Below are positions 1-64,000 of a stretch of DNA of 64,000 bases, piece by piece (positions within the stretch are counted from its first letter, which is position 1; the number at the start of each line of letters is the position of its first letter). The stretch spans positions 496,001 through 560,000 of the forward strand of contig JAHBXS010000004.1 in assembly GCA_019636375.1 (NCBI GenBank), given 5' to 3'. Source of the DNA: Pirellulaceae bacterium. GTDB lineage: Bacteria; Planctomycetota; Planctomycetia; Pirellulales; Pirellulaceae. The translations under genes were made by a program, and so were the position numbers. A model generated the notes under the pieces. That model was given only the letters and a program-made list of their open reading frames with translations, was not told where the DNA came from and ran no database searches.

Positions 1-135
1 AATAAAGTTTTTGCGCATTTTTCCTGCCACATGGGCCATCACTTCACCGCCGGTGTCCAACTCGACACGAAATCGTGTGTTGGCAAGGGCTTGGGTCACG
101 GTTCCACTGACCTCATAGGACTCGTCTTTTGGCAT
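1..135 (-). CDS. infA: Translation initiation factor IF-1, N-terminal part (cut by window edge)
   Basis: The minus strand from the ATG at 135 reads through the window start and gives 45 residues of the S1-like OB fold of IF-1, including the family stretches GTVTQALANTRFRVEL and AHVAGKMRKNFI. IF-1 binds the A site of the 30S subunit with IF-2 and IF-3 during initiation. Family proteins are about 72 residues, so roughly the last third lies outside the window. It lies 77 bases downstream of the exported hypothetical on the same strand, so co-transcription is possible. Identity is from direct motif recognition. Confidence 0.93.
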   Translation of the reverse strand, partial: MPKDESYEVSGTVTQALANTRFRVELDTGGEVMAHVAGKMRKNFI

Positions 136-212
136 GAATTCTCCAGAACTAACTAACGGAAGGCTAACAACCGTAGTTATCATAACGCGAGAAGCGCCGG
201 GAAGTCCAGAGT

Positions 213-1154
213 CTAGCGGCCTGGAGGCGTCGTTGTGTAGCGAATCGGCGTGCCAGAGGGTTCGGACGGAAGGCCGCTTGGGGCAGCCGTCGCGGGAACG
301 ACGAATCTGGCTTCGGGCTGCGATCTCTCGAAAACCCGCCCGGCGACATCGATAAAGGACTGACGCACTTCGGGAGTCAAACCATCTAAGCGATAGGCCA
401 TCCCTTGGACCCCAGGCCCATTGCGGGAAGTTGTCTCGTTCAGACGCTGGACGAACTTCATGGTCTCAACGAAGTTTTGATCAGCGGTCTTGCCCACCAG
501 CGGATTGAGTGTTTTCGCAATGATCCCAGCGGCTGCATTTTCGATTTTCAGAAAGATATCCAACTTACTCGTTTGAGTTGATTTTCCTGTCGGATCATCA
601 GCCGAAGACGTTCGCAACACGAGAACGCATTGACCATTTACAGGTTTTCGCAATACTGGGCCTTCATATTTTCCCGTGCCGTAAAACACGTGAATTTGAT
701 CGTTTCCATAAATCAGTTCGACGTCGTTCGTGCCCCCTGCCCCGTCTTCGGTGTGAAGCTCAAACGGTCCGGTCCGTTGGGAGTCCATTTCCGTAACCCC
801 CATTAACCGCCAAATAGAAACAATGACTTCCGGGTAACGACACAGGAAGGTGTAGTATTCTGAATCGCACTCGATTTGAGTCATCGGCAGTCGGCGATAA
901 AGACTATGGTCCTGCAAAACGGCTGAAATCTTAGCCTGGGCATCGGGAGTCATGTCGTGCAGCGGAATGCATTTGATCGCTTCGTCTTTAGCATTTCGCG
1001 AGCTCGTGCCCGTCGTTAGTTGCTGTGAAAACCCAGCGCCCGAAGTCGACAATGCGACCCCAAAACACCAAATCGCGATGAATCTACAGAGAAACAAACG
1101 CCAATTTTTGCGGTGTTCCCTATTTTCGCGGTGTGACTGTTTCCAGCTCGACAT
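213..1154 (-). CDS. Exported hypothetical protein, lineage-restricted
   Basis: A 313-residue protein that I do not recognise. A basic N-terminus is followed by a hydrophobic run (residues about 20-43, ending near SGAGFSQQ) that looks like a signal peptide with a long n-region. The mature part has an even composition, two or three Cys and no repeats. It ends in a Pro/Thr-rich tail. Codon use and length support a real gene. It is upstream of infA on the same strand. Many planctomycete genomes carry exported proteins of this size without known function; no activity can be proposed from the sequence. Confidence 0.75.
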   Translation of the reverse strand: MSSWKQSHRENREHRKNWRLFLCRFIAIWCFGVALSTSGAGFSQQLTTGTSSRNAKDEAIKCIPLHDMTPDAQAKISAVLQDHSLYRRLPMTQIECDSEYYTFLCRYPEVIVSIWRLMGVTEMDSQRTGPFELHTEDGAGGTNDVELIYGNDQIHVFYGTGKYEGPVLRKPVNGQCVLVLRTSSADDPTGKSTQTSKLDIFLKIENAAAGIIAKTLNPLVGKTADQNFVETMKFVQRLNETTSRNGPGVQGMAYRLDGLTPEVRQSFIDVAGRVFERSQPEARFVVPATAAPSGLPSEPSGTPIRYTTTPPGR

Positions 1155-1838
1155 TCACTAGTACCTTGCAGCAAATCGCGTTTAAATGGCCCGCTAATCA
1201 CGCCGCAGCGCGCGGGATAGGCCTGGGTTTGTGAGAGATTTCGCTATCGCATAATTTCGGATTCCGTTAGGGAGTAGGTGAGCCAATTCGCGCGGCCATC
1301 AAAAGAAACATCGCAATGACCAGAATCGAGGGTTCTTGGTGCTTGCACATCTCTAAATTGGGTAAACCGAGAAAAATGGAAGCCGGATTGGCTCAGATGA
1401 ATCGCAGGGCAAGGTCTGGAGTAGGAATAACCATTCTCTTGTCAACCCACGCGGCTAAAATTTGTCGCATTGCCGGTTGCGGGATTGGAAAATTTGAGCT
1501 TTTGTGTAACAATATCGCACACTCGGAAGAATTCCGACTGAGTTTCGAGTCGGAATCTATGCGATGCCTTGATCGACGATCACCCGTCATCGAGGCTTGA
1601 CCGATAAAAAGTTCGCGATTTCTGTGGTTTTTTAGGTTTTTTGAGAACTTACCTGTCGGTTTTGTTGAACGAGCGGTGGGTGTGAAGGCAAAATCTCTAG
1701 CTTCAAAAACGAGCTAGCGAAGGCAAAATAAGACGACTCAAAATTTTTTAAGCTGACATCGTGAATTTTTTCACGATGTTTGCTGGCACAAGTGGACGGA
1801 TCGATACGGTTATTTTTCATCGAGGTCTGGAATTCAAG
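1155..1838. other. Intergenic region upstream of the nqr operon
   Basis: About 680 bases between the divergent hypothetical gene and nqrA. Short open frames at 1316-1600 on both strands have no family features and are taken as chance. The downstream third is AT-rich and contains a repeated 11-mer, gaaggcaaaat, at about 1683 and 1718, flanking the imperfect dyad ctagct/agctag, and then the perfect hairpin at 1756-1779. These are the likely control elements of the nqr operon. Confidence 0.5.
1756..1779 (+). promoter_or_regulatory. Perfect hairpin in the nqrA leader
   Basis: A 10-bp perfect inverted repeat (acatcgtgaa / ttcacgatgt) around a TTTT loop, ending 59 bases before the nqrA ATG. It could be a dyad operator or a leader hairpin. 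A terminator role is less likely because no T-run follows the right arm. Seen directly; function inferred. Confidence 0.5.
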
Positions 1839-3173
1839 ATGAATCAAATTCAACGTGGACTGAAGATTCCCATCGCCGGCGGCCCGGCTCAAGACATTGA
1901 AAATGGTCCACCAATCACCAAAGTAGGTTTGGTCGGCGATGACTACGTGGGGCTTGTTCCCAAGATGCTGGTCCAAGTTGGTGACCAGGTAAAATTGGGG
2001 CAGCCAGTTTTTGAAGACAAGAAAAACGCGGGAGTTTTCTACGTTGCTCCGGCAAGTGGTCGCGTTGTGGAAATCAATCGCGGAGCGAAGCGTAAATTCG
2101 AAGCATTGGGCATCGAAATCGACGGAGACGCCGAAGTCGAATTCACAGCCCACAGGGACTTGCAAGCCCTTAGCCGCGATCAAGTCGCTGCTCAATTACA
2201 ACAGTCAGGACTCTGGACGGCTTTGCGAACTCGCCCTTTCAATAAAGTTCCGAGTGTTACGGGCGAGCCGCACAGTATTTTCGTGACGGCAATCGACACC
2301 AATCCACTGGCTAGTGATCCAGAACTCATCATCGAGCAGCACAAGGACGATTTTGTTAGCGGCCTTGCGGTCATCAGTAAATTAACTCGCGGCAAGACCT
2401 TCGTTTGCACCCGTGACCATTCTCGAATTCCTGGAAAAGATGTTCCGGGCGTGTTCTTCGAAGTTTTCGCCGGGCCGCATCCAGCAGGATTGCCGGGGAC
2501 TCACATTCATTTTCTCGACCCGGTCGGACCTGCGAAAACCGTTTGGTTTATCAATTACCAAGACGTCATCGCTGTCGGAAGGCTCTTCACGACGGGCCGC
2601 TTAATGGTCGAACGAACTATCGCCGTCGCCGGTCCGCGAGTAAGAAATCCGATTCTTTTACGCACGAGACTGGGAGCTCATGTCGGAGAGTTGGTTGCCG
2701 GGCGGGTTCAAGGAACCAACAACCGGATTGTGTCGGGCTCCGTTCTTAGCGGTCGCAAATTTTCAGCACCGCACGATTACTTGGGGCGTTACCACCTGCA
2801 AGTCTCTGTACTTGAGGAGGGAAACCACCGCGAGTTCCTGGGCTGGCAAAAGCCCGGGGCCGACAAATTCTCCGTCACCAAGGCCTATCTTGGTTCATGG
2901 TTGTCACGACAATTTAATCTGACGACCAGCACTGGCGGGAGTCATCGTGCGATGGTGCCCATCGGAGTCTACGAGCGGGTAATGCCCTTAGATATTTTGC
3001 CGACGCAATTATTGCGAGCGTTGCTGACTAAAGATACGGATTCAGCTCAAGCTCTCGGATGCTTGGAGCTGGACGAAGACGATGTCGCTCTATGTACATT
3101 TGTCTGTCCCGGCAAATACGATTACGGCTCGGCTCTCCGAGAAAATTTGTCCATTATCGAAAAAGACGGTTAA
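1839..3173 (+). CDS. nqrA: Na+-translocating NADH:quinone reductase subunit A
   Basis: 444 residues from the ATG at 1839, close to the usual length of about 446. I chose this start over an upstream ATG at 1761 because the protein then opens with [16 protein letters not shown], the conserved NqrA N-terminus, and because the upstream ATG lies inside the leader hairpin. NqrA is the peripheral cytoplasmic subunit associated with quinone binding; the complex oxidises NADH, reduces ubiquinone or menaquinone, and exports Na+. It is first in the order A-B-C-D-E-F and is followed 39 bases later by nqrB. Confidence 0.95.
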
Positions 3174-3212
3174 CCAGATCGAAAAAGGCGAAGACGAACA
3201 GGTTTCAAAAAT

Positions 3213-4523
3213 ATGATTCGCAAATTGCTCGACAAGATCGAACCTCTGTTCAAACCAGGGGGAAAATACGAAAAACTTTATCCGCTGTACGAGGCGCAAG
3301 ATACGTTCCTCTACACGCCGGGCGAGGTGACTCATGGGGGGACCCATGTCCGCGATGCACTGGACCTCAAACGGATGATGAGCATGGTGATCGTCGCTCT
3401 GATCCCTTGCATCTTTATGGCCTGTTACAACACCGGCTACCAAGCTCAGAAGATCATGTACGCTGCGAGTGCGGTGAAAATCCCCGAGTCAGGTTTACTT
3501 GAGTCGTTATGGGATGGATCTTGGCGGTACTCGGTGATGAGCTTTTTAGGGGTTGACTTCAAGGCGAACCGCGGCGAATTTTTGAGCTTCGGAAGCCTGC
3601 TCCCTTGTACGATTCATGGGGCGTTGTTTTTCCTACCAATTTACGTCGTAACGATGGCAGTTGGTGGTACCTGCGAGTTGATTTTTTCGCTCGTACGCAA
3701 GCATGAAATCAACGAAGGTTTTTTGGTTACCGGAATGTTGTTCCCATTGACGTTGCCACCGAACATCCCATTGTGGCAAGTTGGAGTGGGGATCGCATTC
3801 GGTGTGGTTATTGGCAAAGAAATTTTTGGCGGTACCGGTCGAAACTTTTTAAACCCTGCTTTGACGGCCCGAGCATTTTTGTATTTTGCTTATGCCAAAG
3901 AAATCTCAGGCGACAAAGTATGGACTGCTGTTGATGGTTTTAGCGGAGCCACTGGCCTTGGCCAAATCAATGCTGTCGAACCGGGAACGGCGACGGCCCC
4001 GATGATGGCCAGCCTGAGTGGAACCTACAACGGCGAAACCATCGCGGCCGGTGCGGCCAGTTGGTGGGATTGCTTTATCGGAAACATGCACGGCTCGATG
4101 GGCGAAACCAGTGCTCTGGCATGTCTCATCGGGGCTGCGATTTTAATTGCGACTCGAATTGGTTCTTGGCAGATCATGGCCGGAACTCTCGTTGGTTTGC
4201 TTGGACTGTCCACGGCATTTTGGCTTCTTCCCTTCCAAGCGGCTGCCTACAACATTCCGCCTTGGTGGCATTTGGTTATCGGCAGCTACGCTTTTGGTGC
4301 GGTGTTCATGGCGACCGACCCAGTGTCAGCGGCGATGACGCCGAAAGGCAAATGGATTTACGGGATTTTGATCGGCGTGGTTACAGTGATCGTTCGCTGT
4401 ATGAACATTGGATTTGCGGAAGGAGTCATGCTGGCGATCCTGTTTGCCAACTGCTCTGCTCCGCTGATTGATTACTTTGTCGTTCAACAAAACATCAAAC
4501 GTCGTTTGCTTCGTACAGCATAA
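3213..4523 (+). CDS. nqrB: Na+-translocating NADH:quinone reductase subunit B
   Basis: 436 residues with about ten hydrophobic segments, as expected for this integral membrane subunit of the RnfD/NqrB family. The motif DGFSGATG near residue 247 contains the SGAT signature in which the Thr carries a covalently bound FMN, attached by ApbE. NqrB also holds the sodium channel and a riboflavin site in characterised complexes. It sits between nqrA (39 bases) and nqrC (14 bases). The N-terminal cytoplasmic region ([20 protein letters not shown]) is typical. Confidence 0.96.
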
Positions 4524-4537
4524 GAAGGTGGTTTGCG

Positions 4538-5320
4538 ATGTCAAATAAAGATGGCCTGGTCAACACGATTATCACGGCAGTGGTTTTATGCCTCGTCTGT
4601 TCGACGATCGTTTCGATAACTTCGATTGGTCTGCGTGAGCGCCAAGCTCAAAACAAGGCGCTCGACAAAAAGAAAAATGTCTTGATGGCTGCCGGCTTGC
4701 TCGATGCAGCCGGTGCTCAGAAGATCAGCGAAATTTTTTCTGAACGAATTGAGACTCGGATCATCGACTTGGCTACCGGCGAGGACGTCACATCCGAATA
4801 CGAAAATCCGGACGAGTTCGACCCCGAGCCACTCATGATGGAGCGGGAGCATCGAATCGACCTTTCAAATGATCGAGACTTGGCCCAAATTCGGCAACGC
4901 GAGGTTCGGGCTCCGATGTATGTGATCAAGACTTCAGAGAGTGATCGCACTCCTGCGGGCTACGTTTTTCCGGTTCGCGGCAAGGGTTTGTGGTCAACGT
5001 TGAGAGGATTTTTGGCAATTGACGCCGAGTTGAAGAACTCGATTGGGATCACGTTTTACCAACATGCAGAAACTCCTGGTCTCGGTGGTGAAATTGAAGC
5101 GGACTATTTCCGCGATGCCTGGAAGGGTGCCAAAATTTTTGATGACAAGGGGAGCGTGGTTTTGAAAATCACCAAGGCCCGTGTTGAAGAAAACAAAAAC
5201 GAAATCGACTCCCTATCGGGAGCGACAATTACTTCGGTCGGCGTCGAAAGATTAGTTCGATTTTGGATGGGAGCAGATGGTTTCGGCCCCAAACTTCAAA
5301 ACTTGCGTGATTCGAAGTAG
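4538..5320 (+). CDS. nqrC: Na+-translocating NADH:quinone reductase subunit C
   Basis: 260 residues: one N-terminal membrane anchor (about 8-30) and an extracytoplasmic FMN-binding domain. The motif SLSGATITS, with Thr about 230, is the second covalent FMN attachment site, and the stretch AETPGLGGEI is typical of the NqrC/RnfG domain. The segment EDVTSEYENPDEFDPEP near 85-100 is acidic and variable in the family. The Shine-Dalgarno-like aagaaggtgg lies just before the ATG. It is co-transcribed with nqrB and nqrD. Confidence 0.95.
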   Translation: MSNKDGLVNTIITAVVLCLVCSTIVSITSIGLRERQAQNKALDKKKNVLMAAGLLDAAGAQKISEIFSERIETRIIDLATGEDVTSEYENPDEFDPEPLMMEREHRIDLSNDRDLAQIRQREVRAPMYVIKTSESDRTPAGYVFPVRGKGLWSTLRGFLAIDAELKNSIGITFYQHAETPGLGGEIEADYFRDAWKGAKIFDDKGSVVLKITKARVEENKNEIDSLSGATITSVGVERLVRFWMGADGFGPKLQNLRDSK

Positions 5321-5369
5321 TTTACCAGTTTTACGAAATTAATAATTGACACCCAATTTGAGGTGAAGC

Positions 5370-5993
5370 ATGGCAGATTCAAACGTAAAATCGATATTAT
5401 GGGGTCCGATCTTTCGGCGGAACCCCATCGCCTTGTTGGTGCTGGGGATTTGCTCGGCCTTGGCGGTCACAACGAAACTTGACAAAACCCTCATCATGTG
5501 CGGAGCGGTGATCTTCACGGTCTGCATTTCGAATGTGGCGGTTTCATTGATTCGGAATCGAATCCCCAGCAGTATTCGCATTATCGTTCAAATGACGATC
5601 ATTGCGTCGATTGTGATTCTGGTGGACCAGTTTTTGAAAGCTTACTTTTACGCTCTTTCGAAAGAGCTTTCGGTTTTTGTCGGTTTGATCATCACCAACT
5701 GTATCGTCATGGGCCGAGCCGAAGGGTTTGCGATGAGCAACAACCCTCGCGACAGCTTCTTTGATGGCCTTGGTAACGGCTTAGGGTACAGCGTGGTATT
5801 GATTTTTGTTGCTGTTTTCAGAGAAGCGTTCGGTGCGGGAACACTACTGGGATACAAACTGCCCGTGTTGAGTAACCCTGAGATGTACACCCCCAACGGC
5901 CTGATGTTCACTCCGCCAAGCGCGTTCTTTTTGATCGCTCTCTTTATTTGGGTGGTCCGTACTGTTTACACCGATCAACAAGAGAAGGAATAG
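5370..5993 (+). CDS. nqrD: Na+-translocating NADH:quinone reductase subunit D
   Basis: 207 residues, about six membrane helices, matching the NqrD/RnfE family (usual length about 210). The paired motif [13 protein letters not shown] contains the conserved Cys that, with the equivalent Cys of NqrE, holds the intramembrane iron centre of the complex. It is separated by three bases from nqrE, so the two are probably translationally coupled. An aggtgaagc ribosome site precedes the ATG at 5370. Confidence 0.95.
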
Positions 5994-5996
5994 GCC

Positions 5997-6617
5997 ATGT
6001 GGAATTATTCATACGATTTGTTTAGCCTGTTTATGAAGGCCGCGTTTGTCGAAAATCTTGCGCTGGCGTTCTTCTTGGGTATGTGTACTTTCCTAGCGGT
6101 TTCGAAAAACGTCAAAACGGCTATAGGCCTCGCAATTGCGGTTGTGCTGGTGCAGACCATTACGGTCCCCGTCAATAACCTGTTGTACAATTACATGCTT
6201 AAGCCTGGGGCTTTGGCGTGGCTCGGGTCGGATATGAAGGGCCTCGATTTATCATTCTTGGGCTTGATCGTGTACATCGGGGTGGTCGCTGCCATGGTTC
6301 AGATCATGGAGTTAATTTTGGACAAATATTTCCCGGCCCTTTATAACACACTCGGTATTTTCCTACCCCTGATCACGGTGAATTGCGCGATCCTCGGCGG
6401 TTCATTGTTCATGGTCGAACGCTCTTACGATTTTCCGCAAAGCGTCGTTTACGGCATCGGCTCTGGTTTTGGATGGGGGTTGGCTATCATGATGCTCGCC
6501 GCGATCCGCGAGAAGTTGCGATATTCAGACATCCCTGCTGGCCTTCGAGGATTGGGAATCACCTTTGTGATCTGCGGCCTGATGGCTTTGGGATTCATGT
6601 CGTTTCAAGGCATCTAG
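5997..6617 (+). CDS. nqrE: Na+-translocating NADH:quinone reductase subunit E
   Basis: 206 residues and about six membrane helices, homologous to NqrD in inverted topology. [15 protein letters not shown] carries the Cys that pairs with the one in NqrD to bind the iron centre inside the membrane. The N-terminus [20 protein letters not shown] matches the family. It starts three bases after nqrD and is 57 bases before nqrF. Confidence 0.96.
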
Positions 6618-6674
6618 TTCGGTATTGTTGTTTTAATTACGTCTGTCAAAAACGGGCTCCGAAATTTCGAGAAA

Positions 6675-7967
6675 ATGAATATGCATACCATTGCCGAAAT
6701 TATTGAAATCTTTACCCCTGCGACGAACCTCTTGGCATCGACGACAACGCAAGCGTTGACCTCCAGCGTCGTTATGTTTACGGGAGTCGTCATGGCGTTG
6801 GTTGCCTTGATTTTGGTTGCCAAGAATTTTTTGGTGCCCAAGGGTAAGGTCAAGATTTTGGTCAATGGCCAAAAGGAATATGAGGTTCCGTTGGGTGGAA
6901 AGCTGATGGGCGCATTGGCCGATCAAGGAATTTTTGTCTCCTCGGCATGTGGCGGCGGTGGAACTTGTGCTCAATGCAAAGTCAAAGTCCTCGAAGGGGG
7001 CGGCGACATCTTGCCGACGGAAAAGTCCCACATCAATAAACGTGACGAGCGTGAGGGTTGCCGCTTAAGTTGCCAAGTCGCTGTAAAACAAAACATGGTG
7101 GTCGAGGTCCCCCACGAAGCCTTCGAGACCAAGAAATGGCTTTGCACCGTTCGTTCAAATCACAATGTGGCAACGTTCATCAAAGAACTCGTGCTTGAGT
7201 TACCCGAAGGCGAAGCGGTCGATTTCAAAGCCGGAGGTTACATCCAAATTGAATGCCCACCCCACGAAGTGAATTACAAAGACTTTGACATCGAAGAACG
7301 ATTTCATCCCGATTGGGATAAGTACAACGTCTGGCAGTACGTGTCAAAGGTCAACGAACACGTCACCCGCGCCTACTCCATGGCGAATTACCCTGGAGAA
7401 AAAGGGATCATCATGCTGAACGTGCGGGTCGCGACTCCTCCACCGCGTATCGCCAATGCACCGCCAGGGAAAATGTCCTCTTACATTTTTAACCTTAAAC
7501 CCGGTGACAAAGTGACGATTGCTGGGCCGTTTGGTGAGTTCTTCATTAAGGATACAAAATCCGAAATGGTCTACATCGGCGGTGGGGCTGGCATGGCACC
7601 GCTTCGCAGCCACATTTTTGAACTGTTCAAGCGAAAGCTAACTGACCGGAAAGTTACTTACTGGTATGGTGGCCGAAGCATGCGGGAGTTGTTTTACGTC
7701 GATCAATTCCGTGAGATTGAAAAACAGTTTCCCAATTTCAAGTTCAATATCGCCTTGTCTGAGCCTCTTCCAGAAGACAATTGGACCGGCTACAAGGGCT
7801 TTATCCATCAAGTCTTGCTAGAAGAATACTTGAGCAAACATCCAGCACCTGAAGACATCGAGTTTTATTTGTGCGGCCCCCCCATGATGAATCAAGCGGT
7901 CTTCAAAATGCTTGATGAGTTGGGGGTCCCTCCAGAGAACATCGCTTTTGACGACTTCGGCGGATAG
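6675..7967 (+). CDS. nqrF: Na+-translocating NADH:quinone reductase subunit F
   Basis: 430 residues in three parts: an N-terminal membrane helix (about 28-52), a ferredoxin-like 2Fe-2S domain with [13 protein letters not shown] and a later RLSCQV, and a ferredoxin reductase-type FAD/NAD(H) module with RAYSMANYP for FAD and [10 protein letters not shown] for the nucleotide end. This is the NADH entry site of the complex. The length is slightly above the usual 408 because of the N-terminal stretch. It ends ten bases before the apbE-nqrM gene, which makes one maturation and structural operon. Confidence 0.97.
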
Positions 7968-7977
7968 GCAGAGTCAG

Positions 7978-9249
7978 ATGATCAACCGTAGCGACAAGTG
8001 GCGTTACCTCGGCCTAAGTGTGCTGTGGACTTTGTTGGCTACCGGTTTCACTTCTTTGAGCTGTGCGGAAGACGTGGTTCTCAGTTGGTCGGGCTATACG
8101 ATGGGCCCGATCACCTACGTCGTGAAAGTCGTCGCTCCTTCGGAAGTTGACCTCACTGAAGTTCAAAACGAAATTTCCAGCGTTTTGGACTGCGTCAACC
8201 ATCGAATGTCGACCTACCTCCCAGACTCCGAGGTCTCTCGCTTTAACAAAAGTGAATCTCCAGATTGGTTCGAAGTATCACCGCAAACAGCGGTCGTGAT
8301 TTCGCGGGCTCAAGAGATCAGTCGAATTACAAACGGTGCTTTTGACATTACCGTCAAACCGATTGTCGAACGTTGGAATATGGGGGCTGGAAAACAAGAC
8401 ACCTTTACAGTTCCTTCAGCCGAGGAAACAGCACGATTGAAACTTCGAATCGGCTTCGAAAAACTCGACGTCCGAATCGATCCGCCGGCGATTCGTAAAG
8501 TGGCTCCCGATCTTCAGATTGATTTGTCGGCCATCGCCAAGGGTTACGCTGTCGACTCGGTATCGGAAAAATTGCAGGAACTTGGCTTCGTTTCTCATTT
8601 TGTGGAAATCGGTGGCGAGGTTCGCGCCCACGGAATGAAGCCTAACGAGCAACCCTGGATTGTGGGAATCGAGAGACCTATTCCGAATATTCGCGAAACG
8701 GATTGCACGGTCGTCTTAAAAAACCAAGCTCTGGCCACTTCTGGCGACTACCGAAATTTTGTCGAAGTCGGTGGAAAACGACGCTCGCACACGATTGATC
8801 CGCGAACCGGGACACCTGTCGAAAACAGCATGGTCAGCGCGTCGGTTCTAGCGTCAGATTGTATGACGGCCGATGCCTATGCGACGGCATTCATGGTCCT
8901 GGGACCTGAAGAAATTGATCGTGTTTCGATCGCTGAATCGCTGGGGGTTTATCTTATCCAGCAAGAAGGCTCCAAGTTGCAGAGAAGTTTTTCCGGTGAG
9001 ATTCCTTTTCAAGAAGCCCCCCCCTCGGAAGCCTCCGAAGCGGCGTCTACGATTTTCCCTCTATTTTTGGCCGCATTTGTGCTGTTTGGGTTGGCCGTTT
9101 TAGGAATGGCCAGTGGAGTGATCCTTTCGAATCGCACGATCAAAGGGTCGTGTGGAGGTATTTCCGGCACAACCAATCCAGACGGTTCAACCAGTTGTTC
9201 TGTTTGCCAAAACCCTGCCAGCGAATGCCGCGACAAACAAGCGAATTAA
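7978..9249 (+). CDS. apbE: FAD:protein FMN transferase (ApbE) fused to an NqrM-like C-terminal module
   Basis: 423 residues from the ATG at 7978, chosen because it follows the nqrF stop and opens a signal peptide (LGLSVLWTLLATGFTSLSCA). Residues about 40-335 are an ApbE domain (DLSAIAKGYAVD, VEIGGEVRAHG, TIDPRTGTPVENS), the enzyme that attaches FMN to the SGAT Thr of NqrB and NqrC. After a short linker, a membrane helix (about 358-378) leads to RTIKGSCGGISG and a TSCSVCQNP tail with Cys at about 392, 407, 410 and 417. That layout (helix, KGSCGG, CxxC, Cys) is the NqrM/DUF539 protein required for iron delivery to the NqrDE centre. NqrM is normally a separate protein of about 70 residues. The frame is open throughout. 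Confidence 0.9.
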   Translation: MINRSDKWRYLGLSVLWTLLATGFTSLSCAEDVVLSWSGYTMGPITYVVKVVAPSEVDLTEVQNEISSVLDCVNHRMSTYLPDSEVSRFNKSESPDWFEVSPQTAVVISRAQEISRITNGAFDITVKPIVERWNMGAGKQDTFTVPSAEETARLKLRIGFEKLDVRIDPPAIRKVAPDLQIDLSAIAKGYAVDSVSEKLQELGFVSHFVEIGGEVRAHGMKPNEQPWIVGIERPIPNIRETDCTVVLKNQALATSGDYRNFVEVGGKRRSHTIDPRTGTPVENSMVSASVLASDCMTADAYATAFMVLGPEEIDRVSIAESLGVYLIQQEGSKLQRSFSGEIPFQEAPPSEASEAASTIFPLFLAAFVLFGLAVLGMASGVILSNRTIKGSCGGISGTTNPDGSTSCSVCQNPASECRDKQAN

Positions 9250-9307
9250 TCATCAAGTCGATAACAAATTCATTGTTCGGCCACCTCGACTTCCTTAACG
9301 CCCCAAG

Positions 9308-10477
9308 GTGATAACTGATGACGGTCTGCCTTACAACGTTAACCAGTCCCTTTTTAAAGCTCTCGCCACCAAGGACCGTCATTTAGCGGCGGCAGTTAAG
9401 TTTATGGCACATGATTTCCTGCATTTCGACGGCACCTGGTGCGATATTGAATTGTTGTTAAACCGCCAAGTCGCCGACGACGCAACTGGGTTTCGCGAGG
9501 GTTCACAGCTCGGTGCCTCAACCTATTCCATTGTCCACTCCGTCGTTCCCCAAAATCGATTATGGCAAACATTGATGGCTTGGCGCGAGCACCTTGTTGG
9601 AGTTGACATTGGTGATCTGTTGGTGCGAGTCAAATATTCAGCAAAACACCCGACGCGAGAAATTCCCTTTGCAGACTTCTGGCGTCTCCACTTCTTGCAA
9701 GGGTTAACTGACGAGTTGAAACGCGGAACGCTCCGCTGCAAATTCCAACCGATTGTGTCGAGAGTTCATCAATCGATTTTTGGCTACGAGTTGCTGGCCA
9801 ATTTCCATGATGAAAAACTCGATCTTGGAGCCTACGATCTTTTTCTCCAAGTTCACGATGCGCGGGAACGACTGGCTCTTGAAGGGTTGCTGTGGACATC
9901 AGCCCTTAAGCAGTTGCGACATTTACCGAACAACAAATTGGGATTCGTCAATTTAAACCCGGAAATATTCTTTCAGGGAATCACGGATTGGAGACGAACT
10001 GACCGTGAATTAGCCAAAGCATCAATCGCTCCCTCTCGCATGGTCGTTGAAATCCTGGAATCGGAAACACCGTATGATTTTGGTGAACTCGAAAATTTTG
10101 TTAGCGAATGTCGCCGTCGTAGTTTTACAATTGCAGTTGACGACTGGGGACAACATTCGGGAAATTTGACCGTTTTGGAAGCGGTACGACCCGACTTCGT
10201 AAAACTCGAAGTCCAAACTGTCAGAGGCGCCAGTACTGATCCTTATCGTCGAACATTGGTCGAGGGAGTGATCGATTTTTGTCGCTCGCTCGATACCAAA
10301 GTTGTACTTGAAGGAATCGAAACCGCCGACGATTGGGAGTGGGCTAAAGACTCTCGAGCGGAATTTTTGCAGGGTTATCATTTTGGGCGTCCCAATCGAT
10401 CCCCCGTTGATTGTTGGCTACCAACTGCGACAATCAACACTGCGGCAGCGCATTTCGGAGTTCCCTCAACGATCTGA
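9308..10477 (+). CDS. EAL-domain protein, probable cyclic di-GMP phosphodiesterase or sensor
   Basis: 389 residues from a GTG start (an in-frame ATG at 9404 is the alternative; no strong ribosome site decides). Residues about 140-380 form an EAL domain: YELLANF in place of EALLR, FVNLNPEIF, VVEILES, AVDDWGQHSG, FVKLEVQ, VLEGIET and FLQGYHFGRP. Most acidic metal ligands and the Lys are kept, but the Arg of the EALxR loop is Asn and the loop-6 region differs from DDFGTGYSS, so activity is uncertain; it may be a c-di-GMP binder. The N-terminal 140 residues match nothing I recognise, and there is no GGDEF domain. Confidence 0.82.
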   Translation: MITDDGLPYNVNQSLFKALATKDRHLAAAVKFMAHDFLHFDGTWCDIELLLNRQVADDATGFREGSQLGASTYSIVHSVVPQNRLWQTLMAWREHLVGVDIGDLLVRVKYSAKHPTREIPFADFWRLHFLQGLTDELKRGTLRCKFQPIVSRVHQSIFGYELLANFHDEKLDLGAYDLFLQVHDARERLALEGLLWTSALKQLRHLPNNKLGFVNLNPEIFFQGITDWRRTDRELAKASIAPSRMVVEILESETPYDFGELENFVSECRRRSFTIAVDDWGQHSGNLTVLEAVRPDFVKLEVQTVRGASTDPYRRTLVEGVIDFCRSLDTKVVLEGIETADDWEWAKDSRAEFLQGYHFGRPNRSPVDCWLPTATINTAAAHFGVPSTI

Positions 10478-10533
10478 TTGAGGTGGTTTGCGCTGAACCG
10501 CATGACAGTGGCTATGACAGTCGTGGCCGGTTC

Positions 10534-12264
10534 ATGGGGAGGCTCAGCGTGGTTGCATTTCAAAAATTTGCCGCAATTTCAATTGGGTTGTTAGTTGCAA
10601 TGCAGCCTGTTCTCGGCCAAGATCGCATCACAAGGAAACCCTTTGCGTCTCGATCCGAAGTCATTGCTCGCAACGCGATGGCAGCGACCAGTCATCCCTT
10701 GGCGACTCAAATTGCTCTGGACGTGATGCGAAACGGAGGTAACGCCATCGACGCGGCCATTGCCGCCAACGCCGCTTTGGGTCTGATGGAACCAACGGGT
10801 TGTGGAGTCGGCGGTGATTTGTTCGCCATCGTTTGGATCAATGCAGATCAAAAACTTTACGGACTGAACGCGAGTGGACGCTCGCCGCAGTCGTTGACCT
10901 ACGAAAAATTGCAAACTCTTCTGGCCGAACAGCAACTTACCAAAATCCCTGCTTTGGGGCCGTTGCCAATTTCTGTTCCGGGTTGTGTTGACGGCTGGTT
11001 CGAACTCCACGAACGATTCGGAAAAATGCCGATGGAGAAAGTCCTTCAGCCAACGATAACCTATGCCCGCGAAGGCTTCCCCGTTTCGGAATTGATCGCT
11101 TACTATTGGGGAGCGAGTCGCCGTTTGGCACGCTATCCCGGATTTAGTGAAACTTTCTTGCCCGACGGAAAAGCGCCTCGCAAAGGGGAAATTTTTAAAA
11201 ATCCTCGACTTGCGAATACCCTTGCGAGAATCGCCCAAGGCGGACGCGACGAATTTTATCGAGGTGACATCGCCAGAGAAATTGCCGAATTTATGCAAGC
11301 TCACGGGGGACACTTAAGTTACCAAGATTTGGCGAGCCACCGCAGTGAATGGGTTGATCCGGTTTCGGTCAACTATCGTGGCTACGACGTATGGGAACTC
11401 CCGCCCAATGGCCAGGGGATCGCGGCGTTACAGATGCTGGGGATACTCAAGCACTACGATTTTTCGAAAATCCCCTTCGGCAGCCCCCAACACGTGCATC
11501 TCTTCGTCGAGGCAAAAAAACTCGCGTTCGAAGACCGCGCCCTGTTCTACGCCGATCCGGCCTTCAATCAGATTCCTACTGAGCAACTGATCTCTGACGA
11601 GTATTTATCTCAACGTCGAAACCTTATCCGCGACGGGGTGGCCGCAGATCGGTATGACGCTGGAAATCCTGCTTTGATCGATGGCGATACGATTTATCTC
11701 ACCGTGGCCGATTCTGATCGTAACATGGTGTCGTTGATCCAAAGTAACTACCGTGGGTTTGGGTCTGGCCTGTGCCCTGGTGAACTGGGATTCTGTCTGC
11801 AAGATCGCGGTGAAATGTTTGACATGACACCCGGACGGTTTAATACTTACGAACCCAACAAGCGTCCCTTTCACACAATCATCCCGGCGTTTATAACCAA
11901 AGACGGCCAACCGTTTTTGAGTTTTGGAGTCATGGGAGGAGCGACCCAGCCGCAGGGACATGTACAAATCGTTATGAATATCGTTGACTTCGGAATGAAT
12001 ATCCAAGAGGCAGGTGATGCTCCCAGAATTCTGCACAATGGCTCCTCCGAACCAACTGGCGAACGAATGACCGATGGTGGTACCGTATCGCTCGAGACGG
12101 GCTTTCGTCGCGATACGGTTGACGCACTCCAAGCGATGGGTCATAAAATTGGCCGTGATCGCGGCAATTTTGGTGGCTATCAAGGCATTCGTTACGACCC
12201 AATTCACGACGTTTACTATGGTGCCAGCGAGTCCAGAAAAGATGGCCATGCGGCTGGATACTAA
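10534..12264 (+). CDS. ggt: Gamma-glutamyltransferase family protein (exported)
   Basis: 576 residues from the ATG at 10534, which gives a clean signal peptide (FAAISIGLLVAMQPVLGQ); a longer frame to 10411 overlaps the EAL gene and is rejected. RNAMAATSHPLATQIALDVM, GNAIDAAIAANAALGLMEP and GCGVGGDLFA are the large-subunit hallmarks. The autocleavage Thr is about 386 in DGDTIYLTVAD, followed by SNYRGFGSG and later MGGATQPQGH. These enzymes self-cleave into two subunits and transfer or hydrolyse the gamma-glutamyl group of glutathione and related peptides outside the cytoplasm. The DTIYLTVADxD form belongs to the GGT-like branch, so the substrate may not be glutathione. Confidence 0.92.
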   Translation: MGRLSVVAFQKFAAISIGLLVAMQPVLGQDRITRKPFASRSEVIARNAMAATSHPLATQIALDVMRNGGNAIDAAIAANAALGLMEPTGCGVGGDLFAIVWINADQKLYGLNASGRSPQSLTYEKLQTLLAEQQLTKIPALGPLPISVPGCVDGWFELHERFGKMPMEKVLQPTITYAREGFPVSELIAYYWGASRRLARYPGFSETFLPDGKAPRKGEIFKNPRLANTLARIAQGGRDEFYRGDIAREIAEFMQAHGGHLSYQDLASHRSEWVDPVSVNYRGYDVWELPPNGQGIAALQMLGILKHYDFSKIPFGSPQHVHLFVEAKKLAFEDRALFYADPAFNQIPTEQLISDEYLSQRRNLIRDGVAADRYDAGNPALIDGDTIYLTVADSDRNMVSLIQSNYRGFGSGLCPGELGFCLQDRGEMFDMTPGRFNTYEPNKRPFHTIIPAFITKDGQPFLSFGVMGGATQPQGHVQIVMNIVDFGMNIQEAGDAPRILHNGSSEPTGERMTDGGTVSLETGFRRDTVDALQAMGHKIGRDRGNFGGYQGIRYDPIHDVYYGASESRKDGHAAGY

Positions 12265-12309
12265 ATAATTGAACTTAACTCAATTTAAAACAACAAGGAA
12301 CAATTTCAG

Positions 12310-13599
12310 ATGACTTTGTCGACCGCCATGACGGAAAACTTGGTTTGTACGGAAATCGCCGGGCGCTCCGTGCGGGAACTCGCCGAGAAATACGGAACGC
12401 CAACCTATGTGTATGATGCGGAGAAAATTGTTCAACAAATCGAACGACTTCGCTCTTTCGATGTCATTCGTTACGCCCAAAAAGCGAATTCAAACCTAGC
12501 CGTGTTGGATTTGATGCGGCGTTTGGGGGTCGTCGTCGATGCAGTGAGCGTGGGTGAAATTTACCGAGCGCATCGCGCAGGTTTCCCTTATAAGGCTGGT
12601 GAAAATGACCCGGCACCGATTGTCTACACGGCGGACATTTTCGATCGCGAAGCGTTGGATTGGATCGAAAAGCACCGGGTTCATCCAAATCTCGGCTCTC
12701 CGGATATGATCGACCAGTTCGGGGAACGCTGCCCCGGCAGAGATGTGACTCTGCGGATCAACCCAGGTTTCGGCCACGGCCATAGCCAAAAAACCAATAC
12801 GGGCGGAGCCAGTTCCAAACATGGAATCTGGCATGAAGACCTCGATGATTGTTTGGCGCGAGCTGCCAAATATGATTTGACAATCAGCGGCCTGCACATG
12901 CACATCGGATCGGGTACCGACTTCGAACATTTGGCTCAGGTATGCCAAGCGATGGAAGAAATGGCACTCCGCGTCGGCCCACAATTAAAAACGATTAGTG
13001 CCGGTGGCGGGCTGCCGACTCCATATCGCAATGAAGACGAAGAGATCGATATCGAACGTTACTATGCGTTGTGGGACGCGACTCGCCAGCGTTTGGCAAC
13101 GGAGTTTGAGCATCCGCTATCCTTGGAGATCGAACCAGGGCGTTATCCAGTAGCTCAAGCGGGATTCCTCATCGCCGAGATTCGCGCGATCAAAACAATG
13201 GGGGAAAACTTGTTCTATTTGCTCGATGCCGGTTTCAATAATCTCGCTCGACCAATTCTATATGGAGCCTATCATCCGATGTCGGTCGCTCATCGTGTTC
13301 CACGTGAGTCAGCGAAAACTCAAGAAGTCGTCGTCGGAGGCCCGCTGTGTGAGTCAGGAGACATTTTCACGCAAACCGACGGAGGATTGGTCGTTCGACG
13401 AAATTTGCCGGTTGCCGAAGTCGGCGATTTTGTGGTGATCGGGGGGGCAGGAGCCTACGGTTTTGTGATGGGCTCGAACTATAACAGTAAACCGTTCGCC
13501 GCCGAAGTCTTGCTCGACCAAGACGGTGATCATCTCGTTCGCCAACGCGAGCCCGTCAGTGATCTTTGCAGGTTGGAATCGATTCCAGTTAGACAATAG
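12310..13599 (+). CDS. lysA: Diaminopimelate decarboxylase (fold III PLP enzyme)
   Basis: 429 residues. YAQKANSN with Lys about 58 is the PLP Schiff-base site, and LHMHIGSGT, SAGGGLPTPY, LEIEPGRY and GGPLCESGD are the family motifs, the last bearing the Cys that acts with the partner subunit. It decarboxylates meso-diaminopimelate to lysine, the final step of lysine synthesis. The N-terminus has ATGs at 12310 and 12328; either is possible. It is 45 bases downstream of ggt on the same strand. Related ornithine/arginine decarboxylases share the fold, but the motif set favours LysA. Confidence 0.92.
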   Translation: MTLSTAMTENLVCTEIAGRSVRELAEKYGTPTYVYDAEKIVQQIERLRSFDVIRYAQKANSNLAVLDLMRRLGVVVDAVSVGEIYRAHRAGFPYKAGENDPAPIVYTADIFDREALDWIEKHRVHPNLGSPDMIDQFGERCPGRDVTLRINPGFGHGHSQKTNTGGASSKHGIWHEDLDDCLARAAKYDLTISGLHMHIGSGTDFEHLAQVCQAMEEMALRVGPQLKTISAGGGLPTPYRNEDEEIDIERYYALWDATRQRLATEFEHPLSLEIEPGRYPVAQAGFLIAEIRAIKTMGENLFYLLDAGFNNLARPILYGAYHPMSVAHRVPRESAKTQEVVVGGPLCESGDIFTQTDGGLVVRRNLPVAEVGDFVVIGGAGAYGFVMGSNYNSKPFAAEVLLDQDGDHLVRQREPVSDLCRLESIPVRQ

Positions 13600-13692
13600 T
13601 TGTTTAGCCCCGAAATTGAAGCGATTGCCCTCAAACGTTAGATTGTCGATGTCCTTTCACGTTGTTGTCGTTGGAACATAACGAATTCCCGT

Positions 13693-13726
13693 CTTGGTAG
13701 ACCGCACCTCGAAGCGGCTTACCAAG
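13693..13726. terminator. Hairpin downstream of lysA, possible terminator
   Basis: An imperfect 13-bp inverted repeat (cttggtagaccgc / gcggcttaccaag, two mismatches) with an 8-base loop, 94 bases after the lysA stop. No T-run follows, so it may be part of a mobile palindrome and not a terminator. Confidence 0.35.
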
Positions 13727-13841
13727 GCATGCTCCTTCAGTGCGTCCGAATTTTTCACAGTGTGAAAACCCACGTGGCCGTTCACTCCAGGAACCGCAAC
13801 TCCAATTCGCAACCCCTCCCAAACCCATCCAACCAATTTCG

Positions 13842-13972
13842 CGCACCATCTTTTACCCAACATCTTTTACCAAAAAAACAATCGCACCATCATCTCAAGC
13901 GAAAGCCCCATGTCCTCCCATAGTCAGCGTGACGATTTGGTACAAGATGTTGGGTAAAAGGTGACCATGCTC
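13842..13972. repeat. Palindromic repeat unit, copy 1
   Basis: A 131-bp unit whose ends form a 21-base inverted repeat (ttttacccaacatctttt... at 13851-13871 against ...agatgttgggtaaaa at 13939-13959, one mismatch). The same unit recurs 225 bp downstream. It encodes nothing. The structure resembles a small non-autonomous element or a structured repeat. Confidence 0.75.
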
Positions 13973-14065
13973 AAGGGAGTGGAATAAGGGCCAGCGAAAT
14001 TGGTGCCAAGCAAATTTTCAAAGTGCATCAATGGCACCAATTCTCCATTTTTCAAAACCTCCACG

Positions 14066-14197
14066 CGCAACATCTTTTACCCTTCATCTTTTACCATCAA
14101 AAACAATCGCTCCATCATCTCAAGCAAGAATCCAACGCCCTCCCATAGTCAACGTGACGATTTGGTAAAAGATGTTGGGTAAAAGATGACCATGCTC
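14066..14197. repeat. Palindromic repeat unit, copy 2
   Basis: Second copy of the unit at 13842-13972, about 85% identical by eye, with inner core identity in acaatcgc, ccatcatctcaagc and ctcccatagtca/aacgtgacga. The right arm here reads ggtaaaagatgttgggtaaa. Similarity continues weakly past the unit (aaattggtgccaag against aaattgtgccaag), so the tandem period is about 225 bp. Confidence 0.75.
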
Positions 14198-14526
14198 TAG
14201 CACCCGCCAAATTGTGCCAAGTTGCCTATGTAATGCATCGCGCATTTGCCTGAAAGGCTATCTCTCTCCCAGTCCAGGGAAGAGCGAGGGTTAGATGCCC
14301 ATCGAACCCTCGCGCCGCCCTGGGTACACGCCCCACACGTTCCCTTTCCGGCCCAATGGGCCAACCGATCTACATTCCGATCAAAAATGTATAGCCACCC
14401 CAAAAGCCATGCTACCAATTCAGAAACGCCAAGCACGTTACGTCCGTCAAAATATTTGCCGGAAAAAAAGCAAAGCAGATTCAAAATCCACGTGGGTAAT
14501 ATCGAGCCACGGATGGTACACCGATT

Positions 14527-14612
14527 GAACACGGATTTGATGCCCGTGCAGGGCACCTAATTTCCCCGACCTTTCCCCAATCCGTGTTTCATCTGTGTTT
14601 CATCTGTGGCTT
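14527..14612. repeat. Inverted and tandem motif of intergenic-repeat type
   Basis: gaacacggatt on the left and aatccgtgtttcatctgtgt with a second ttcatctgtgg on the right form an inverted repeat with a short internal tandem. Motifs of this kind (acagatgaacacggat) occur as intergenic repeats in several bacterial phyla from my general knowledge; no search was run. Confidence 0.4.
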
Positions 14613-15068
14613 ATTGAATTGGTGCTACCCGACCCCCATTCAACCCCTCAGATAGGCCGCAACCGTCTACACGATCACTAAAAAGAATCGCCTTGTTCCC
14701 CCAACCAATCATACGATGAACCAATCCGGAATCAGAATCGATCATTCCTGTAGGCAAACGCAACTTCTGTCATCACTATCTCGTCATCGGCAACTTTAAT
14801 TCCCACATCCGTCTATTGATCACTGAAATCTATCCATCGAAAATCGCGGCCAACCAGCCACCGAACCAATTTTCAAACCTCCCCGCAAATCAAGCCCGCT
14901 AGCGCGTCAATACGGGATTATCCGCGCTAGCCGAGCTTTTCCCGAAACCAACTTGTTGACTGAGTTTTAAAATTTATCTACACTGTAACCGAGGTTTTAG
15001 CCGTTTTTTATCCACTTATCACGCGCTAGCCGATGATAATTACAAGTTCGTCGCTACTTGAGGGCTGA

Positions 15069-15473
15069 CCAATCCACCAATACAAACGCCGTACCTTTGA
15101 CGAATGCTTGAAGATTGCCCTCGATGCGTTCTCGGTGAGCGCGAAGCAGCACTTGACTCCCGCTCAATTCGAATACTGTGTAAAAGAGGCGTGTCTTGGC
15201 GGCGGTTCCGTCTTGCCGGGATGGGCTGAAATAATCGGAAATGAACCTGATGATCGTCATCATTACGAGATACGTGTGACTGATTGGATGGACAAATCGC
15301 GGCCGCAGGATAAACGAACTTGGGTTAGAATCCTTGTGTCCCGTGACCGCGCCAGCGACTTGTGCGAAATTCAATGGCTAGCAGATCGGGATTGGTTGCC
15401 ATCTTCCCTGCCATCGACAGAATCCGCGACGAACAAACCGATGAACCCAAGCGGCGGATCGGGCGTTTCCTGA
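15069..15473 (+). CDS. Small cassette-type hypothetical protein, 5' end uncertain
   Basis: The open frame runs from a stop at 15066 to 15473. The only usual start codon is TTG at 15108 (121 residues), but the residues upstream (YKRRTFDECLKIALDAF) read like genuine protein, so the true start may have been lost. I recognise no family; the protein is hydrophilic with a Trp-rich middle (VTDWMDKSRPQDKRTWVRI). Its last residues (NKPMNPSGGSGVS) are encoded by the left half of an attC site at 15432-15517, which is common for integron cassette genes. It is the first gene of the cassette cluster. Confidence 0.6.
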   Translation, partial: PIHQYKRRTFDECLKIALDAFSVSAKQHLTPAQFEYCVKEACLGGGSVLPGWAEIIGNEPDDRHHYEIRVTDWMDKSRPQDKRTWVRILVSRDRASDLCEIQWLADRDWLPSSLPSTESATNKPMNPSGGSGVS

Positions 15474-15517
15474 AATCAACATTTATTGGCCGCCGCTGGG
15501 TTATCGGTAGCGTTATG
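15432..15517 (+). other. attC recombination site 1
   Basis: Left arm 15437-15457 (accgatgaacccaagcggcgg) pairs with right arm 15490-15508 (ccgccgctgggttatcggt) perfectly except for two unpaired bases in the left arm (G and A), the extrahelical-base pattern by which integrases choose the attC strand. Outer boxes are aacaaacc on the left and agcgttatg on the right. The loop carries cgggcgtttcctgaaatcaa, shared with sites 2 and 4. Seen directly; assignment to attC follows from known attC architecture. Confidence 0.82.
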
Positions 15518-15985
15518 TCACAAACAATGAATCCGTTCGATTTGCTACGCCCCGATGCCGTTCAAGAGCAATGCGAATGCGACTCGTTAGAACAAGTCGT
15601 GATGGTCAACCTGCTGACAGACAACCCGCTCCATTGCATCAAGTGCCGGAAGGAAATAACACCGGAACGATTACCGCTGACATCGGATGATGTGCGTGAG
15701 ATCTCTGGATGGAACTCGATTGCCAACGCCCTTTACAAACTTTGGCTTGATTCAACCGAATACGAGATATATGCGAAAGAGAAATTACTTGATCCAAACG
15801 GTCACGTGAATCAGCGTGGTTTGGAGGCTGCACGTCACCTGTCATCGAAGATCCCAACATGGTTTTGGTTTTTCCGTGACGCAGATGACGAGATACCAGA
15901 CAACTGCCCAGTCTGTTGTCAACCGCTTGATTCGGATGTGAAGTGGGCGGAACGACGATGCATGAACTGCAGGCTTTACATGTGA
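15515..15985 (+). CDS. Cassette-encoded zinc-ribbon-like protein
   Basis: 156 residues from the ATG at 15515, inside the right box of attC 1 (ATG at 15527 also possible); a longer frame from 15362 runs through the attC and is rejected. Two Cys pairs are visible: CIKCRK near residue 43 and CPVCC with CMNC at the C-terminus, consistent with zinc ribbons. The middle part (ALYKLWLDSTEYEIYAKEKL, VNQRGLEAARHLS) resembles the DUF2310 family of small zinc-ribbon proteins, a guess from memory. It lies between attC 1 and attC 2 in cassette orientation. Confidence 0.75.
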   Translation: MSQTMNPFDLLRPDAVQEQCECDSLEQVVMVNLLTDNPLHCIKCRKEITPERLPLTSDDVREISGWNSIANALYKLWLDSTEYEIYAKEKLLDPNGHVNQRGLEAARHLSSKIPTWFWFFRDADDEIPDNCPVCCQPLDSDVKWAERRCMNCRLYM

Positions 15986-16015
15986 GATCTAGTGAACACT
16001 GCGTCGCCGACCAAC

Positions 16016-16107
16016 GTAACAGAACAAAAAAATGCACCCGAGTTGCCGATCGGGCGTTTCCGGAAGTCAAAGTCACTTGGCGGCAACCGGGTGATTTTAG
16101 CCGTACT
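16016..16107 (+). other. attC recombination site 2
   Basis: Left arm 16029-16048 (aaaatgcacccgagttgccg) pairs with right arm 16081-16098 (cggcaaccgggtgatttt), again with unpaired G and A only in the left arm. The loop repeats atcgggcgtttccggaagtcaa from site 1 with two changes. Left box gtaacagaacaa; right box is degenerate (agccgtactg). Confidence 0.78.
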
Positions 16108-16115
16108 GCGACTGA

Positions 16116-16664
16116 ATGGAACAGCACAAACCTACTGACGAACACTGCCCTTCGTGCGGCGCTGACATCGTGTATTGGCTGCCATCTGGCATGTTGGTCG
16201 CCGATTGCTTCACGAAAATTCGCGCCATCACAAGCTTTCCGCAGGCGGTTGATGTAGACAAGCCGCAGCATCCCGGACGGTACTGTGCTGGCGGATGCGG
16301 AGGCGAGTTCTTCAACTTCGGTAACGATGAACTTTGGGCAAAGTTGGAGGCTGATCGAAAGCGACGCGAGACCGCTTCGATCATCGTCGAGTCCACTACT
16401 CCTCACGAATCGCCTCTTGCGAACTACAAAATCTATTTTGATCGCAACGTTCGGCGGACCGCTCCACGCGACAAGGCTCCACGCAATTCTGAGTACATTG
16501 AACTTGAACCTGGCGAACACACGATTGTTGTACGGGACTATGACCATCTCGCCGTTGCTCGTCGCGAATCAAATACGATATACTTCTCGGTGTCCGACGC
16601 CGAGCAACTGCGTTTTTTGTTCACGGTAGTTGACGGTACGCTCACTATCCAGAAAGTCGGATAA
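16116..16664 (+). CDS. Cassette-encoded hypothetical protein with N-terminal zinc ribbon
   Basis: 182 residues from the ATG at 16116, nine bases after attC 2. CPSCG at about 11-15 and CAGGCG at about 57-62 could bind zinc. The C-terminal 100 residues, which include a conserved-looking IELEPGEHTIVVRDYDHL segment, match no family I know. The stop codon TAA is the first base triplet of the left box of a half attC site (ataaccaagcgatg), as in classical cassettes. Function unknown. Confidence 0.75.
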   Translation: MEQHKPTDEHCPSCGADIVYWLPSGMLVADCFTKIRAITSFPQAVDVDKPQHPGRYCAGGCGGEFFNFGNDELWAKLEADRKRRETASIIVESTTPHESPLANYKIYFDRNVRRTAPRDKAPRNSEYIELEPGEHTIVVRDYDHLAVARRESNTIYFSVSDAEQLRFLFTVVDGTLTIQKVG

Positions 16665-16689
16665 CCAAGCGATGAACACGGAGTGGCCG
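16662..16689 (+). other. attC half-site 3 (left half only)
   Basis: taaccaagcgatgaacacgg followed by agtggccg matches the left box and left arm of the neighbouring attC sites, including the spacing of the extra G and A. No complementary right arm is found in the next 600 bases. The site is therefore truncated, just before an IS110 remnant and other foreign sequence. Confidence 0.65.
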
Positions 16690-16777
16690 ACAGCTCGTCT
16701 ATGGCCCTTGAAGTCAAGTAGTACATACTTTTTTCGGCGGAAAAAGTGGCAGATTTTTTTTCCTTGTGGGGAATGAG

Positions 16778-16827
16778 AGTCTCCATATCCTCTAAAGGCC
16801 CTCCCGGGCGTTCTGAGGATATGGAGA
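16778..16827. repeat. 14-bp perfect inverted repeat
   Basis: gtctccatatcctc at 16778-16791 and gaggatatggagac at 16814-16827 pair perfectly around a 22-base GC-rich loop. No gene reads through it. It lies between the attC half-site and the IS110 remnant; it might be an IS target, an IS end or the stem of a lost site. Confidence 0.6.
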
Positions 16828-16934
16828 CGGGCCGGGATCGATTCGCTCGACCCCCTTCCGCGTCTCGGTACTGCTCGACTTACCTTGGGTGGAGTGATCG
16901 GGGACCGGTGCCTCGTGCTGATGCCGAACAGTAC

Positions 16935-17137
16935 CAGTTGAAGGTTGATTCGCAGCCCACGACGAGATTTTCGCGGAACGGCTGAATTTCCGTGAGAAAG
17001 GTCTCGGAGTCTTGGCACTGGAAATTTTTGTGGAGGCGTTTTTCGCCGTTTTGATCGATGATGCAGACGAAAAAGCTCTTTGCATGCAGATCGATTCCTG
17101 CGTAGAATAAATGCTGTTGATTATAGAATTTCATCAT
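16935..17137 (-). pseudogene. IS110-family transposase, N-terminal remnant
   Basis: The minus strand from 17137 reads MMKFYNQQHLFYAGIDLHAK, then about 45 residues ending VVGCESTFNWY, the start of the DEDD RuvC-like domain of IS110 transposases with the first Asp in AGIDLHAK and the Glu in GCEST. After NWY the similarity stops and the frame runs 17 unrelated residues to a stop at 16880. The remaining 250 or more residues, including the C-terminal Ser domain, are missing. It differs from the IS110 at 60.8 kb, so it is an independent, older insertion. Confidence 0.8.
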
Positions 17138-17244
17138 CGGTCTCTTTCGGTTTGAGTGACTTGAGCCAAATACGTTTGAGTCCCGAGCTCGTTAAAGGTT
17201 AATCCATTGTGGACAATTACCAATGTTATGGGGCCATAATGAGT

Positions 17245-17340
17245 ATTTACGCGATGCAACGGAGCGAAAATGGCGTTCCGTTTTTTTCCTGAAATCAAGA
17301 TAACTCGCGCCATTTTCGCCCGTTTATCGCCAGCGTTCGG
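17245..17340 (+). other. attC recombination site 4
   Basis: Left arm 17251-17275 (gcgatgcaacgg then agcgaaaatggcg) pairs with right arm 17308-17330 (cgccattttcgcccg then tttatcgc), with unpaired G and A in the left arm at the same places as in sites 1 and 2. The loop contains tttcctgaaatcaa, identical to site 1. The right box is cagcgttcggcc; the left box is weak. Confidence 0.75.
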
Positions 17341-17356
17341 CCAATACAAATTCGCA

Positions 17357-17977
17357 ATGCCTGATCCAAAGACAGACTTCCAGAAGGCCAAGCAGTTCGC
17401 ATTCGGCGGCCCTGCAGCAAAGCTGACGGCGGCGACATCAGCCTTGTCTGTAGCACGCCTCATCTTCGATGCGTTCACTTTGCAGTTCTCTACTTTGATC
17501 GCGAACGTCTTCAATGTTTATAGGGCAGTTTTTCACAAGCCTTTCGACCTGCTTTTCGGGTGGCTGCATTGGACGATTCCTCCTTGGGGTAAGGACGCTT
17601 TGATTCTCTATGTCATTTTGGGGTTTGTGTATCAGAGAGTGGTGTGGCAGAAGCTCCGATTCGATTTCCTCCATCCGTGGGTCGTTCAACACAACTTCAA
17701 GAACAGCCGTTTTCGCTACCGCGTGTATGCCGCAGGGCAGATGTTGAAAGCTTGTCTTTTGTGGCCTCTCTTTATTCCCGAGACATTCAAGAGGCCATAC
17801 TTGGTGGTTTATAGCGGGGCACATGGCCCGTCCTCGATGCAGTATTCACCCAGCAAGCCCAGTGAACAGATGCGGGCACACTACTGCGGAGATTCCCGCC
17901 TCATCATATTGCTACGCTTGGCATCGGCCATCGTAGGCGCAGCCATCATTATAGCCCTGAACTATGCTTCCAGCTAA
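17357..17977 (+). CDS. Cassette-encoded membrane protein of unknown function
   Basis: 206 residues from the ATG at 17357 (a longer frame to 17270 runs through the attC stem and is rejected). About three hydrophobic segments are visible: around 90-110, 145-160 and 185-203 near the C-terminus. Charged loops separate them (VVWQKLRFDFLHPWVVQHNF). No family recognised. It begins 17 bases after the right box of attC 4, as cassette genes do, and is followed by a weaker candidate attC at about 17985-18058. Confidence 0.72.
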   Translation: MPDPKTDFQKAKQFAFGGPAAKLTAATSALSVARLIFDAFTLQFSTLIANVFNVYRAVFHKPFDLLFGWLHWTIPPWGKDALILYVILGFVYQRVVWQKLRFDFLHPWVVQHNFKNSRFRYRVYAAGQMLKACLLWPLFIPETFKRPYLVVYSGAHGPSSMQYSPSKPSEQMRAHYCGDSRLIILLRLASAIVGAAIIIALNYASS

Positions 17978-17984
17978 GTCACAG

Positions 17985-18058
17985 TAATATTACGCCACGC
18001 GAAGGCCGAACAAGGCGCGGCTGTACTGCCGCTGGGGCTGCTCTGTCGGCCATGCGTT
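17985..18058 (+). other. Weak attC candidate 5
   Basis: Directly after the membrane protein stop, ggccgaacaag on the left can pair with ctgtcggcc on the right, with an unpaired A, and the right box catgcgttccgt resembles cagcgttcgg of site 4. The pairing is shorter and the shared loop motif is absent, so this is only a candidate. Confidence 0.35.
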
Positions 18059-18534
18059 CCGTAACTTTAAACCGCCATCCCGTTTCGACGCTCACCCCCG
18101 CCCCAGTGGTGCCAGCGATTGAACGTTCGTCCCCTCAATTTACGACCAACGTTTGGTTGACCTGTTTCGGGATGGAGAGTGTGTTTCGCTGTCGCGATTA
18201 TTGCGCGGACTTTCGTTGGAGTGTGACTGGGTGGGTGACGCTCTATTGCTTCGGTCATGTTGACTCGTGCTTCGAATCACAATGCGGAAGATGATTGGAG
18301 ATTCGATTCGTGATTCAACCTTCTCGATTCTGCGAACCGAATTGCCGCTGCCAGAGACTCGTTGCGCGTTCGCAATTACGGGTGATCCGCAAAGGCCTTC
18401 ACTCAATCTTAGGCCATGGATTTCGTACACTCCGTGGTTGGTCGTTCTGGCGTCATTGGCGTGGTTCTTCAATCGCAGGTCCAGAATCAAGCGACTCCGG
18501 GAATCGAAATCAACGCCCCCATAGACTGAATTAG

Positions 18535-18621
18535 CGTTGGAGTACAAGTTTTAGCTTGCAAGGAGTGGCGGTTGAATTGCAAGCGTTAACTTGCTCTTAA
18601 CAGCCAAAAGGCAGTACTCCA
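18535..18621. repeat. Short element with 10-bp terminal inverted repeats
   Basis: gttggagtac at 18535 and gtactccaac ending at 18621 are perfect inverted ends. Inside, agcttgcaa and ttgcaagc form a second nested inverted repeat. The 87-bp palindromic unit looks like a small non-autonomous repeat. Confidence 0.55.
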
Positions 18622-18697
18622 ACTCTCGTATCAATCTGGACATATTCCGCAGGAGTCTCCTGGACGCTGAGAGCTCCTGGCGGAATAAGCGGCCCTG

Positions 18698-18937
18698 ATC
18701 AGCGTTGGTGGAGATTTAGAAGAGGTCGCTCTGCCACCAGGGCAGTCGCTCAGGCTCAGTTCGGGCAATCTGGCCGCCATGTTGCAGTCGATCGACTATA
18801 ACATTGAATTTGTCGGGGGACTGAAAAAATCTCTCTTTGGCGGCGAAGGTCTGTTCATGACCGAATTGACCGGTCCAGGCAAAGTACTGCTGCAGACGTT
18901 GAAACGAGGTGTCACCGTCTCAACCTCTTCAAGTTGA
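18698..18937 (+). pseudogene. AIM24/TIGR00266-family fragment
   Basis: In one frame the DNA reads ISVGGDLEEVALPPGQSLRL, then NIEFVGGLKKSLFGGEGLF and MTELTGPGKVLLQTLKRG before a stop at 18935. This is the core of the AIM24 beta-sandwich family (FVGG-K-LFGGEGLF-LTGPG). The N-terminal half is absent and the last residues diverge, so only about 78 residues remain. No start codon is available. A clear relic of a lost gene. Confidence 0.75.
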
Positions 18938-19225
18938 TGCTGACAGAAGATTTGATTTTCATAAAGGGCATCAATGAATATCTACACGCCAGTTGATGGC
19001 GACTCAGTTGGTTTCGGTTGAGAGTGGAAGTGAGTCGACTGGCAGAGTATTGGTGGGCAACTGGCAAGTTGCTGCAGGCCAATTTGGCGTTTATCTCGCA
19101 ACTTGCGAGCAGGCTCCTGGAGGCAATCCGAAAAAATCCAAACCGGTGCCTTGCCCACGGCCCAGCCAACTTGATTAAAATGACAGCCGTCCAATTTTAA
19201 CGACACTTCACTTTACAAAATTCCT

Positions 19226-20500
19226 GTGTTTTCCTTCATTCACGCCGCCGACCTGCACCTTGACAGCCCGTTAGTTGGGCTGGAAGCCTACGAGGGGGCT
19301 CCGATTCAAGAACTTCGCGCAGCGCCCCGCCGGAGCCTGGAGAACTTGGTCGAACTGGCGATTGAGAAAAAAGTTGACTTCATTGTGCTTGCCGGAGACA
19401 TCTACGATGGTGATTGGCAAGACCACAACACAGGACTTTTCTTTCGACGACAAATGGCTCGGCTCAATGCGGCCGAAATCCCTGTCGTCATGATCTCCGG
19501 AAATCACGACGCCCAAAGCAAAATTTCTAAATCGCTCAAGCTTCCAGAAAACGTGATCACGCTGAGCGCATCGCATCCGGAAACGGCGAAACATTCTCGC
19601 CTTGCCGAATTGGGGGTCGCGATTCATGGCCAGTCCTTCGCCACTCAAGCTGTCACCGCCAACCTCGCCCGAGAATATCCGGCCAAGAATTCGGGTTTGT
19701 ACAACATTGGGGTTTTGCACACGTCGCTTGAGGGTGCCGAAGGGCACGAGCCATACGCACCCTGCAAACTCGAAGACTTGTTGCAAAAGGATTACGATTA
19801 CTGGGCTCTCGGCCATATTCACAAACGGCAAGTCCTAAATGAAGACCCTTGGATCGTTTTTAGTGGAAACATCCAGGGACGCCATATTCGCGAATCAGGC
19901 GCAAAGGGATGTTATCTGGTAACGGTCGATGACCAGCGCAAGACAACTTTAGAATTTTGCCCGCTCGATGTTTTTCGTTGGGAAACTTGCCAGGTTCATT
20001 TTGCTGGAACCGAGGAGCACTCGCATAAACTAATGGAACTGCTGCAAAACGAGCTTACAGAACTCCGCAAACAACATCCGATGATGCCTTTGGCCCTCCG
20101 CATCGTCGTCTTAGGAGCCACGCCTTACCACGACCTGTACATGGCCGATCAAACACGATGGCTCAATGAAATTCGCGGCTTGGCCACCGATCTTTTTTCT
20201 GATTTGGCCTGGATAGAAAAGGTCAAATTCCAAACTCGCCCCTTTTCCGCCCCGCAATCCTCCCCCGATATTTCGGGGCCTTGGGAAGATATCGCCTGGT
20301 GTCTTCAGCAGGCACGACAGAATCCTGACTTTCGAAACTCATTGCTTCAAACGCTCGAAGATTTGATTGCCAAACTACCGGACGAACTTCGCACTGGTTC
20401 GGAACGGATCGAGTTGGATCGTGAGGAACTCTTCGAAGAGTGGCTAATGGGCGCAGAATCGATCCTGACCGAACGGTTGAGCCGTGGAGGTCATGTATGA
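19226..20500 (+). CDS. Metallophosphoesterase DNA repair exonuclease (SbcD/YhaO type)
   Basis: 424 residues from a GTG start that opens directly into FIHAADLHLDSPL, the first metal motif. LAGDIYDGDW, VVMISGNHD, GVLHTSLEG and YWALGHIHKRQ complete the calcineurin-like nuclease signature (DxH, GDxxD, GNHD, H, GHxH). The C-terminal 170 residues form the cap region for the ATPase partner. The stop overlaps the next gene's ATG (ATGA), so the two are translationally coupled, as in sbcDC and yhaO-yhaN pairs that process DNA ends. The YhaO form is favoured because the partner is YhaN-like. Confidence 0.9.
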   Translation: MFSFIHAADLHLDSPLVGLEAYEGAPIQELRAAPRRSLENLVELAIEKKVDFIVLAGDIYDGDWQDHNTGLFFRRQMARLNAAEIPVVMISGNHDAQSKISKSLKLPENVITLSASHPETAKHSRLAELGVAIHGQSFATQAVTANLAREYPAKNSGLYNIGVLHTSLEGAEGHEPYAPCKLEDLLQKDYDYWALGHIHKRQVLNEDPWIVFSGNIQGRHIRESGAKGCYLVTVDDQRKTTLEFCPLDVFRWETCQVHFAGTEEHSHKLMELLQNELTELRKQHPMMPLALRIVVLGATPYHDLYMADQTRWLNEIRGLATDLFSDLAWIEKVKFQTRPFSAPQSSPDISGPWEDIAWCLQQARQNPDFRNSLLQTLEDLIAKLPDELRTGSERIELDREELFEEWLMGAESILTERLSRGGHV

Positions 20501-23500
20501 GATTCGCGAGTCTTGACTTGATTGCATTTGGCTGTTTCGACAATCGACGGCTTGATTTTGACGAGAACCCTTCCGCTTTACAAATTGTTTACGGACCCAA
20601 CGAGGCCGGAAAGAGCACTTGTTTGCGGGCGATCCGCCAGTGGCTGTACGGTTTTTCCCACAGCGTTGAAGACAATTTTAAACACGCTGGACCACAACTT
20701 CGAATCGGCGGTGTCCTTGAAAAAACTACGGGCGAACGACTTGAATTCATCCGTCGCCGGGGTAAAGAAAAATCGATGCGTGCTGCCGACGACAAAACCG
20801 TCATCGATCCCTCGCTACTGACAGACTACTTGGGAGGGGTTGAAGAAAGTGTTTTTCGTCGCCTATTTAGTATCGACCATTCAGAGCTTCGCACCGGTGG
20901 TCAAGAGATTTCAAATACAGAAGGAAAACTTTCCGGAATTCTATTTGCTGCGGGGTCCGGAATTAGCAATTTGCGAAAGATTCAGCAGTCGCTGATCAAG
21001 GACTGCGAGGCGTTGTTTAAGCCGTCTGCAAAATTACCAAAAATCAATGACCTCTTGTCAAAAGTTAAAGACGCCGAGAAGCAAGTGAAAGCTGTCTCGC
21101 TGTCAACAGAACAATGGAAACGAGTTGATTCGGACCTTGCCGCCAAGCGTGGATTGGCGGATGAAATTTCTGGAAAAATCCAGTTATCCCGTTTGACGCT
21201 CGCCCAACTTGAACGGACAAAACAGGGGATTCCCCTTGCCGCAGGGTTCGCACGCACCAACGAACAATTGCAATTAGTTTCAACGGCGACACTTTTGCCC
21301 GATGATTTTAAGGATCGCCGGATCACTGCGGAAACCAATCTGAAAACCGCAAAACTTGCGGCAGAAACCACTCGGAGTGACCTGGAACTTTGCCAGAAAC
21401 AAATCTCTGAAATAAAACTTCCGGACCAGATTCTTAAGCATCGCGCGGCCATCACTCAACTGCAGATCAAATTAGGAGCGTTTCGCAAAGGCGAAATGGA
21501 ACGCCCGCAACTCGAGGCTGATATTCAATCGGCAAAAAAACTCGCGATGAAGGTGCTGCAGGATATGGGAATTGCTGCGAGTTTTGATCTTGGCAACAAA
21601 TTACATGTCGATATTTGGCAGCGAGATAAAATTGACCAATTGTCTGAAACTTTTAAAAGGCTCATAAGTGACCAAAGTCGATTGACTGCTGAAATCAAAC
21701 GACTCCAAGAAGAGATCGATGAAATTCCAATTCGCGAAGCGTCCGACATCAATGGAGAGGCGCTTTCTCAACTCAAACAAGTTGTGAGTCGTGCTCAAAA
21801 ACAATTGGGCCTTGAATCCGAACAACAAAAATTGACAAGCGAACGACGACGCATTGAGTCGGATACGGAGTTAGTTCTGAGTCGAATGGCTGTCTTTCAA
21901 GGTACGCTTGATGAACTTGAACGACTCAGCGTTCCCCAATCCGAAACTGTAGAAAAGTACGCTGTCCGTTTTGCCGAACTTGACCAGCAATATCAGCTTG
22001 CCGCATCACAGCTTCAAGACTCGCAAAAACAACGCCTCAAAGGTCAGCGCGATCTTAATCGACTTCGGAAAGACCGGACCGTCCATTCCGAGGCTGACTT
22101 GCAGAGCACCCGAGCCTACCGCGACTCGTTGGTAGAGTTGGCAGTTCGAGTCATCCAAGGAGAGATTCCGTTTGATTCGCCTGTCATAAAAAAGTCACTC
22201 TCTGATGTCGGTGTTAATAATGATCTGGCCGCTTCACTGGAAAATGCGATCCAAAGTGCCGATCAAATGGCCGATCAAATGCGGCGAGATGCCGACCAGG
22301 TGGCCGAACTTGCTAAGGCACAAGCTGATTTGGAAGAAAGAATTTCCGAAGAAGCAGAACGGCAAAAAAACGTCGCCGACATCGAATCAGCGCAGGGGGA
22401 ACTGAGCAAACGCTGGGCATCAGAATGGAATTTACCCCAATCATCGCCTTTGTCGCCAGTTGAGATGCGGGGGTGGCTCACAGCCAGGCTGGAGCTTTTG
22501 AAAAAAGGCGAGAAATGTCGCGAAATATCGTCAGAAATCGAGGTTTTAGCGGAGAGGCAACGAAGTCTTCAAGCCGACCTGTTGGCAAGTCTTCGCGGCT
22601 GTGGAATCACATCTGAGGATTCCCCAGAAAAACTCAGTCTCCTTCTCGATTTTGCCGAGCGAAAACTCATTGAACTCTACGGTCAGCTCGAAAGCGCAAG
22701 AGACTGGCAAAACAAAAAGGACGACCGCTCAAAGGCCCTTGCCAGAACGCAAAAGGAACTAGCTGACACCGAACAAGAACTCAGCAAATGGCAGTCCGAT
22801 TGGCGGGAGGCATTGGCCCCGATGCAGCTTTCCCAAGACCGATCCCCGAAGGAAGTCAAATCTTTCCTGCAGTCTCTCGACGACTTCAAAAAATACTCCC
22901 AAGAGATCGAAGACAAGCAAAAGCAAGTTGCCGACCTTTCACGAGAAAAATCGGAATTTGAAACTGAGGTTCAAAGACTTTCCGAACTTGTCAATCTTGA
23001 TGTCGAAGGAACTCCTGAACAGTTGGCCGAGGAACTCAACCTAAGTCTTGAGGCCGCCAATAAATCGCAAACAAAACTGGAAAACCTCAGTGATTTGCTG
23101 CAAAAACATCGTGCCCAACAAGACCAGGCATTGACTCAAATCGCTCACTGGCAGCAAGAAATCGATGACCTTTGCAAGATCGCTAAGTGCACCGAGCCAT
23201 CGGAATTCATCGAGTGTGAACGACTCTCTGGCGAACGACAGCGCCTAACTCGCGAGCGAAATGATTTGGAACGGAGTATCGCGGACCTTGCCGGAGAACA
23301 TGACTTAAAAGCATTCATCGCCGAATTGAGAGAAATGGACTCTGACCAAGTTTCGCTTGAAATAGAAAAATGCAAGGCAGAGCTTGTTGTTCTTGGCACG
23401 CAATTGAACGAGACGAATCAACAGATTGGTAGCCTTAATAAAGAATTGGAGCAAATGGATGGCGGCTCAAAGGCTCTTGACATGAGAATATCCGCTGAAG

Positions 23501-24021
23501 AATTGCGGGCGAAAGTGCGGCGAGAAGCTGAGGAGTACATCAGGCTTCGCCTTGCCGTTACGATTCTGCACCAAGGGATGGAACGGTACCGCGAAAGAAA
23601 TCAAGTACCGGCTTTGGCCCGAGCCAGCGAGATTTTTTCGGAATTGACTGACAACACTTTCACCGCGATTCTGACCGACTTCGACGAGGACGGGAACGGA
23701 CAGTTACTTGCTCTAAGAAGCGGTGAAAACACTGGCATCTCACCGGAAGCACTCAGCACCGGAACATGCGATCAAATGTATCTCGCCATACGTATCGCGC
23801 TGCTCGAGAATCAATTTGTAGATCGCCAGCCAATGCCATTGATCCTCGACGATATCTTGATTCATTTCGACGATCTGCGGTCGCGGGCTGCCCTGCGAGT
23901 TTTGGCAAAACTTGCCCATGAAACACAGGTCATTCTCTTCACCCATCATCGCCACTTGATTGACCTAGCCCAGCAGGCCCTCACCAATCGGCAATTTTCG
24001 CTGCACGACCTCACACCTTAG
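20497..24021 (+). CDS. SMC-like ATPase partner of the nuclease (YhaN/SbcC type)
   Basis: 1,174 residues from the ATG at 20497, seven bases after a ggagg ribosome site and overlapping the nuclease stop by four bases. Walker A is GPNEAGKST near residue 34; a long coiled coil occupies about 180-1010; the C-terminal lobe has ALSTGTCDQMYLAIRIALLE (ABC signature) and PLILDDILIHFDD (Walker B). Rad50-like ATPases clamp DNA and feed it to the nuclease. No zinc-hook CxxC is evident in the middle of the coil, as in the YhaN group and unlike Rad50/SbcC. Confidence 0.9.
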   Translation: MRFASLDLIAFGCFDNRRLDFDENPSALQIVYGPNEAGKSTCLRAIRQWLYGFSHSVEDNFKHAGPQLRIGGVLEKTTGERLEFIRRRGKEKSMRAADDKTVIDPSLLTDYLGGVEESVFRRLFSIDHSELRTGGQEISNTEGKLSGILFAAGSGISNLRKIQQSLIKDCEALFKPSAKLPKINDLLSKVKDAEKQVKAVSLSTEQWKRVDSDLAAKRGLADEISGKIQLSRLTLAQLERTKQGIPLAAGFARTNEQLQLVSTATLLPDDFKDRRITAETNLKTAKLAAETTRSDLELCQKQISEIKLPDQILKHRAAITQLQIKLGAFRKGEMERPQLEADIQSAKKLAMKVLQDMGIAASFDLGNKLHVDIWQRDKIDQLSETFKRLISDQSRLTAEIKRLQEEIDEIPIREASDINGEALSQLKQVVSRAQKQLGLESEQQKLTSERRRIESDTELVLSRMAVFQGTLDELERLSVPQSETVEKYAVRFAELDQQYQLAASQLQDSQKQRLKGQRDLNRLRKDRTVHSEADLQSTRAYRDSLVELAVRVIQGEIPFDSPVIKKSLSDVGVNNDLAASLENAIQSADQMADQMRRDADQVAELAKAQADLEERISEEAERQKNVADIESAQGELSKRWASEWNLPQSSPLSPVEMRGWLTARLELLKKGEKCREISSEIEVLAERQRSLQADLLASLRGCGITSEDSPEKLSLLLDFAERKLIELYGQLESARDWQNKKDDRSKALARTQKELADTEQELSKWQSDWREALAPMQLSQDRSPKEVKSFLQSLDDFKKYSQEIEDKQKQVADLSREKSEFETEVQRLSELVNLDVEGTPEQLAEELNLSLEAANKSQTKLENLSDLLQKHRAQQDQALTQIAHWQQEIDDLCKIAKCTEPSEFIECERLSGERQRLTRERNDLERSIADLAGEHDLKAFIAELREMDSDQVSLEIEKCKAELVVLGTQLNETNQQIGSLNKELEQMDGGSKALDMRISAEELRAKVRREAEEYIRLRLAVTILHQGMERYRERNQVPALARASEIFSELTDNTFTAILTDFDEDGNGQLLALRSGENTGISPEALSTGTCDQMYLAIRIALLENQFVDRQPMPLILDDILIHFDDLRSRAALRVLAKLAHETQVILFTHHRHLIDLAQQALTNRQFSLHDLTP

Positions 24022-24062
24022 GGAGGGTTCGTAGCAGCCTTTTCGAAACAACCAACGGCCCT

Positions 24063-25289
24063 CTAGACTCCAGATTCAGGACCGGGCGTAAATTGAGATT
24101 GCGGGTAGAACTCCAGAAGTCGCTCCTTCGCTTGTTGGAGGGGCAGCACTCTCCATATCCCCGCCGTATCACAAGTTGCCAAGCGATATTTCCGCAATTT
24201 CTCAATTGCATCGGGGATGTCGAAGGCTAGTTGTTGACCTGTGAATTCGGCAAGCAATTTCGGAGCCCGTTCACACAGATCACCTTCGGACAGACCGTCC
24301 TTTTCCGGCAATAATAAACAGTAGACCAGAATTGTCTCACAAACCTCTTGCTCTTCCGCTTCGCGAAACAGTCGATAAATGACACCCAAATTATTGTCAA
24401 GATTTTTTAAGTACAAATTGCGGGTCAGCCCAAACTGATACTTGTCTTTGGTTCGCAGATAGCTGAGCAATCCCCGAATCAAATAAAAACCGAGTACGGC
24501 ACCAAATAGGAGCCAATTGTAAAATGCTGAGAGGGTGAAAATCGTCAGAATCATCGCCCCACGGGTCACCTTGAATATGGCAAGTGCTGCACCCGAAAGG
24601 GATGGGATCAAAATCTTGCCACGGTCAATCAGACTGAGCTTGATCGTCGATCCCGGCAGCAAAATCTCCAATTCATTTTCGGGGATGTTTTTGAAAATTT
24701 TGAGGTAGACCACTCCCGATTGCATCGCTGGGCTCACCCTCGCGGCTTCCTTTAGTTGAAACGCCAATACCAAACGATGAAACTCGGGAAACTCGACCTC
24801 CTCCAAGCGAAAAAAGTTCGCCAATCTTCGGCGTTTCTTCTTGATGCGACGATAGCCCCGAGCGAACACCTCCAATCGCTGAAAAATCGAAAAATCCAAA
24901 CTCAAATGTACGCCCCAATGCCAACCGAGTTTGACCGCTTGATTGAGCTCCGTTTGGTTGAGTTGATGGTAATGGGCCGCAGCCAGAACTCTCGACAATT
25001 CGGCAAAAAGAGGATTGGTGTCCTCAGAGCTAGGCTCGTGGTCACCGCCGTTGTTGGGATCATGATCTGGGTCGAAGGGCTCGTAAAGGTCTTCGAGAGC
25101 GACAAGTTGCCCTTGATGTTCCAGATGAAATACCGTCACCAAAGAATGAAACAAAGCGTCGAGGCGATTTTCATCCACGGGCACTTTGGCCGACAGCCAA
25201 TTGACCAATCGCTCGATCAAGGCGCGATGGCGAAACGGAATAAAATTCTCGCCGAAAGTCTCAGTTGCAGAAATATTTGTTGCATTCAT
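24063..25289 (-). CDS. TMEM143/DUF3754 family membrane protein
   Basis: 408 residues. The segment YRRIKKKRRRLANFFRLEEV, then EFPEFHRLVLAFQLK, followed by IFKNIPENELEILLPGSTIK and two membrane helices (about 230-270) match DUF3754, the family of human TMEM143. Function is unknown in bacteria. An Asp/Asn-rich low-complexity stretch (EPFDPDHDPNNGGDHEPSSE) lies at about 70-90. It faces the ATPase gene tail to tail with a 41-base gap and is transcribed alone, downstream of the choice-of-anchor gene. Confidence 0.8.
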   Translation of the reverse strand: MNATNISATETFGENFIPFRHRALIERLVNWLSAKVPVDENRLDALFHSLVTVFHLEHQGQLVALEDLYEPFDPDHDPNNGGDHEPSSEDTNPLFAELSRVLAAAHYHQLNQTELNQAVKLGWHWGVHLSLDFSIFQRLEVFARGYRRIKKKRRRLANFFRLEEVEFPEFHRLVLAFQLKEAARVSPAMQSGVVYLKIFKNIPENELEILLPGSTIKLSLIDRGKILIPSLSGAALAIFKVTRGAMILTIFTLSAFYNWLLFGAVLGFYLIRGLLSYLRTKDKYQFGLTRNLYLKNLDNNLGVIYRLFREAEEQEVCETILVYCLLLPEKDGLSEGDLCERAPKLLAEFTGQQLAFDIPDAIEKLRKYRLATCDTAGIWRVLPLQQAKERLLEFYPQSQFTPGPESGV

Positions 25290-25514
25290 TTGGCCCTATG
25301 TTGCCAGTTTACCAGTGACAAATCAACGGGTATCTGCCGACTTCAAGTCTTTCAAGAAGTGGTTTTTCAAGTGCCTGGCACAAAAATTTCCAAATATCAA
25401 AGGCAAATCAGACAAGCGTGTAAACTGCCAACGATGACGATTCGCTGAGTTGTTAGGACTATCGTTCGTCTCGTTGGTGCCAAAACAAAAACTAAAATTA
25501 AGCGACGTCAATTC

Positions 25515-27224
25515 CTACTCTGTTATTCGAACAATTGCAAAAACTGACGTCGTGCCACTGACTTCATTCCCAACCAGCAGCAGGGGGCGCTTATTGGCGT
25601 CAGGACTCTCCGAAGAAGGAACAAAATAGAGCCCCTCCGCTCCCAGATCGGTTTTGGTTTGATCGGCATCTGGATCTTCGGCAATTGAAAAATCTCTGGT
25701 ATTGATGTACTGCAATAACTCTGTGGACTCTGGGTTTGTAATGTCGTAAACCATCACTCCACCGATTCTTTCGAGCCCGACAAAGACGTACGTCCTCTCA
25801 TCAACCTCACCAATCGCCAAACCTTCCGGTTCTGGGCCTTTGCTTGGCGAACGGCGATCCAATTGGTCAGGTCGGGCCTGATGGTCCGCATTGAAGTATT
25901 TAGGAAACTGAGCCGCGATGGTTTCCTCCATTTGAGAACCCGTATCAAAGACCAGTTCCATTCCCTTAGGACTCACCCGCCAAATGGCCATCGAGCGCCC
26001 ACCATAGGCATACAACGAATCATAAACACCATCTTTTTTGGCTGAGGCTCCAAAGGCACTCGGATTAAAGCCATTGCAGACTCCCAAGGTCGTAGTGACC
26101 TGTAAGCGTCCAAGGTTTTCATCCTTTTGAAGAGTCGCTGCGTCTGGAAAGGAGTTAGGGTCCAAATTTAAATCGCCGACCCGGGCCTCTTCGCTCCAAC
26201 CTTGGTAGACTCGCGAATCCCCTTCGTTGGCGCCAATGATATACGTTTGCCCGTTGACTTCGTAAATTTTTATTGTGTCGGGCTGGAAAATTCCGTAGAC
26301 AGGCCAGTTGCGAATGTTGATGCCGTCGTCTTTGTCACTGGCATCGAAGCCGCGACCCGCCCATTTTCCTTTTTCTGACCAATCCTTGAACCCCAGCGGA
26401 AAGACGTCGGTCACCGTAGCCGTCGCAATATCAATGACCGCGATCGCATTATTTTCTTGAAGGCAAACGTAGGCCGTCTTCGAATCACTCGTCACATCGG
26501 TCCATTCCGGCTCAAAATCTTGGGCTGCTGAGGCATTCGGGCCAAAAATTCGAATCCCTTTGGCTCGCAATTCGTCTTCGCGACCGTTAAATGCTCGAAA
26601 ATTAGCCGTCCGGGCCTTGGACTGTTTGATCGAGTCCAATCCACCACTTAAATCAATGATGGTTACTGACCCTTCTGGATCAATAGAATAGTCGTCATTC
26701 GGCTCACCTTCGTTCGAGACGAGTACATAACGACCGTCCGGGGAAAAAGTAACTGCGTCAGGCAGAGACCCCGCTTGAAGGAAAGCCTTTCGATTGCCGT
26801 CGGTGTCATAAAACGCGACGAATCCAGGATCGGTTTTGACAGACGCCTGAACAGCAATCGCTACGATTCCATTCTGCACCGCAACACTATTGGCATCCGC
26901 ACCTAAATCAGAGACATCAATGCTGAATAACAAGGTTGGCTTGGTCGGATCGTTCATATCGAGCACGTCGATCTTTCCGCTAAAAGCGTTGACGACAAAT
27001 GCTCGCTTGCTGGCGGGATCGTACGACACGATCTCGGCACCGCTTTTTTGATACACGCCGCTCTCGTACCTTCCAATAAACTCCAAGCGGACAGATGGCT
27101 GATCTGAGCTCTCTTGAAAAGCCGTCGCTGCGCGGTTGCTTGGGGCGGTCAAGGCCACCAAAAAAATGCCCAGTACAAATTTAAAATTGAGTCGGCAGCA
27201 ATCAATAAGTCTTCTCTGAAACAT
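25515..27224 (-). CDS. Choice-of-anchor I family exported beta-propeller protein
   Basis: 569 residues with a signal peptide (FKFVLGIFLVALTAPSNRAATA). The mature protein consists of propeller-like repeats: AEIVSYDPASKRAFVVNAFSG, AVTFSPDGRYVLVSNEGEPN, then EGSVTIIDLSGG, TAYVCLQENNAIAVIDI, YIIGANEGDSRVY and GPEPEGLAIGEVDERTYVFV. This order is that of the choice-of-anchor I domain (esterase-like/alkaline phosphatase-associated). It is predicted to be secreted or cell-surface. Catalytic function is not established for the family; no separate anchor domain is present here. Confidence 0.85.
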   Translation of the reverse strand: MFQRRLIDCCRLNFKFVLGIFLVALTAPSNRAATAFQESSDQPSVRLEFIGRYESGVYQKSGAEIVSYDPASKRAFVVNAFSGKIDVLDMNDPTKPTLLFSIDVSDLGADANSVAVQNGIVAIAVQASVKTDPGFVAFYDTDGNRKAFLQAGSLPDAVTFSPDGRYVLVSNEGEPNDDYSIDPEGSVTIIDLSGGLDSIKQSKARTANFRAFNGREDELRAKGIRIFGPNASAAQDFEPEWTDVTSDSKTAYVCLQENNAIAVIDIATATVTDVFPLGFKDWSEKGKWAGRGFDASDKDDGINIRNWPVYGIFQPDTIKIYEVNGQTYIIGANEGDSRVYQGWSEEARVGDLNLDPNSFPDAATLQKDENLGRLQVTTTLGVCNGFNPSAFGASAKKDGVYDSLYAYGGRSMAIWRVSPKGMELVFDTGSQMEETIAAQFPKYFNADHQARPDQLDRRSPSKGPEPEGLAIGEVDERTYVFVGLERIGGVMVYDITNPESTELLQYINTRDFSIAEDPDADQTKTDLGAEGLYFVPSSESPDANKRPLLLVGNEVSGTTSVFAIVRITE

Positions 27225-27366
27225 GAAACGGCGTTCCTCAGTTCAAAAAATTCGAAAGTCGACACCGATCGCTGTCATTCAACGAGGGTGATGGCAGTCC
27301 GGATTTTACCAAGGGAAACATGTCGTCACAGTGGTGATTAAGAAATCCTCACATTTGCAAATCATC

Positions 27367-28191
27367 TTAGGTTGGTGGACTGTTTCGTAATTTCACCAAA
27401 TCATTTTGTGTCACGATTTCCTGAGCAATCGAGATCGCGTCATTCAAAAATGTCTTGGCGTTTCCTACTGCCGTCACCACTTCATCGACGTAACCATCGG
27501 CTGCGGCCGACCAAGCTCGATTGAGGTATCGTTCACCACTTGCGAACTCAGTCATGATCTGGGTGTAGGCTGAAATTCCTAGTTGGTCTGCGAGAACTTG
27601 TCGATCATCCGCAAATGAAGTTAGCTTTGGTGCCAGGCGTTCATCGATGATTTGGAGAACTTCTTCGCATGACAGGAGTGGCAGATTTTCGTCGAGTTCT
27701 TTAACTCCAGCATTTGCTTCGCGCAACGTCGCAACGACTCCTAACAAATCAGCCTGTTTGTCAATCGATTTTGCTCGACCGCTCACTTTAGCAATTCGGA
27801 GTAGCACGACGCCTACCCAGCCAACGGAAGCAAAAATCGAAAACAAGAGCCAATTAATTTTGCGCCATGGATCGGCCGAAACAATGGTCCTCGCCCAAAT
27901 CACGTTTTCATTGGGAACGGTAAGAGTCTCGGTCGTTTTTTCCTTGGTTTCCGGATCGACTTTCGTGAACTCAAACGCAACCGACATTTCGTCTAGTTTC
28001 TTCAACCGCCCGGAAACTTGTCTGGCGTCCTCTTCGCCTTGCAACTTGAACCGCACTACCACACGATCATTGATATTGGGAGTCACTTCAGCGTTGGGTA
28101 AAAAATGGTCACCTTCCGGTTGACTCACCGCCATTACCGCCGCACCTAGAAATCCGCACCACAGCAGAATCTGTCCATATAGCGAACTCAT
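27367..28191 (-). CDS. Membrane protein of unknown function downstream of the OPT transporter
   Basis: 274 residues from the ATG at 28191 (a longer frame to 28257 overlaps the OPT gene and is rejected). One helix at the N-terminus (about 3-22, signal-like), an extracytoplasmic beta-rich part (RVVVRFKLQGEEDARQVSGR), a second helix at about 111-131, and a C-terminal helical domain of about 140 residues. No family recognised. The start lies one base after the OPT stop, so the two genes are coupled and the product may act with the transporter. Confidence 0.75.
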   Translation of the reverse strand: MSSLYGQILLWCGFLGAAVMAVSQPEGDHFLPNAEVTPNINDRVVVRFKLQGEEDARQVSGRLKKLDEMSVAFEFTKVDPETKEKTTETLTVPNENVIWARTIVSADPWRKINWLLFSIFASVGWVGVVLLRIAKVSGRAKSIDKQADLLGVVATLREANAGVKELDENLPLLSCEEVLQIIDERLAPKLTSFADDRQVLADQLGISAYTQIMTEFASGERYLNRAWSAAADGYVDEVVTAVGNAKTFLNDAISIAQEIVTQNDLVKLRNSPPT

Positions 28192-28192
28192 C

Positions 28193-29956
28193 CTAGTTTC
28201 CTCCCTTGGCAATCGCCCAAAATGCTCCGCCGACGTTGACGAGCGCCTCACCAACAATCAAACCCGCCGCTATTGGCACGCCTATTTCGTAGCCGAACTG
28301 TCGTCCCTTGAAGCGATCACTCGCCATTCTCAAGAGGTTCCCAAGCGTATAAGTCAACACGATGTCGAACGGCATATAGAAACCGAGCCCGATCAAGACT
28401 CCAATGCCCCCCAGTCCGCTTAACGCCAACATCAGGCCCAAAATCGCTCCAGCCGTATATCGAAACGCCGGAACATTCCCGCTGACAATCGCATCAATCG
28501 TCGATGCCAAAGCCTGAGCCTGCGGAGCCGGAAGGCTCTTGCCTCCCATCCCGTCGGGACGCGTCTCGTGCAAAACGAACATCAACCAAACGACAATAAT
28601 GGGACCCAACCATGTCCCAACCAATTGTGCGATCTGTTGCCTGCGGGGGACTGCACCAATCAAGTAGCCACTTTTCAAATCCAACATGATGTCGCTGGCC
28701 TGAGAAACGCCCATGCAAACGGTCGCTCCCACGATCATCGCCACGCGAATCGTCGTGATCGTATCGGTTCCACCCTTTAAGGCAAAAATCAACAGGGTCA
28801 CTGCAATCAGGGTCATCCCCGACAGTGGAGACCAATTGGTTCGACCAACGCACTCGGCGACAATCACGCCCGCGATCCAAATCCAAGCGATCCCCAGGCC
28901 CGCCGACATGATCGCACGGCCCCAGGTGATTTGCCCGTTTCCGACCGCCCAACCGATGGCAACCGTTAAAACGCTTCCCAAGGCAATCATCAACACCATC
29001 AGACCGAGAGGCATTTCGTCTTTGGCTGCGACCTCTCCAGCCGAACGTCGCGAAGCACCTTGTAAAGCCCCAAATGCTCCGATGATCATCGGCAACGCGG
29101 CAACGATCCCGCCGATCGCTGCCCCGATCAAAACCCCGATCCCCGTCGGTCGAAACAAACCAACTCTCAATTGATCGGGTTCGGCGGTCATCTGAACCAC
29201 GTAGGGTTCGCCGTAAATAGACAGAAGTGGAGCCAGCAGGAAATAACAAATAAAACCACCTGCTCCGAACCACAATCCACCGCGACCGGATAGATAGCCT
29301 ACTCCGACGGTCATGATCGAAATAAACAAGTTGATATTCAGCATGGACGGGAGTCCCAATTGCTCCCCCAGATGCCAAGTCGCGTGATCCCCCATGTTGA
29401 CCATCACCAGCGACTGCACGACCATTGCGATTGCAACACCGCCGAGCAACAGCATCGCCTTGCGGACCCCGGCTCCGGGACTTTTCAAAATCGTCGCCAC
29501 CGCAATTCCACCAGGGTAAGGGAGCCGTTCAAAATCAATCATTTGCTTTCGCAGTGGAATCACAAAACACAAGCCGACGACGCAGCCTGTGATCGCAGCC
29601 AAAATCAAGAGCGGTCGATTGATGTCCGCTAAATCTGCGAATTGTTCTTGTTTGGAGAGAATCAACAGAGCGGGAACGCTGAACATGATCCCGCTGGATG
29701 CACCGTTGACCGCCGAGGCGATCGTTTGATTGATGTTGTTCTCGACGATGCTGGTTCGTCGCATGACTCCACGCAGCACGCCCCAACCGAGGATCGCCGC
29801 TAGTTCAGAACCCTCGATTGAAAACCCCAGCATTAACGCTGCGTAAGCAACCGAAACCGTAATGAGTGCTCCAATCACCCATCCAACCAATACCGCCACC
29901 CAAGTAAATTCGGGGTAGGCACCCTGAATGATTGGGATTCGATCTCCTTTTTTCAT
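28193..29956 (-). CDS. OPT family oligopeptide/metal-chelate transporter
   Basis: 587 residues with about fifteen membrane helices. The ATG at 29956 was chosen over 29980 because an aaggtgag ribosome site lies just ahead of it. The family motifs include GVLRGVMRRTSIVENNINQT, the NGASSGIMFSVPALL segment, PLRKQMIDFERLPYPGGIA and LKSGYLIGAVPRRQQ. OPT proteins carry small peptides or metal chelates with protons. It forms a two-gene unit with the downstream membrane protein. Confidence 0.88.
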   Translation of the reverse strand: MKKGDRIPIIQGAYPEFTWVAVLVGWVIGALITVSVAYAALMLGFSIEGSELAAILGWGVLRGVMRRTSIVENNINQTIASAVNGASSGIMFSVPALLILSKQEQFADLADINRPLLILAAITGCVVGLCFVIPLRKQMIDFERLPYPGGIAVATILKSPGAGVRKAMLLLGGVAIAMVVQSLVMVNMGDHATWHLGEQLGLPSMLNINLFISIMTVGVGYLSGRGGLWFGAGGFICYFLLAPLLSIYGEPYVVQMTAEPDQLRVGLFRPTGIGVLIGAAIGGIVAALPMIIGAFGALQGASRRSAGEVAAKDEMPLGLMVLMIALGSVLTVAIGWAVGNGQITWGRAIMSAGLGIAWIWIAGVIVAECVGRTNWSPLSGMTLIAVTLLIFALKGGTDTITTIRVAMIVGATVCMGVSQASDIMLDLKSGYLIGAVPRRQQIAQLVGTWLGPIIVVWLMFVLHETRPDGMGGKSLPAPQAQALASTIDAIVSGNVPAFRYTAGAILGLMLALSGLGGIGVLIGLGFYMPFDIVLTYTLGNLLRMASDRFKGRQFGYEIGVPIAAGLIVGEALVNVGGAFWAIAKGGN

Positions 29957-30296
29957 TACTCTCACCTTCTTGGTGTTCAAGTCAATTCGACAACGAAACA
30001 GTGAGCCATCTCAAATGGCTGACATATTTTGCCATGATTCAGCGCGCAGCGGAAACCCCCATTCGGGATGATTTTTGCTTGGGATAAATCGTTGGTAGAA
30101 CAGACCATCGAGCATTCGGAAAATTAATCCGCAGCCCATTTTTTCCCAACTCTAGCTGCATACCGATTGACTTTGGCAAGCGAATGCCTCCAAAATGGAC
30201 CTGCATTGAGGAGGCCAGTTCACGGAGTTGTTGGATTAGAGAGGCTCCTGTCGTGAATCTGAGTTTAATTTTAGGTTTAAGTTGAGAATTTGCCGT
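29957..30296. other. Divergent promoter region between the OPT and DUF1559 genes
   Basis: About 340 bases between divergent starts. No hairpin, repeat or open frame of note was seen beyond AT-rich stretches near 30260-30285 that could hold the promoter of the DUF1559 gene. Confidence 0.4.
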
Positions 30297-31787
30297 ATGA
30301 AAGTCAATCCTTTTGCCATAGCCTTAACACTTTTAGTGACTTGCATTTCAACCGCAGTCGCACAACAACCTGCTCCCGCTTCGATTTACTTCGAGATTCA
30401 ATCGGAATCGATCAAGCAATCGCCACTGGCAAGCATTTTCTGGGACTTTGTGGAAGTTCGCCGGGTGATTGAGTTTGACCACACACCCCGAAACGCAAAA
30501 TCCGTTCGGGGGATTGTCGCTCTGCCGGACAATTTTATGACGGTCGTCGAACGAAACGATAAGTACGGGATCGATTTGTATCTCGAAATGCCATTCGACG
30601 AATCGCAAAACTCGGTTGATTGGCTTGATGGAATTCGTAATCTCCGTGGGCTCGCTTGGAAGAAGACTGTTCTTGCGAATGGCAAGACCGTTGACATTGG
30701 GAAGTTGAACACCATCAACAACGCCTATTTTTTTATCGGCCCAGACAATCTGCTGGGCTACGCGACGGACAGCTTCAAGCCCGACGCGAAAAACTTCGAT
30801 GGTGTTAGCCCACTGATCAAGCAAGTTCTTGCCAACCGACAATCTGATCAGGTATTCGCTGTTTTCGATTTTGTACAAGCCCGACCTCTAATCAACTCAT
30901 TTATCGAACTCCTCGAACGGGAACTTCCTCCTGACTACAAGAGATACTTGAAACTGCTCACCCAAATCGAAAGCGTGCGAATTGAGGGAAATCTCGATCG
31001 CGACCCATTCTTTCAGGCCTTAATAGCAACACCCAAAACTGCGGATACCGAGAGCATGAAGTCGCTTCTGGCAGAGCTGTTACAACTTTATCGGGAATAC
31101 GTCGTCGATGGCGAGTTTGATGATGTTGGTCGGTTGGTTCTAAATGGTATTTCAATCGAAGCGGGGGTAGGTGAAATTCGAATGAAATTGACCAAGACTC
31201 CCGAACTTGCCAAGGCTGTCGAATTGCGGCAAATGCAATCGGCAGAAGCAGAGGTTTTGCGACGCTATCGAGAAGTTGCTGTCGGATTTCACAATTATGC
31301 TGATACATTTCGACGATTCCCGTTCTTGCCGCACGCAAACTATCAGCATGAAAAACTCAGTTGGCGCGTGAGAATCTTGCCGTTCATCAATGAAAACCGT
31401 TTGGCTGAACAATTCGATATGAATCAGCCCTGGGACTCTGCCCAGAATCGCCCATTGGCCAACAAAGTCCCTCAACCTCTCGGCCAAGAAGGCAAATCCG
31501 ATATTCGCTGGGTCAAAAGCGATGTGCGGAGATTCGCAGATGTGGTAGACGGTACGAGTAACACCATCGCTTGCCTCGCCGGTGGTTCTCCCGTTCCGTG
31601 GACTGAAGCCAACGATCTGACTCAGGACGAGGCGGTTGAGTTGTACACCAACTTAGCAGAAGGCGAAACAATCATTGTAATTTTTTACGATGGTTCGGTC
31701 CGCAAAATCCCGGCCAAGCGATATTCCGCTGTGGAGTTTCGAGCCTTATTGACGCCCCAGGGTGGCGAAGTCGTCATCCTTGATTAG
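30297..31787 (+). CDS. Exported DUF1559 domain protein
   Basis: 496 residues from the ATG at 30297, which gives a signal peptide (VNPFAIALTLLVTCISTAVAQ). Residues about 40-320 match nothing I know. The C-terminal third has the DUF1559 layout: AVGFHNYADTFRRFPF, LSWRVRILPFI, LAEQFDMNQPWDS and VVDGTSNTIACL. DUF1559 proteins are greatly expanded in planctomycetes and usually have a type-IV-pilin-like N-terminus; here it is a cleavable signal and a long extra domain instead. Role unknown. Confidence 0.85.
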   Translation: MKVNPFAIALTLLVTCISTAVAQQPAPASIYFEIQSESIKQSPLASIFWDFVEVRRVIEFDHTPRNAKSVRGIVALPDNFMTVVERNDKYGIDLYLEMPFDESQNSVDWLDGIRNLRGLAWKKTVLANGKTVDIGKLNTINNAYFFIGPDNLLGYATDSFKPDAKNFDGVSPLIKQVLANRQSDQVFAVFDFVQARPLINSFIELLERELPPDYKRYLKLLTQIESVRIEGNLDRDPFFQALIATPKTADTESMKSLLAELLQLYREYVVDGEFDDVGRLVLNGISIEAGVGEIRMKLTKTPELAKAVELRQMQSAEAEVLRRYREVAVGFHNYADTFRRFPFLPHANYQHEKLSWRVRILPFINENRLAEQFDMNQPWDSAQNRPLANKVPQPLGQEGKSDIRWVKSDVRRFADVVDGTSNTIACLAGGSPVPWTEANDLTQDEAVELYTNLAEGETIIVIFYDGSVRKIPAKRYSAVEFRALLTPQGGEVVILD

Positions 31788-31841
31788 GATACAATAAATG
31801 TGCGAGAACCAAAGTGTGAAAACAGCAAGGGTTCTTCTTTA

Positions 31842-32699
31842 ATGCCCATTCCCGATGACCATCAAGACAAATTCGCAATTAGCCAAACGCAATGTCTTAA
31901 TTGCGGCGGGGAACTAACCGGCGAATTCTGTCCCCATTGCGGCCAAAAACGAATACGTGATCGTCTGAAGTTTGGCGAAATTCTCAGAGAATTCCCCGCC
32001 AAGATTTTCAATTTCGAACGTGGGTTTTGGTTGACGTTTATCGATCTTTGGCGACGTCCCGGCATTTTGTGCTCAGACTACGTTCAGGGAAAACGAAAAC
32101 GCTACCTGAACCCCTTGAGTTACTTTTTCATCGGGGCAACGGCTCAGCTCATCAACCTGTGGCTTAACTCCTCGTTCATTCGCAAGTCTATCGAGGAAAA
32201 TATCGTCCATGCTCGTGAAACACCTGCCCAAGCCGAACAATTCCAAAAAATTGACGAGGCATTGCAAGGAAACACCGTCGATGTCTTTGCCGACGTCTAC
32301 ATTACTTCCCTCGCCCAATCGTACACGTACTTGGCATTTTTGACTTTTTGCCTGCCAATGGGAATGTTGCTGTGGATTTTTCATCGCTGGCTAAAGAGCA
32401 ACTACCATTTTGCTGAAGTCATGGTTTTTTCGATCTACGTTGCGGGGCATTGTTTGCTCGTAACGGCGGTGACGACCCCAATCTTTATTCGAATCAGCAT
32501 GTTGTTGCAAGTAATCTCTGCGCAGGGGTTCTACTTGGGATTCGCCTTGTGGGCTCACGGAGGGTTCTTCCGCTCCGGAATTCTTTCCCGTTTCGGCACC
32601 GCAGCTGCCGTCATAGGAGCGATGACGATTTTCTTTATCTCCATCATCGTGATGTTTATTTTATGCCTGATCGGCTACCTCTTTTTCAACTTGCGCTAG
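31842..32699 (+). CDS. DUF3667 family membrane protein with N-terminal zinc ribbon
   Basis: 285 residues from the ATG at 31842; a GTG at 31800 is the alternative. The N-terminus has CLNCGGELTGEFCPHCGQKR, a double-CxxC ribbon, followed by a basic region with FIDLWRRPGILCSDYVQGKR and YLNPLSYFFI, the DUF3667 signature. Four to five membrane helices follow. The family is widespread in Bacteroidetes and planctomycetes, with no known function. It follows the DUF1559 gene by 54 bases and faces the acyltransferase gene tail to tail. Confidence 0.82.
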   Translation: MPIPDDHQDKFAISQTQCLNCGGELTGEFCPHCGQKRIRDRLKFGEILREFPAKIFNFERGFWLTFIDLWRRPGILCSDYVQGKRKRYLNPLSYFFIGATAQLINLWLNSSFIRKSIEENIVHARETPAQAEQFQKIDEALQGNTVDVFADVYITSLAQSYTYLAFLTFCLPMGMLLWIFHRWLKSNYHFAEVMVFSIYVAGHCLLVTAVTTPIFIRISMLLQVISAQGFYLGFALWAHGGFFRSGILSRFGTAAAVIGAMTIFFISIIVMFILCLIGYLFFNLR

Positions 32700-32738
32700 A
32701 AAAAAATCTGCGTTTAAATCAGCGATTCCAAAGGAAAA

Positions 32739-35700
32739 TTAACTTGGCGGGCAGCGTTCGAGAGCGAGATCCTTAAGCCCCTTTAGATCAAGTTTTCCAG
32801 TCCCCAAGATTGGGATCGTTTCCACCTGAATAAAACTATCTGGAGAAGGGATAAATAAATTGGGGAACCCGGCGTTGCTAAGTCCTGAACGCAATTCGTC
32901 GACAGTCTTATTGATGTCAGAATAGAACACGATCAATCGTTCGCCTTTTCGCGAGTCGGGCACCGATGTAACGGCAACATTCTGAAGCCCCTCTCCCTCG
33001 CCTCCCAAAATCCGCATCAGTTCGTCTTCAATCGCCACATGCGGTACCATCTCACCGCCAATCTTCGAGAAACGGCTCATTCGTCCGGTGAGTTTGATAA
33101 AGCCATCCGAATCGATGATCGCCACATCGCCGGTGTTGTACCAACCGTCAACGACAATTTCGGCAGTCTTTTCAGGATGATTCAAGTAGCCCTTCATGAC
33201 GTTCGGGCCTTTGATCCAAAGCATCCCCGGCTGGTCGACGCCGAGGGTCTCTCCCGTGTCAAGGTCCGTGACCCGAGCGACAACGTTCGGAATCGGTCGC
33301 CCCACAGTTCCTTCCTTGCAATCGATTTGGAATTCATCCCGCCTTCGCGAGCCGGGAATGTTGACCGAAACCAGCGGTGAAAGTTCGGTCGTGCCATACC
33401 CTTCAACAGGTCGGACGCCGAATTTCTTTTCAAATTCTGCGGCCAACTCGATGGGCATTTTTTCCGCACCCACCACGACAATTTCCAAGCTCTTAAATTC
33501 TTCGGGCGTGCAGCGTTTTAAGTAGTTCCGCAAAAATGTTGGCGTTGCCAGTAATAACGTCCCCTTGTACTGCTCAACAAGTTTGCCGACCTGTCGCGCA
33601 TCGAGGGGGCTGAAGTGATACGTCCCCACAATATTCAACCCCATCGCGCCCCACAACGAAATCGTGTAGCCAAACGAATGGAAAAAAGGCAAGACACCTG
33701 TAATCACGTCGTTTTTATTCAGCGAGATCATCTGGTCGATCGCCCTGACGTTAGTCGCCACATTACGTTGGGTAAGCATCACTCCCTTGGGCTTGCCCGT
33801 CGAGCCCGATGTGAAGATCAACGTGATCAAGTCGTCGGCTTTGTTCTTGTGGAGCCCCAACCAGCGGGAAAGAATCGCCGCAGGTAACAAATAGGCCTGC
33901 AAGGCACAAATAATTTTGTCGGCCAACGTCACTTTGCTGCGCAACTCGTCCAGAAGAGTCTTAGTATTCCCTAAATCGAAACTGAGCTTCTCCAGGACCT
34001 TTTCGGTAGTGAGCACATGTTGCAATTCAGCTTCGCGAACGCAGTGGTCCATGATTTCTTGTGAAACGGAATAGTTCAGATTCACAGACGTTCGCCTGTC
34101 GAGGGCAAGTGCCATATTGACCACCACTCCCCCGACACTCGGCGGAATCAAGACACCGACATTTTGCTCATGGTCGTTCAGTACATGCCGACGCAACAGA
34201 CGCCGCAAGATCAGCGACCGCATCAACAACGAGCCACCACTCATGGTTTGCCCGGTTGAGTCTCCTGCCTTCAGCGAAAATAGCCGTTTGCGACAGGCTC
34301 GAATAAACATCTGTGCTGGCGAAATAAAAGTACTTGCAGGTTGATTCACAGCTTCGGCTCCTAAATTCATCACTTCTTGCCGCAACACAAATAAATTGTC
34401 AGGGTTTTGAATCGGCTTGCCAATATGCACCGAGATTCCTTTGCGGAAATGCTTGGGCAATTTTTTAAAGGCTGGTCCATCGGAGTAACTAAAGATCGTT
34501 CCCCAGACCTCATCAATGTAGATGGGGATCACCGGATAGTCGCTCCCATCGATGATTTTGAGTAGTCCCGGTTTGAACGATTTGACTTGGCAATTTCGCG
34601 ATAGGCCCCCTTCCGGAAAAATCCCGATCACTCCCCCGTCATCCAGGATTTGCCGCGCCTCACGGAGGCTTTTGATGATTGCTTTGGGGCCACCAGAAAT
34701 CAAAATCACGCCTGCCAGTTTTCCAAACCAACGCATGAACCAATGGTTAAAGTTTCCAGCCCAAGCGATCATGTGAACATGATGATGGGTAGACAACATC
34801 AGTAACGCGGCATCTAACCAGCTCGAATGATTGGCGATCAACACCGCCGGGCCTTTCTCAGGAATGTTCTCCACTCCGTTGATCTTAACCCGATAGACGA
34901 TTCGCAGAAGCCAGAAGAACATTACCGTCGCCATTTGCCGCGCGAGCATGATGGCTGAATACAAAATCACCGGAACGGTCAAAACCGCCATCGCAAGAAA
35001 AACGCCTCGCGATGACAACAGTGGCTGTTTCGAAGCCTGCCGCACGGCAGATTTTATGAGACGTTTTGTTTCTAGCTTTGAGTCGCCGACTTGCGGATCG
35101 TTGATTTTGTCACGTAAATCATCGTAAACGGCCAAGTCCACTTTGGTCTTTTGTGTCGGGCCATTTTTCAATTGGATGTCCAGAAAAATCATCTCCGCAA
35201 GTGCCGCATGGCGAGCCTCTGCCGGCACCGCATTGACCAACTCTGCGATTCGCTCGACATTTCTGTCGGCCTCTGGAAACTTCTCGTAAGCCGTCAGTGC
35301 TGTACGTACGGTTTCCTGGAGCGGTCCATCCAAACTCGCGACTTGGTATTGAGTCGGCAAGCGGGCCGTCGAGGGTTCCCAAGTCGCCGTTCGTAACAGC
35401 GGAAACAGAGCCCCCGTCGTGACCATCACTCCACCAAACAACATAAAGTTGCATGCCGCGAGAATCGAACCTCGTGATGCGGCCGGACTGCGATCTTGCA
35501 GATAGGACGAAAGAGGCACGTCAAAAAAACCTCCCGACGCCCCGAGCAACCCCAAAATCAAACAGGCCACAGCAAGTTGCCAGCGCGGTGAGAAACCAAA
35601 CATGAAATGCTGGGGGGCAAACGCCAACATCAGGGCGAACAACATCATTCCTATCGCAGCCCACGGAACTAGTCCCAACTCGATTCGACCGCGCGAAGCA

Positions 35701-36620
35701 AATCCCGCCGCAACACTCCCGAGTCCTACTCCCAACACTAACGAGATCAACAAAGGATTCCGTTCGGCGTCGAGTGCCGATCCGCTCTCATCCGAAAAGG
35801 CATCGATATTGATTTGAGCGATCGCCGCAAACGACCAGAAAAAGACTACGCCCAACGCGACGCGGAACAAACGGCGATTGGCGAACAACGCTCTGAAGTC
35901 TCGAATCATTGCCAACGGGACATTCCGAGGGAAACGCAACCCAGGGCTGGACGCAGGCATCTTGCGGATGAAAAAACTCAGCAAGGTTCCGACAATCGCG
36001 TTCCCGATCATGATGACCGCAGCGACCCACAAATGCGACTCGCCGCGCGGGGCCGTGAAATCACTCAACCATCCGCCGATTGACATTCCGATCACCGTCG
36101 CCGTGAGCGTCGCCAAATTGAAAAGGCCGTTCCCTGACGAGATGGTTTTCTCATCTAGGAGTTCCGGGATCGTGCCGATCTTGGCCGGGGCGAACAGAGC
36201 ACTTTGCGTCCCCATCAAAAACACGACTGCCAGCAAAAACTCAAAGCTCTGTATCCATACCGCCAAAATGGCCAACCCCATGATCACGATCTCGGCGACT
36301 TTGCAACCGACGATCACTTGGCGTTTGCTAAACCGGTCAGCGAGCCAACCAGCGGGAACTTGGAACATTAGATAGGGTAAGACGAAAAACACCGTCCCCA
36401 GCGCCAAGACGGCAGCGTGGTCCGCTGGGTCGGTCCAAAATTGTTTACCCAGCCCAATCACGAGCCAACGCGAAACGTTATCGTTGACGGCCGTCAGCCA
36501 GTTTGTCCACAGCAGACTTTGGAAACTCCCTCCCCAAATCGAGTCTCCAGTCCGTGGTGGCGGGGTTGGCTCCAAATAACTCAGGTTGCGATCTGGGGTT
36601 TCTTGCGTCATCGGTGACAA
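32739..36620 (-). CDS. LplT-like transporter fused to acyltransferase and acyl-ACP synthetase
   Basis: 1,293 residues in three modules. Residues about 25-430 are an MFS permease like LplT (lysophospholipid flippase), with GWLADRFSKRQV. Residues about 570-780 are a PlsC-type acyltransferase with NHSSWLD (HX4D) near 594 and FPEGGLS. Residues about 800-1290 are an AMP-forming ligase with LIFTSGSTGKPKG near 930 and YGTTELSP and WYNTGDVA. The combination imports lysophospholipids and re-acylates them in one chain, as LplT plus Aas do in enterobacteria. A stretch of about 130 residues between the first two modules has no known family. Confidence 0.92.
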   Translation of the reverse strand: MSPMTQETPDRNLSYLEPTPPPRTGDSIWGGSFQSLLWTNWLTAVNDNVSRWLVIGLGKQFWTDPADHAAVLALGTVFFVLPYLMFQVPAGWLADRFSKRQVIVGCKVAEIVIMGLAILAVWIQSFEFLLAVVFLMGTQSALFAPAKIGTIPELLDEKTISSGNGLFNLATLTATVIGMSIGGWLSDFTAPRGESHLWVAAVIMIGNAIVGTLLSFFIRKMPASSPGLRFPRNVPLAMIRDFRALFANRRLFRVALGVVFFWSFAAIAQINIDAFSDESGSALDAERNPLLISLVLGVGLGSVAAGFASRGRIELGLVPWAAIGMMLFALMLAFAPQHFMFGFSPRWQLAVACLILGLLGASGGFFDVPLSSYLQDRSPAASRGSILAACNFMLFGGVMVTTGALFPLLRTATWEPSTARLPTQYQVASLDGPLQETVRTALTAYEKFPEADRNVERIAELVNAVPAEARHAALAEMIFLDIQLKNGPTQKTKVDLAVYDDLRDKINDPQVGDSKLETKRLIKSAVRQASKQPLLSSRGVFLAMAVLTVPVILYSAIMLARQMATVMFFWLLRIVYRVKINGVENIPEKGPAVLIANHSSWLDAALLMLSTHHHVHMIAWAGNFNHWFMRWFGKLAGVILISGGPKAIIKSLREARQILDDGGVIGIFPEGGLSRNCQVKSFKPGLLKIIDGSDYPVIPIYIDEVWGTIFSYSDGPAFKKLPKHFRKGISVHIGKPIQNPDNLFVLRQEVMNLGAEAVNQPASTFISPAQMFIRACRKRLFSLKAGDSTGQTMSGGSLLMRSLILRRLLRRHVLNDHEQNVGVLIPPSVGGVVVNMALALDRRTSVNLNYSVSQEIMDHCVREAELQHVLTTEKVLEKLSFDLGNTKTLLDELRSKVTLADKIICALQAYLLPAAILSRWLGLHKNKADDLITLIFTSGSTGKPKGVMLTQRNVATNVRAIDQMISLNKNDVITGVLPFFHSFGYTISLWGAMGLNIVGTYHFSPLDARQVGKLVEQYKGTLLLATPTFLRNYLKRCTPEEFKSLEIVVVGAEKMPIELAAEFEKKFGVRPVEGYGTTELSPLVSVNIPGSRRRDEFQIDCKEGTVGRPIPNVVARVTDLDTGETLGVDQPGMLWIKGPNVMKGYLNHPEKTAEIVVDGWYNTGDVAIIDSDGFIKLTGRMSRFSKIGGEMVPHVAIEDELMRILGGEGEGLQNVAVTSVPDSRKGERLIVFYSDINKTVDELRSGLSNAGFPNLFIPSPDSFIQVETIPILGTGKLDLKGLKDLALERCPPS

Positions 36621-36949
36621 GGGGGCTCCAAGGATTCGTCTTTCAATCGGATGCTGAAGAGTTTAATTTCAAACTGCCCAAGCCGACAAGCCGAATCAAT
36701 CCTTTTTCACTGCAAATTCGGCTTATTTTGCACCGGAGCAATCCGCACTAACCGCTCAGGCTAAAGCAAAACAAATTTTCTAAATGGCGCCATCGCAGAA
36801 ATCGATGGATATGGAACGCGGGTTTCTAGTCAAACCTGCCGGTTGAGGTAAACGCCGCCTTAATAGTCGCGTTCCTCAATTTTCGTTGGTCAGGTTCTAG
36901 AACAAAGTTTTTGAGTCTCGAACACCCGTCATTGCTGCAGGACAATCCG
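36621..36949. other. Divergent intergenic region
   Basis: About 330 bases upstream of the fusion gene and the small membrane protein. No clear repeat, hairpin or additional open frame was seen. Confidence 0.4.
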
Positions 36950-37288
36950 ATGAGTCGTACAACAACCCTGACAATCGCGTTTTTGTTACTTTTTGTGGGG
37001 CTGAAATTGCGCACGGTCCAGTCGTATCATTTGACACCGGCGGCAACCAAGTTTTGGATTGAACGAATCGAGGACCCCGAAATCGTCGCCAAACAAGGTC
37101 TTCAGAACTTCACCAACAGCGGCCCCAGCAACTCGATGTTCCAATCGGCGTCGTATTCCAGTTTCAACCAAATGAACCCACTTCCCGCTCCTCAGAAAGT
37201 GGTCACTCCACCGAATTGGATTTGTTGGCCGATTTTTTTCCTCGGAGCATTCATGTTCCTAACCGGTCTCTCGATGCCCAAGGACTAG
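36950..37288 (+). CDS. Small membrane protein of unknown function
   Basis: 112 residues from the ATG at 36950 (a TTG-started extension to 36911 is possible). An N-terminal helix (LTIAFLLLFVGLKLRTV) and a C-terminal helix (WPIFFLGAFMFLTGLSM) flank a Pro/Asn/Ser-rich middle that may be extracytoplasmic. No family recognised. The stop codon TAG is formed by TA of the target and G of the inserted IS5-type element; without the insertion the stop would be TAA at the same place, so the protein is intact. Confidence 0.7.
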   Translation: MSRTTTLTIAFLLLFVGLKLRTVQSYHLTPAATKFWIERIEDPEIVAKQGLQNFTNSGPSNSMFQSASYSSFNQMNPLPAPQKVVTPPNWICWPIFFLGAFMFLTGLSMPKD

Positions 37289-37301
37289 GTAGTGTTGACA
37301 T

Positions 37302-37685
37302 TCAGGAGATAGTTACAAACAGTCCGGCCAGCATCACAAATGCCAAAAAACTCTCGTCGGTTTTATCGTAACGGGTTGCAACGCGTCGGTAGTGTTTCAT
37401 TCGGTTGAACATCCGTTCGATGATGTTTCTTTTCTTGTAACTCTCTTTGTCATGTCGGCGTTTGCGAGTTCCTGACCGAGAGGGAATAACTGGTTTAGCC
37501 TTTGACTTTCGAATTGCCTGACGAACATCGTCACTGTCGTAGGCTTTGTCCGCAATCACCTCTTCGGCATTCTGGCCCTTGATCAGTTCCTTGGCTTGGG
37601 TCACATCATGCTGCTGACCGGGAGTCAAAATGATTTGTTGCGGCTTGCCTTGCTCATTCACAGAGGCGTGAATTTTCGTGGTCAA
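37302..37685 (-). CDS. IS5-type transposase, second frame
   Basis: 127 residues with the rest of the DDE domain: LTTKIHASVNEQG, the second Asp in VIADKAYDSDDV, and the Glu in RNIIERMFNRMKHYRRVATR. It overlaps the first frame by four bases and is read by -1 frameshifting. The stop lies in the left terminal repeat. No sign of decay. Confidence 0.88.
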   Translation of the reverse strand: MTTKIHASVNEQGKPQQIILTPGQQHDVTQAKELIKGQNAEEVIADKAYDSDDVRQAIRKSKAKPVIPSRSGTRKRRHDKESYKKRNIIERMFNRMKHYRRVATRYDKTDESFLAFVMLAGLFVTIS

Positions 37686-38059
37686 CCCGCCTCGTGAGCG
37701 ACCGATAGCTTGTTTTTCTTGCCCCCTTTTGCACCAGCGGCATGCTGGTGAACACGAACAATGGTACTATCCAGAATCAGTGACTCAATTTCTTCTTCAA
37801 CACCAAGTTCTCTGCTGATTTTCTGCCAGACACCATTGACTGCCCAACGTCGAAATCGCTTGAATACCGAATTCCATTTTCCGAATCGCTCCGGTAAGTC
37901 GCGCCATGGTGCACCGGACCGGGCAATCCAAACCACAGCATTTACAAACAATCGGTTATTTTGGGCCGTCCTTCCAGGATCCTGTTTCTTGCCGGGAACT
38001 TGGTTCTTGATCTGTTCCCATTGAATATCATTCAGTTCGTACCTTCGTGACATTTTCAT
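37682..38059 (-). CDS. IS5-type transposase, first frame
   Basis: 125 residues containing the N-terminal DUF4096-like segment (YELNDIQWEQIKNQVPGKKQ, then RLFVNAVVWIARSGAPWRDL) and the first catalytic Asp in LILDSTIVRVH. It ends in the second frame's start region; a -1 shift near the A/G-rich run encoding AKGGKKNK (about 37708-37735) continues into the next frame as KQAIGRSRGG. Such shifts make full-length transposase in this IS group. Confidence 0.88.
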   Translation of the reverse strand: MKMSRRYELNDIQWEQIKNQVPGKKQDPGRTAQNNRLFVNAVVWIARSGAPWRDLPERFGKWNSVFKRFRRWAVNGVWQKISRELGVEEEIESLILDSTIVRVHQHAAGAKGGKKNKLSVAHEAG

Positions 38060-38182
38060 ACCTCCATGTCTAAAACTCTTACCAAATGATACTATTCCTC
38101 TTAAAATCTTGAAATCTCAATGTCAACACTACCTAATCTTTGACGAACGCGTTTAGCTCTTGAAAAGCGCGTTAGGACGTTG

Positions 38183-40183
38183 TTAGGAATTTCCTCGCGG
38201 CGCGAACTTGTGAACGTGGAGCACCTTGACGGTTTCCGCGCAGACGGTCAAGAATCGTTTGCCCGACGAGTAGACTTCGAGCTCATCCAAAATCTCTTGG
38301 GCTATGTCTGCCGGACAAATAATTTCGATCCGAACTCTCGGTTGAACGTTGTAATTGTCGACACCGACGTCATGCCGACCGACACCTGAACACGTAGCAG
38401 AAGTGTAGCCGCTGGCACCTAATTCCAGAATTTTCTTGACAATACTCGTTTCGATCTCTTGCTCGCAGACGATTGTCAATCGTTGAATATTCGTCAGTCG
38501 GCGACTGCGAGTCGAAAGATGGTGATCTGTATCTGGTGACATGCGATCCAACCCGATGAGTTCTAAACGCAATCCTTGCATCTTAAAATCGTCCTCCAGT
38601 GAATGAAGTTTTTCCATCACACTGTGATCAACAAGGCGTGTTTTGCTTAGGTCCAAAATTACGCTTTTTCCCTGAAACAAGCCGGCCTGTTCAACTTGGC
38701 GTCGCACGGGTATCCAGTTGCTAAAAATTACAGAGTCACCCGCCAAGATTCGCACCGTCGCTCCATCAACCGGTTCTGTTTTCAGTTCAGGATAAAACAA
38801 TGTTCTCAATGGCACGCCGTGAACGACATGAAAAAAGAACTTTAGCCCAATTCCGATGGCGATGCCGATCAGCAAATCGGTAGCCAATACAGCGATCAGA
38901 GTGGTGACAAAAATAACGAGTTGCTCTTTGCCGATTCGATAGACGTTGATGAATTCTTGCGGATGAGCAAGTCGAAATCCGGTGTAAACCAACATACCCG
39001 CCAGCGCAGCTAACGGAATTAGATGTAGCACTGTGGGAATCAACGTGACGCATACGAGCAGGAACATGCCGTGCCAAAAGTTTGAAAATCGCGTCTTTCC
39101 GCCGTTATCGATGTTGGACTTACTACGCACAATCTCCGAGATCATCGGCAATCCGCCAATCATACCTACGGCGAGATTCCCGACGCCGACTGCCAGGATA
39201 TCGCGGTCCAGATTACTCCGACGTTTCCATGGATCAAGCAAATCGATGGCCTTGGCGCTCAGTACCGACTCTAAACTTCCGATGATGAAAAACAGTGCGA
39301 CCCATTTCCACGCCTTCAGTTCCAGCACAGCACGAAAATCCGGTGTTTGAATTTCGGAGAAAATTCCGAACATGCGATCTGGCATACTCACCAAATATTG
39401 CTCACCCAGTTTGTACTCGTGATTTTGCAAGTGGTACGAATGCTCATGCAACAAATCGAAAACGATACCCAACGGGATCGCCACGGCCAACACGACTACA
39501 GGCGAGGGAATGTATCGTAAAACCAGAAAAAATTTGCTTGCGATTGGCCACAGAAACATGATGGCGATACTTAAAATTCCGATCAGTGCTATGGCTGGGT
39601 TGGCTTCTAGTAAAAAGTGCGGAATTTCTCGCAACAGCTCCAGCGGTTCGCCACTTGCAGTAACCCCTAAAGCCACTGGAATTTGTTTTGAGATAATAAT
39701 GACCCCAATCGCAGCCAACATGCCGTGGATCGCCGCAACTGGGAAGAAATCCCCCAAGATTCCGGCCCGCACCAGGCCGAACCCAATTTGCAAAACGGCC
39801 GCCGCCACGCCGACAGCCAAAGCCGCGCGGTAGGCACTGAGATCGGCTGCTGTCCAGCCGCCCAACATGCCATCACCCCCAAACGACTCGATGCATCCAA
39901 TCAGGATCACAATTAAACCGGCCGCCGGTCCTTTGATCGTGAGCTCTGAATTGCTGAAAGCCATTCCCGCCAATGCCCCAATGACGGCGGTAAAAACACC
40001 TGCAATTGGCGGAAATCCCGAAGCGACTGATATGCCGAGACAAAGTGGCAATGCTAATAAAAAGACCATGAAGCCAGACATCATATCGGCCCGCCAATAA
40101 CGTCGAAAACCGGCCCAATCACCGACAGGTTTATCACTGTCAATTAAGTTTTGAGTGTGTTCGTTTTGCGATGAGCTATTCAT
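38183..40183 (-). CDS. SulP anion transporter with STAS and SbtB/PII-like domains
   Basis: 666 residues. Residues about 25-450 form a SulP transporter core ([41 protein letters not shown]), related to the bicarbonate transporter BicA. Residues about 470-550 are a STAS domain ([20 protein letters not shown]). Residues about 565-655 resemble the PII-like protein Sbt[40 protein letters not shown], then [17 protein letters not shown] and [12 protein letters not shown]. SbtB binds adenine nucleotides and controls bicarbonate uptake in cyanobacteria. The gene overlaps the upstream NuoM-like gene by eight bases and is last in the DAB operon, so bicarbonate is the likely substrate. Sulfate is the alternative. 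Confidence 0.85.
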
Positions 40184-41645
40184 CTGAATGTTCCCCTGAA
40201 ATATGGGCGGATTCTCCCCCTGGATGATTTAAATGTTCTGAACTGTTTGGCGCGATACGGCGATTCAGTAACTCTTGAGCGGCATGATAACGCGACGAGA
40301 TATTGGGTTGCGGAATGATGCCACCTAGCACCATCAGGGCGCAAAACAGACCAATGACTAGTTTTTCAAAAGGCCGCGGTTGCATCGAAATCGAAGCTGG
40401 AGCGACCGATCCTGTAAAAATTCGAAAATAGGCTCGCAACGCACCGATCCCGTTCAACGCCATTACGAGCACGACCAATGCACCGACGTATGAATAGACA
40501 TGAATCGAACTCTCAACCAATAATTCAGTTCCTACGAAACCGACCGTTCCAGGGAACCCAATTCCGGATAAGACCGCCAACAAGAAAAAACCTGCCAAGG
40601 CAGGCATCTGCCCGTACAGTCCATGAAATCTCGCCAGCGAAATTCGACCTACACGACCTTCGACCGCCCTGATGACGATTCCCAAAGAAACTAATGAGAT
40701 TCCCGACGAAATCCATAGACTCAATCCACCAGTCAATCCGATGCTGGTCACGGACTCCAATCCAATCAGAACCAGCGAAATATTCCCCAGCACCAAATAG
40801 GCAAAAAATCGGCGGGTATTCGTTTGCACAACCAACATTCCACCGGCATACACGGCTGTCGCCAAAGAAACGAGGGCAATCGCTCGCAAGACTTCGGCGG
40901 GAGCGATTGGAAACACCAAACGAACGACACCAAGTGCTCCAACCATCGGCACCACAAAAAGAATCGCCGTTCCCAAACTCGCCCGGTCGAATAAATCGAT
41001 GAGCCAAGTGTGAAATGGAATGCAGCCGCAACGAATGACCAAGCCCAAAGCAATTAAACCAATTCCGACCCCTCCAAACGTCGATTGGTTCTCGGTAACC
41101 ATGACGATTCCACCGCCGATTCCAATGAGTAGTAATGACAACAATTGATGAACGGCAAAAAACTGCCAGACTTGTCCACGCAATTTCAGTTCAATCACGG
41201 GCAAGGCGTTTTGCAGGGCGAGTAGCACGAAAAACCAACGCGGTTCCCGACAGCTAATTAATAGTAACAGCAGCGTCAGTGAAGTAAGGGTTAACGCAAA
41301 CGGGAATCGACTTTGTTTCGATCGCGGAGTGACGACAACTACGGCTAGGTACAGAGTGGCGACAAATGAAAACAGCGGGGCACTCAGTTCATCGATTACC
41401 AGAACGTCCTTACCAAACCACGGCTCCCAGTAATTGAATCGGTCATGGGCTTCAAATGCTCCCAGGCCGACGAAATCGAACCATGCGGCCAGAGTGCATA
41501 GGAGCGTGCCGAGCAAGGTAATCGAACTCACCCGCAAACGCCAATCGGCGTCACGTATCACTCCTACGATCACGGCGGCAATGATTGGCAGCGTGATCGC
41601 AAGTTCTAACCAAAATCCGTGTAGCTCAAGCATCGTTTTGGCCAT
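40176..41645 (-). CDS. Second proton-conducting NuoM/NuoL-like membrane subunit of the DAB operon
   Basis: 489 residues, about fourteen membrane helices of the Mrp/Nuo antiporter fold. Typical segments are [20 protein letters not shown], then [20 protein letters not shown] and [13 protein letters not shown]. It overlaps dabB by 20 bases at its start and the SulP gene by eight at its end, so it is translated with them. Usual DAB systems have one such subunit; this one may form a second proton path or be structural. The C-terminal 40 residues are hydrophilic and His/Asn-rich. I do not see the Lys in the usual helix-broken position (RCGCIPFH instead of KSAQVPFH). Confidence 0.82.
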
Positions 41646-43005
41646 CCTTGCTGCGTGAGACTCCGCTTAGTTTTTCGCTGGTCCAGGCAATCCAATTGGA
41701 CTCCAATCGGCTACACCATTGAAAAAACGACGAAAACGGATTGACGAAAATCCGGTCCAGCATGGTGTCGAGGTAGCCACGTTCCAATCCAAATCGATAC
41801 CAACTTTGCTGGATTAAACTTGGTTTTTTGGTGTCGATGGCTAAGGAGCTCAAATGGGCGATTTTCTTGCCGAGTGCGGTTTCGAGTTTGAAATAGTCAT
41901 GCAACAAATTCGAGGCCCTCAGCAGTTGCAATGTGCGGAGCAAAGCGTGTCCAATGATGTGAAACAACGCCAAGTAGTACCAACCCATTCCGATCTCGGT
42001 AATGATCAAACCGACCTGCGTCAGCGAGGCGAATGCCAACACGCTCTTAATGTCCGCTTGAACTCGCCCCGCCATGTTTGCGAAAATCGAAGTCGCCAGA
42101 CCTAACACGATAACCAGGACGGTCAACGCCATTGAGGCCGCGATGATGGGAGTTGCACGCAACAACAAGAACGCCCCCAAGTGAATCGATAGTGCGCCAT
42201 AAAAAATGGCACTCGATGGCGTCGGCCCCTCCATCGCTCTGGGCAGCCAACCCGAGAATGGGACCAAAGCAGATTTGCCGGCTGCGGCCAAGACTAGCAA
42301 CAGCCCAACACTTAACGCTTCCCACTCTTTCATCACCGAGGTTGCGTAGGGCCAAGCTCCGGCACCAGTCAAATGATCGAAATCGCCATGGCCGGTTACG
42401 TTGTGCATGATCACAGCGGCTATCAAAAAGAACGCATCGGCCAATCGGTAAATGGCCCAGATTCGCAAACCATTTTCCACGGGTGCCCTGCGTTCGTGGA
42501 AAAATCCCACGAGCAATGCCGAGGCCAAGCCCACAAGCTCCCAACCGAAAAACAAGACTTCGATGGTGCCTGCCAAAAAACTTGTGGTCAAACCAAACGA
42601 GAATATGGCATAATAGAGAAAAAAGCGTTGGTATCCCGACTCGCGGTGTAAATAGTTTGAAGCAAACGCCGCTACCGTTCCACACAGCACATAAGTCAAT
42701 ATCACCAGCGGCAGCGAAAGACGATCAAATACAAATTTGAGATGGAAATAAAAGTGTTCGTTAGGTATCGCAACCCAATCGCCAATCTCCCAGACCCGTT
42801 CCGCTTGCCCAACCACAATCATCAAAACGGCGACACCCAAACTACCCATGAGTCCCACAAGATTCGCAATCATGGCGATTCGTGAAATTGATTGCTCGGA
42901 CAGTCGCATTGAGAACAGGTTGCTCAATCCAATGATTGCCGCCAAAACACCGGGACTCAAAATTGCCATCCCGGCAAACTGCACAAACCAAAATGTCTCG
43001 TCCAT
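41626..43005 (-). CDS. dabB: DAB inorganic carbon pump membrane subunit (NuoL-like)
   Basis: 459 residues, about twelve membrane helices. VLFFGWELVGLASALLVGFF has the conserved Glu, and LAAAGKSALVPFSGWLPRAM with EGPTPSSAIFYGALSI is the NuoL proton-channel signature. In DAB complexes the subunit is believed to couple cation movement to CO2 hydration by DabA. It lies 22 bases downstream of dabA. The C-terminal soluble tail (about 380-459) is longer than in a minimal subunit. Confidence 0.88.
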   Translation of the reverse strand: MDETFWFVQFAGMAILSPGVLAAIIGLSNLFSMRLSEQSISRIAMIANLVGLMGSLGVAVLMIVVGQAERVWEIGDWVAIPNEHFYFHLKFVFDRLSLPLVILTYVLCGTVAAFASNYLHRESGYQRFFLYYAIFSFGLTTSFLAGTIEVLFFGWELVGLASALLVGFFHERRAPVENGLRIWAIYRLADAFFLIAAVIMHNVTGHGDFDHLTGAGAWPYATSVMKEWEALSVGLLLVLAAAGKSALVPFSGWLPRAMEGPTPSSAIFYGALSIHLGAFLLLRATPIIAASMALTVLVIVLGLATSIFANMAGRVQADIKSVLAFASLTQVGLIITEIGMGWYYLALFHIIGHALLRTLQLLRASNLLHDYFKLETALGKKIAHLSSLAIDTKKPSLIQQSWYRFGLERGYLDTMLDRIFVNPFSSFFQWCSRLESNWIAWTSEKLSGVSRSKDGQNDA

Positions 43006-43020
43006 CTTTAATTTCCTTTA

Positions 43021-43117
43021 GCCTATCTCAAAAGGGGTCAGACCCTATTGAGGCTGGACCAGATTTACTTTTTTTCGTCGTTTCGCCGGAGAGGGTCTGA
43101 CCCCTTTTGGGATAGGC
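43021..43117. repeat. 26-bp inverted repeat spanning the dabA stop codon
   Basis: gcctatctcaaaaggggtca followed by gaccct (43021-43046) and agggtctgaccccttttggg followed by ataggc (43092-43117) match at 25 of 26 positions around a 45-base loop. The stop codon of dabA is in the left arm and the last 27 codons or so of dabA run through the element. It could act as a terminator or mRNA stabiliser between dabA and dabB, or be a mobile palindrome. The same kind of ggggtcagacc repeat is familiar from other genomes, unchecked here. Confidence 0.8.
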
Positions 43118-46100
43118 TTTAACGCCAACCGGTGCGCAAGAGATGTCAATCATGGCAAACCCTAAATCCTCACGGTTGCCGTGATACCAGTCCCACGACG
43201 TCTTCGCTCGGGGACATGTTCCCGTGGAAGTTCCGTAGGGGATGAAACTGTCTTGCACATATCGCAAAACCTCTGCGGAGTCGGGAGACATGAGTGCTAA
43301 TTGCAGCCAGTCGTTTTCGACTAAACGAGCAAAACCTGGATTTGATTTCAGAATCTTCTCGATTCGTTTTGTCGTTGTCTCAATCAAGAGCAAGAGTCGC
43401 AATGGTTTGTGTATCTCCACCATTTGCCAAGGCAAACCCGTTCCCAAATCACTTTGGGCACCGTCCATGACACCGAGCAGTGATGTAATGTTGTGTGGCA
43501 GTTTCGTGCTGCAACCCAGTTGGACAGGATCGGTGTAAGAGAAGAAATATTCCAGATTGATGCCAGCACAAACCGGCACGACGGCGGCCAAAATTCTCGA
43601 CAAAATCGTGGCGTCGTCGTCATCGCAACCCGGATCATAACTGTGCAAAAAAGCTCGTCGATCCAGGTACAGGCCCCGAGTTCTTTCGCGCCGTCCAACG
43701 ATACAAATCGCATTGGTTGCGTGACCGCACTCCGGTCTGGCTTGGGACAAGTCCTCGATGCGGGTCAAAACGTGCTTGTACGCCTCGGCTGGACTCAAAT
43801 TGAGCGGGGCCGAAACAAATCGACGGCAACGCTCATGGGCATTGCGTTGACTGACTTGGACCATTGCCTCCCGGGCTGTTGCAAGGGCCGATCGAAACCC
43901 ATCGGGAACACTCGATTCGTCCAGGAAACTGACTTGATCGCCGCCAGTGTTATGGTAGCCGCCAACGAACCAAGTGGTCGCGGGAATTTCCAAGGCTCGC
44001 TCAGCCAATACTGAGCGGACTCGCGGGTCATTGGCCATTTTTGCAAACGCTCGGGCGTTTGGGCCACCGTGACCACCCCCGCATGCCCCACAGTTATAGG
44101 CCGAGCCATGTGGATTGTTGAGACTGCTCGAGCCATGCCCGACGACGATCACAAGAGGCGACCAGTTTTCAACCAGGCCAATGTCAGTCAACAATCGCTC
44201 GACGATGTTTGCCATTTCAGCGACCGTAAAACCTCTGTGGCGATTGTCGGTCTCAAGGGCTGGCAATTCCAATTGCAATTCCGTCTTGTGCGGAGTGGCC
44301 ATCCAATCGTCGAACCGGTTTCGCAAGACGCCTGCGATTCTCGGGAAGAGCACACGCAAGACGAGCGGAATGGCTGCCACCACACCTGCAATCGACGTCA
44401 CTGCACCGGACAACAGAGATCGACTACCGAGATGCAAACCGTGCAGCCATTCGGCAAATCGCCGCCGCCGACCTGCACGTTCTTGCCCGACCTCGTGAAG
44501 CTCTTCGCACACGCGTTCGGTGACCAGATGTTGCGGTTCGATTACGATTGGGCACAGCGGAATCGCTTGGAACGAGTCTGCCGCTTGATAGTTCATGGCC
44601 ACACTGAAAAATCCGGCCGCTCCCCAAGTGCGAACTCGCGGCTCAACCTCTTCCAAATGTCGTCGAAACGACTCCTCGCGTTCGTCAATGCAAGTGATGA
44701 CGTCAAAGGCCACACTTGAGTCCGATACATTTTCGGAGTGAAGATTGCTATCCAAACTATCAACAATCGGATGTGACTGATTTCGCTGATGAATTGCCTG
44801 CACTGCGTCAAAACACTCGTGCCGCCAACGACGTTCCAAAGCCAATTGGAAAACGTAGCAGCGTTGCGTCTCATCAAACGCGCGAATCTCGGTAAGCAGC
44901 TTTCGCCAGTTGGCAGGAGTTAGACCAAACAAAGTTTCTGGACGCCAGCCTCGCCCTTGAGCTAGTTGAAAAATCGAGAATGCCTCGCTGCGAACCTGAT
45001 CTGCTACTCGATATTCCGAGTGGTTCCGGTAGCGATCCTTCAAGTCGTGAAATCCGACGTCACTTCCAAGTTCACGGTGCATCAGCCAATTCAGAGCTAG
45101 CTTGTCCAGAATCAGCCTTACCGCCAAAAACTCTGTCAGTGTTCCAGGAGGAACTGCACGTGTAACACGATCGGGACGAGTTTCCATCTGCCAGATCATT
45201 CCGGCAAACCCGCGAATCGCGAGCAGTGAATGCGTCACATACTTTTCAATTTCCTCGGTGCTGACTCCCATCGCGTGCAAATTGTCCGCGATACTTTGCA
45301 GAGGTGACAACTCGTCATTGGCGAGTGCGGCAAGTTCGTCTGCCAGCGGTATTAGCCAACTGGGCAACAGCGGGTTAGGATGTCCGTATATCGCAATAAA
45401 CGCTTGCAAAAATCCCTGCTGCCGGCAGGGCAATGGCGACGGGCTCATTCCCTGGTCGATGAATACCACACAAAATCGAATTAGCAACTCATGGACTAAT
45501 TGATCGCTATCAACACCCGTTAGTTCATAGAATGCATCGCGGTGTCGCACCGGGGGCTTCAATGCCGCAACGTGTGGGTGTCGCGAAACGGCGTGAAAAC
45601 AGACTTGCCACAGTAAATGCAGCGTGAATGCCTCCCGAGTTGCGTCATTCCAAGCCTCGCAGTGTTCCAATTGAAAGTCTCTACCCAAACTTTCACACTT
45701 CTTTCGAAACCGTAGAAGTTCAAGATCGGTGTGCGGCGTGTGATGATGAGGCGGTGCGTTGACCGAAGCCAATAAAGCCAATACCCATCGTTTGGTGTCG
45801 TTGATTAGTCTTTTCTTGGCGTCGGCGGGTATGCTTCGATCAAATCGCTCCAGCGAACGATTTTCGGCAAACACCCATTCGAGTTCATTGGGCAAAACCG
45901 CTTGCAAGGGCTGATACAGCATTTCACGCCACAAACTGAATCGAGTTCCCAAAAAGCCAACAAACGTTTCGGCTTGTTCGCCCAACGATTCCAACAAAGC
46001 GTCTTCTAAGTCCTCGTTGGAAAACTCAGCATTCGTCCATGCTTGCCGATACCAAGACTCGGGCAATAGCGCGCGGCAATTGAAATGCGAGGAAGCCTGT

Positions 46101-46273
46101 CGAACGGCCTCGATAAACGGCAAATGCTCGAAAGCATGCAACGTATTGTGGTGGATAAAAACGGTAATTGGACCTTGGCCCGGCAAATAGTGAACAGCAT
46201 GATCCAACGCCTGTTCGACAATATTTTTTGAGCCAGCCAAACTACCAGTCTCGGACTGGTTGGGAGCTGTCAT
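43028..46273 (-). CDS. dabA: DAB inorganic carbon pump, carbonic-anhydrase-like subunit
   Basis: 1,081 residues of the DUF2309 family. The predicted zinc ligands are present: CIDERE (Cys 528, Asp 530), VVGHGSSS (His 713) and NCGACGG (Cys 728), in the order of the characterised Halothiobacillus protein. DabA converts CO2 to bicarbonate in the cytoplasm in a direction driven by ion flow through DabB, so it traps carbon. The N-terminus HYLPGQGPITVFIHHNTLHA is conserved. The C-terminal tail (GQTLSGETTKKSKSGPASIG) is encoded by a palindrome and is probably an extension. First gene of a four-gene operon. Confidence 0.94.
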   Translation of the reverse strand: MTAPNQSETGSLAGSKNIVEQALDHAVHYLPGQGPITVFIHHNTLHAFEHLPFIEAVRQASSHFNCRALLPESWYRQAWTNAEFSNEDLEDALLESLGEQAETFVGFLGTRFSLWREMLYQPLQAVLPNELEWVFAENRSLERFDRSIPADAKKRLINDTKRWVLALLASVNAPPHHHTPHTDLELLRFRKKCESLGRDFQLEHCEAWNDATREAFTLHLLWQVCFHAVSRHPHVAALKPPVRHRDAFYELTGVDSDQLVHELLIRFCVVFIDQGMSPSPLPCRQQGFLQAFIAIYGHPNPLLPSWLIPLADELAALANDELSPLQSIADNLHAMGVSTEEIEKYVTHSLLAIRGFAGMIWQMETRPDRVTRAVPPGTLTEFLAVRLILDKLALNWLMHRELGSDVGFHDLKDRYRNHSEYRVADQVRSEAFSIFQLAQGRGWRPETLFGLTPANWRKLLTEIRAFDETQRCYVFQLALERRWRHECFDAVQAIHQRNQSHPIVDSLDSNLHSENVSDSSVAFDVITCIDEREESFRRHLEEVEPRVRTWGAAGFFSVAMNYQAADSFQAIPLCPIVIEPQHLVTERVCEELHEVGQERAGRRRRFAEWLHGLHLGSRSLLSGAVTSIAGVVAAIPLVLRVLFPRIAGVLRNRFDDWMATPHKTELQLELPALETDNRHRGFTVAEMANIVERLLTDIGLVENWSPLVIVVGHGSSSLNNPHGSAYNCGACGGGHGGPNARAFAKMANDPRVRSVLAERALEIPATTWFVGGYHNTGGDQVSFLDESSVPDGFRSALATAREAMVQVSQRNAHERCRRFVSAPLNLSPAEAYKHVLTRIEDLSQARPECGHATNAICIVGRRERTRGLYLDRRAFLHSYDPGCDDDDATILSRILAAVVPVCAGINLEYFFSYTDPVQLGCSTKLPHNITSLLGVMDGAQSDLGTGLPWQMVEIHKPLRLLLLIETTTKRIEKILKSNPGFARLVENDWLQLALMSPDSAEVLRYVQDSFIPYGTSTGTCPRAKTSWDWYHGNREDLGFAMIDISCAPVGVKAYPKRGQTLSGETTKKSKSGPASIGSDPF

Positions 46274-47114
46274 GGCACAACTGTGGAGATTTTGAAAAGC
46301 AAAATTAAAAGAAGAACTTCAGCCCGAAATCGTTGGCTAGATGGCTCCTTAAGAGCAGTACGCAGAGACGAGAGGCTTGACTAGGAAGCTGGACTTGGCC
46401 TCAACCAGATGGTCTTCAGCTTTTGTTCAGCAAATTAAATTTTCCACGCGACTCTTCGCTACCTAGCCCGAAATGGCTGGCGGCCCGCGAACGTGAAATT
46501 CAGAAGCCCAAGCATGTAATAATCCTGGGCAGGCATAGAGCAAATTTTCTCGCAAATCGTGAGCAAAAACGAGACGAAAAGTCAATTGAATCGCAAAAGA
46601 TTTGGATTCCTTAGTTTCGGAAACTTCTGTTTCGACTTCGAGTGACTCAACAATTACCAAGCTAGGTAAATGCGGATCGTCATCCTTATTTAGACCAGCA
46701 ATTGCCGCCGGCCAAATAAAAATGAAAAGGACATTGAGAAGTAAGGCTCTCTCGATTAATAACTGAGAGAAGGCACGCGTCGTGATCATGGATTCAGTCT
46801 ACGGCGACGACCAGACAATGTAAAGAGTGAAACGTCTTCACAATCGAACCAACCCCTGTTGGCTTACCTATTTCGAGGTTTTACGGAGTGTTGCCAAGGA
46901 AATCAGTCGGTTTTTGACCATCGATTGTAACTTCTTCAAAACCACTTTTCCTCCAAATCTAGCCAAAAAGCCCCAGCTTCTCAGCAAAAAGCCAACTGTA
47001 TGGACTTCCGAAAATCGAGTAACCTTTTGTATTGAAAGGGCGGTGCGAAGTATGGCCGTTCTGTCGTGTAAGGGCATCATTTGAAAAACGATTTCCGGTA
47101 CTTTTTTAAAAACC
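46274..47114. other. Divergent region upstream of dabA and the K+ channel
   Basis: About 840 bases between divergent genes. One frame on the minus strand (46463-46789) may be a small gene; the frames at 46827-47134 are mutual shadows with no features. AT-rich stretches near 46300 and 47085-47110 could hold the promoters. No LysR-type regulator gene is present beside the DAB operon. Confidence 0.4.
46463..46789 (-). CDS. Possible small membrane or exported protein
   Basis: 108 residues starting MITTRAFSQLLIERALLLNV, with a hydrophobic stretch (LLNVLFIFIWPAAIAGL) that could be a signal or anchor, then an acidic part (VESLEVETEVSETKESKS). Codon use is compatible with a gene but no ribosome site is obvious, and no family is recognised. 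It may also be chance. Confidence 0.35.
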   Translation of the reverse strand: MITTRAFSQLLIERALLLNVLFIFIWPAAIAGLNKDDDPHLPSLVIVESLEVETEVSETKESKSFAIQLTFRLVFAHDLRENLLYACPGLLHAWASEFHVRGPPAISG

Positions 47115-48815
47115 ATGAAGACTTTTGCAGTCATTTTTCATTTTTTTGAAGATTCAAAACGGCGGCGAAATCTGGCCTCGCTCGCAAAACTATTGGCTGC
47201 GTTCGGATTAATTGTGTTAGTGTTTACAATTGTTTTCAAGGTCTTAATGGCCCTTGAAGGCCAGGAGCATTCTTGGGTCAATGGGATCTACTGGGTTTTT
47301 GTCACAATGTCGACTCTCGGCTACGGTGACATTGTATTCTTGGGGCCTATTGGCCGACTGTTTACAGTAGTCGTGATTATCTCTGGCGCGACTTTTATGT
47401 TGGTTTTGATCCCGTTCATGTTCATTCAATTCTTCTATGTCCCCTGGATGGAGGCACAAGCTGCCGCCCAAGCACCGAGGATGCTCCCCAAGTCAACGTC
47501 GGGACATGTGATCATGACCAATTTTGACATTGTAGGACGAGCACTGATTCAATTGCTGAATCGTTTTCGAATTCCCTATGTTGTCATTGTCGATGACTTG
47601 GCAGAAGCCCTACGAATGTCTGACGAAGGCATTCACGTAATGGTCGGGGATCGAGATGATCGCGATACGTATCAAAAGGCCCAAGTCGAACGTGCGGCGA
47701 TGGTGGTAACCACGCGCAGTGATACTTCCAACACAAATATCGCATTTACGGTTCGAGAAATCTCTCCTGATGTCAGAATCGTCGCCTCGGCTTCTTCGAC
47801 AGCGTCCGTTGATATTTTAGAACTCGCAGGTTGCAACCAAGTCATTCAACTCGGGGCCATGCTCGGCCAAGCCCTATCGCGCCGAGTATTGGGAAGAGAT
47901 GCCAGAACACATGTCGTCGGGTCTTTCGGTAACTTGTTAATCGCCGAGGCTGCGGCGACAGGGACTCCATTGGTCGGACGGACACTTCGGGAAGTCAACC
48001 TTGATGAATTCAGTCGCGTTAATGTGATTGGAGTTTGGGACCGGGGGCGATTTACTTTGGCTGGCCCCGAAACGAAAATACAAACTTCGTCGGTTTTGCT
48101 TCTGTCCGGAACCCGAGCCGATCTAGACGAATATGATTCTTTGTTTTGCGTTTACGGAAAGTCGGAAACGAGGGTCATTATTATTGGAGGTGGACGCGTC
48201 GGTCGGGCCACTGCCAAAGGTCTGGCAGAGTCTCAAATCGATTATTTTTTGATTGAAAAAGATCCTGCTCGAATTCGCGATCCACGCACTTACATCTTGG
48301 GAGACGCTGCCGAACTGGAAGTTTTGGAAAAGGCGGGGATTCGAACTTGTTCAACCGTGGTGATCACTAGTCACGATGACGACATCAACGTCTATTTGTC
48401 GATTTACTGCCGCAAACTTCGGCCTGACGTGGAAATTCTTGCTAGGGCCAATCAGGATCGAAACGCAAGCACGCTGCATCGCGCAGGTGCCGATTTCGTG
48501 ATGTCGTACGCTTCAATGGGAAGCACGAACATCTACAACCTATTGCGCCGTGACCATTTCCTAGCTCTTGCCGAAGGGCTAGATGTCTTCAAAGTCGACG
48601 TTCCTCCAGCATTAATCGGCAAATCTTTGGCCGAGTGCCGATTTAGGCAAACGATGGGGTGCAATGTCGCGGGGATCGAAATCAACGGCCAATGCCAAGG
48701 CGTCCCAAACCCCAAACAACCACTTCCCGCAAACGCCAAACTTATCATGATCGGAGACACCGAAGGCGAGGAGCGATTTTTTCAGGCTATTAAGACAATG
48801 TCCGCCAAAACTTAA
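47115..48815 (+). CDS. Potassium channel with two RCK/TrkA-type modules
   Basis: 566 residues. Two helices flank the selectivity filter TLGYGD (about 67-72) within VFVTMSTLGYGDIVFLGP. Two cytoplasmic RCK units follow: first with HVIMTNFDIVGRALIQLLNR and VMVGDRDDRDTYQKA, then RVIIIGGGRVGRATAKGLAE with YILGDAAELEVLEKAGI. A TrkA_C-like part sits between and after them. Such channels (MthK/GsuK-like) are gated by nucleotides or ions. The second RCK keeps the GxGxxG turn; the first does not. Single gene, convergent with ktrA-like. Confidence 0.9.
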   Translation: MKTFAVIFHFFEDSKRRRNLASLAKLLAAFGLIVLVFTIVFKVLMALEGQEHSWVNGIYWVFVTMSTLGYGDIVFLGPIGRLFTVVVIISGATFMLVLIPFMFIQFFYVPWMEAQAAAQAPRMLPKSTSGHVIMTNFDIVGRALIQLLNRFRIPYVVIVDDLAEALRMSDEGIHVMVGDRDDRDTYQKAQVERAAMVVTTRSDTSNTNIAFTVREISPDVRIVASASSTASVDILELAGCNQVIQLGAMLGQALSRRVLGRDARTHVVGSFGNLLIAEAAATGTPLVGRTLREVNLDEFSRVNVIGVWDRGRFTLAGPETKIQTSSVLLLSGTRADLDEYDSLFCVYGKSETRVIIIGGGRVGRATAKGLAESQIDYFLIEKDPARIRDPRTYILGDAAELEVLEKAGIRTCSTVVITSHDDDINVYLSIYCRKLRPDVEILARANQDRNASTLHRAGADFVMSYASMGSTNIYNLLRRDHFLALAEGLDVFKVDVPPALIGKSLAECRFRQTMGCNVAGIEINGQCQGVPNPKQPLPANAKLIMIGDTEGEERFFQAIKTMSAKT

Positions 48816-48977
48816 TTTAACGGCTCAAGTCTATCTCGCCAAAGCAATCACACATGGCAGCTTATTGTGTTTTAAATGTCACATCAGTCGCCGATCAGTG
48901 GACAAATATCGCGAATTTGTATTTACGAAAAAACAATTTCTGTACGACCATTTTGAGAAATAGGGAGACAAAAATGG

Positions 48978-49646
48978 TCAGTCGATTCGAGCAATTTTCT
49001 TCAGCGAATCGTCGCTTCCGGCAACAAATAGCGTGTCGGACTCCTTGAGGCGATAGTCCGGTCCTGGAGTGGCGTGGAATGTGTCCGTTAAGATGTCATG
49101 GATCGCCAAAATCGTAATGTCAAACTTTTGCCGAATCTCTAACTCGCCAATCGATTTCGAAACCCAAATATTGGGGATCCCCATCTCTTGAATTGAAAAG
49201 TTAGTCCCCAACGGAAGGTATTTCAGCAGTGACTTTCCGCAAATCTTGGCCGCCAATCCTAACGCTGAGTCTCGTTCCGGAAACACGGTCTCGGTAACGC
49301 CGAGCTTCTCCATGACGCGTCGGTGGTCATTCGAAATCACTTTCACAAAAACTTCCCGGATTTTTAGATCTTGCATAGCTAATACCGCAAGGATACTCGC
49401 AGTGATGTCGTCGCCCGTTGAGACGATCGCTGCATCGACATTGTCGCCGCCGATCATTCGTAGGGTTTCTAAGCTCGTTGCATCGGCAACAGCCGCCCGC
49501 GTGATGATCGGTCCGATGCGATCAATTGCATCGGCGTCAAGGTCAACGGCAATCACCTCATGGCCAAGTTGCGATAGTTTTTCTGCAACCGCAAATCCAA
49601 AATTGCCGAGCCCAACGACCAAAAACCGTTTCTTTTTATCCGCCAC
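48978..49646 (-). CDS. TrkA/KtrA-type potassium uptake regulatory subunit
   Basis: 222 residues: KRFLVVGLGNFGFAVAEKLS at the N-terminus is the Rossmann GxGxxG site of the RCK_N domain, VIAVDLDADAI follows, and a TrkA_C domain ends the protein (PGPDYRLKESDTLFVAGSDD). It binds ATP/ADP or NAD(H) and gates the KtrB/TrkH membrane subunit. It lies nine bases after the transporter gene. Single-RCK size matches KtrA and not the duplicated TrkA of enterobacteria. Confidence 0.92.
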   Translation of the reverse strand: MADKKKRFLVVGLGNFGFAVAEKLSQLGHEVIAVDLDADAIDRIGPIITRAAVADATSLETLRMIGGDNVDAAIVSTGDDITASILAVLAMQDLKIREVFVKVISNDHRRVMEKLGVTETVFPERDSALGLAAKICGKSLLKYLPLGTNFSIQEMGIPNIWVSKSIGELEIRQKFDITILAIHDILTDTFHATPGPDYRLKESDTLFVAGSDDSLKKIARID

Positions 49647-49655
49647 AATGATTCC

Positions 49656-51089
49656 TTAACCTATCAAAACATCTTCTTGTGCAAACCGAACTCCCGTCGA
49701 GCCGCTTCTATATCGCGATTCAAAAGCAGTCAATAATGCTAATGGCCCAATTCTTCCCACAAACATCATGATTACCAGGATCACTTTTGCAGTTCCCGAC
49801 AAGGTATCCGTGAAACCCATCGACAGGCCTACCGTGTTCATCGCACTTACGACCTCAAACATCCGTGCTAGAATTTGGCCATCTTGCCCGCGTGGAGCAT
49901 CAAAAAATTGAAGGCCAAACAAAGCCAAAATCATCAAAGTGGTCATGATCACAAAAATGCTCGTAGCCCTTTGGACAGTATTGTCTGGGATCGTCCGATT
50001 ACCAAAGTCTACCGTTGAACGACCACGAATTTTCGACCAAGCCAACAGCCCCAACAACATAAAAGTAGTGATTTTCATGCCACCCGCCAATGAGGCCGGG
50101 GCGCCGCCGATCATCATCAGCACCATCGTGAACAAAACAGTGGAATCCGATGCCGTCCCATAGTCGATTGTATTGAAACCTGCGGTTCGGCAGGTTGCTG
50201 ACAGAAAAAAGGAATTCGTGAACTTGTCCGTCAAGGTCCATCCGTCAAATGATTGATTCCATTCAAAAATGCCAAAAATCACCGAAGGGATGACTAGGCA
50301 CAACACCGTCCCATACAAAACGACTTTTGAATGAATGGAAATCCGAAAATGGTCACGTTTCTTTTTGGCTCGCATCCAAAGAAAAACCTCTTCTAGCGTG
50401 ATAAAGCCAATCCCCCCGCAAATCACGAGGAGGGAGACGATGGTTAAAGTGGCAGGTGAATCCGCGAATCCCATCAACGAATCGTGGTTCAGCGAGAAAC
50501 CAGCATTGCAAAATGCGCTCACGGAATGAAATATCGAGGGCCAAATCGCCTCTCGCCAGCCCAGCGTCGGAGCCCAAGTTACGTAGAGTGAGACGGCTCC
50601 TAAGGTTTCGAACAATAGGGTGAATCCGACGATGTCTCGGATTAGTTTTCTGGAGGGCAAAAACGGAAGCGTACTTCCTGTGTTAGCAACAGCGATTTCA
50701 GTTTTCAGGCTGGGACGTAATCCGATTGAGGAAATAATGGCACTGGCCAAGGTCAGAATCCCTAACCCTCCCAACTGAATCAAAATCAACAAATACAACT
50801 GTCCCCAAAATGTAAATGTCGTTCCTGTGTCGGCCGCAACAAGTCCCGTGATACAGATTGCACTTGTTGCCGTAAACAACGAATCGATAAATCCCAACCG
50901 CTCGTCCGTACACAAGCCAGGGATCAACAAGAAGCCGATGGTCCCCAATAAAATCATGCAAATAAACGACAGGGCCAACATTTCTGCCGGAGAAAGTCCA
51001 GTTCTCCTGAAGCGAAACGACTTTCGTTTCGGTATGTCCCGTCTTGGCGAATGAACATGCCCTTTTGAACGGTGTTTTTTGGGTACCAA
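49656..51089 (-). CDS. TrkH/KtrB-type potassium transporter
   Basis: 477 residues, about ten membrane helices. Filter-like motifs include SAICITGLVAADTGTTFT, SAFCNAGFSLNHDSL, CRTAGFNTIDYG and VSAMNTVGLSMG, each with the family's central Gly. It brings K+ into the cell, with Na+ dependence in the Ktr group. An N-terminal cytoplasmic stretch of about 30 basic residues (KHRSKGHVHSPRRD) is long for the family. Operon with the regulatory subunit downstream. Confidence 0.92.
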   Translation of the reverse strand: MVPKKHRSKGHVHSPRRDIPKRKSFRFRRTGLSPAEMLALSFICMILLGTIGFLLIPGLCTDERLGFIDSLFTATSAICITGLVAADTGTTFTFWGQLYLLILIQLGGLGILTLASAIISSIGLRPSLKTEIAVANTGSTLPFLPSRKLIRDIVGFTLLFETLGAVSLYVTWAPTLGWREAIWPSIFHSVSAFCNAGFSLNHDSLMGFADSPATLTIVSLLVICGGIGFITLEEVFLWMRAKKKRDHFRISIHSKVVLYGTVLCLVIPSVIFGIFEWNQSFDGWTLTDKFTNSFFLSATCRTAGFNTIDYGTASDSTVLFTMVLMMIGGAPASLAGGMKITTFMLLGLLAWSKIRGRSTVDFGNRTIPDNTVQRATSIFVIMTTLMILALFGLQFFDAPRGQDGQILARMFEVVSAMNTVGLSMGFTDTLSGTAKVILVIMMFVGRIGPLALLTAFESRYRSGSTGVRFAQEDVLIG

Positions 51090-51565
51090 AAGTTCTTTCT
51101 CGCGGCAAAAAAATCAATCAGAATCATTAGACAAGAGGTAAAAATTAGCGTCAATGGGTTGCAGATTTCCTAACGTAGACGTTTTACAGAGTTTTCCGAT
51201 GTCCGTGAAAAACGAAATAAGCCCGAGAGTAAATCCATAAGTTCGTTCTCCAGGGAAACACGATCTTAAAATGGGTTTTCTACGGGTTGCAACTAATAGG
51301 TTAAATTGAGATGCAGGAAAGAATGCTTTTCGTCAATGTTTTGCTCACACTAATTTCCCCTTTTGGATCTTCAAAGCAGAGTCTCTTTAGATCCGGTATT
51401 TCGTCGCACGAGGATTTGAAGTGCAAAACGAATGGGGTTGGGCTTGTCCAAGTGCTGCACACTGACATGCTTGTTGGGGTAAAATAACTGTCAACATGTT
51501 GAGATGATCATTTGCACTGACATTAACATTTCCATTTTCTAGATAACCAAGGCCCGCAGAAACCG
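51090..51565. other. Divergent promoter region between the K+ transporter and surE
   Basis: About 475 bases. No open frame with features, no strong hairpin. It is AT-rich near 51480-51560 and presumably carries the promoters of both units. Confidence 0.4.
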
Positions 51566-52366
51566 ATGAAAATTTTGATATCTAACGACGACGGAATTTC
51601 CGCGATTGGCATTCGGGCGCTCGTGAAGTTTTTTCGCAAAGAGCACGAGATTTTCGTGGTCGCTCCTGACAACGAACGCAGCGGCGTCAGTCAGTCGATC
51701 ACCTACCGACGCCCGATTTTTGCTCGTGAGTTTCAAGTCGACGATGATTTTGTCGGATTGGGAGTCAATGGATTTCCTGCTGATTGCGTCAAAGTGGCGA
51801 TTTCGGAACTGTGCCCTTTTAAGCCTGACTTGGTAATCAGCGGAATCAATAACGGACTGAATGTTGGCCTTAATGTCGGCTATAGCGGGACGGTTGCGGC
51901 AGCATTGGCCGGTGCGGCGGCGGGCTTCCGTAGTGTCGCTCTCTCGCTTGAAGCCAATAACGATCAAGCCAACTTTGATCGGGCCATCGAGCTCGCTTGG
52001 CCGATTTGCGAAAAACTTGTCGCCGACGGTCATGCCTTTGGGCACGTCATTAACATCAACGTGCCGTTGCGAGCCCTGACTCACGATCACCGCTGGCTCG
52101 TCGTGCCGATGAATCCCAATCCAATGGGCACCCACTTTATGCACGGCAACGACCCCAACGGTCGCCCCTTTTATTGGCAAACAAACGATCCGGCACCGAT
52201 GCCACTGGCTCATTTGACGGATGCTGAAGTCGTTGCCGAGGGGGACATTTCCGTAACACCGTTAACCCACGATTTAACCTTGCACACCGAAATCGCGAGG
52301 TTTCAACAGATTTTGTATCGCGACAATCCACTCGCTCCGCGTCCGAGGGAACACAATCTTCGCTAG
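51566..52366 (+). CDS. surE: SurE-type 5'/3'-nucleotidase
   Basis: 266 residues. MKILISNDDGISAIGI has the metal-binding Asp pair at the N-terminus; VAPDNERSGVSQSIT and LVISGINNGLNVG are the other hallmarks, the latter with the metal-binding Asn. SurE removes phosphate from nucleoside monophosphates and is linked to stationary-phase survival. Usual length about 250. It is probably transcribed alone; the ABC exporter begins 223 bases later on the same strand. Confidence 0.95.
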   Translation: MKILISNDDGISAIGIRALVKFFRKEHEIFVVAPDNERSGVSQSITYRRPIFAREFQVDDDFVGLGVNGFPADCVKVAISELCPFKPDLVISGINNGLNVGLNVGYSGTVAAALAGAAAGFRSVALSLEANNDQANFDRAIELAWPICEKLVADGHAFGHVININVPLRALTHDHRWLVVPMNPNPMGTHFMHGNDPNGRPFYWQTNDPAPMPLAHLTDAEVVAEGDISVTPLTHDLTLHTEIARFQQILYRDNPLAPRPREHNLR

Positions 52367-52589
52367 GAAGGATCGCCAATTGGGAATAGGCCAACGGGGT
52401 TTGCTCCCTTGAATTGCAGACCAACGTGCCAAAACGAAGCGAAATTTGGTTGAATTTGCTTACCTGGCTCAATTCTTCAAAACGACGAATCAAAGACAAA
52501 TTTTTGGGGTTTGGAAATCGCCCGCCAATCGGTAAAACATTTTGTCACCAGGCAGAGGCCTGGTAAATGCTAGCAAGGAAGCGGACTCC

Positions 52590-54584
52590 ATGAAAAACCT
52601 TCAACGCGCGTTAGGCCAAGCGTTTCGATACAAGTGGTCGATTATCGGATCGGTAATCTGTTCGATTCTGGTCGCCGCGTGTTGGGGTGCCAATCTGGGG
52701 GCCGTTTATCCATTCATGGAAGTTGTCCTAAAAAATCACACCCTTTCCGAATGGGCCGACGACCAAATCAAGACCGCCGAGAAACGGATTGTCGATCTTG
52801 AACTGCTCAACCAGCAATACCAAGCCGATTTGTCGACCGCCGATGAATCCGAGCAACGTTCGCTTATCAAGAAAATCAATGGGGTTCAGTCAGAGGTTGA
52901 ATCGCATCGGCGTTCCATTGCGACGACGGAGAAGTTGGTCCCTTACATCGAACGCTACGCGCCAAATGACCCGTACCAGACTTTGGTTGCGATCATCGGC
53001 CTTTTGTTATTGGCCACGTTGTTGAGAGGAATCTTTTTGGTTGCCAGCATGGTTTTGATCGCGCGAGTTGGCCAGCGCACGATGCTCGATTTGCAGAACG
53101 ATGTCTTTCGCAACGTCCTGAACATGGAAATGAGTGAATTGGGTGTCAAAGGAACTGGCGATTTAATCAGTCGGATTCGCGGCGAGACAGGCTCCATCGG
53201 GACGGCCATCACGAATCTGCTAGGGAAGACCCTCCGCGAACCGCTAAAGATGATCGTCTGCTTGATCGGTGCGGCTTTGATCAATTGGCGATTGTTGTTG
53301 TTTTCGTTGTTGATCTGCCCGATTGCGATCTATTTAATGTTGTTGTTGGCGAAATCGACAAAACGAGCAAACCGCAAGGCGATGGAAGAGTCGGCTCGAT
53401 TACTCAACCGACTTTATCAGGCGTTGACCTATTCTCGGGTGGTCAGGGCCTTCACGATGGAGAACCACGAGCGTTCCCGTTTTCAATTGGTTGCCAAGGA
53501 TGTTTATGGTCGGGCGATGAAGATTTCCTGGTACAGCGCCTTGGCCCGCGTTAACAATGAACTACTCGGAGTTAGCATTATTGGGATGGCCGTGATTGCT
53601 GGCGGTTATCTTGTCATCAATCAAGAGAAGTTTTTGTTCGGCATTCAATTGGCCGCAACGCCGATGAGTTTTGGCGAGATCATCACCTTTTTCGCGTTTC
53701 TGTGCGGTGTTTCAGACCCGTTGCGAAAAATGTCGGATGTTTACGGATCGTTGCAAGCGGGAATGGTTGCATCGGATCGCGTTTATCCACTGATCGATCA
53801 ATCCCCTGCCGTTAGCAATCCTCCAAATCCGGTTTCTATTCCTGCAGGTCAGCTTTCTGTCGACGTGGATAATGTTTGGTTCGCCTACGATGAGGACAAA
53901 ATGATCCTCAAAGGTGTATCGTTCGAAGTTCCCGCTGGATCAACGCTGGCAATCATTGGCCCCAACGGCTGCGGGAAAAGTACGTTTATCAATCTCCTCC
54001 CGAGGTTTTTTGATCCGACATCCGGGTCGATTCGGATCAACGGCACGGACCTGCGTGACTTCAATTGCAAACATTTGAGAAAACGGGTCGGTTACGTCAC
54101 GCAAATGACGATGCTGTTTTCCGATACGATTGAGAACAATATCATTTACGGTTCTACTGGGGCGAGCCGTGAAGAAGTCATCGAGGCCGCCAAAAAAGCA
54201 CATGCTCATGAGTTCATTATGGAACTCGAACATGGCTACGACACCGACATCGGAGAGCATGGCGGGAAGCTTTCGGGTGGCCAACGGCAACGCATTTCGC
54301 TTGCCAGGGCGATTCTCAAAGACCCCGATATCTTGCTGCTAGATGAGGCGACCAGTCAAATTGATCCGCAGAGCGAAATCTTGATCCACGAGACGCTTAA
54401 GGAATTCATCAAAGGCCGCACGACGATCTTGATCACTCATCGACTTTCAACTTTAGAACTCGCTGATCGAATTCTCGTGATGAAAGAAGGCCAAATCGTT
54501 GACTGCGGGACGCATCACGAGCTGATGCAACGCTGTGCAACCTATCGACACTTGAGAGAGTCCGAGCTTCGCGACGCTGCTTAA
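52590..54584 (+). CDS. ABC exporter, fused permease and ATPase (MsbA-like)
   Basis: 664 residues from the ATG at 52590 after an aaggaa site; the longer frame to 52542 is less likely. Six membrane helices are followed by an ATPase with GPNGCGKST (Walker A), KLSGGQRQRISLARAI (signature), ILLLDEATSQID (Walker B) and the His switch ITHRLST. Between the first two helices (residues about 50-130) there is an insertion of about 75 mostly charged residues with coiled-coil character (KTAEKRIVDLELLNQQYQAD), which is not part of ordinary MsbA. Substrate could be lipid, lipopolysaccharide or drug. Confidence 0.9.
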   Translation: MKNLQRALGQAFRYKWSIIGSVICSILVAACWGANLGAVYPFMEVVLKNHTLSEWADDQIKTAEKRIVDLELLNQQYQADLSTADESEQRSLIKKINGVQSEVESHRRSIATTEKLVPYIERYAPNDPYQTLVAIIGLLLLATLLRGIFLVASMVLIARVGQRTMLDLQNDVFRNVLNMEMSELGVKGTGDLISRIRGETGSIGTAITNLLGKTLREPLKMIVCLIGAALINWRLLLFSLLICPIAIYLMLLLAKSTKRANRKAMEESARLLNRLYQALTYSRVVRAFTMENHERSRFQLVAKDVYGRAMKISWYSALARVNNELLGVSIIGMAVIAGGYLVINQEKFLFGIQLAATPMSFGEIITFFAFLCGVSDPLRKMSDVYGSLQAGMVASDRVYPLIDQSPAVSNPPNPVSIPAGQLSVDVDNVWFAYDEDKMILKGVSFEVPAGSTLAIIGPNGCGKSTFINLLPRFFDPTSGSIRINGTDLRDFNCKHLRKRVGYVTQMTMLFSDTIENNIIYGSTGASREEVIEAAKKAHAHEFIMELEHGYDTDIGEHGGKLSGGQRQRISLARAILKDPDILLLDEATSQIDPQSEILIHETLKEFIKGRTTILITHRLSTLELADRILVMKEGQIVDCGTHHELMQRCATYRHLRESELRDAA

Positions 54585-54623
54585 ACGGTCAGCCGATTCG
54601 CAAGGCGACTGGGGAACCGCGAA

Positions 54624-55124
54624 CTACTCGATGTTCAGTTCTTTGGGTTTGAAGAGTTTGCAAAAACGGCAGTTTTCCGACGCCAACGCAATGCGAGGCC
54701 AATCATCCAGGTCCGATTCAAGCTGCAAAATTGCGGCGGTAGGAAAATGAGGGGCGCCTGATACGAACCAAGATGCCAGTTGGGACATGCCGGGGTTATG
54801 GCCAATCACCATTACGGTGTGATGATTCGAATTCGCTTGACCAATAGCCTCGTAGAATATTTCTGCAGAAGCCAGATACAAATCGTGGCTGGAGACGACT
54901 TCAGGTCGCTTGTTCCAGTGTGCCAACATCAATTCGAGTGTGTCCTGAGCTCGACGCGCGGTGGACACGAGTACCAGGTCCGGAACCAATCGTTGTTTAG
55001 CCAAGAAAATTCCCATTTGCGGGGCGACGCGTTGCCCACGCTCGTTTAATTCGCGGTCATGGTCTGCGAGTTGTGGTTCACCCCAATCCGATTTGGCATG
55101 GCGCATAAACAATAAAGTTTTCAA
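54624..55124 (-). CDS. sixA: SixA-type phosphohistidine phosphatase
   Basis: 166 residues from a TTG at 55124, nine bases after a ggag site; this start places LLFMRHAKSDW right at the N-terminus, as in the family. The longer frame to 55229 has no support. RHAKS carries the phospho-accepting His, GHNPGMSQLA the second His, and STARRAQDTLEL is the substrate-side Arg motif. SixA removes phosphate from histidines of phosphorelay or PTS proteins. It faces the ABC exporter tail to tail with a 39-base gap. Confidence 0.85.
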   Translation of the reverse strand: MKTLLFMRHAKSDWGEPQLADHDRELNERGQRVAPQMGIFLAKQRLVPDLVLVSTARRAQDTLELMLAHWNKRPEVVSSHDLYLASAEIFYEAIGQANSNHHTVMVIGHNPGMSQLASWFVSGAPHFPTAAILQLESDLDDWPRIALASENCRFCKLFKPKELNIE

Positions 55125-55381
55125 GGATCGGTCTCCAAAAAATTTGGTGCATTGGTACGGGGGCGGGTTGGTAGAAATCGAAACCCGATTCGTTAGCGAG
55201 GGAATTTCCACTGCCCCTCGTTGACACATCGGGTTGCGATTTACGCGATTTGCCGTAGTTTTCTAACATCCCACACTTCACCTCTCAATCAAACCTCTGA
55301 TAATTTATAAAGTGCATTACCAAGTGTCCATTCGAGGAATGTTGTTGAGAATGAGGATGATTTTGCAATTAGAAATTAACT

Positions 55382-56194
55382 CTACAAGTTTCTTAATGTC
55401 TCGTGTGCGATCTCACTGTTAGTCGGCCAATGTCGGCTAATCATAATTATGAGTCTATTTCGGTCCTGTTTGCTTCCCATTGAAAGAGATATTTGTTCAA
55501 TTGCTTGTTCCATGGTTAGTCCATTGAACGCATGTGACCTTATCATGTTACGAATTTCGTCGCTGTCAAGTTTCAGACGTGACGGATCTGCGCAGTTTGT
55601 ACTCTGTTTTTCCTCAAGAATCCTGATTCGACTGGTTAAATGTCGAGTATTGTCCAGGATTTCTGCCAAAATGTCGTCGGGTTGCCTAGGAGCAACATCG
55701 ACCGGCCTGTCTGTCTGATTTAGGATATCAGAAAACTTACTCTCAAATTGATCCCAATAAGTATCAAAAACATTGAGGAGACTTTTTTGCTCCAAAGAAG
55801 CTGTACCGAGTTGGTTGTTAATCGTCTCAATCATCCCCAAGACGCTGTCGCGATCCGGCAATGTGTGGTTGAATTGGGCTAACGGGTCTTTAATATCAAT
55901 AGGTCTTAAATCAATGAGAAATGTGCATATTCGATTTGAGGTAAGTCCCTTCGTGAGCGCACCCGCCTCAAAAAGAATCCATGGTCGGTCCTTGTTTTCG
56001 TGAGTCAAGCACACGATACCAACGGCGGTATCTTTTAATCGCTCATTAATTTCGCTGAACCACACGGAACCTCGATCCAAATCGCGAGTTGACACCCATG
56101 GCCTGGTTGCTTGAAGAACACAACGAATCCAATCTCGAAGAAACTCTGCAACGGCCTTACTTCGGCCCCCAGACCAACTGATAAAAATGTTCAT
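55382..56194 (-). CDS. TIR-domain protein, probable defence effector
   Basis: 270 residues. The first 135 form a TIR fold: MNIFISWSGGRSKAVAEFLR, WVSTRDLDRGSVWFSEINE, VGIVCLTHENKDRPWILFEA, with the catalytic-type Glu at about 76 in WILFEAGAL. Bacterial TIR domains cleave NAD+ or make cyclic ADP-ribose signals in anti-phage systems. The C-terminal half is helical and unknown; a segment with NGLTMEQAIEQISLSMGSK could be a small regulatory module. It lies 97 bases downstream of the Mrr-like gene on the same strand. Confidence 0.85.
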   Translation of the reverse strand: MNIFISWSGGRSKAVAEFLRDWIRCVLQATRPWVSTRDLDRGSVWFSEINERLKDTAVGIVCLTHENKDRPWILFEAGALTKGLTSNRICTFLIDLRPIDIKDPLAQFNHTLPDRDSVLGMIETINNQLGTASLEQKSLLNVFDTYWDQFESKFSDILNQTDRPVDVAPRQPDDILAEILDNTRHLTSRIRILEEKQSTNCADPSRLKLDSDEIRNMIRSHAFNGLTMEQAIEQISLSMGSKQDRNRLIIMISRHWPTNSEIAHETLRNL

Positions 56195-56291
56195 TTTTGG
56201 TACCTATTATAAATATTTAGCTGTCTTGCCATTGATCTTGCCACCCATCGGGTAACCACAAACCAAAATTCTTGAATTGATAGTTGTCCAG

Positions 56292-57113
56292 TCATTCAGA
56301 AACCCGCCGACCATCATGCAAGTCGAGGCGAAAATCCTCTAGCTCAGCGCGGGCTTCAAACACATTTGACGTGAACTCACTGGTTGTAACGAGCATGGCG
56401 TATGACGTCTTTGCTCGAAAACTGGCACCAACAACTGAATTTAAAATATCAATGCCAACCTTGTTCGATTCGCAATAGCGTTTGCATTCGACCAGATACT
56501 TAATTTCTTCGCCGTTCTCATTCTTTTGAATGGCCATAAGGTCTGCGCTTCGATTCTTAATACGCCCCGTAAATTCTATATCGAATCCATGGCTGGTAAG
56601 GATTTCGCCAGTCAATTGCTCAAAAGCATCGGCGTGAATCTGTTTTGAACTATTCAGATGTGTTTTGAGCCAAATAATAAACTCTTCGTTGATCAATTTT
56701 ACAGCAGAGATCAAATCTTCAGACAGATTAGCAATTCGCAATGTGAATAAATCGTACTGTTCCGCAATCAATGAATTGAATTGGGATTCGTTTCTTAACG
56801 TAGTGATTCGCTTTATCAAAGCCGGATAAGTTTCATCCCAAAATTCAGGAATCTTTGAAACAAAATCACCCATCCTAGATTCCAAAAATGTTCGAAATAC
56901 AGGTCGGACCAAAGGAAAAACATCGGCCGGAAGCTTTGTGCCTGAATGTTCCTCAAAAGAATGCATGATCGCGACAGTGAGAACACTAAAAAAATCCTCT
57001 GCGAAGTCGTCACGCTTTTTGGGATCGAGAGAATTCCACCATGCAAGTCTAAACAACATCGGACCAACATGATCTGAAAGCATTTCCGCCAATAGTTCGT
57101 TTGATGGTCTCAT
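56292..57113 (-). CDS. Mrr-like restriction endonuclease domain protein
   Basis: 273 residues. The last 120 have a PD-(D/E)xK nuclease of the Mrr_cat type: AFEQLTGEILTSHGFDIEFT, then ADLMAIQ with Asp about 191 and YLVECKRY with Glu 209 and Lys 211, and KTSYAMLVTTSEFTSNVFE. The first 150 residues are helical and not recognised (WWNSLDPKKRDDFAEDF, LRIANLSEDLISAVKLINEE). Such proteins cut modified or foreign DNA. Upstream of the TIR gene in an apparent two-gene unit; the next element upstream is a transposase. Confidence 0.85.
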   Translation of the reverse strand: MRPSNELLAEMLSDHVGPMLFRLAWWNSLDPKKRDDFAEDFFSVLTVAIMHSFEEHSGTKLPADVFPLVRPVFRTFLESRMGDFVSKIPEFWDETYPALIKRITTLRNESQFNSLIAEQYDLFTLRIANLSEDLISAVKLINEEFIIWLKTHLNSSKQIHADAFEQLTGEILTSHGFDIEFTGRIKNRSADLMAIQKNENGEEIKYLVECKRYCESNKVGIDILNSVVGASFRAKTSYAMLVTTSEFTSNVFEARAELEDFRLDLHDGRRVSE

Positions 57114-57158
57114 ACAGATTCTTTCAATTCACTCAGTGGTCAAAACGTAGAATTTCAA

Positions 57159-58040
57159 CTAATTCTCCGGCGGCGTGGTTCGGTGGTTTGAACCAGTGGC
57201 CTGGTTGGTTTTTCGTAGAGTTCGAACGGCACTGTAGAAAAGTATACCGCACCAAAGGATCATGATGTTGTGCGTGAGAACCATGAGTCGCAGTTCACGT
57301 GTTTGTGACCAGTAGGTTTTTCCTAGGATATGATTGCCTTGGCGACGTTTGACCATCGAGACGGTGGTTTCAACTTGGGCTCGGTGCCTGTAGGTATTTT
57401 GGTCGAATCGAGTCTGCATGAGTCTCCGGTATTTGCCGCGCGCGGGTTTGTTGCTGGGTCTTCCATGCTTCGCGGGAATGATCGTTCGTGCACCGATGGC
57501 GTTTCTGGAAAATTCGTGGTTGGATTCTGAATCGTAACCCGCATCTGCAACTAACACCTTCACGCCAACACGACGGCGGGTTTGTACTAACAGGCCTTTG
57601 AGTTCGTCTACATCGGGTTTGGGGCCGCGATGAGTTTGGAAGGCAATGATAAACTGATTGAACGTTTTGCAAACGATCGCCAGTTTGGGATAGCGGTGAT
57701 AGACCACGGTTTTCCAGGGGTTTTCCTGACGCGAGCGGCGTCTGACGAAGTAGGGGCTGGCCGCCGTGGATTCCAAACCTGTGGAATCCACGGCGGCAAG
57801 TTGAACATGTTTTCGCCGTCCCATCATTCGCGACACGGTCTCATCGAGCAGTCCCTGGACAGGCTCTGCGGCGAGAATTTTTCGCGAGGCTTTCTGGAAA
57901 GTCGGGAAGTGGGGTACCAACTTCATCTCGATGGCGGCAGTGAGATCACTGCAATCACACAGAAGATTCTGCAAGCCACGGTAATCGAGCTTGAGAAAGT
58001 TCTTCAGAACCAGACAGGCAAAGAGTCGCCTCTGGGTCAA
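57159..58040 (-). CDS. DDE transposase of an IS5/IS1182-like element, start uncertain
   Basis: 293 residues from TTG at 58040. LAAVDSTGLES (Asp), LVADAGYDSESNH (Asp) and HRAQVETTVSMVKRRQG (Glu) are the DDE residues, with KLDYRGLQNLLCDC at the N-terminus. Good protein continues upstream in frame (AAQVFPEYSHKNSPKKLTQR) to about 58097, where a stop occurs without any start codon, so the 5' end may be damaged. Terminal repeats could not be fixed. It separates the TIR/Mrr pair from the next unit. A different element from the IS at 37.3 kb. Confidence 0.8.
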   Translation of the reverse strand: MTQRRLFACLVLKNFLKLDYRGLQNLLCDCSDLTAAIEMKLVPHFPTFQKASRKILAAEPVQGLLDETVSRMMGRRKHVQLAAVDSTGLESTAASPYFVRRRSRQENPWKTVVYHRYPKLAIVCKTFNQFIIAFQTHRGPKPDVDELKGLLVQTRRRVGVKVLVADAGYDSESNHEFSRNAIGARTIIPAKHGRPSNKPARGKYRRLMQTRFDQNTYRHRAQVETTVSMVKRRQGNHILGKTYWSQTRELRLMVLTHNIMILWCGILFYSAVRTLRKTNQATGSNHRTTPPEN

Positions 58041-58244
58041 TTTTTTGGGACTGTTCTTATGCGAATACTCAGGGAAAACTTGTGCGGCGACGCTTCAAGC
58101 CTCAAATAATACATGTTTCGGTGATTTGCTCGTTGTACTCACGGGTCACCAATACGAATCACTTTCGCTTATGGTTCCCCGCTTTTTGTCAGTTTTCTAC
58201 AGAGCCCTCCTGAGCCCTTTTCCTGACCGGATAGGAAGCCTCCA

Positions 58245-58958
58245 TCATCGTGATCGCCAGAATCTACGATCATCTGGGTAGTTGATAATGTCAAAGCCTT
58301 TATCAATAATCTCTGCGATCTCCAATGTAGATGCCAGACGGAATTTGGCGCATTGCCAGAGGCTTATGACAAAGCACTCGCAAAGCGAAATACCGGCTTC
58401 AAAAACAATTTTGCGATTCATCGCATAATCATAGGTTATGTACGTTGAATCACTGAGAGAGTCTTTAAACGGACCTGACTTGTTAAGGCCTATGACATTG
58501 ATCGCATACCATTGGCCATGAACGACGCCAGACAACAGGCGGTACAGCGGTCCCATCTTCAACTCATCACTTATCAACTTTGTGGGACTTGGAGGCCTGT
58601 TAAGCTTTGCGCATCCGAGTTTACTAGATCGAAGGTCGATCAAATTAAGCCTCTTTTTGTAATGTCGATCCAATTTGGGACGTTTTGCATGTTCATTACT
58701 GATGATAGATTTTTGATAGGAATATTCTTCATCCGTATTTGCGCTCAGAACTTGAAGAATTCTAATGGCCCTTTCCTCCTGGCTACATTCCATTGACATT
58801 AGCCACTTAGCTCTAGCCGCACATTCCATTGAAGCTCTAGCATTCGCGGCAAATGCAAACACCGCCAAATCATCTTTGTTGAATAGCCGATAACCGGCAG
58901 TTACATAATTACTGGTCAGGTCCGTCATTATTTCTGCAATCATGATCGCAGTGTCCAA
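58245..58958 (-). CDS. Hypothetical protein of a two-gene unit
   Basis: 237 residues from TTG at 58958, four bases after an aaaagg site; ATG at 58943 is the alternative. It is predominantly helical. The segment ASMECAARAKWLMSMECSQE and the later YRLLSGVVHGQWYAI look like those of a broad group of uncharacterised helical proteins, possibly HEPN-like, but I cannot place it. It begins ten bases after the stop of a 50-residue gene. Position beside defence genes suggests a related role; this is inference. Confidence 0.65.
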   Translation of the reverse strand: MDTAIMIAEIMTDLTSNYVTAGYRLFNKDDLAVFAFAANARASMECAARAKWLMSMECSQEERAIRILQVLSANTDEEYSYQKSIISNEHAKRPKLDRHYKKRLNLIDLRSSKLGCAKLNRPPSPTKLISDELKMGPLYRLLSGVVHGQWYAINVIGLNKSGPFKDSLSDSTYITYDYAMNRKIVFEAGISLCECFVISLWQCAKFRLASTLEIAEIIDKGFDIINYPDDRRFWRSR

Positions 58959-58967
58959 ATAACCTTT

Positions 58968-59120
58968 TTACTCGGCGTGTAACGTTTCACAAAACCCTAA
59001 AGAACCTTGCTCTGGAGTTCGAGGAATCGAACACCCACTCACTTGCCCTTTCTTTGAAAAGTAGCGAAGAAGTTTCTTGATATCTAAAAACTGTTGAATG
59101 GGATCGTCGCCCGCTTTCAT
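58968..59120 (-). CDS. Small protein upstream of the hypothetical
   Basis: 50 residues from the ATG at 59120, seven bases after a strong ggaggaag ribosome site; a longer frame to 59204 lacks one. The product (starting MKAGDDPIQQFLDIKKLLRY) is helical at the N-terminus and hydrophilic throughout. No family. The tight spacing with the 237-residue gene suggests a pair such as a small antitoxin-like partner; unproven. Confidence 0.55.
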   Translation of the reverse strand: MKAGDDPIQQFLDIKKLLRYFSKKGQVSGCSIPRTPEQGSLGFCETLHAE

Positions 59121-59997
59121 TTTCTTCCTCCAAAAACCGTTTTTGATACTATTCTGCGATTTCATTCTCATTTTGCCAGCAATCGACAACTGTCCCATTT
59201 GCAAGCAACTATGGCCACCTAGATCAAAAACACCGCAACACTTGCGATCGGGGATCTAGCTTCGTCAAAGATCCGCAAGGCCGTTACCACGCGCGGTGTA
59301 ATCGAGGGCCTCAAGTTGAATGGCACGATTTCCAAGAATGGTCGGGCCATTCCGTCAAAGGTGACATACAAATCGGTCCAATTGTACGAAGGGGTGACGG
59401 TCAGCGTCGATCACCCATAGACCGGACGAATCAAAGACTGTCATGGTCGGATTTGCTAAACGGTAACGGCGCGCGGATTGAGCGCGACTACCAGATGGTA
59501 GTTTTTTTGAGTTTGGATGTCCAGTGACTTGTGGTGTTGTTTTGGCACTTTGCCGTCAGCATGCATTGAACACCAGAGCCATGCCTAAAAAAATCCAACA
59601 TCCCTGAACAAACCTGAAAGGAGTTTCAAAATGTTTTGAAACACCGTATTGACCAAATTTAAGACCGTCGCTGACCCCTTTGATTTCCCTTGATTTCCCC
59701 AAACAAATTCAAAAAAATCCGTACACCCTATTGACGCCTTGACTCAGATGTCTCCGGTTCAGCGGTGGACCGTCCGCTGCAACCGGTTGTTCTGCGGGGA
59801 TCCGGAGTAATTAGGCCAGTCGGAGACGTGGACACTTTGGGCGCCGGAAACAGGCAACCCGGACTTCGTTGCGGCGTCGACCCGCGTAGCGATCGTATCG
59901 CCGCATCTCAAGCGGACTGCATCGGGAGGGGCACCGTGGGCCGAGAATCCGGGTAGTCCCGCAAACTCGGCAGTGATGACGGCGCACAGTGTGCGAA
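59121..59997. other. Decayed region with phage-like and repeat remnants
   Basis: About 880 bases without an intact gene. It includes the prohead-protease-like fragment (59223-59420). A frame at 59759-60016 on the minus strand ends NNRLQRTVHR, a tail type seen where frames run into attC-like palindromes; at 59766-59800 the stem ccggttgcagcgg / ccgctgaaccgg (one extra G) is present on the minus strand but the outer boxes are poor. The rest shows nothing I can name. Confidence 0.45.
59223..59420 (+). pseudogene. Fragment resembling a phage prohead protease or scaffold N-terminus
   Basis: 66 codons reading IKNTATLAIGDLASSKIRKA, TTRGVIEGLKLNGTISKNGR, then YKSVQLYEGVTVSVDHP and a stop. The pattern G-V-I-G...SKNGR-P...LYEGV-V-VDHP is that of capsid maturation protease or scaffold proteins of tailed phages. 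A stop at 59220 right after an ATG (59211) and one at 59418 bracket it. Only the first domain survives. Similarity is from memory of the family pattern. Confidence 0.5.
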
Positions 59998-60543
59998 CTA
60001 AGTACCGTTTGCGCATTCAGTAGTGCCGCGCTGAAGGTAGTCTCTTATGCAAAAGACGCAACCAATGTGAGGAACTTCCTTGGTGAAGAGTCCAGCGATA
60101 GCGCCGAGGACTGTTGGTCTTGAAAGGTCACGGTAACGTCCGAGTTTTTCTAGCGATCGCGCTTCTTCGAACAGCACTCGATCATTCTTGATTAGCCTCT
60201 CCAAGCACACATTTCTTGGTGTCAAATCGTCGAGTGCATGGTGGGCGCAGGCCATGAGGGCGTGTACGTAGTTCTTCTTGCTCAGTGCATTGAAGTGTCG
60301 CTTTCGGTTCAGGATATGACGCAAAGGCATGCTTTCGACTTGCGATCGAAGGGCGTGTTCGGCGGTTTCGAGATGATTGATGCCGGAGTCCACCCGGGCC
60401 TTCCAATCAGTTGATAGGGTGGCCTTCCAGAAGGCATCTTTGGCTGCCTCTAACTCAATCGATGACAGCAAGTCTGCGACGGTGTCCGAGAACAGGAAGT
60501 CACGGACGCTGACAGCGGCCCTCAGGGTTGTCATGTAGTTCAT
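59998..60543 (-). CDS. Hypothetical protein, possibly shortened by the IS110 insertion
   Basis: 181 residues from the ATG at 60543; starts at 60612 or further upstream to 60873 are possible, but the latter overlaps the IS110 gene. The protein is mostly helical with YMTTLRAAVSVRDFLFSDTV, then GINHLETAEHALRSQ, YVHALMACAHHALDDL and GCVFCIRDYL near the end. No family recognised. The upstream neighbour is the left end of an IS110 element, so the native 5' end may have been replaced. Confidence 0.5.
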   Translation of the reverse strand: MNYMTTLRAAVSVRDFLFSDTVADLLSSIELEAAKDAFWKATLSTDWKARVDSGINHLETAEHALRSQVESMPLRHILNRKRHFNALSKKNYVHALMACAHHALDDLTPRNVCLERLIKNDRVLFEEARSLEKLGRYRDLSRPTVLGAIAGLFTKEVPHIGCVFCIRDYLQRGTTECANGT

Positions 60544-60629
60544 ATCGTTGACCAAGAAGTTGTGTTGCTTATCCGTCGGAACAGGCTGGCGGATCGCGAG
60601 ACCCCTTAACATTGCACGGTGTGGGCGCT

Positions 60630-60778
60630 TCCACCGCAGAAAGAATCCATGTAAGTCCTGGGTTTGGGGCGGGAGCCTTTGAATTAAAATCTGGCGACTC
60701 AGACCCGTGATCTCGGGTCGGCTGTTGACGACCACTGTCACAATTTTTTCCAACCCCAAACCCAAGGAAATACTAACC
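60630..60778 (+). ncRNA. Candidate structured leader of the IS110 element (possible bridge RNA)
   Basis: Between the hypothetical gene and the transposase ATG, tgggtttgggg (60659-60669) pairs with ccccaaaccca (60754-60764), enclosing a gaccc/gggtc hairpin near 60704-60720. IS110 elements are known to encode a bridge RNA in a non-coding end that selects target and donor sites. The position and structure fit, but loop sequences that match the flanks were not worked out. Confidence 0.35.
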
Positions 60779-62162
60779 ATGAAAATTCTCGCACTCGATA
60801 TCGGGAAATTCAAGTCTGTTTGCTGTCTTTTCGACACGAAAACCAGAAAATTCGAGTTTTTCACCGTAGGCACAGACAGAAATTATCTGACCTCGGTCTT
60901 CAAACAACACCCCGTCGACCTCGTCGTGATGGAAGCCTGTGGTCCATCGGGTTGGATCAACGACTTGGCCGTCAGCCTCCGACATAAGACCCTCGTCTGC
61001 TCCACCAATGAAGAAGCCTGGAAGTGGGTGAACGTCAAACGCAAGACGGACAAAGACGACGCTCTCAAACAGGCCCGTATGGCAGCCATGAACGAACTCA
61101 AAGCGGTGCATGTGCCTTCGGAAGAACACCGGGAATTCCGTTCGTTGGTCAAGTATCGCAAGACCCTCGACTACCGCATCAACAAAATCAAATGCACCAT
61201 CCGAGCTTGGTTCGTCAACCACGGGATCAAGATCGATAGCGGAGAGAAGGCGTGGCATTCAGGTCGAACGCTGATCGATTCGTACCGCAAGCCCCTGGAG
61301 CAGTGCAGCGACAAGGAACTGTGGCAGGGAGAACTCGATCTGGAACTCACGCGGGCTGGACGCCCTGGTAGCCCAGGAAGAACAAGTCATCAAGCGTCTG
61401 GAGGCCATCAGCAAGAACGACTCACGCATCCATCGCATCCGCTCGGTGCCTGGTGTCGGTCCACGCACCGCCGAGATTCTGGTGGCCTGTATCGACGATC
61501 CCCATCGTTTTGACAACGGTCGCCAAGTCTCTCAGTACTTTGGCCTAGTCCCGCGTCAGTACCAATCGGGCGAAACCGACCGCAACGGGCGGATCAACAA
61601 ACGCGGCAATCCATTGGCTCGCACGATCCTGGTCGAGTGTGCTTGGGCATCGTTGCGTTACAACCCGTGGGCCAAGGCGGTGTACGAGCGAATCAGCGGC
61701 AAACAAAAGACACGGCGGAAAAAAGCCGCCGTGGCCCTGGCCCGGAAGATTGCCGTGATCGCATGGGCCTTGCTCCGCGACGACAAAGATTGGGAACCCA
61801 AGCGGATGATCGAAGTCACCGAATCGTTTGGAAAGATGTCAGCGTCATTGAAGCAAACCCTGGAAGGGATGAAGCCTAAGGAGAATAGTGACCAGCGCAA
61901 AGCCCGCCTTCGCCGCGAAGCCCGCTCGGCCAAAGCAGGCGTTACCCAAGCAAGCATCACCCAGGCAACCCTGACTGATCCCATCGGATCACGCGCGGGT
62001 AAGGCATCGAAGAAGAAAGCTGCCCCCGTGATGGGATTTTCTGAGGAATCGCAGGGCACAAAAATAATCAAGAAGCCCGCAGAGCCTCACTCCGTTTCAC
62101 CAGCCAAATCACAGTGTAGTCGATCAACACGAACCGATCAATTCAAGGAGAAGAGACCTTGA
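60779..62162 (+). pseudogene. IS110-family transposase, frameshifted
   Basis: The first frame from the ATG at 60779 has MKILALDIGKFKSVCCLFDT (first Asp of the DEDD site), VVMEACGPSGW (Glu) and KRKTDKDDALKQARM (Asp pair). After ELDLELTR the frame is lost; the second frame picks up LDALVAQEEQVIKRLEAISK, then SVPGVGPRTAEILVACIDDP, YFGLVPRQYQSGE and NKRGNPLARTILVECAWASL, the C-terminal Transposase_20 domain with its Ser region. One extra G in the run at 61353-61355 explains the break. It could be a real mutation, an assembly error or recoding. The C-terminal tail after residue about 400 is Ala/Lys-rich. Confidence 0.85.
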
Positions 62163-62210
62163 AACCACGGCGAGCAAGACAGCCCGTATCGCCGCCGGGT
62201 AAGTGTGGTT

Positions 62211-62884
62211 AGCCCATGCACATACCGACGAACGAATTGGCCTTGCTCGCCTTTTTTGAACCAAGCTCAAGGGGACAACCAGTATCGCTGTCTGATCAAC
62301 GAGTTCGGCGAACGAATCGGACCTTTTGAGCGTTTTTCGACTGACTCTTTACGAACATAACCAACGATTTCGAAACCCCAAACGACCATTGATTCTGAAG
62401 GAGAGCCACCGGCCGAACACACTGACGAACGTCCAGGACGAAGACCAACCCATTGGACACCAGCACGACCAACAAATGACCCTGCAGCTTCCCACTTTAG
62501 GACTCGAACGCGAGCATGCAACTTGTTCGACGAAGCCGCAGACAGGTCGCCCTAAAGAAGGTGCAGTCCACGGGAGAGAAGCTTGCTGCTCACTAGAAGC
62601 CTCCAGGCAAGCTTTGGCCAAAGAACGGAACAAACACTCGAACCAGAATGATTTGAACCGTGCATGGATAACTGAGGGAACGCAGCCCGCACAAGCAGGC
62701 GTACCAGAACGAAATGCGTTCACACCTCGAATAGTCGTTTAATCAAACATCCTGAACTGAGTCATTGTGAATAAAGCCGCCGAGCACTTCCTCAGCAATC
62801 CCAAACAAGGAACTCAATCATGTAATCCAAAAACACTTCTCAAAAAAAGGGGCCCAACCCACTTGCCAAACCCAGGACTTCATA
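62211..62884. other. Region without a convincing gene between IS110 and the AbiTii cassette
   Basis: About 670 bases. Frames of 84-138 codons occur on both strands at 62267-62742 but have skewed composition and no family features. No repeat or hairpin stands out. It may belong to an older insertion. Confidence 0.45.
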
Positions 62885-62971
62885 GTCGTCAACGATCACC
62901 GGGCCGCCGGTGTGATCGTTCCATTCAAAACACGCGTTGTCGGCGGCTCCGCGTGCATCGTGTTGTTATGC
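62885..62971 (-). other. attC recombination site 6 (minus orientation)
   Basis: On the minus strand the left box gcataacaacacg is followed by acgatgcacgcggagccgcc (ending g), which pairs with cggcggcccggtgatcgt on the far side except for extra G, G and A in the left arm. Right box gatcgttgacg. The arm motif gatg-ac-cgga-g is the same as in sites 1-4 at 15-17 kb. The TAA stop of the AbiTii gene is the first part of the left box, the usual cassette arrangement. Confidence 0.82.
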
Positions 62972-63967
62972 ACCGAACGTTAAGGATATTGCTGCAGCGG
63001 CAACCCCTACACCAATGTCTCGTGCAACATTCAAGGTCCATTTCCCTGCGGCTTTGAGATACTCCAATGCTTTGGCCCCGTCGCCGTTCTCCGCGCACTG
63101 GCGAGCTGCTTCGACATTTCCGATTGCGATTTGATGTTCCGGTTCAGACGCGCGTTCTTTCATTGCCCCGACAAGTGATTCAAGGTCTGCTGCAAGTTTA
63201 TGGAGGTCGATATCGCCAGCATTCTGAATCCAGAGCTGATTGAACGTGTTGCCATGTGCGATTGCGTGTGGTCCAACCGCCCCAGCCTGTCCGGTTTCGT
63301 ATTTGTCACCCATATGAAGATCTCCGGATTGTTTCTCGAATATTGTGCAGTTGCTGTAGATGACGCGATCAACAAGGCGTGAAACCTCGGATACGGAGAC
63401 ATTGTTGATTGCATCGGGATCATTTTCTAATTCAGGGTATGTTTCGCGAAGCTCAATCAAGAAGTCCAACAAGCGCGTGCGGATTGCGTGTAGGACTCCG
63501 CGAACCGATGATTTTGTGAAGATCGCTTGAATTGACTGCATCTCCTGACCGGATACGCGAACACATGGTCCGGAACGAATCAATTGGACGATTTCAATGC
63601 CAAAATGGCGATGGAACGTTTGAGAATCGGTGTCAAGCATTGCCTCGATTTCGCCAATGTTTTCCAGAAAGCAATGTCGCTCAACGAAGTCTTTGACGTT
63701 CTGTGGGAAATCGGTAAGCGAGAGCGGAACATTTTTCGTCCGCGCACCAAATCGTCCCCAAAAGTCGGCCAAGAGCCTTGGATAGATTATGCGATACTCA
63801 GGCAGAGAATCGACGTCTGGGTATCGATTAAGCTCGGCGTCAACCCAGTTGCGGAATTTCCGGCTACGCATTCTTGCCGCCAACAGCTTTGATTTGAGCA
63901 AGACGGCGGAAAGCGTGTGATTGCTTTCGTCGGCGACTTCTTCGATCAACGTTGAAAACTTGGTCAT
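62966..63967 (-). CDS. AbiTii-domain protein in an integron cassette
   Basis: 333 residues. The N-terminal 95 match the AbiTii domain: FSTLIEEVADESNHTLSAVL, LLAARMRSRKFRNWVDAELN, LPEYRIIYPRL. A middle region of unknown fold (100-215) leads to DLHMGDKYETGQAGAVGPHA, then QNAGDIDLHKLAADLESLVG and IAIGNVEAARQCAENGDGAK with ALEYLKAAGKW, a C-terminal module found in many proteins of conflict systems. AbiTii proteins are linked to abortive phage defence. The gene ends inside attC 6; just upstream, at 63973-63990, gttatgcacc could be the right box of the preceding attC, cut by the window end. Confidence 0.85.
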   Translation of the reverse strand: MTKFSTLIEEVADESNHTLSAVLLKSKLLAARMRSRKFRNWVDAELNRYPDVDSLPEYRIIYPRLLADFWGRFGARTKNVPLSLTDFPQNVKDFVERHCFLENIGEIEAMLDTDSQTFHRHFGIEIVQLIRSGPCVRVSGQEMQSIQAIFTKSSVRGVLHAIRTRLLDFLIELRETYPELENDPDAINNVSVSEVSRLVDRVIYSNCTIFEKQSGDLHMGDKYETGQAGAVGPHAIAHGNTFNQLWIQNAGDIDLHKLAADLESLVGAMKERASEPEHQIAIGNVEAARQCAENGDGAKALEYLKAAGKWTLNVARDIGVGVAAAAISLTFGA

Positions 63968-64000
63968 GTTAATAGGTGCATAACTATTAATGGACAGAGT

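Follow-up and report, generated by a model that had tools for sequence, protein, structure and literature searches.

Dispersed attI copies heading integrase-less cassette arrays in a bacterial genome with a single intact intI

The cassette array at 14898-18011 of the window (the 64-kb stretch of DNA analysed, G000:C4:496001-560000) is probably, at roughly 0.8, an integron platform lacking intI, one of about 13 attI copies in its genome and loaded in trans by a single IntI. The genome spans 5.24 Mb in 8 contigs and is 94% complete; C1, C2, C4 and C8 denote its contigs, and positions without a contig label are window coordinates. Its sequence shows attC sites and attI copies, GTT junctions that are exact, cassettes with complementary ends and one intact intI. 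The platform as we read it would start with attI and its cassette promoter and continue with about five cassettes, the third of which has its attC interrupted by an IS110-type element. We propose the term 'distributed integron' for this arrangement, whose parts are known and of which we found no description. The features of the locus are:

14035-14371: upstream repeat block with AACATCTTTTACC hairpins; shares 93% identity with the block behind a truncated intI at C1:136 kb
14690-14869: segment of 180 bp sharing 91% identity with the flank upstream of the attI copy in which C8 ends
14898-15048 (+): attI copy, 151 bp, 94% identical to the intI-adjacent attI at C1:6999-7150
14898 / 14923 (+): inverted repeat GCTAGCGCG..CGCGCTAGC within the attI copy
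14923 and 15022 (+): direct repeats CGCGCTAGCCGA of attI, with an inverted copy at 14898
14956-14984 (+): putative cassette promoter Pc, TTGACT-17-TACACT, sigma-70-like, 9/12 matches
15046-15048 (+): attI crossover GTT, where cassette 1 starts
15047-15512 (+): cassette 1, ORF 15108-15473 (121 aa) with weak DUF440 similarity, below cut-off
15425-15521 (+): complete attC of cassette 1 (R2 E = 4.9e-20)
15513-16103 (+): cassette 2, between attC sites, ORF ~15509-15985 encoding a Zn-ribbon protein
16016-16112 (+): complete attC of cassette 2, R' mutated to GTA (R2 E = 4.9e-16)
16104-16697 (+): cassette 3, ORF 16116-16664 (182 aa) with a Zn-ribbon-like N-terminus, by direct reading
16659-16697 (+): left half of the attC of cassette 3, GGATAACCAAGCGATGAACACGGAG..., by direct reading
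16698 to ~17246 (-): IS110-type insertion sequence remnant interrupting the attC of cassette 3
16880-17137 (-): transposase N-terminal fragment in this remnant (PF01548 DEDD_Tnp_IS110, 20.9 bits, below cut-off)
17238-17344 (+): attC, stem complete, R'' removed by the IS insertion (R2 E = 2.6e-6), R' GTTCGGCC at 17335
17336-18011 (+): last cassette, membrane protein ORF 17357-17977; rest of its attC eroded

An earlier note on this DNA had described three complete attC-like palindromes and a half site, with cassette genes in one orientation. The palindromes, at 15425, 16016 and 17238, fold as described, with a shared loop and with the additional G and A confined to the left arm; the half site is real, being the left part of the attC broken by the IS110-type remnant; and the genes do share one orientation. 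The attI and putative promoter at 14898-15048 had been missed; their presence sets the locus apart from a simple attC cluster. A plain search for the motif GATGNACNCGGAG, allowing one mismatch, discriminated only weakly across the genome (97 matches vs 53 in the reversed control), so that structure was needed to find attC sites. A structural descriptor for attC-like stem-loops, run on ~258 kb of genome DNA, gave 38 matches against 2 in the reversed sequence. The covariance model R1 was built from 27 attC sites from the descriptor scan (94.9% of alignment cells paired; covariation score equalled in 0 of 500 shuffles), and the model R2 from 39 attC sites, all from other genomes, which avoids circularity in the window search. 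Such a model was the check that the earlier note had proposed for sites at 15432, 16016 and 17245, and R2 matched all three. The window attC sites have the conserved R and L boxes and the stem with extrahelical bases seen in integrons. One of the 38 descriptor matches, at 24311-24438, isolated and weak, was unsupported by the covariance models. Rfam, which may lack an attC model, gave no match in the window at gathering thresholds.

Genome-wide, R1 at E ≤ 3.5e-4 found 60 attC sites. By our count 53 of these follow an attI copy within ~11 kb and in the correct orientation, and the palindromes were not seen strewn among core genes; the other seven adjoin intI relics, flank remnants or IS110 remnants. 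R2 found four attC in all in the 64-kb window. The fourth, 62877-62974 (-) (E = 9.7e-14), lies near the window end and is absent from the earlier note. A decayed intI fragment, C4:560237-560422 (+), stands 237 bases past the window and ~1.3 kb beyond this attC; it covers model positions 2-58 and has one stop. Together the two are a relic integron, separate from the array at 14898-18011.

The window attI and the intI-adjacent attI on C1 share their sequence through ACAAGTT (ACAA|GTT) and diverge fully beyond it, the pattern that insertion of different cassettes at GTT would produce. By this homology and the exact GTT junction, the window array has an attI at its head, as an integron does. The intI in cis of a complete integron is absent from the window, as had been reported (tblastn with the genome's IntI gave only 26 bits), and the intact gene is on a different contig. 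Scanning the window attI for Pc found 1 site against 0.3 in shuffles. The TTGACT-17-TACACT promoter was matched in 10 of the 11 attI copies tested and is retained in the attI of G004, a relative from the same genus. The promoters at the attI copies are predicted to be active, and each copy would express its first cassettes from its own. AACATCTTTTACC inverted repeats occur at 13840-13975 and 14064-14200, as well as ahead of several attI copies and at other places in the genome; they are possibly involved in attI dispersal.

The first bases of a cassette (R') are expected to be complementary to R'' at its far end. Cassette 1 has 8/8 complementary ends, GTTCGTCG (5' end, 15046) and R'' CGACGAAC (15427-15434), and so does the last cassette, GTTCGGCC (17335) and R'' GGCCGAAC (18004-18011), which runs slightly beyond the end at 17977 given earlier. 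Across the genome, 22 of 32 testable cassettes have 8/8 complementary ends (2000 shuffled pairings: mean 2.0, maximum 8). The first cassette scores 8/8 at six attI copies (those of the window, C1:7 kb, C1:135 kb, C1:370 kb, C2:605 kb and C8/C4) and 7/8 at a seventh, C1:438 kb; five of these seven have no intI in cis. Judged by their ends, the cassettes are intact units, predicted to be mobile. The longest ORF runs along the array direction in 33 of the 37 cassettes having an ORF of ≥50 residues. Cassette 1 at C1:438 kb and cassette 4 at C1:135 kb, both small and ORF-poor, are 86% identical over 254 bp, which is consistent with movement between two attI loci.

Blastn of the genome placed attI copies at 12 places on C1, C2, C4 and C8, with 72-98% identity for the 11 besides that of the window. 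A 13th copy at C4:577 kb, found locally, is strongly degraded and lies beside 40 residues of an intI N-terminus. GTT is kept in 11 of the 12 blastn copies and lost from the degenerate copy at C1:100 kb, and the sequences beyond GTT are unrelated between copies. Such an end at GTT followed by unrelated DNA is, as a sequence pattern, the signature of site-specific insertion. Most copies head arrays with different cassettes; the copy at C4:321 kb is followed by no attC. C8 ends within attI, and C4 starts with AACAAGTT followed by a cassette with perfect ends; from this we infer, across a contig break, that the C4 array most likely has the C8 attI at its head and that the contigs are joined. The same two ends make the join likelier than C8 being a circular plasmid. 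Concerted evolution of attI was also considered and is unsupported, attI not being consistently more alike than its flank across pairs of copies.

The one intact intI of the genome, C1:7198-8571, encodes 457 aa and scores 423 bits with TIGR02249 (cut-off 265), so that the search for intI proposed in the earlier note did yield an integrase, on another contig. Residues 145-455 align to VchIntI4 (2A3V), with the catalytic R, H, R, H and Y all kept. The cassettes of the C1 array lead away from intI on the opposite strand. The best full-length relative of this IntI comes from a Planctomycetaceae MAG, which makes a planctomycete the probable host. The N-terminal extension of the C1 IntI, ~140 residues long, has a similar counterpart in the Planctomycetaceae MAG L066. 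At four loci (C1:135.9 kb, C4:577 kb, C4:560 kb and C1:1075 kb) fragments of intI persist close to attI or attC.

At least eight attI copies (C1:370, 438, 1194 and 100 kb; C2:605 kb; C4:156 and 321 kb; C8) have a common 300-860 bp of non-intI DNA directly behind attI, and tblastn found no trace of intI upstream of these copies. Two old intI relics (C4:560 kb and C1:1075 kb) have part of this shared DNA behind them as well, and we therefore interpret it as DNA that once flanked the 3' end of an intI.

Multiplication of attI extends beyond this genome and is not universal. G004 has one attI, next to its intI, with a classical array, and the complete genome G015 has one attI with a large array. 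The complete genome G023, from another genus, has three attI, one next to its intI; the two extra copies, 97-100% identical over ~120 bp, have a truncated intI and head other arrays. An abundant repeat beside the G023 attI query was rejected as attI, being a different element, apparently IS91-like (by eye).

The shared intI-less junction suggests that intI was lost in an ancestor before the copies dispersed. Since the first cassettes at these copies differ and have exact junctions, the copies would have been filled after dispersal, which would require an IntI from elsewhere. The intact IntI on C1 most likely acts in trans on attI copies without intI, moving cassettes in and out through attI x attC recombination. 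One could instead suppose independent integrons, each once with intI in cis and later deprived of it, in which all loading was in cis and the present copies are fossils. The intI fragments at four loci, the truncated intI at both extra G023 copies and the partial decay of many arrays fit that history, which we nevertheless consider unlikely: the loss of intI before dispersal, the differing first cassettes of the shared-junction copies (several with perfect ends) and the lack of any upstream intI trace in tblastn all argue against it. Some copies may be fossils (R' of cassette 2 is mutated, an IS remnant is present, C1:100 kb has lost GTT and C4:321 kb is without attC), some cassettes could have been loaded by an integrase that was in cis at the time, as at the four loci with intI fragments, and a second intI could be missing from an assembly in 8 contigs that is 94% complete.

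Two further explanations were considered. A repeat of the MITE or REP type that merely precedes cassettes by chance would account for the dispersal of the block and for the AACATCTTTTACC hairpins in its outer flank, which are common in the genome; it is very improbable given that 11 of the 12 blastn copies end in the crossover GTT, most of them followed by attC cassettes, and that a homologue adjoins intI as a single copy in G004. Ordinary CALIN formation by off-target insertion at attG-type sites has precedent, in that CALINs of other genera lie at scattered loci and an off-target origin has been proposed for them (PMC12444791, PMC8618304). Here, however, cassettes entered at an attI of 151 bp with a putative promoter, which shares 94% identity with the attI beside intI and recurs at 12-13 places, and because of this attI homology at the insertion point we regard the explanation as hardly credible. 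We tentatively suggest, at somewhat less than even odds, that the promoter-attI block is a dispersing landing pad whose intI-free copies spread through the chromosome and are loaded and reshuffled in trans by one IntI.

In a typical integron a single attI lies next to intI, so that strong expression is confined to the first cassettes. A dispersing landing pad would lift this single-promoter limit by making many cassettes promoter-proximal at once; about 13 promoter-bearing attI and one IntI would then allow many cassettes to be expressed together and shuffled between loci.

Integrons typically have one attI, near the integrase (PMC9024848), and here there are about 13, dispersed, one of them with an intact intI. 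Sedentary chromosomal integrons, such as those of Vibrio (IntI4/2A3V family), are otherwise similar: they share the IntI family, an attI with a promoter (putative here), attC sites bulged in one arm and a single cassette orientation. The window array also resembles a CALIN (PMC9024848, PMC8618304), defined by at least two attC with no intI nearby: it has three attC without a neighbouring intI, and adds a head of attI and promoter, on which the definition is silent. The earlier note's cassette array stands, and its reading as a CALIN without integrase holds for the window but is incomplete for the genome: the array starts at an attI with a putative promoter of its own, and an intact IntI is encoded elsewhere. 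CALINs have been ascribed to off-target insertion, intI loss or rearrangement (PMC8618304), and their mobilisation in trans may occur (PMC12444791). IntegronFinder 2.0 detects attI in class 1 only (PMC9024848), and attI-headed arrays without intI would therefore be filed as CALINs; on-target loading at such copies would give some CALINs a concrete origin that is invisible to standard software. Insertion at attG (PMC12444791) is alike in that IntI loads cassettes in trans away from intI, as it probably does here, but the window target is a dedicated, promoter-bearing attI copy. Delta-attI cassettes, which occur in mobile integrons (PMC12901181), likewise place attI sequence outside its usual position, but as pieces within cassettes, whereas here attI heads chromosomal arrays. 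Searches of the open-access literature, in which subscription journals are mostly absent, found no report of dispersed attI copies; priority for the arrangement is not proven.

Insertion sequences that target attC are known in the IS1111-attC group (Tetu and Holmes 2008, as cited in PMC11187229), which is characterised by a DEDD transposase and a fixed insertion point in attC. The element in the window (C4:512697) likewise has a DEDD-type transposase fragment and lies at attC; this genome has remnants only, nearer IS110 by Pfam. Five further related matches in the genome (C8:9/C1:13, C4:574117, C4:3056 and C4:66676), probably four elements, are all at or near attC. The left ends follow directly after the AAC of R'' at three places, and the window and C4:66 kb copies differ; all are remnants.

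Among the window cassettes, the protein of cassette 2 has a partial DUF2310 match (PF10071, 28.3 bits, over cut-off), and the membrane protein ORF 17357-17977 has no Pfam match. ParE toxin, HEPN_Swt1, Mrr-type endonuclease, GmrSD and TIR domains are encoded by cassettes at L017:128-424(-) and L017:5170-5739(-) and in the C1:135 kb, C1:1194 kb and C4:575 kb arrays; these families are often tied to defence or toxin-antitoxin functions.

Follow-up and report, generated by a model that had tools for sequence, protein, structure and literature searches.

The DNA analysed here, called the window, is a 64,000-nucleotide stretch from a Pirellulaceae bacterium. At positions 38183-46273, its minus strand carries a four-gene operon in the order dabA, dabB1, dabB2 and sulP-STAS-PII, with the following genes and domains:

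43028..46273, minus strand: dabA, long form, 1081 aa, beta-CA-like CO2-hydrating subunit (PF10070, E 1.1e-217)
41626..43005, minus strand: dabB1, NuoL-like membrane subunit, 459 aa (PF00361, E 8.4e-40, and PF00662; best NCBIfam matches are NuoL models)
40176..41645, minus strand: dabB2, second antiporter-type (NuoM-like) membrane subunit, 489 aa (PF00361, E 6.5e-22)
38183..40183, minus strand: sulP-STAS-PII, 666 aa (PF00916, E 1.3e-51; PF00543, E 5.8e-10)
38819..40183, minus strand: SulP membrane domain, residues about 1-455 (Pfam; ion-site residues E305, S309, E350 and R353)
38501..38818, minus strand: divergent STAS domain, residues about 456-561 (weak Pfam STAS, alignment with SLC26Dg, secondary structure of the model)
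38213..38500, minus strand: SbtB-type PII domain, residues about 562-657 (Pfam P-II, PDB sequence searches, AlphaFold2, Foldseek)

A gap of 22 bases separates dabA from dabB1, while dabB1 and dabB2 overlap by 20 bases and dabB2 and sulP by 8. All four genes and both overlaps are found where an earlier, sequence-only reading had placed them.

The DAB-type inorganic carbon (Ci) system claimed in that reading is supported by the DabA active site, all five residues of which are present (C528, D530, R532, H713 and C728) and conserved in nine of the nine DabAs aligned. The PF10070 protein has the Cys2-His zinc site and the Asp-Arg dyad of DAB/DAC systems and is accompanied by a NuoL/Mrp-type DabB partner, here with two PF00361 subunits, and its H-to-C spacing agrees with the 15 residues described for DabA (PMC13144422). 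The zinc site (C-x-D-x-R, H, C) and the NuoL-like partner are shared with DabA-DabB of Halothiobacillus and Tcr_0853/0854, but the window DabA is about 130-240 aa longer than the canonical planctomycete copies aligned (837-954 aa), and the operon has two antiporter-type subunits and SulP-PII as its fourth gene. DAB2 consists of two subunits and DAB1 has an additional small third one (PMC13144422). Two antiporter-type subunits accompany the long DabAs at nearly all loci examined, and dabB2 comes after dabB1 in almost every dab locus of the long form. The long form of DabA had been overlooked in the earlier reading.

Residues about 562-657 of the fourth protein form a genuine PII domain and belong to the SbtB branch. 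The Pfam P-II profile (PF00543) covers residues 567-636 with 39.9 bits against a gathering score of 25, SbtB and TTHA0516 are the best matches in PDB sequence searches, and the AlphaFold2 model of the domain, a monomer with pLDDT 81.6, has the ferredoxin-like beta-alpha-beta / beta-alpha-beta PII fold. In Foldseek searches with this model the top 38 PDB matches are to SbtB/TTHA0516, SbtB being the best (E 2.3e-8), and CPII, the carboxysome-associated PII-like protein, ranks 39th with a TM of 0.62, weaker than SbtB. CPII, which is also PII-like and bicarbonate-linked, is a standalone protein in a carboxysome context. Identification of the domain as CPII or as canonical GlnB/GlnK was rejected, because both score under SbtB. 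The closest standalone relatives of the domain lie directly after the gene for the Na+/HCO3- transporter SbtA in 18 of 19 loci checked (Pseudomonadota, 5 of 5 tested with Pfam; Planctomycetota, 13 of 14 with BLAST), which indicates an association of this PII type with Ci transporters. An SbtB-like C-terminal domain had been proposed from the sequence, to be checked by profile and Foldseek searches for a PII-like fold; the proposal is upheld by sequence, fold and genomic company, and the fold is predicted at the monomer level.

The SulP-PII protein belongs to a planctomycete-wide family and is not peculiar to the genome of the window. The survey of such fusions and their dab linkage, suggested together with the original proposal, found the fusion to be widespread: there are 27 further copies in several gene orders, and 18 of them (from 26 with readable flanks) stand beside dab genes. 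The order dabA-dabB1-dabB2-sulP-STAS-PII is found again in 15 other loci, of which one is truncated by a contig end, thus the arrangement is not due to chance, and its conservation across many related bacteria indicates that it is real and that the sensor-fused transporter operon is probably functional. SulP genes from several other lineages, both unfused and distant ones, also adjoin dab genes, in different gene order, and the SulP-DAB linkage appears to be older than the SulP-PII fusion. The idea that the PII domain tracks dab linkage was dropped owing to too few independent pairs on the tree; with three such pairs on supported branches (sign test ~1), the PII-dab association is not independently significant.

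We consider it reasonably probable that the four genes form a Ci uptake operon in which DAB-type CO2 trapping is combined with SulP transport of bicarbonate or another anion, which the SbtB-type domain of the same protein gates in cis. DabA and the two antiporter-type subunits would perform vectorial CO2 hydration driven by the proton motive force, and the co-translated SulP would transport either bicarbonate or a coupled anion through the same membrane, with H+ as a more probable coupling ion than Na+. The C-terminal domain would set SulP activity in cis on binding a small metabolite, for which AMP or cAMP, as adenine nucleotides carrying few phosphates, or some other signal of carbon or energy status are the likeliest candidates; the "self-regulated carbon uptake" of the sequence-only reading would correspond to such gating. 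No RuBisCO was detected in the host genome, so the carbon probably feeds carboxylations, and the bicarbonate would enter biosynthetic ones. We count in favour of this operon the identities of the DabA, DabB-type, SulP and SbtB-type domains, the SbtA company of its relatives, the SulP-dab adjacency, purifying selection, the matches of E305 and R353 to AtSULTR4;1 and the RuBisCO search. Counted against it are the mostly replaced BicA residues, the missing RxxR and R-loop motifs, the five genomes with SulP-PII and no dabA, the loss of the PII domain in one locus and the non-significant PII-dab association, as well as a mismatch in symmetry, since PII proteins are trimeric whereas SulP proteins function as dimers.

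The transporter part has the SulP/SLC26 architecture, with a Sulfate_transp domain (PF00916, residues 31-428) followed by a STAS part that is real but divergent. Pfam STAS matches it with E 0.019, it falls on the STAS end of SLC26Dg in a family-profile alignment, and a weak full-length AlphaFold2 model (pLDDT 53.5, pTM 0.36, ten sequences), used for C-terminal secondary structure alone, has beta-beta-alpha-beta-alpha-beta in this region. BicA shares the SulP-STAS architecture, the acidic TM8 residue (E305 for D258) and, with S309 for T262, a further site residue, but T69, G300, A301 and T302 correspond to A87, S349, E350 and I351, so that four of the six residues of its HCO3-/Na+ site are outright different, and the window adds the PII domain and the adjacent dab genes. 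In the comparison with the proton-coupled sulfate transporter AtSULTR4;1, E305 corresponds to the H+-coupling Glu347 and R353 to Arg393, and the sulfate contacts Q112, Y116 and S392 are replaced by L47, I51 and V352. The bicarbonate-type transporter of the earlier reading was therefore not borne out as one of BicA type, and the side chains contacting sulfate are absent as well. An assignment of the substrate from ion-site residues was abandoned, as neither signature is matched, and bicarbonate is suggested by the genomic context. The SulP could instead carry another anion (sulfate, chloride or a carboxylate), or, as a Cl-/HCO3- exchanger or a valve releasing bicarbonate, keep charge and pH in balance for the DAB pump, in which case the PII domain would tune the exchange. 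We regard this as unlikely but worth serious attention: the ion site resembles neither reference, E350 is an invariant Glu close to the conserved Arg and is found in neither, and the generic SulP model of NCBIfam (148.8 bits) scores above the BicA model (107.5 bits against 880 needed), all far under the cut-offs, whereas inorganic carbon is indicated both by the SbtB-type domain and by the linkage of SulP to DAB in various gene orders. Moreover, cyanobacterial SbtB physically binds BicA, itself a SulP-family transporter, which also counts for a PII-gated SulP, and the details of SbtB action, including that on BicA, need more investigation (PMC13249358).

The fused domain departs from SbtB in two motifs. 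Its phosphate clamp R43xxR46 is replaced by H and G in the window, both arginines being kept in one of 27 fused copies versus 15 of 24 standalone ones, and the CGPxGC R-loop is absent from the window and from all aligned fused copies. This R-loop is present in some SbtBs only and is also missing from Cyanobium SbtB (PMC10991534). Binding of the SbtB ligand is thus not supported: with the ATP-phosphate clamp and the redox R-loop lost, the fused domain need not bind the same molecule. It could even be a passive or decaying appendage, i.e., a dimer stabiliser or a relic and no sensor, as it accumulates amino acid substitutions about 1.5-6 times as fast as the membrane domain, the clamp is missing in 26 of 27 copies, and the domain is lost in L011, where dab linkage remains, and degenerate in L050, L051, L057 and L059-L063. 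We find this improbable, however, because dN/dS is 0.08-0.33 in the pairs with estimable dS, indicating purifying selection, the G-x-G T-loop base, the VRIE strand and the C-terminal strand are kept over deep divergence in most dab-linked copies, and the PII fold is predicted with good confidence.

Rather than setting SulP alone, the fused domain might sense for the whole operon and regulate the DAB complex in trans, keeping SulP together with DabA/B in a single membrane complex. Stoichiometric co-assembly is suggested by the overlapping reading frames and the conserved neighbourhood of the genes, but the fusion is present in genomes without dabA (G088, G239, G275, G345 and G392) and long-form dab operons exist without SulP-PII nearby, and this seems distinctly improbable. 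A canonical nitrogen-status PII (GlnB/GlnK) reporting 2-oxoglutarate is very hard to credit, since, although the Pfam family P-II covers the domain, all GlnB/GlnK rank behind SbtB structures and TTHA0516 in both sequence and fold searches and the standalone kin adjoin SbtA.

The cis-gated Ci uptake operon favoured here resembles SbtA-SbtB in joining a PII domain of SbtB type to a putative Ci transporter, but the attachment is covalent, a SulP (a dimeric family) takes the place of the trimeric SbtA, and the RxxR clamp and the CGPxGC R-loop are missing. Work on Hydrogenovibrio Ci transporters and on CPII reportedly mentions PII-like genes near SulP-type transporters. SulP-PII fusions or planctomycete DAB operons are not described in the open-licence papers searched, and an earlier account in subscription literature is possible. 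A natural one-chain SulP-SbtB fusion makes SbtB control of a SulP testable directly, without reconstitution of a transient complex. The fusion connects DAB pumps with the sensing of inorganic carbon in bacteria where no RuBisCO was detected, and the recurrent SulP-DAB linkage is a lead on the function of a large, unassigned SulP clade. As a tentative extension, doubtful at present, the long-DabA pump and a dimeric SulP bicarbonate transporter may form a single assembly in these planctomycetes without RuBisCO, jointly controlled by the built-in SbtB-type sensor, whose phosphate clamp would have been exchanged for a new ligand; if true, this would make the fusion a covalent sensor of inorganic carbon, built from a PII domain and a transporter, and genomic evidence for SbtB-type regulation of SulP transporters outside cyanobacteria. 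In SulP-carbonic anhydrase pairs and fusions (can2-sulP, PMC6458275) SulP is likewise tied to a CO2-hydrating protein, but the partner in the window is DabA, a separate protein, and the fused domain is regulatory rather than enzymatic. The genome of the window also has a SulP-carbonic anhydrase pair or fusion of its own, at C4:658799-661093.

The best reading of the operon is that of a DAB pump, a CO2-hydrating inorganic-carbon (Ci) uptake system, standing beside a SulP bicarbonate or other anion transporter that would carry its own SbtB-type sensor. Every component of the system is already known, and no description of the SulP-PII fusion or of its linkage to DAB was found in the open-licence literature searched. 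SbtB and BicA are reported to interact physically in cyanobacteria (PMC13249358), so the covalent pairing of SulP with an SbtB-type domain fits well as an independent line of evidence. The four genes, all on one strand, were confirmed at the place given by the sequence-only reading, as were its overlaps of 20 and 8 bases, with 22 bases separating dabA and dabB1:

43028-46273, minus strand, dabA
41626-43005, minus strand, dabB1, antiporter-type subunit
40176-41645, minus strand, dabB2, antiporter-type subunit
38183-40183, minus strand, sulP, encoding the fused protein

DabA was recognized by Pfam with an E-value of 1.1e-217, and both dabB products matched Proton_antipo_M. The 666-aa SulP protein contains Sulfate_transp at residues 31-428 and P-II at 567-636 (E 5.8e-10, exceeding the curated cut-off), while its divergent STAS segment (E 0.019, short of Pfam's cut-off) aligns with the STAS part of SLC26Dg through a family profile.

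Sequence and model comparisons assign the fused PII domain to the SbtB kind. In a single-sequence search of the PDB, TTHA0516 and all solved SbtBs ranked above any GlnB or GlnK, and a nine-sequence profile returned the same ranking (TTHA0516 3.9e-17, SbtB 1.7e-7). The PII-like fold expected from the sequence-only reading was recovered in an AlphaFold2 monomer model of the domain alone (pLDDT 81.6; beta-alpha-beta, beta-alpha-beta), for which Foldseek matches 1-38 in the PDB were SbtB or TTHA0516, followed by CPII at 39 and then by GlnK-type PIIs. Among 398 Pseudomonadota genomes the closest relatives were small standalone proteins, save one fused copy, and an Sbt_1 (SbtA family) gene lay immediately upstream in all five loci tested with Pfam. 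A profile search of 392 Planctomycetota genomes found about 20 fused copies and a similar number of standalone ones; BLAST placed an SbtA-like gene directly upstream in 13 of the 14 standalone loci examined (E ~1e-33 or better) and detected none there in the one exception, L127. In the PII tree the fused domains group together, adjoining five planctomycete SbtBs partnered with unusual SbtA-like proteins, and a single clade of fused domains was not rejected (p 0.45) on this short alignment with many unresolved forks. These closest tree neighbours (L129, L130, L132, L135, L136) mostly have GQGHH at the T-loop base and partners of ~400-600 aa; the pairs are perhaps of the SbtA2/SbtB2 type.

Synechocystis SbtB binds the phosphates of ATP/ADP through Arg43 and Arg46, the arginines of its RxxR motif, and has its redox switch in the R-loop, a CGPxGC sequence near the C-terminus (PMC10117731), whereas the window domain has neither, with His and Gly at the arginine positions. 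Both arginines occur in 15/24 standalone relatives versus 1/27 fused domains, and the R-loop is absent from every fused copy aligned, as it is from Cyanobium SbtB (PMC10991534); the T-loop base mostly retains its G-x-G. We infer that any nucleotide ligand of the fused domain would more likely be one with few phosphates, such as AMP or cAMP, than ATP/ADP. Relative to the membrane domain, its dN is raised ~1.5- to 6-fold in the pairs compared. Several pairs were saturated; in those with estimable dS, dN/dS is 0.08-0.33, so the domain is fast-evolving and mostly constrained. L011 has lost it, and degenerate forms occur in L050, L051, L057 and L059-L063.

The residues of BicA that bind HCO3- and Na+ are Thr69, Asp258, Thr262, Gly300, Ala301 and Thr302 (PMC13249358); profile alignments place Ala87, Glu305, Ser309, Ser349, Glu350 and Ile351 there in the window SulP, and these are almost invariant within its clade. 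The proton-coupled AtSULTR4;1 (PMC8298490) has Glu347 and Arg393 at the positions of Glu305 and Arg353, but its Gln112, Tyr116 and Ser392 are replaced by Leu47, Ile51 and Val352 in the window protein. H+ coupling is therefore suggested by this site, which gives no firm indication of the anion.

The compared loci were relatives of the window found by similarity search together with planctomycete genomes; because they were collected for their resemblance to the window protein, the fractions describe its family, not SulPs at large. The order dabA-dabB1-dabB2-sulP-STAS-PII occurs in 16 loci, including the window and L006, which ends at a contig edge. Other layouts have sulP first (L065) or are divergent (L056, and probably L058, where dabA was seen as a fragment only). 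Eight fused copies have no nearby dab gene, one of them (L010) on a contig assigned to Methylococcaceae, and in five of the genomes with such copies dabA had no match anywhere; the fused copy of L012 is truncated at a contig end. SulPs without PII, from other and distant lineages, also stand beside dab genes in several orders (L069-L071, L073, L083, L139, L140). In the SulP tree, PII-less SulPs with dab linkage branch outside the PII-bearing group. PII presence requires five changes on this tree, on which an independent association with dab linkage was not demonstrable.

No RuBisCO large chain was matched in the host genome (94% complete), so bicarbonate would feed the carboxylation steps of biosynthesis and not the Calvin cycle. 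The genome has a beta-carbonic anhydrase (CA) gene and two further regions of interest:

C4:658799-661093, SulP-beta-CA fusion, 794-aa open frame (L002, L123)
C2:938051-950761, second, canonical dabA near 938685 (L089, L124, L004)

The former is a Ci-type fusion separate from SulP-PII; a weak CA-like ORF adjoins the second dabA, and a short SulP match lies ~10 kb from it.

In Halothiobacillus DabA2 the Asp-Arg dyad and the residues that bind zinc are Cys351, Asp353, Arg355, His524 and Cys539 (PMC13144422); their counterparts in the window DabA, C528, D530, R532, H713 and C728, are kept in 9/9 DabAs aligned, and the His-to-Cys spacing is 15 in both proteins. The added length lies mainly at ~101-144, 176-222, 398-442 and in a C-terminal tail. 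In complete loci both antiporter-type subunits come after the long-form DabA (~1000-1100 aa), whether or not a SulP stands behind them. No description was found of this three-gene layout, with two such subunits instead of one (window 43028-46273 and L075-L084).

The following genes lie around the operon:

32739-36620, minus strand, MFS transporter, acyltransferase and AMP-binding ligase fusion, 1293 aa
37302-38059, minus strand, IS4/5-type transposase encoded by two ORFs that overlap (DDE_Tnp_1; DUF4096), ~124 bases past the sulP stop codon
47115-48815, plus strand, TrkA-domain ion channel
48978-49646, minus strand, TrkA
49656-51089, minus strand, TrkH

Potassium transport genes (47115-51089) adjoin the dab operon, and the 1293-aa fusion resembles a one-piece LplT-Aas lysophospholipid system.

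Follow-up and report, generated by a model that had tools for sequence, protein, structure and literature searches.

The AbiTii-type gene near the right end of the window (the whole 64,000-nt stretch of DNA that was analyzed; Table 1) very probably occupies the first cassette position of a chromosomal integron that has decayed, its product being most likely an effector of the abortive-infection type. That the gene is carried as an integron cassette had been proposed in the preliminary description, and the proposal is upheld by a covariance-model match to its attC, by complementary R boxes at the two cassette ends, by the canonical fold of those ends when joined, and by an attI site and an integrase gene (intI) relic beside it. 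Integrons carrying anti-phage genes were reported in 2025 (Darracq et al.; Kieffer et al.; Getz et al., as cited in PMC12444791 and PMC13064858), and IS1111 elements that seek attC sites have been known since 2008–2009. In common with the sedentary and mobile integrons of those studies, the AbiTii locus has a gene of anti-phage type as a cassette at attI/attC, but here the platform is planctomycete, the integrase is dead, and the gene belongs to the AbiTii family. A literature search, which mostly missed subscription journals, found no paper linking AbiTii to integron cassettes. The locus adds this family to integron-borne defence genes, in Planctomycetota and in several proteobacterial lineages, and presents a natural end state in which the platform integrase is dead, the cassette is probably locked by an attC-seeking insertion sequence (IS), and the defence gene stays intact behind the platform promoter. 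It also supplies concrete cassettes for asking whether defence cargo persists as an integron decays.

Table 1. Features of the window, with positions counted from its first nucleotide.
Feature	Positions	Strand	Remarks
attI module of class A, without intI	14898–15048	plus	Ends at crossover ...ATAATTACAAG|TTCG; platform of the window's other array
attC of the other array	15428–15518	plus	96.7 bits; used to build model R1
attC of the other array	16019–16109	plus	90.6 bits; used to build model R1
Third, degenerate attC of the other array	17241–17341	plus	35.7 bits, E 3.6e-7; not in R1
TIR-TM gene	55382–56194		PADLOC E 1.2e-57; beside the Mrr-type gene
Mrr-type nuclease gene	56292–57113		Beside the TIR-TM gene
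IS of IS1111/IS110 type at the attC crossover	60639–62886	plus	PF01548, PF02371; left end approximate
AbiTii attC	62887–62974	minus	R'' box GGTGCATAAC at 62974–62965; paired L boxes; ends at crossover G 62887
AbiTii ORF, 333 aa	62966–63967	minus	PF18864 and PADLOC AbiTii matches
Whole AbiTii cassette, 1,097 bp	62887–63983	minus	Starts one base past the attI crossover (G|TTATGCACC) and ends with the crossover G of its own attC
R' box GTTATGCACC at the attI/cassette junction	63975–63984	minus	Exact complement of R''; attI runs on past 64000

Cassette Boundaries and the attC of AbiTii

The covariance model (R1) rests on eight further attCs of this genome, the AbiTii attC being left out: two at 15.4 and 16.0 kb of the window, two from an intact integron at C1:7 kb, and four from C1:131–135 kb. 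The alignment was checked for a common fold, in which 12 of the 18 pairs show two-sided change in some sequence. R1 matches the AbiTii attC at 62880–62971 on the minus strand with 45 bits, at an E of 7.4e-10 in 206 kb, 3.6e-11 in the last 10 kb (filters off), and 1.9e-8 genome-wide. The gene is followed, as cassette genes are, by R'', L'', L', and R' boxes with extrahelical bases on one arm, and its stop codon (TAA, 62968–62966) falls inside the R'' box, in agreement with the earlier claim that it forms part of the left box of an attC.

On the chromosome, the remainder of the R' box of this attC is replaced by the IS, and because the site is incomplete there, its R' was taken from the other end of the cassette. 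At that 5' boundary, G|TT completes the R' of AbiTii's own cassette. The GTTATGCACC 10-mer is present once per strand in the 64 kb (chance expectation, about 0.1), and AbiTii lies between its two copies. When R''...L' is joined to GTTATGCACC, as in a circular cassette, the sequence adopts a canonical attC fold (z −4.07; none of 200 shuffles reached its stability), in which the R stem has 10 bp and the L stem bears three extrahelical bases (G, G, A); the linear chromosomal site without the upstream box folds poorly (z −0.84). The extra-base pattern had been described as the same as that of the attCs 46 kb away; it is nearly so, these having two extrahelical bases (at 15.4 and 16.0 kb) rather than three. 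Likewise, the possible right box seen before the start codon is an exact complement of R'', but it marks the junction of attI and cassette, not the end of a preceding attC.

The attI Site, Promoter, and intI Relic

In the sequence past position 64000, where a preceding attC had been expected, there is none; what lies there instead is an attI, together with a promoter and an intI that is dead. The intI relic (C4:560108–560410; TIGR02249 match) is divergent from AbiTii and truncated, is 59% identical to residues 5–122 of an intact 400-aa IntI from another genus of the family, and has two in-frame stops; no intact intI adjoins the attI at this locus. AbiTii directly adjoins the attI and points away from intI, which is the canonical orientation of a cassette. 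Because attI, promoter, and intI relic all lie upstream of it, AbiTii is read as a dead integron's first cassette.

The attI and intI relic recur, 79–81% identical, at C1:1074.7–1075.2 kb. These two platforms (class B) are alike from the intI relic to TAATAG|TTATGC (GCATAAC), after which they carry different first cassettes, and because they diverge there, the attI crossover was placed at that point; the other end of the cassette was set where the inserted IS stops. A promoter directed at AbiTii (TTGACA-18-TAGAAT, 11 of 12 matches) lies in the interval from intI to this crossover, and in the C1 copy TTGACA-18-TAAAAT, read from the sequence, occupies the equivalent position. A single type of repeat (GGGGAAACGGGGACAGG...; L010:3420–3510 and L012:10150–10236) truncates both class-B intI relics at an identical point, so the two relics may be copies of one platform that was already broken, rather than two independent losses.

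The history that best explains this arrangement would begin with a circular AbiTii cassette inserted by IntI at attI (G|TTATGCACC), an event that would have put AbiTii ~80 bp downstream of the Pc-like promoter in the gap between attI and intI, diverging from intI. The intI gene would later have been cut to its N-terminal part and have gained stop codons, and an attC-seeking IS1111-like element would have jumped into the crossover point of the AbiTii attC. We infer the order of these decay steps, as well as the expression of AbiTii from Pc.

Alternatively, AbiTii could be an ordinary gene of a chromosomal defence island that has no integron history and is followed by a chance attC-like palindrome, a reading to which the TIR-TM and Mrr-type genes 6–8 kb away, with no attC between them, lend some color. 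We regard it as scarcely credible: the genome-wide E of the attC and the complementary R boxes bracketing the gene are at odds with chance, the gene is absent from 198 relatives (see below), and the adjoining attI and intI relic in canonical orientation refute it.

An IS1111-Like Element in the attC

A 2.25-kb IS with DEDD and Transposase_20 domains breaks up the far end of the AbiTii attC, directly at the crossover G. It has subterminal inverted repeats (AAGTCCTGGGTTTGG) at both ends, as do members of the IS1111-attC group, and its transposase is interrupted by a frameshift in the window (60707–61513 and 61446–62162). A second copy (C1:131.8–134.1 kb), 99% identical, adjoins another attC in the corresponding place, and the five partial copies (C2:602 kb; C4:160, 163, 252, and 692 kb) all lie within attC clusters; thus, all seven copies in the genome are in attC clusters, and both near-full ones abut an attC crossover, as is characteristic of the group. 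IS1111-attC elements target one end of attC sites (PMC11187229 and its references 2 and 23). The IS1111-attC elements ISKpn4 and ISPst6 (PMC11187229, citing Post and Hall, 2009; Tetu and Holmes, 2008) resemble the window element in their DEDD transposase, subterminal inverted repeats, long downstream non-coding region, and insertion at one attC end; the window element differs from them in residing in a planctomycete and in having partial copies that are also scattered over other attC arrays.

Because the IS splits the attC at the crossover, so that R' is gone, and there is no cognate IntI, the AbiTii cassette is probably now locked and not excisable in the normal way. The opposite possibility, that it is still mobile through the IntI at C1:7198 acting in trans, with precise loss of the IS restoring the attC, draws on the presence of a full-length intI in the genome (457 aa, 423.6 bits) and on the placement of the IS exactly between the crossover G and the remaining R' box. 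We consider this distinctly unlikely, since the intI at C1:7198 is of another class with a different attI, R' is not contiguous while the IS is in place, and the IS transposase is frameshifted here, though the second copy could act. An ORF at 59998–60873 begins just beyond the IS and is followed by an attC-like palindrome at 59743–59796 (R1 12.3 bits, E 0.11 in 10 kb); the two are possibly the next cassette of the dead array.

The AbiTii Protein

The lactococcal AbiT system consists of two genes, AbiTi and AbiTii. In the AbiTii cassette of the window, a single ORF fills the 1,097 bp, with no AbiTi. The encoded protein shares with lactococcal AbiT and PF18864 the N-terminal AbiTii domain, but differs from the lactococcal system in being encoded by a single gene and in having a long disordered linker and its own C-terminal module. 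Membership in the family is clear from the match to PF18864 (95.2 bits against the Pfam curated cut-off of 27.6; E 7.5e-27) and from the PADLOC AbiTii model (E 3.5e-28). The AbiTii domain spans residues 6–181 of the 333, retains the conserved W, E, P, and YR residues, and is followed by a low-confidence linker and a helical C-terminus; in the AlphaFold2 model (mean pLDDT 70.5), the disordered linker is at residues 207–250.

In a survey of HEPN proteins, the AbiTii domain is described as alpha+beta, as carrying a conserved glutamate, as not known to have enzymatic activity, and as itself lacking the HEPN domain, some of its homologues being fused to HEPN nucleases (PMC3710099). Foldseek comparison of the predicted structure with the PDB and with viral models returned no match at E ≤ 0.001, and a sequence search of solved structures with the protein gave no conclusive relative; therefore, no catalytic mechanism is claimed. 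A tblastn search of PLSDB with the AbiTii protein returned partial matches only. Residues 217–333 (62966–63316) alone have counterparts at 40% identity on plasmids of Hymenobacter and Azospirillum, and because only this part matches there, the C-terminal part may be a module common to different effectors.

Our best guess is that the protein is most likely a stand-alone phage-response effector of the abortive-infection type, the pointer to anti-phage activity being the family name only. A genuine cassette gene with another function, such as a dormancy or stress toxin or some other role in conflict, is a weaker though serious candidate: function is read from the name of the family, the predicted structure and the search of solved structures give the protein no informative match, and AbiTii itself is without the HEPN domain that is fused to some homologues (PMC3710099). 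An anti-phage role is favored over it by the naming of the AbiTii domain after a phage-resistance locus and by the other defence-like cargo in the cassettes of this genome.

AbiTii Cassettes in Other Bacteria

None of 198 other genomes of the family, including four from the same genus, has an AbiTii homologue (E 1e-10), and an AbiTii domain protein is encoded in 8 of 391 other Planctomycetota genomes. A scan of contigs with the window protein alone gave no relatives, and a seven-member alignment had no stretch conserved enough for searching; a three-member alignment (A3) served as the working query, and with it, nine AbiTii loci were found in a scan of ~85,000 genomes.

Cassette-type ends accompany AbiTii at most of these loci. 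In Planctomycetes bacterium RIFCSPLOWO2_12_FULL_40_19 (G553, locus L059), one of the eight Planctomycetota genomes, a 60-bp attC lies at the AbiTii stop and the matching box GTTATGCG before the start. In Marinobacter alexandrii (L055), attCs are present on both sides of the gene, the adjacent ones recognized by eye and one further upstream by the model, and in Methylomicrobium sp. wino1 (L057), attCs likewise flank it on both sides, with an intI remnant (1316–1474) ~1 kb upstream. Three further MAGs probably also carry AbiTii as a cassette: in L056 (a MAG labeled Actinomycetota), the gene is preceded by an attC and followed by an R'' box; in L060, inspection by eye shows an attC-like end upstream; and in L058, GTTATGC precedes the gene and GCATAA follows it. 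Cassette-type ends were not seen around AbiTii in L054, L061 (Rouxiella), or L062 (Kribbella). A search of five other cassette genomes found an IntI above the TIGR02249 cut-off in four; Rouxiella, where AbiTii is not in a cassette, has none at that level.

The window protein is only 22–26% identical to the AbiTii proteins found elsewhere, and for this reason, the cassettes in other bacteria are separate captures of family members, rather than one cassette. The proposed look for the same gene in other cassette arrays has a positive outcome for the family, with diverged AbiTii genes in Marinobacter, Methylomicrobium, and another planctomycete, but at this level of identity not for the cassette itself. 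Because such relatives occupy cassettes in several unrelated bacteria, the AbiTii family seems to travel repeatedly by integron. A planctomycete pool of anti-phage cassettes, as suggested in the preliminary description, agrees with the defence-like genes among the cassette cargo of this genome, but the pool is wider than the phylum: it also includes Gammaproteobacteria, and probably Syntrophobacterales and Deltaproteobacteria.

Other Integron Platforms and Defence-Like Cargo of the Genome

The R1 search of the genome found at least 50 attCs in ~16 clusters. Sharing of a cassette pool by two separate loci had been envisaged; more than one locus does have attCs of the same type, the number being ~16 clusters rather than two. 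A single full-length intI is present in the genome, that at C1:7198, and the attI of the window's other array shares 94% identity with the corresponding region of the intact integron (C1:7 kb).

When 42 cassette ORFs were searched with PADLOC, nine matched at E ≤ 1e-4, and for four of these the E was ≤ 1e-20; 36 non-cassette ORFs gave a few weak matches, the best at 5e-10. An enrichment of defence genes among the cassettes is suggestive only, given small samples and mechanically picked ORFs. Besides AbiTii itself, the matching cassette ORFs include a ThsB gene (Thoeris; PADLOC E 1.4e-115) located 16 kb past the window (L037:3137–3943, minus strand; C4:576137–576943), where it occupies the first cassette position in a further integron relic, one that has a truncated class-A intI and an attI minus its promoter part, and a PDC-M34A/B pair (E ~1e-75) carried in the intact integron. 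Further cassette matches are to Mrr- and type II-like nucleases, PDC-M40A, a TIR, and a nucleotidyltransferase. The TIR-TM and Mrr-type genes at 55–57 kb of the window were also considered as cassettes and rejected, as R1 detects no attC for them in the last 10 kb.

A more far-reaching reading, which we offer tentatively and hold to be somewhat less probable than its contrary, is that of a dispersed integron system in which many integrase-less attI platforms might be served by possibly one intact IntI in trans, and in which defence genes (AbiTii, ThsB, PDC-M34, Mrr) would be among the cassettes that are kept as platforms decay and as the attC-seeking IS locks them, the AbiTii family being a recurrent cross-phylum defence cargo.

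The class-A attI module, ~150 bp long, recurs without intI at about ten places (window 14898–15048; C1:370161, 438018, and 1194747; C4:156308, 321484, and 688408; C2:605021; C8:62598; and, weakly, C1:100718), and these modules look like a dispersed family of integrase-less integron platforms. Most of the copies without intI have a further upstream unit of 0.3–1 kb (72–90% identical), which is missing from the two class-A attI copies that bear intI. The module also occurs four times in G029, a genome from a different genus within the family. Arrays of CATCTTTTACCC-type repeats adjoin class-A attI modules, both in the window (13826–14200) and at L049.
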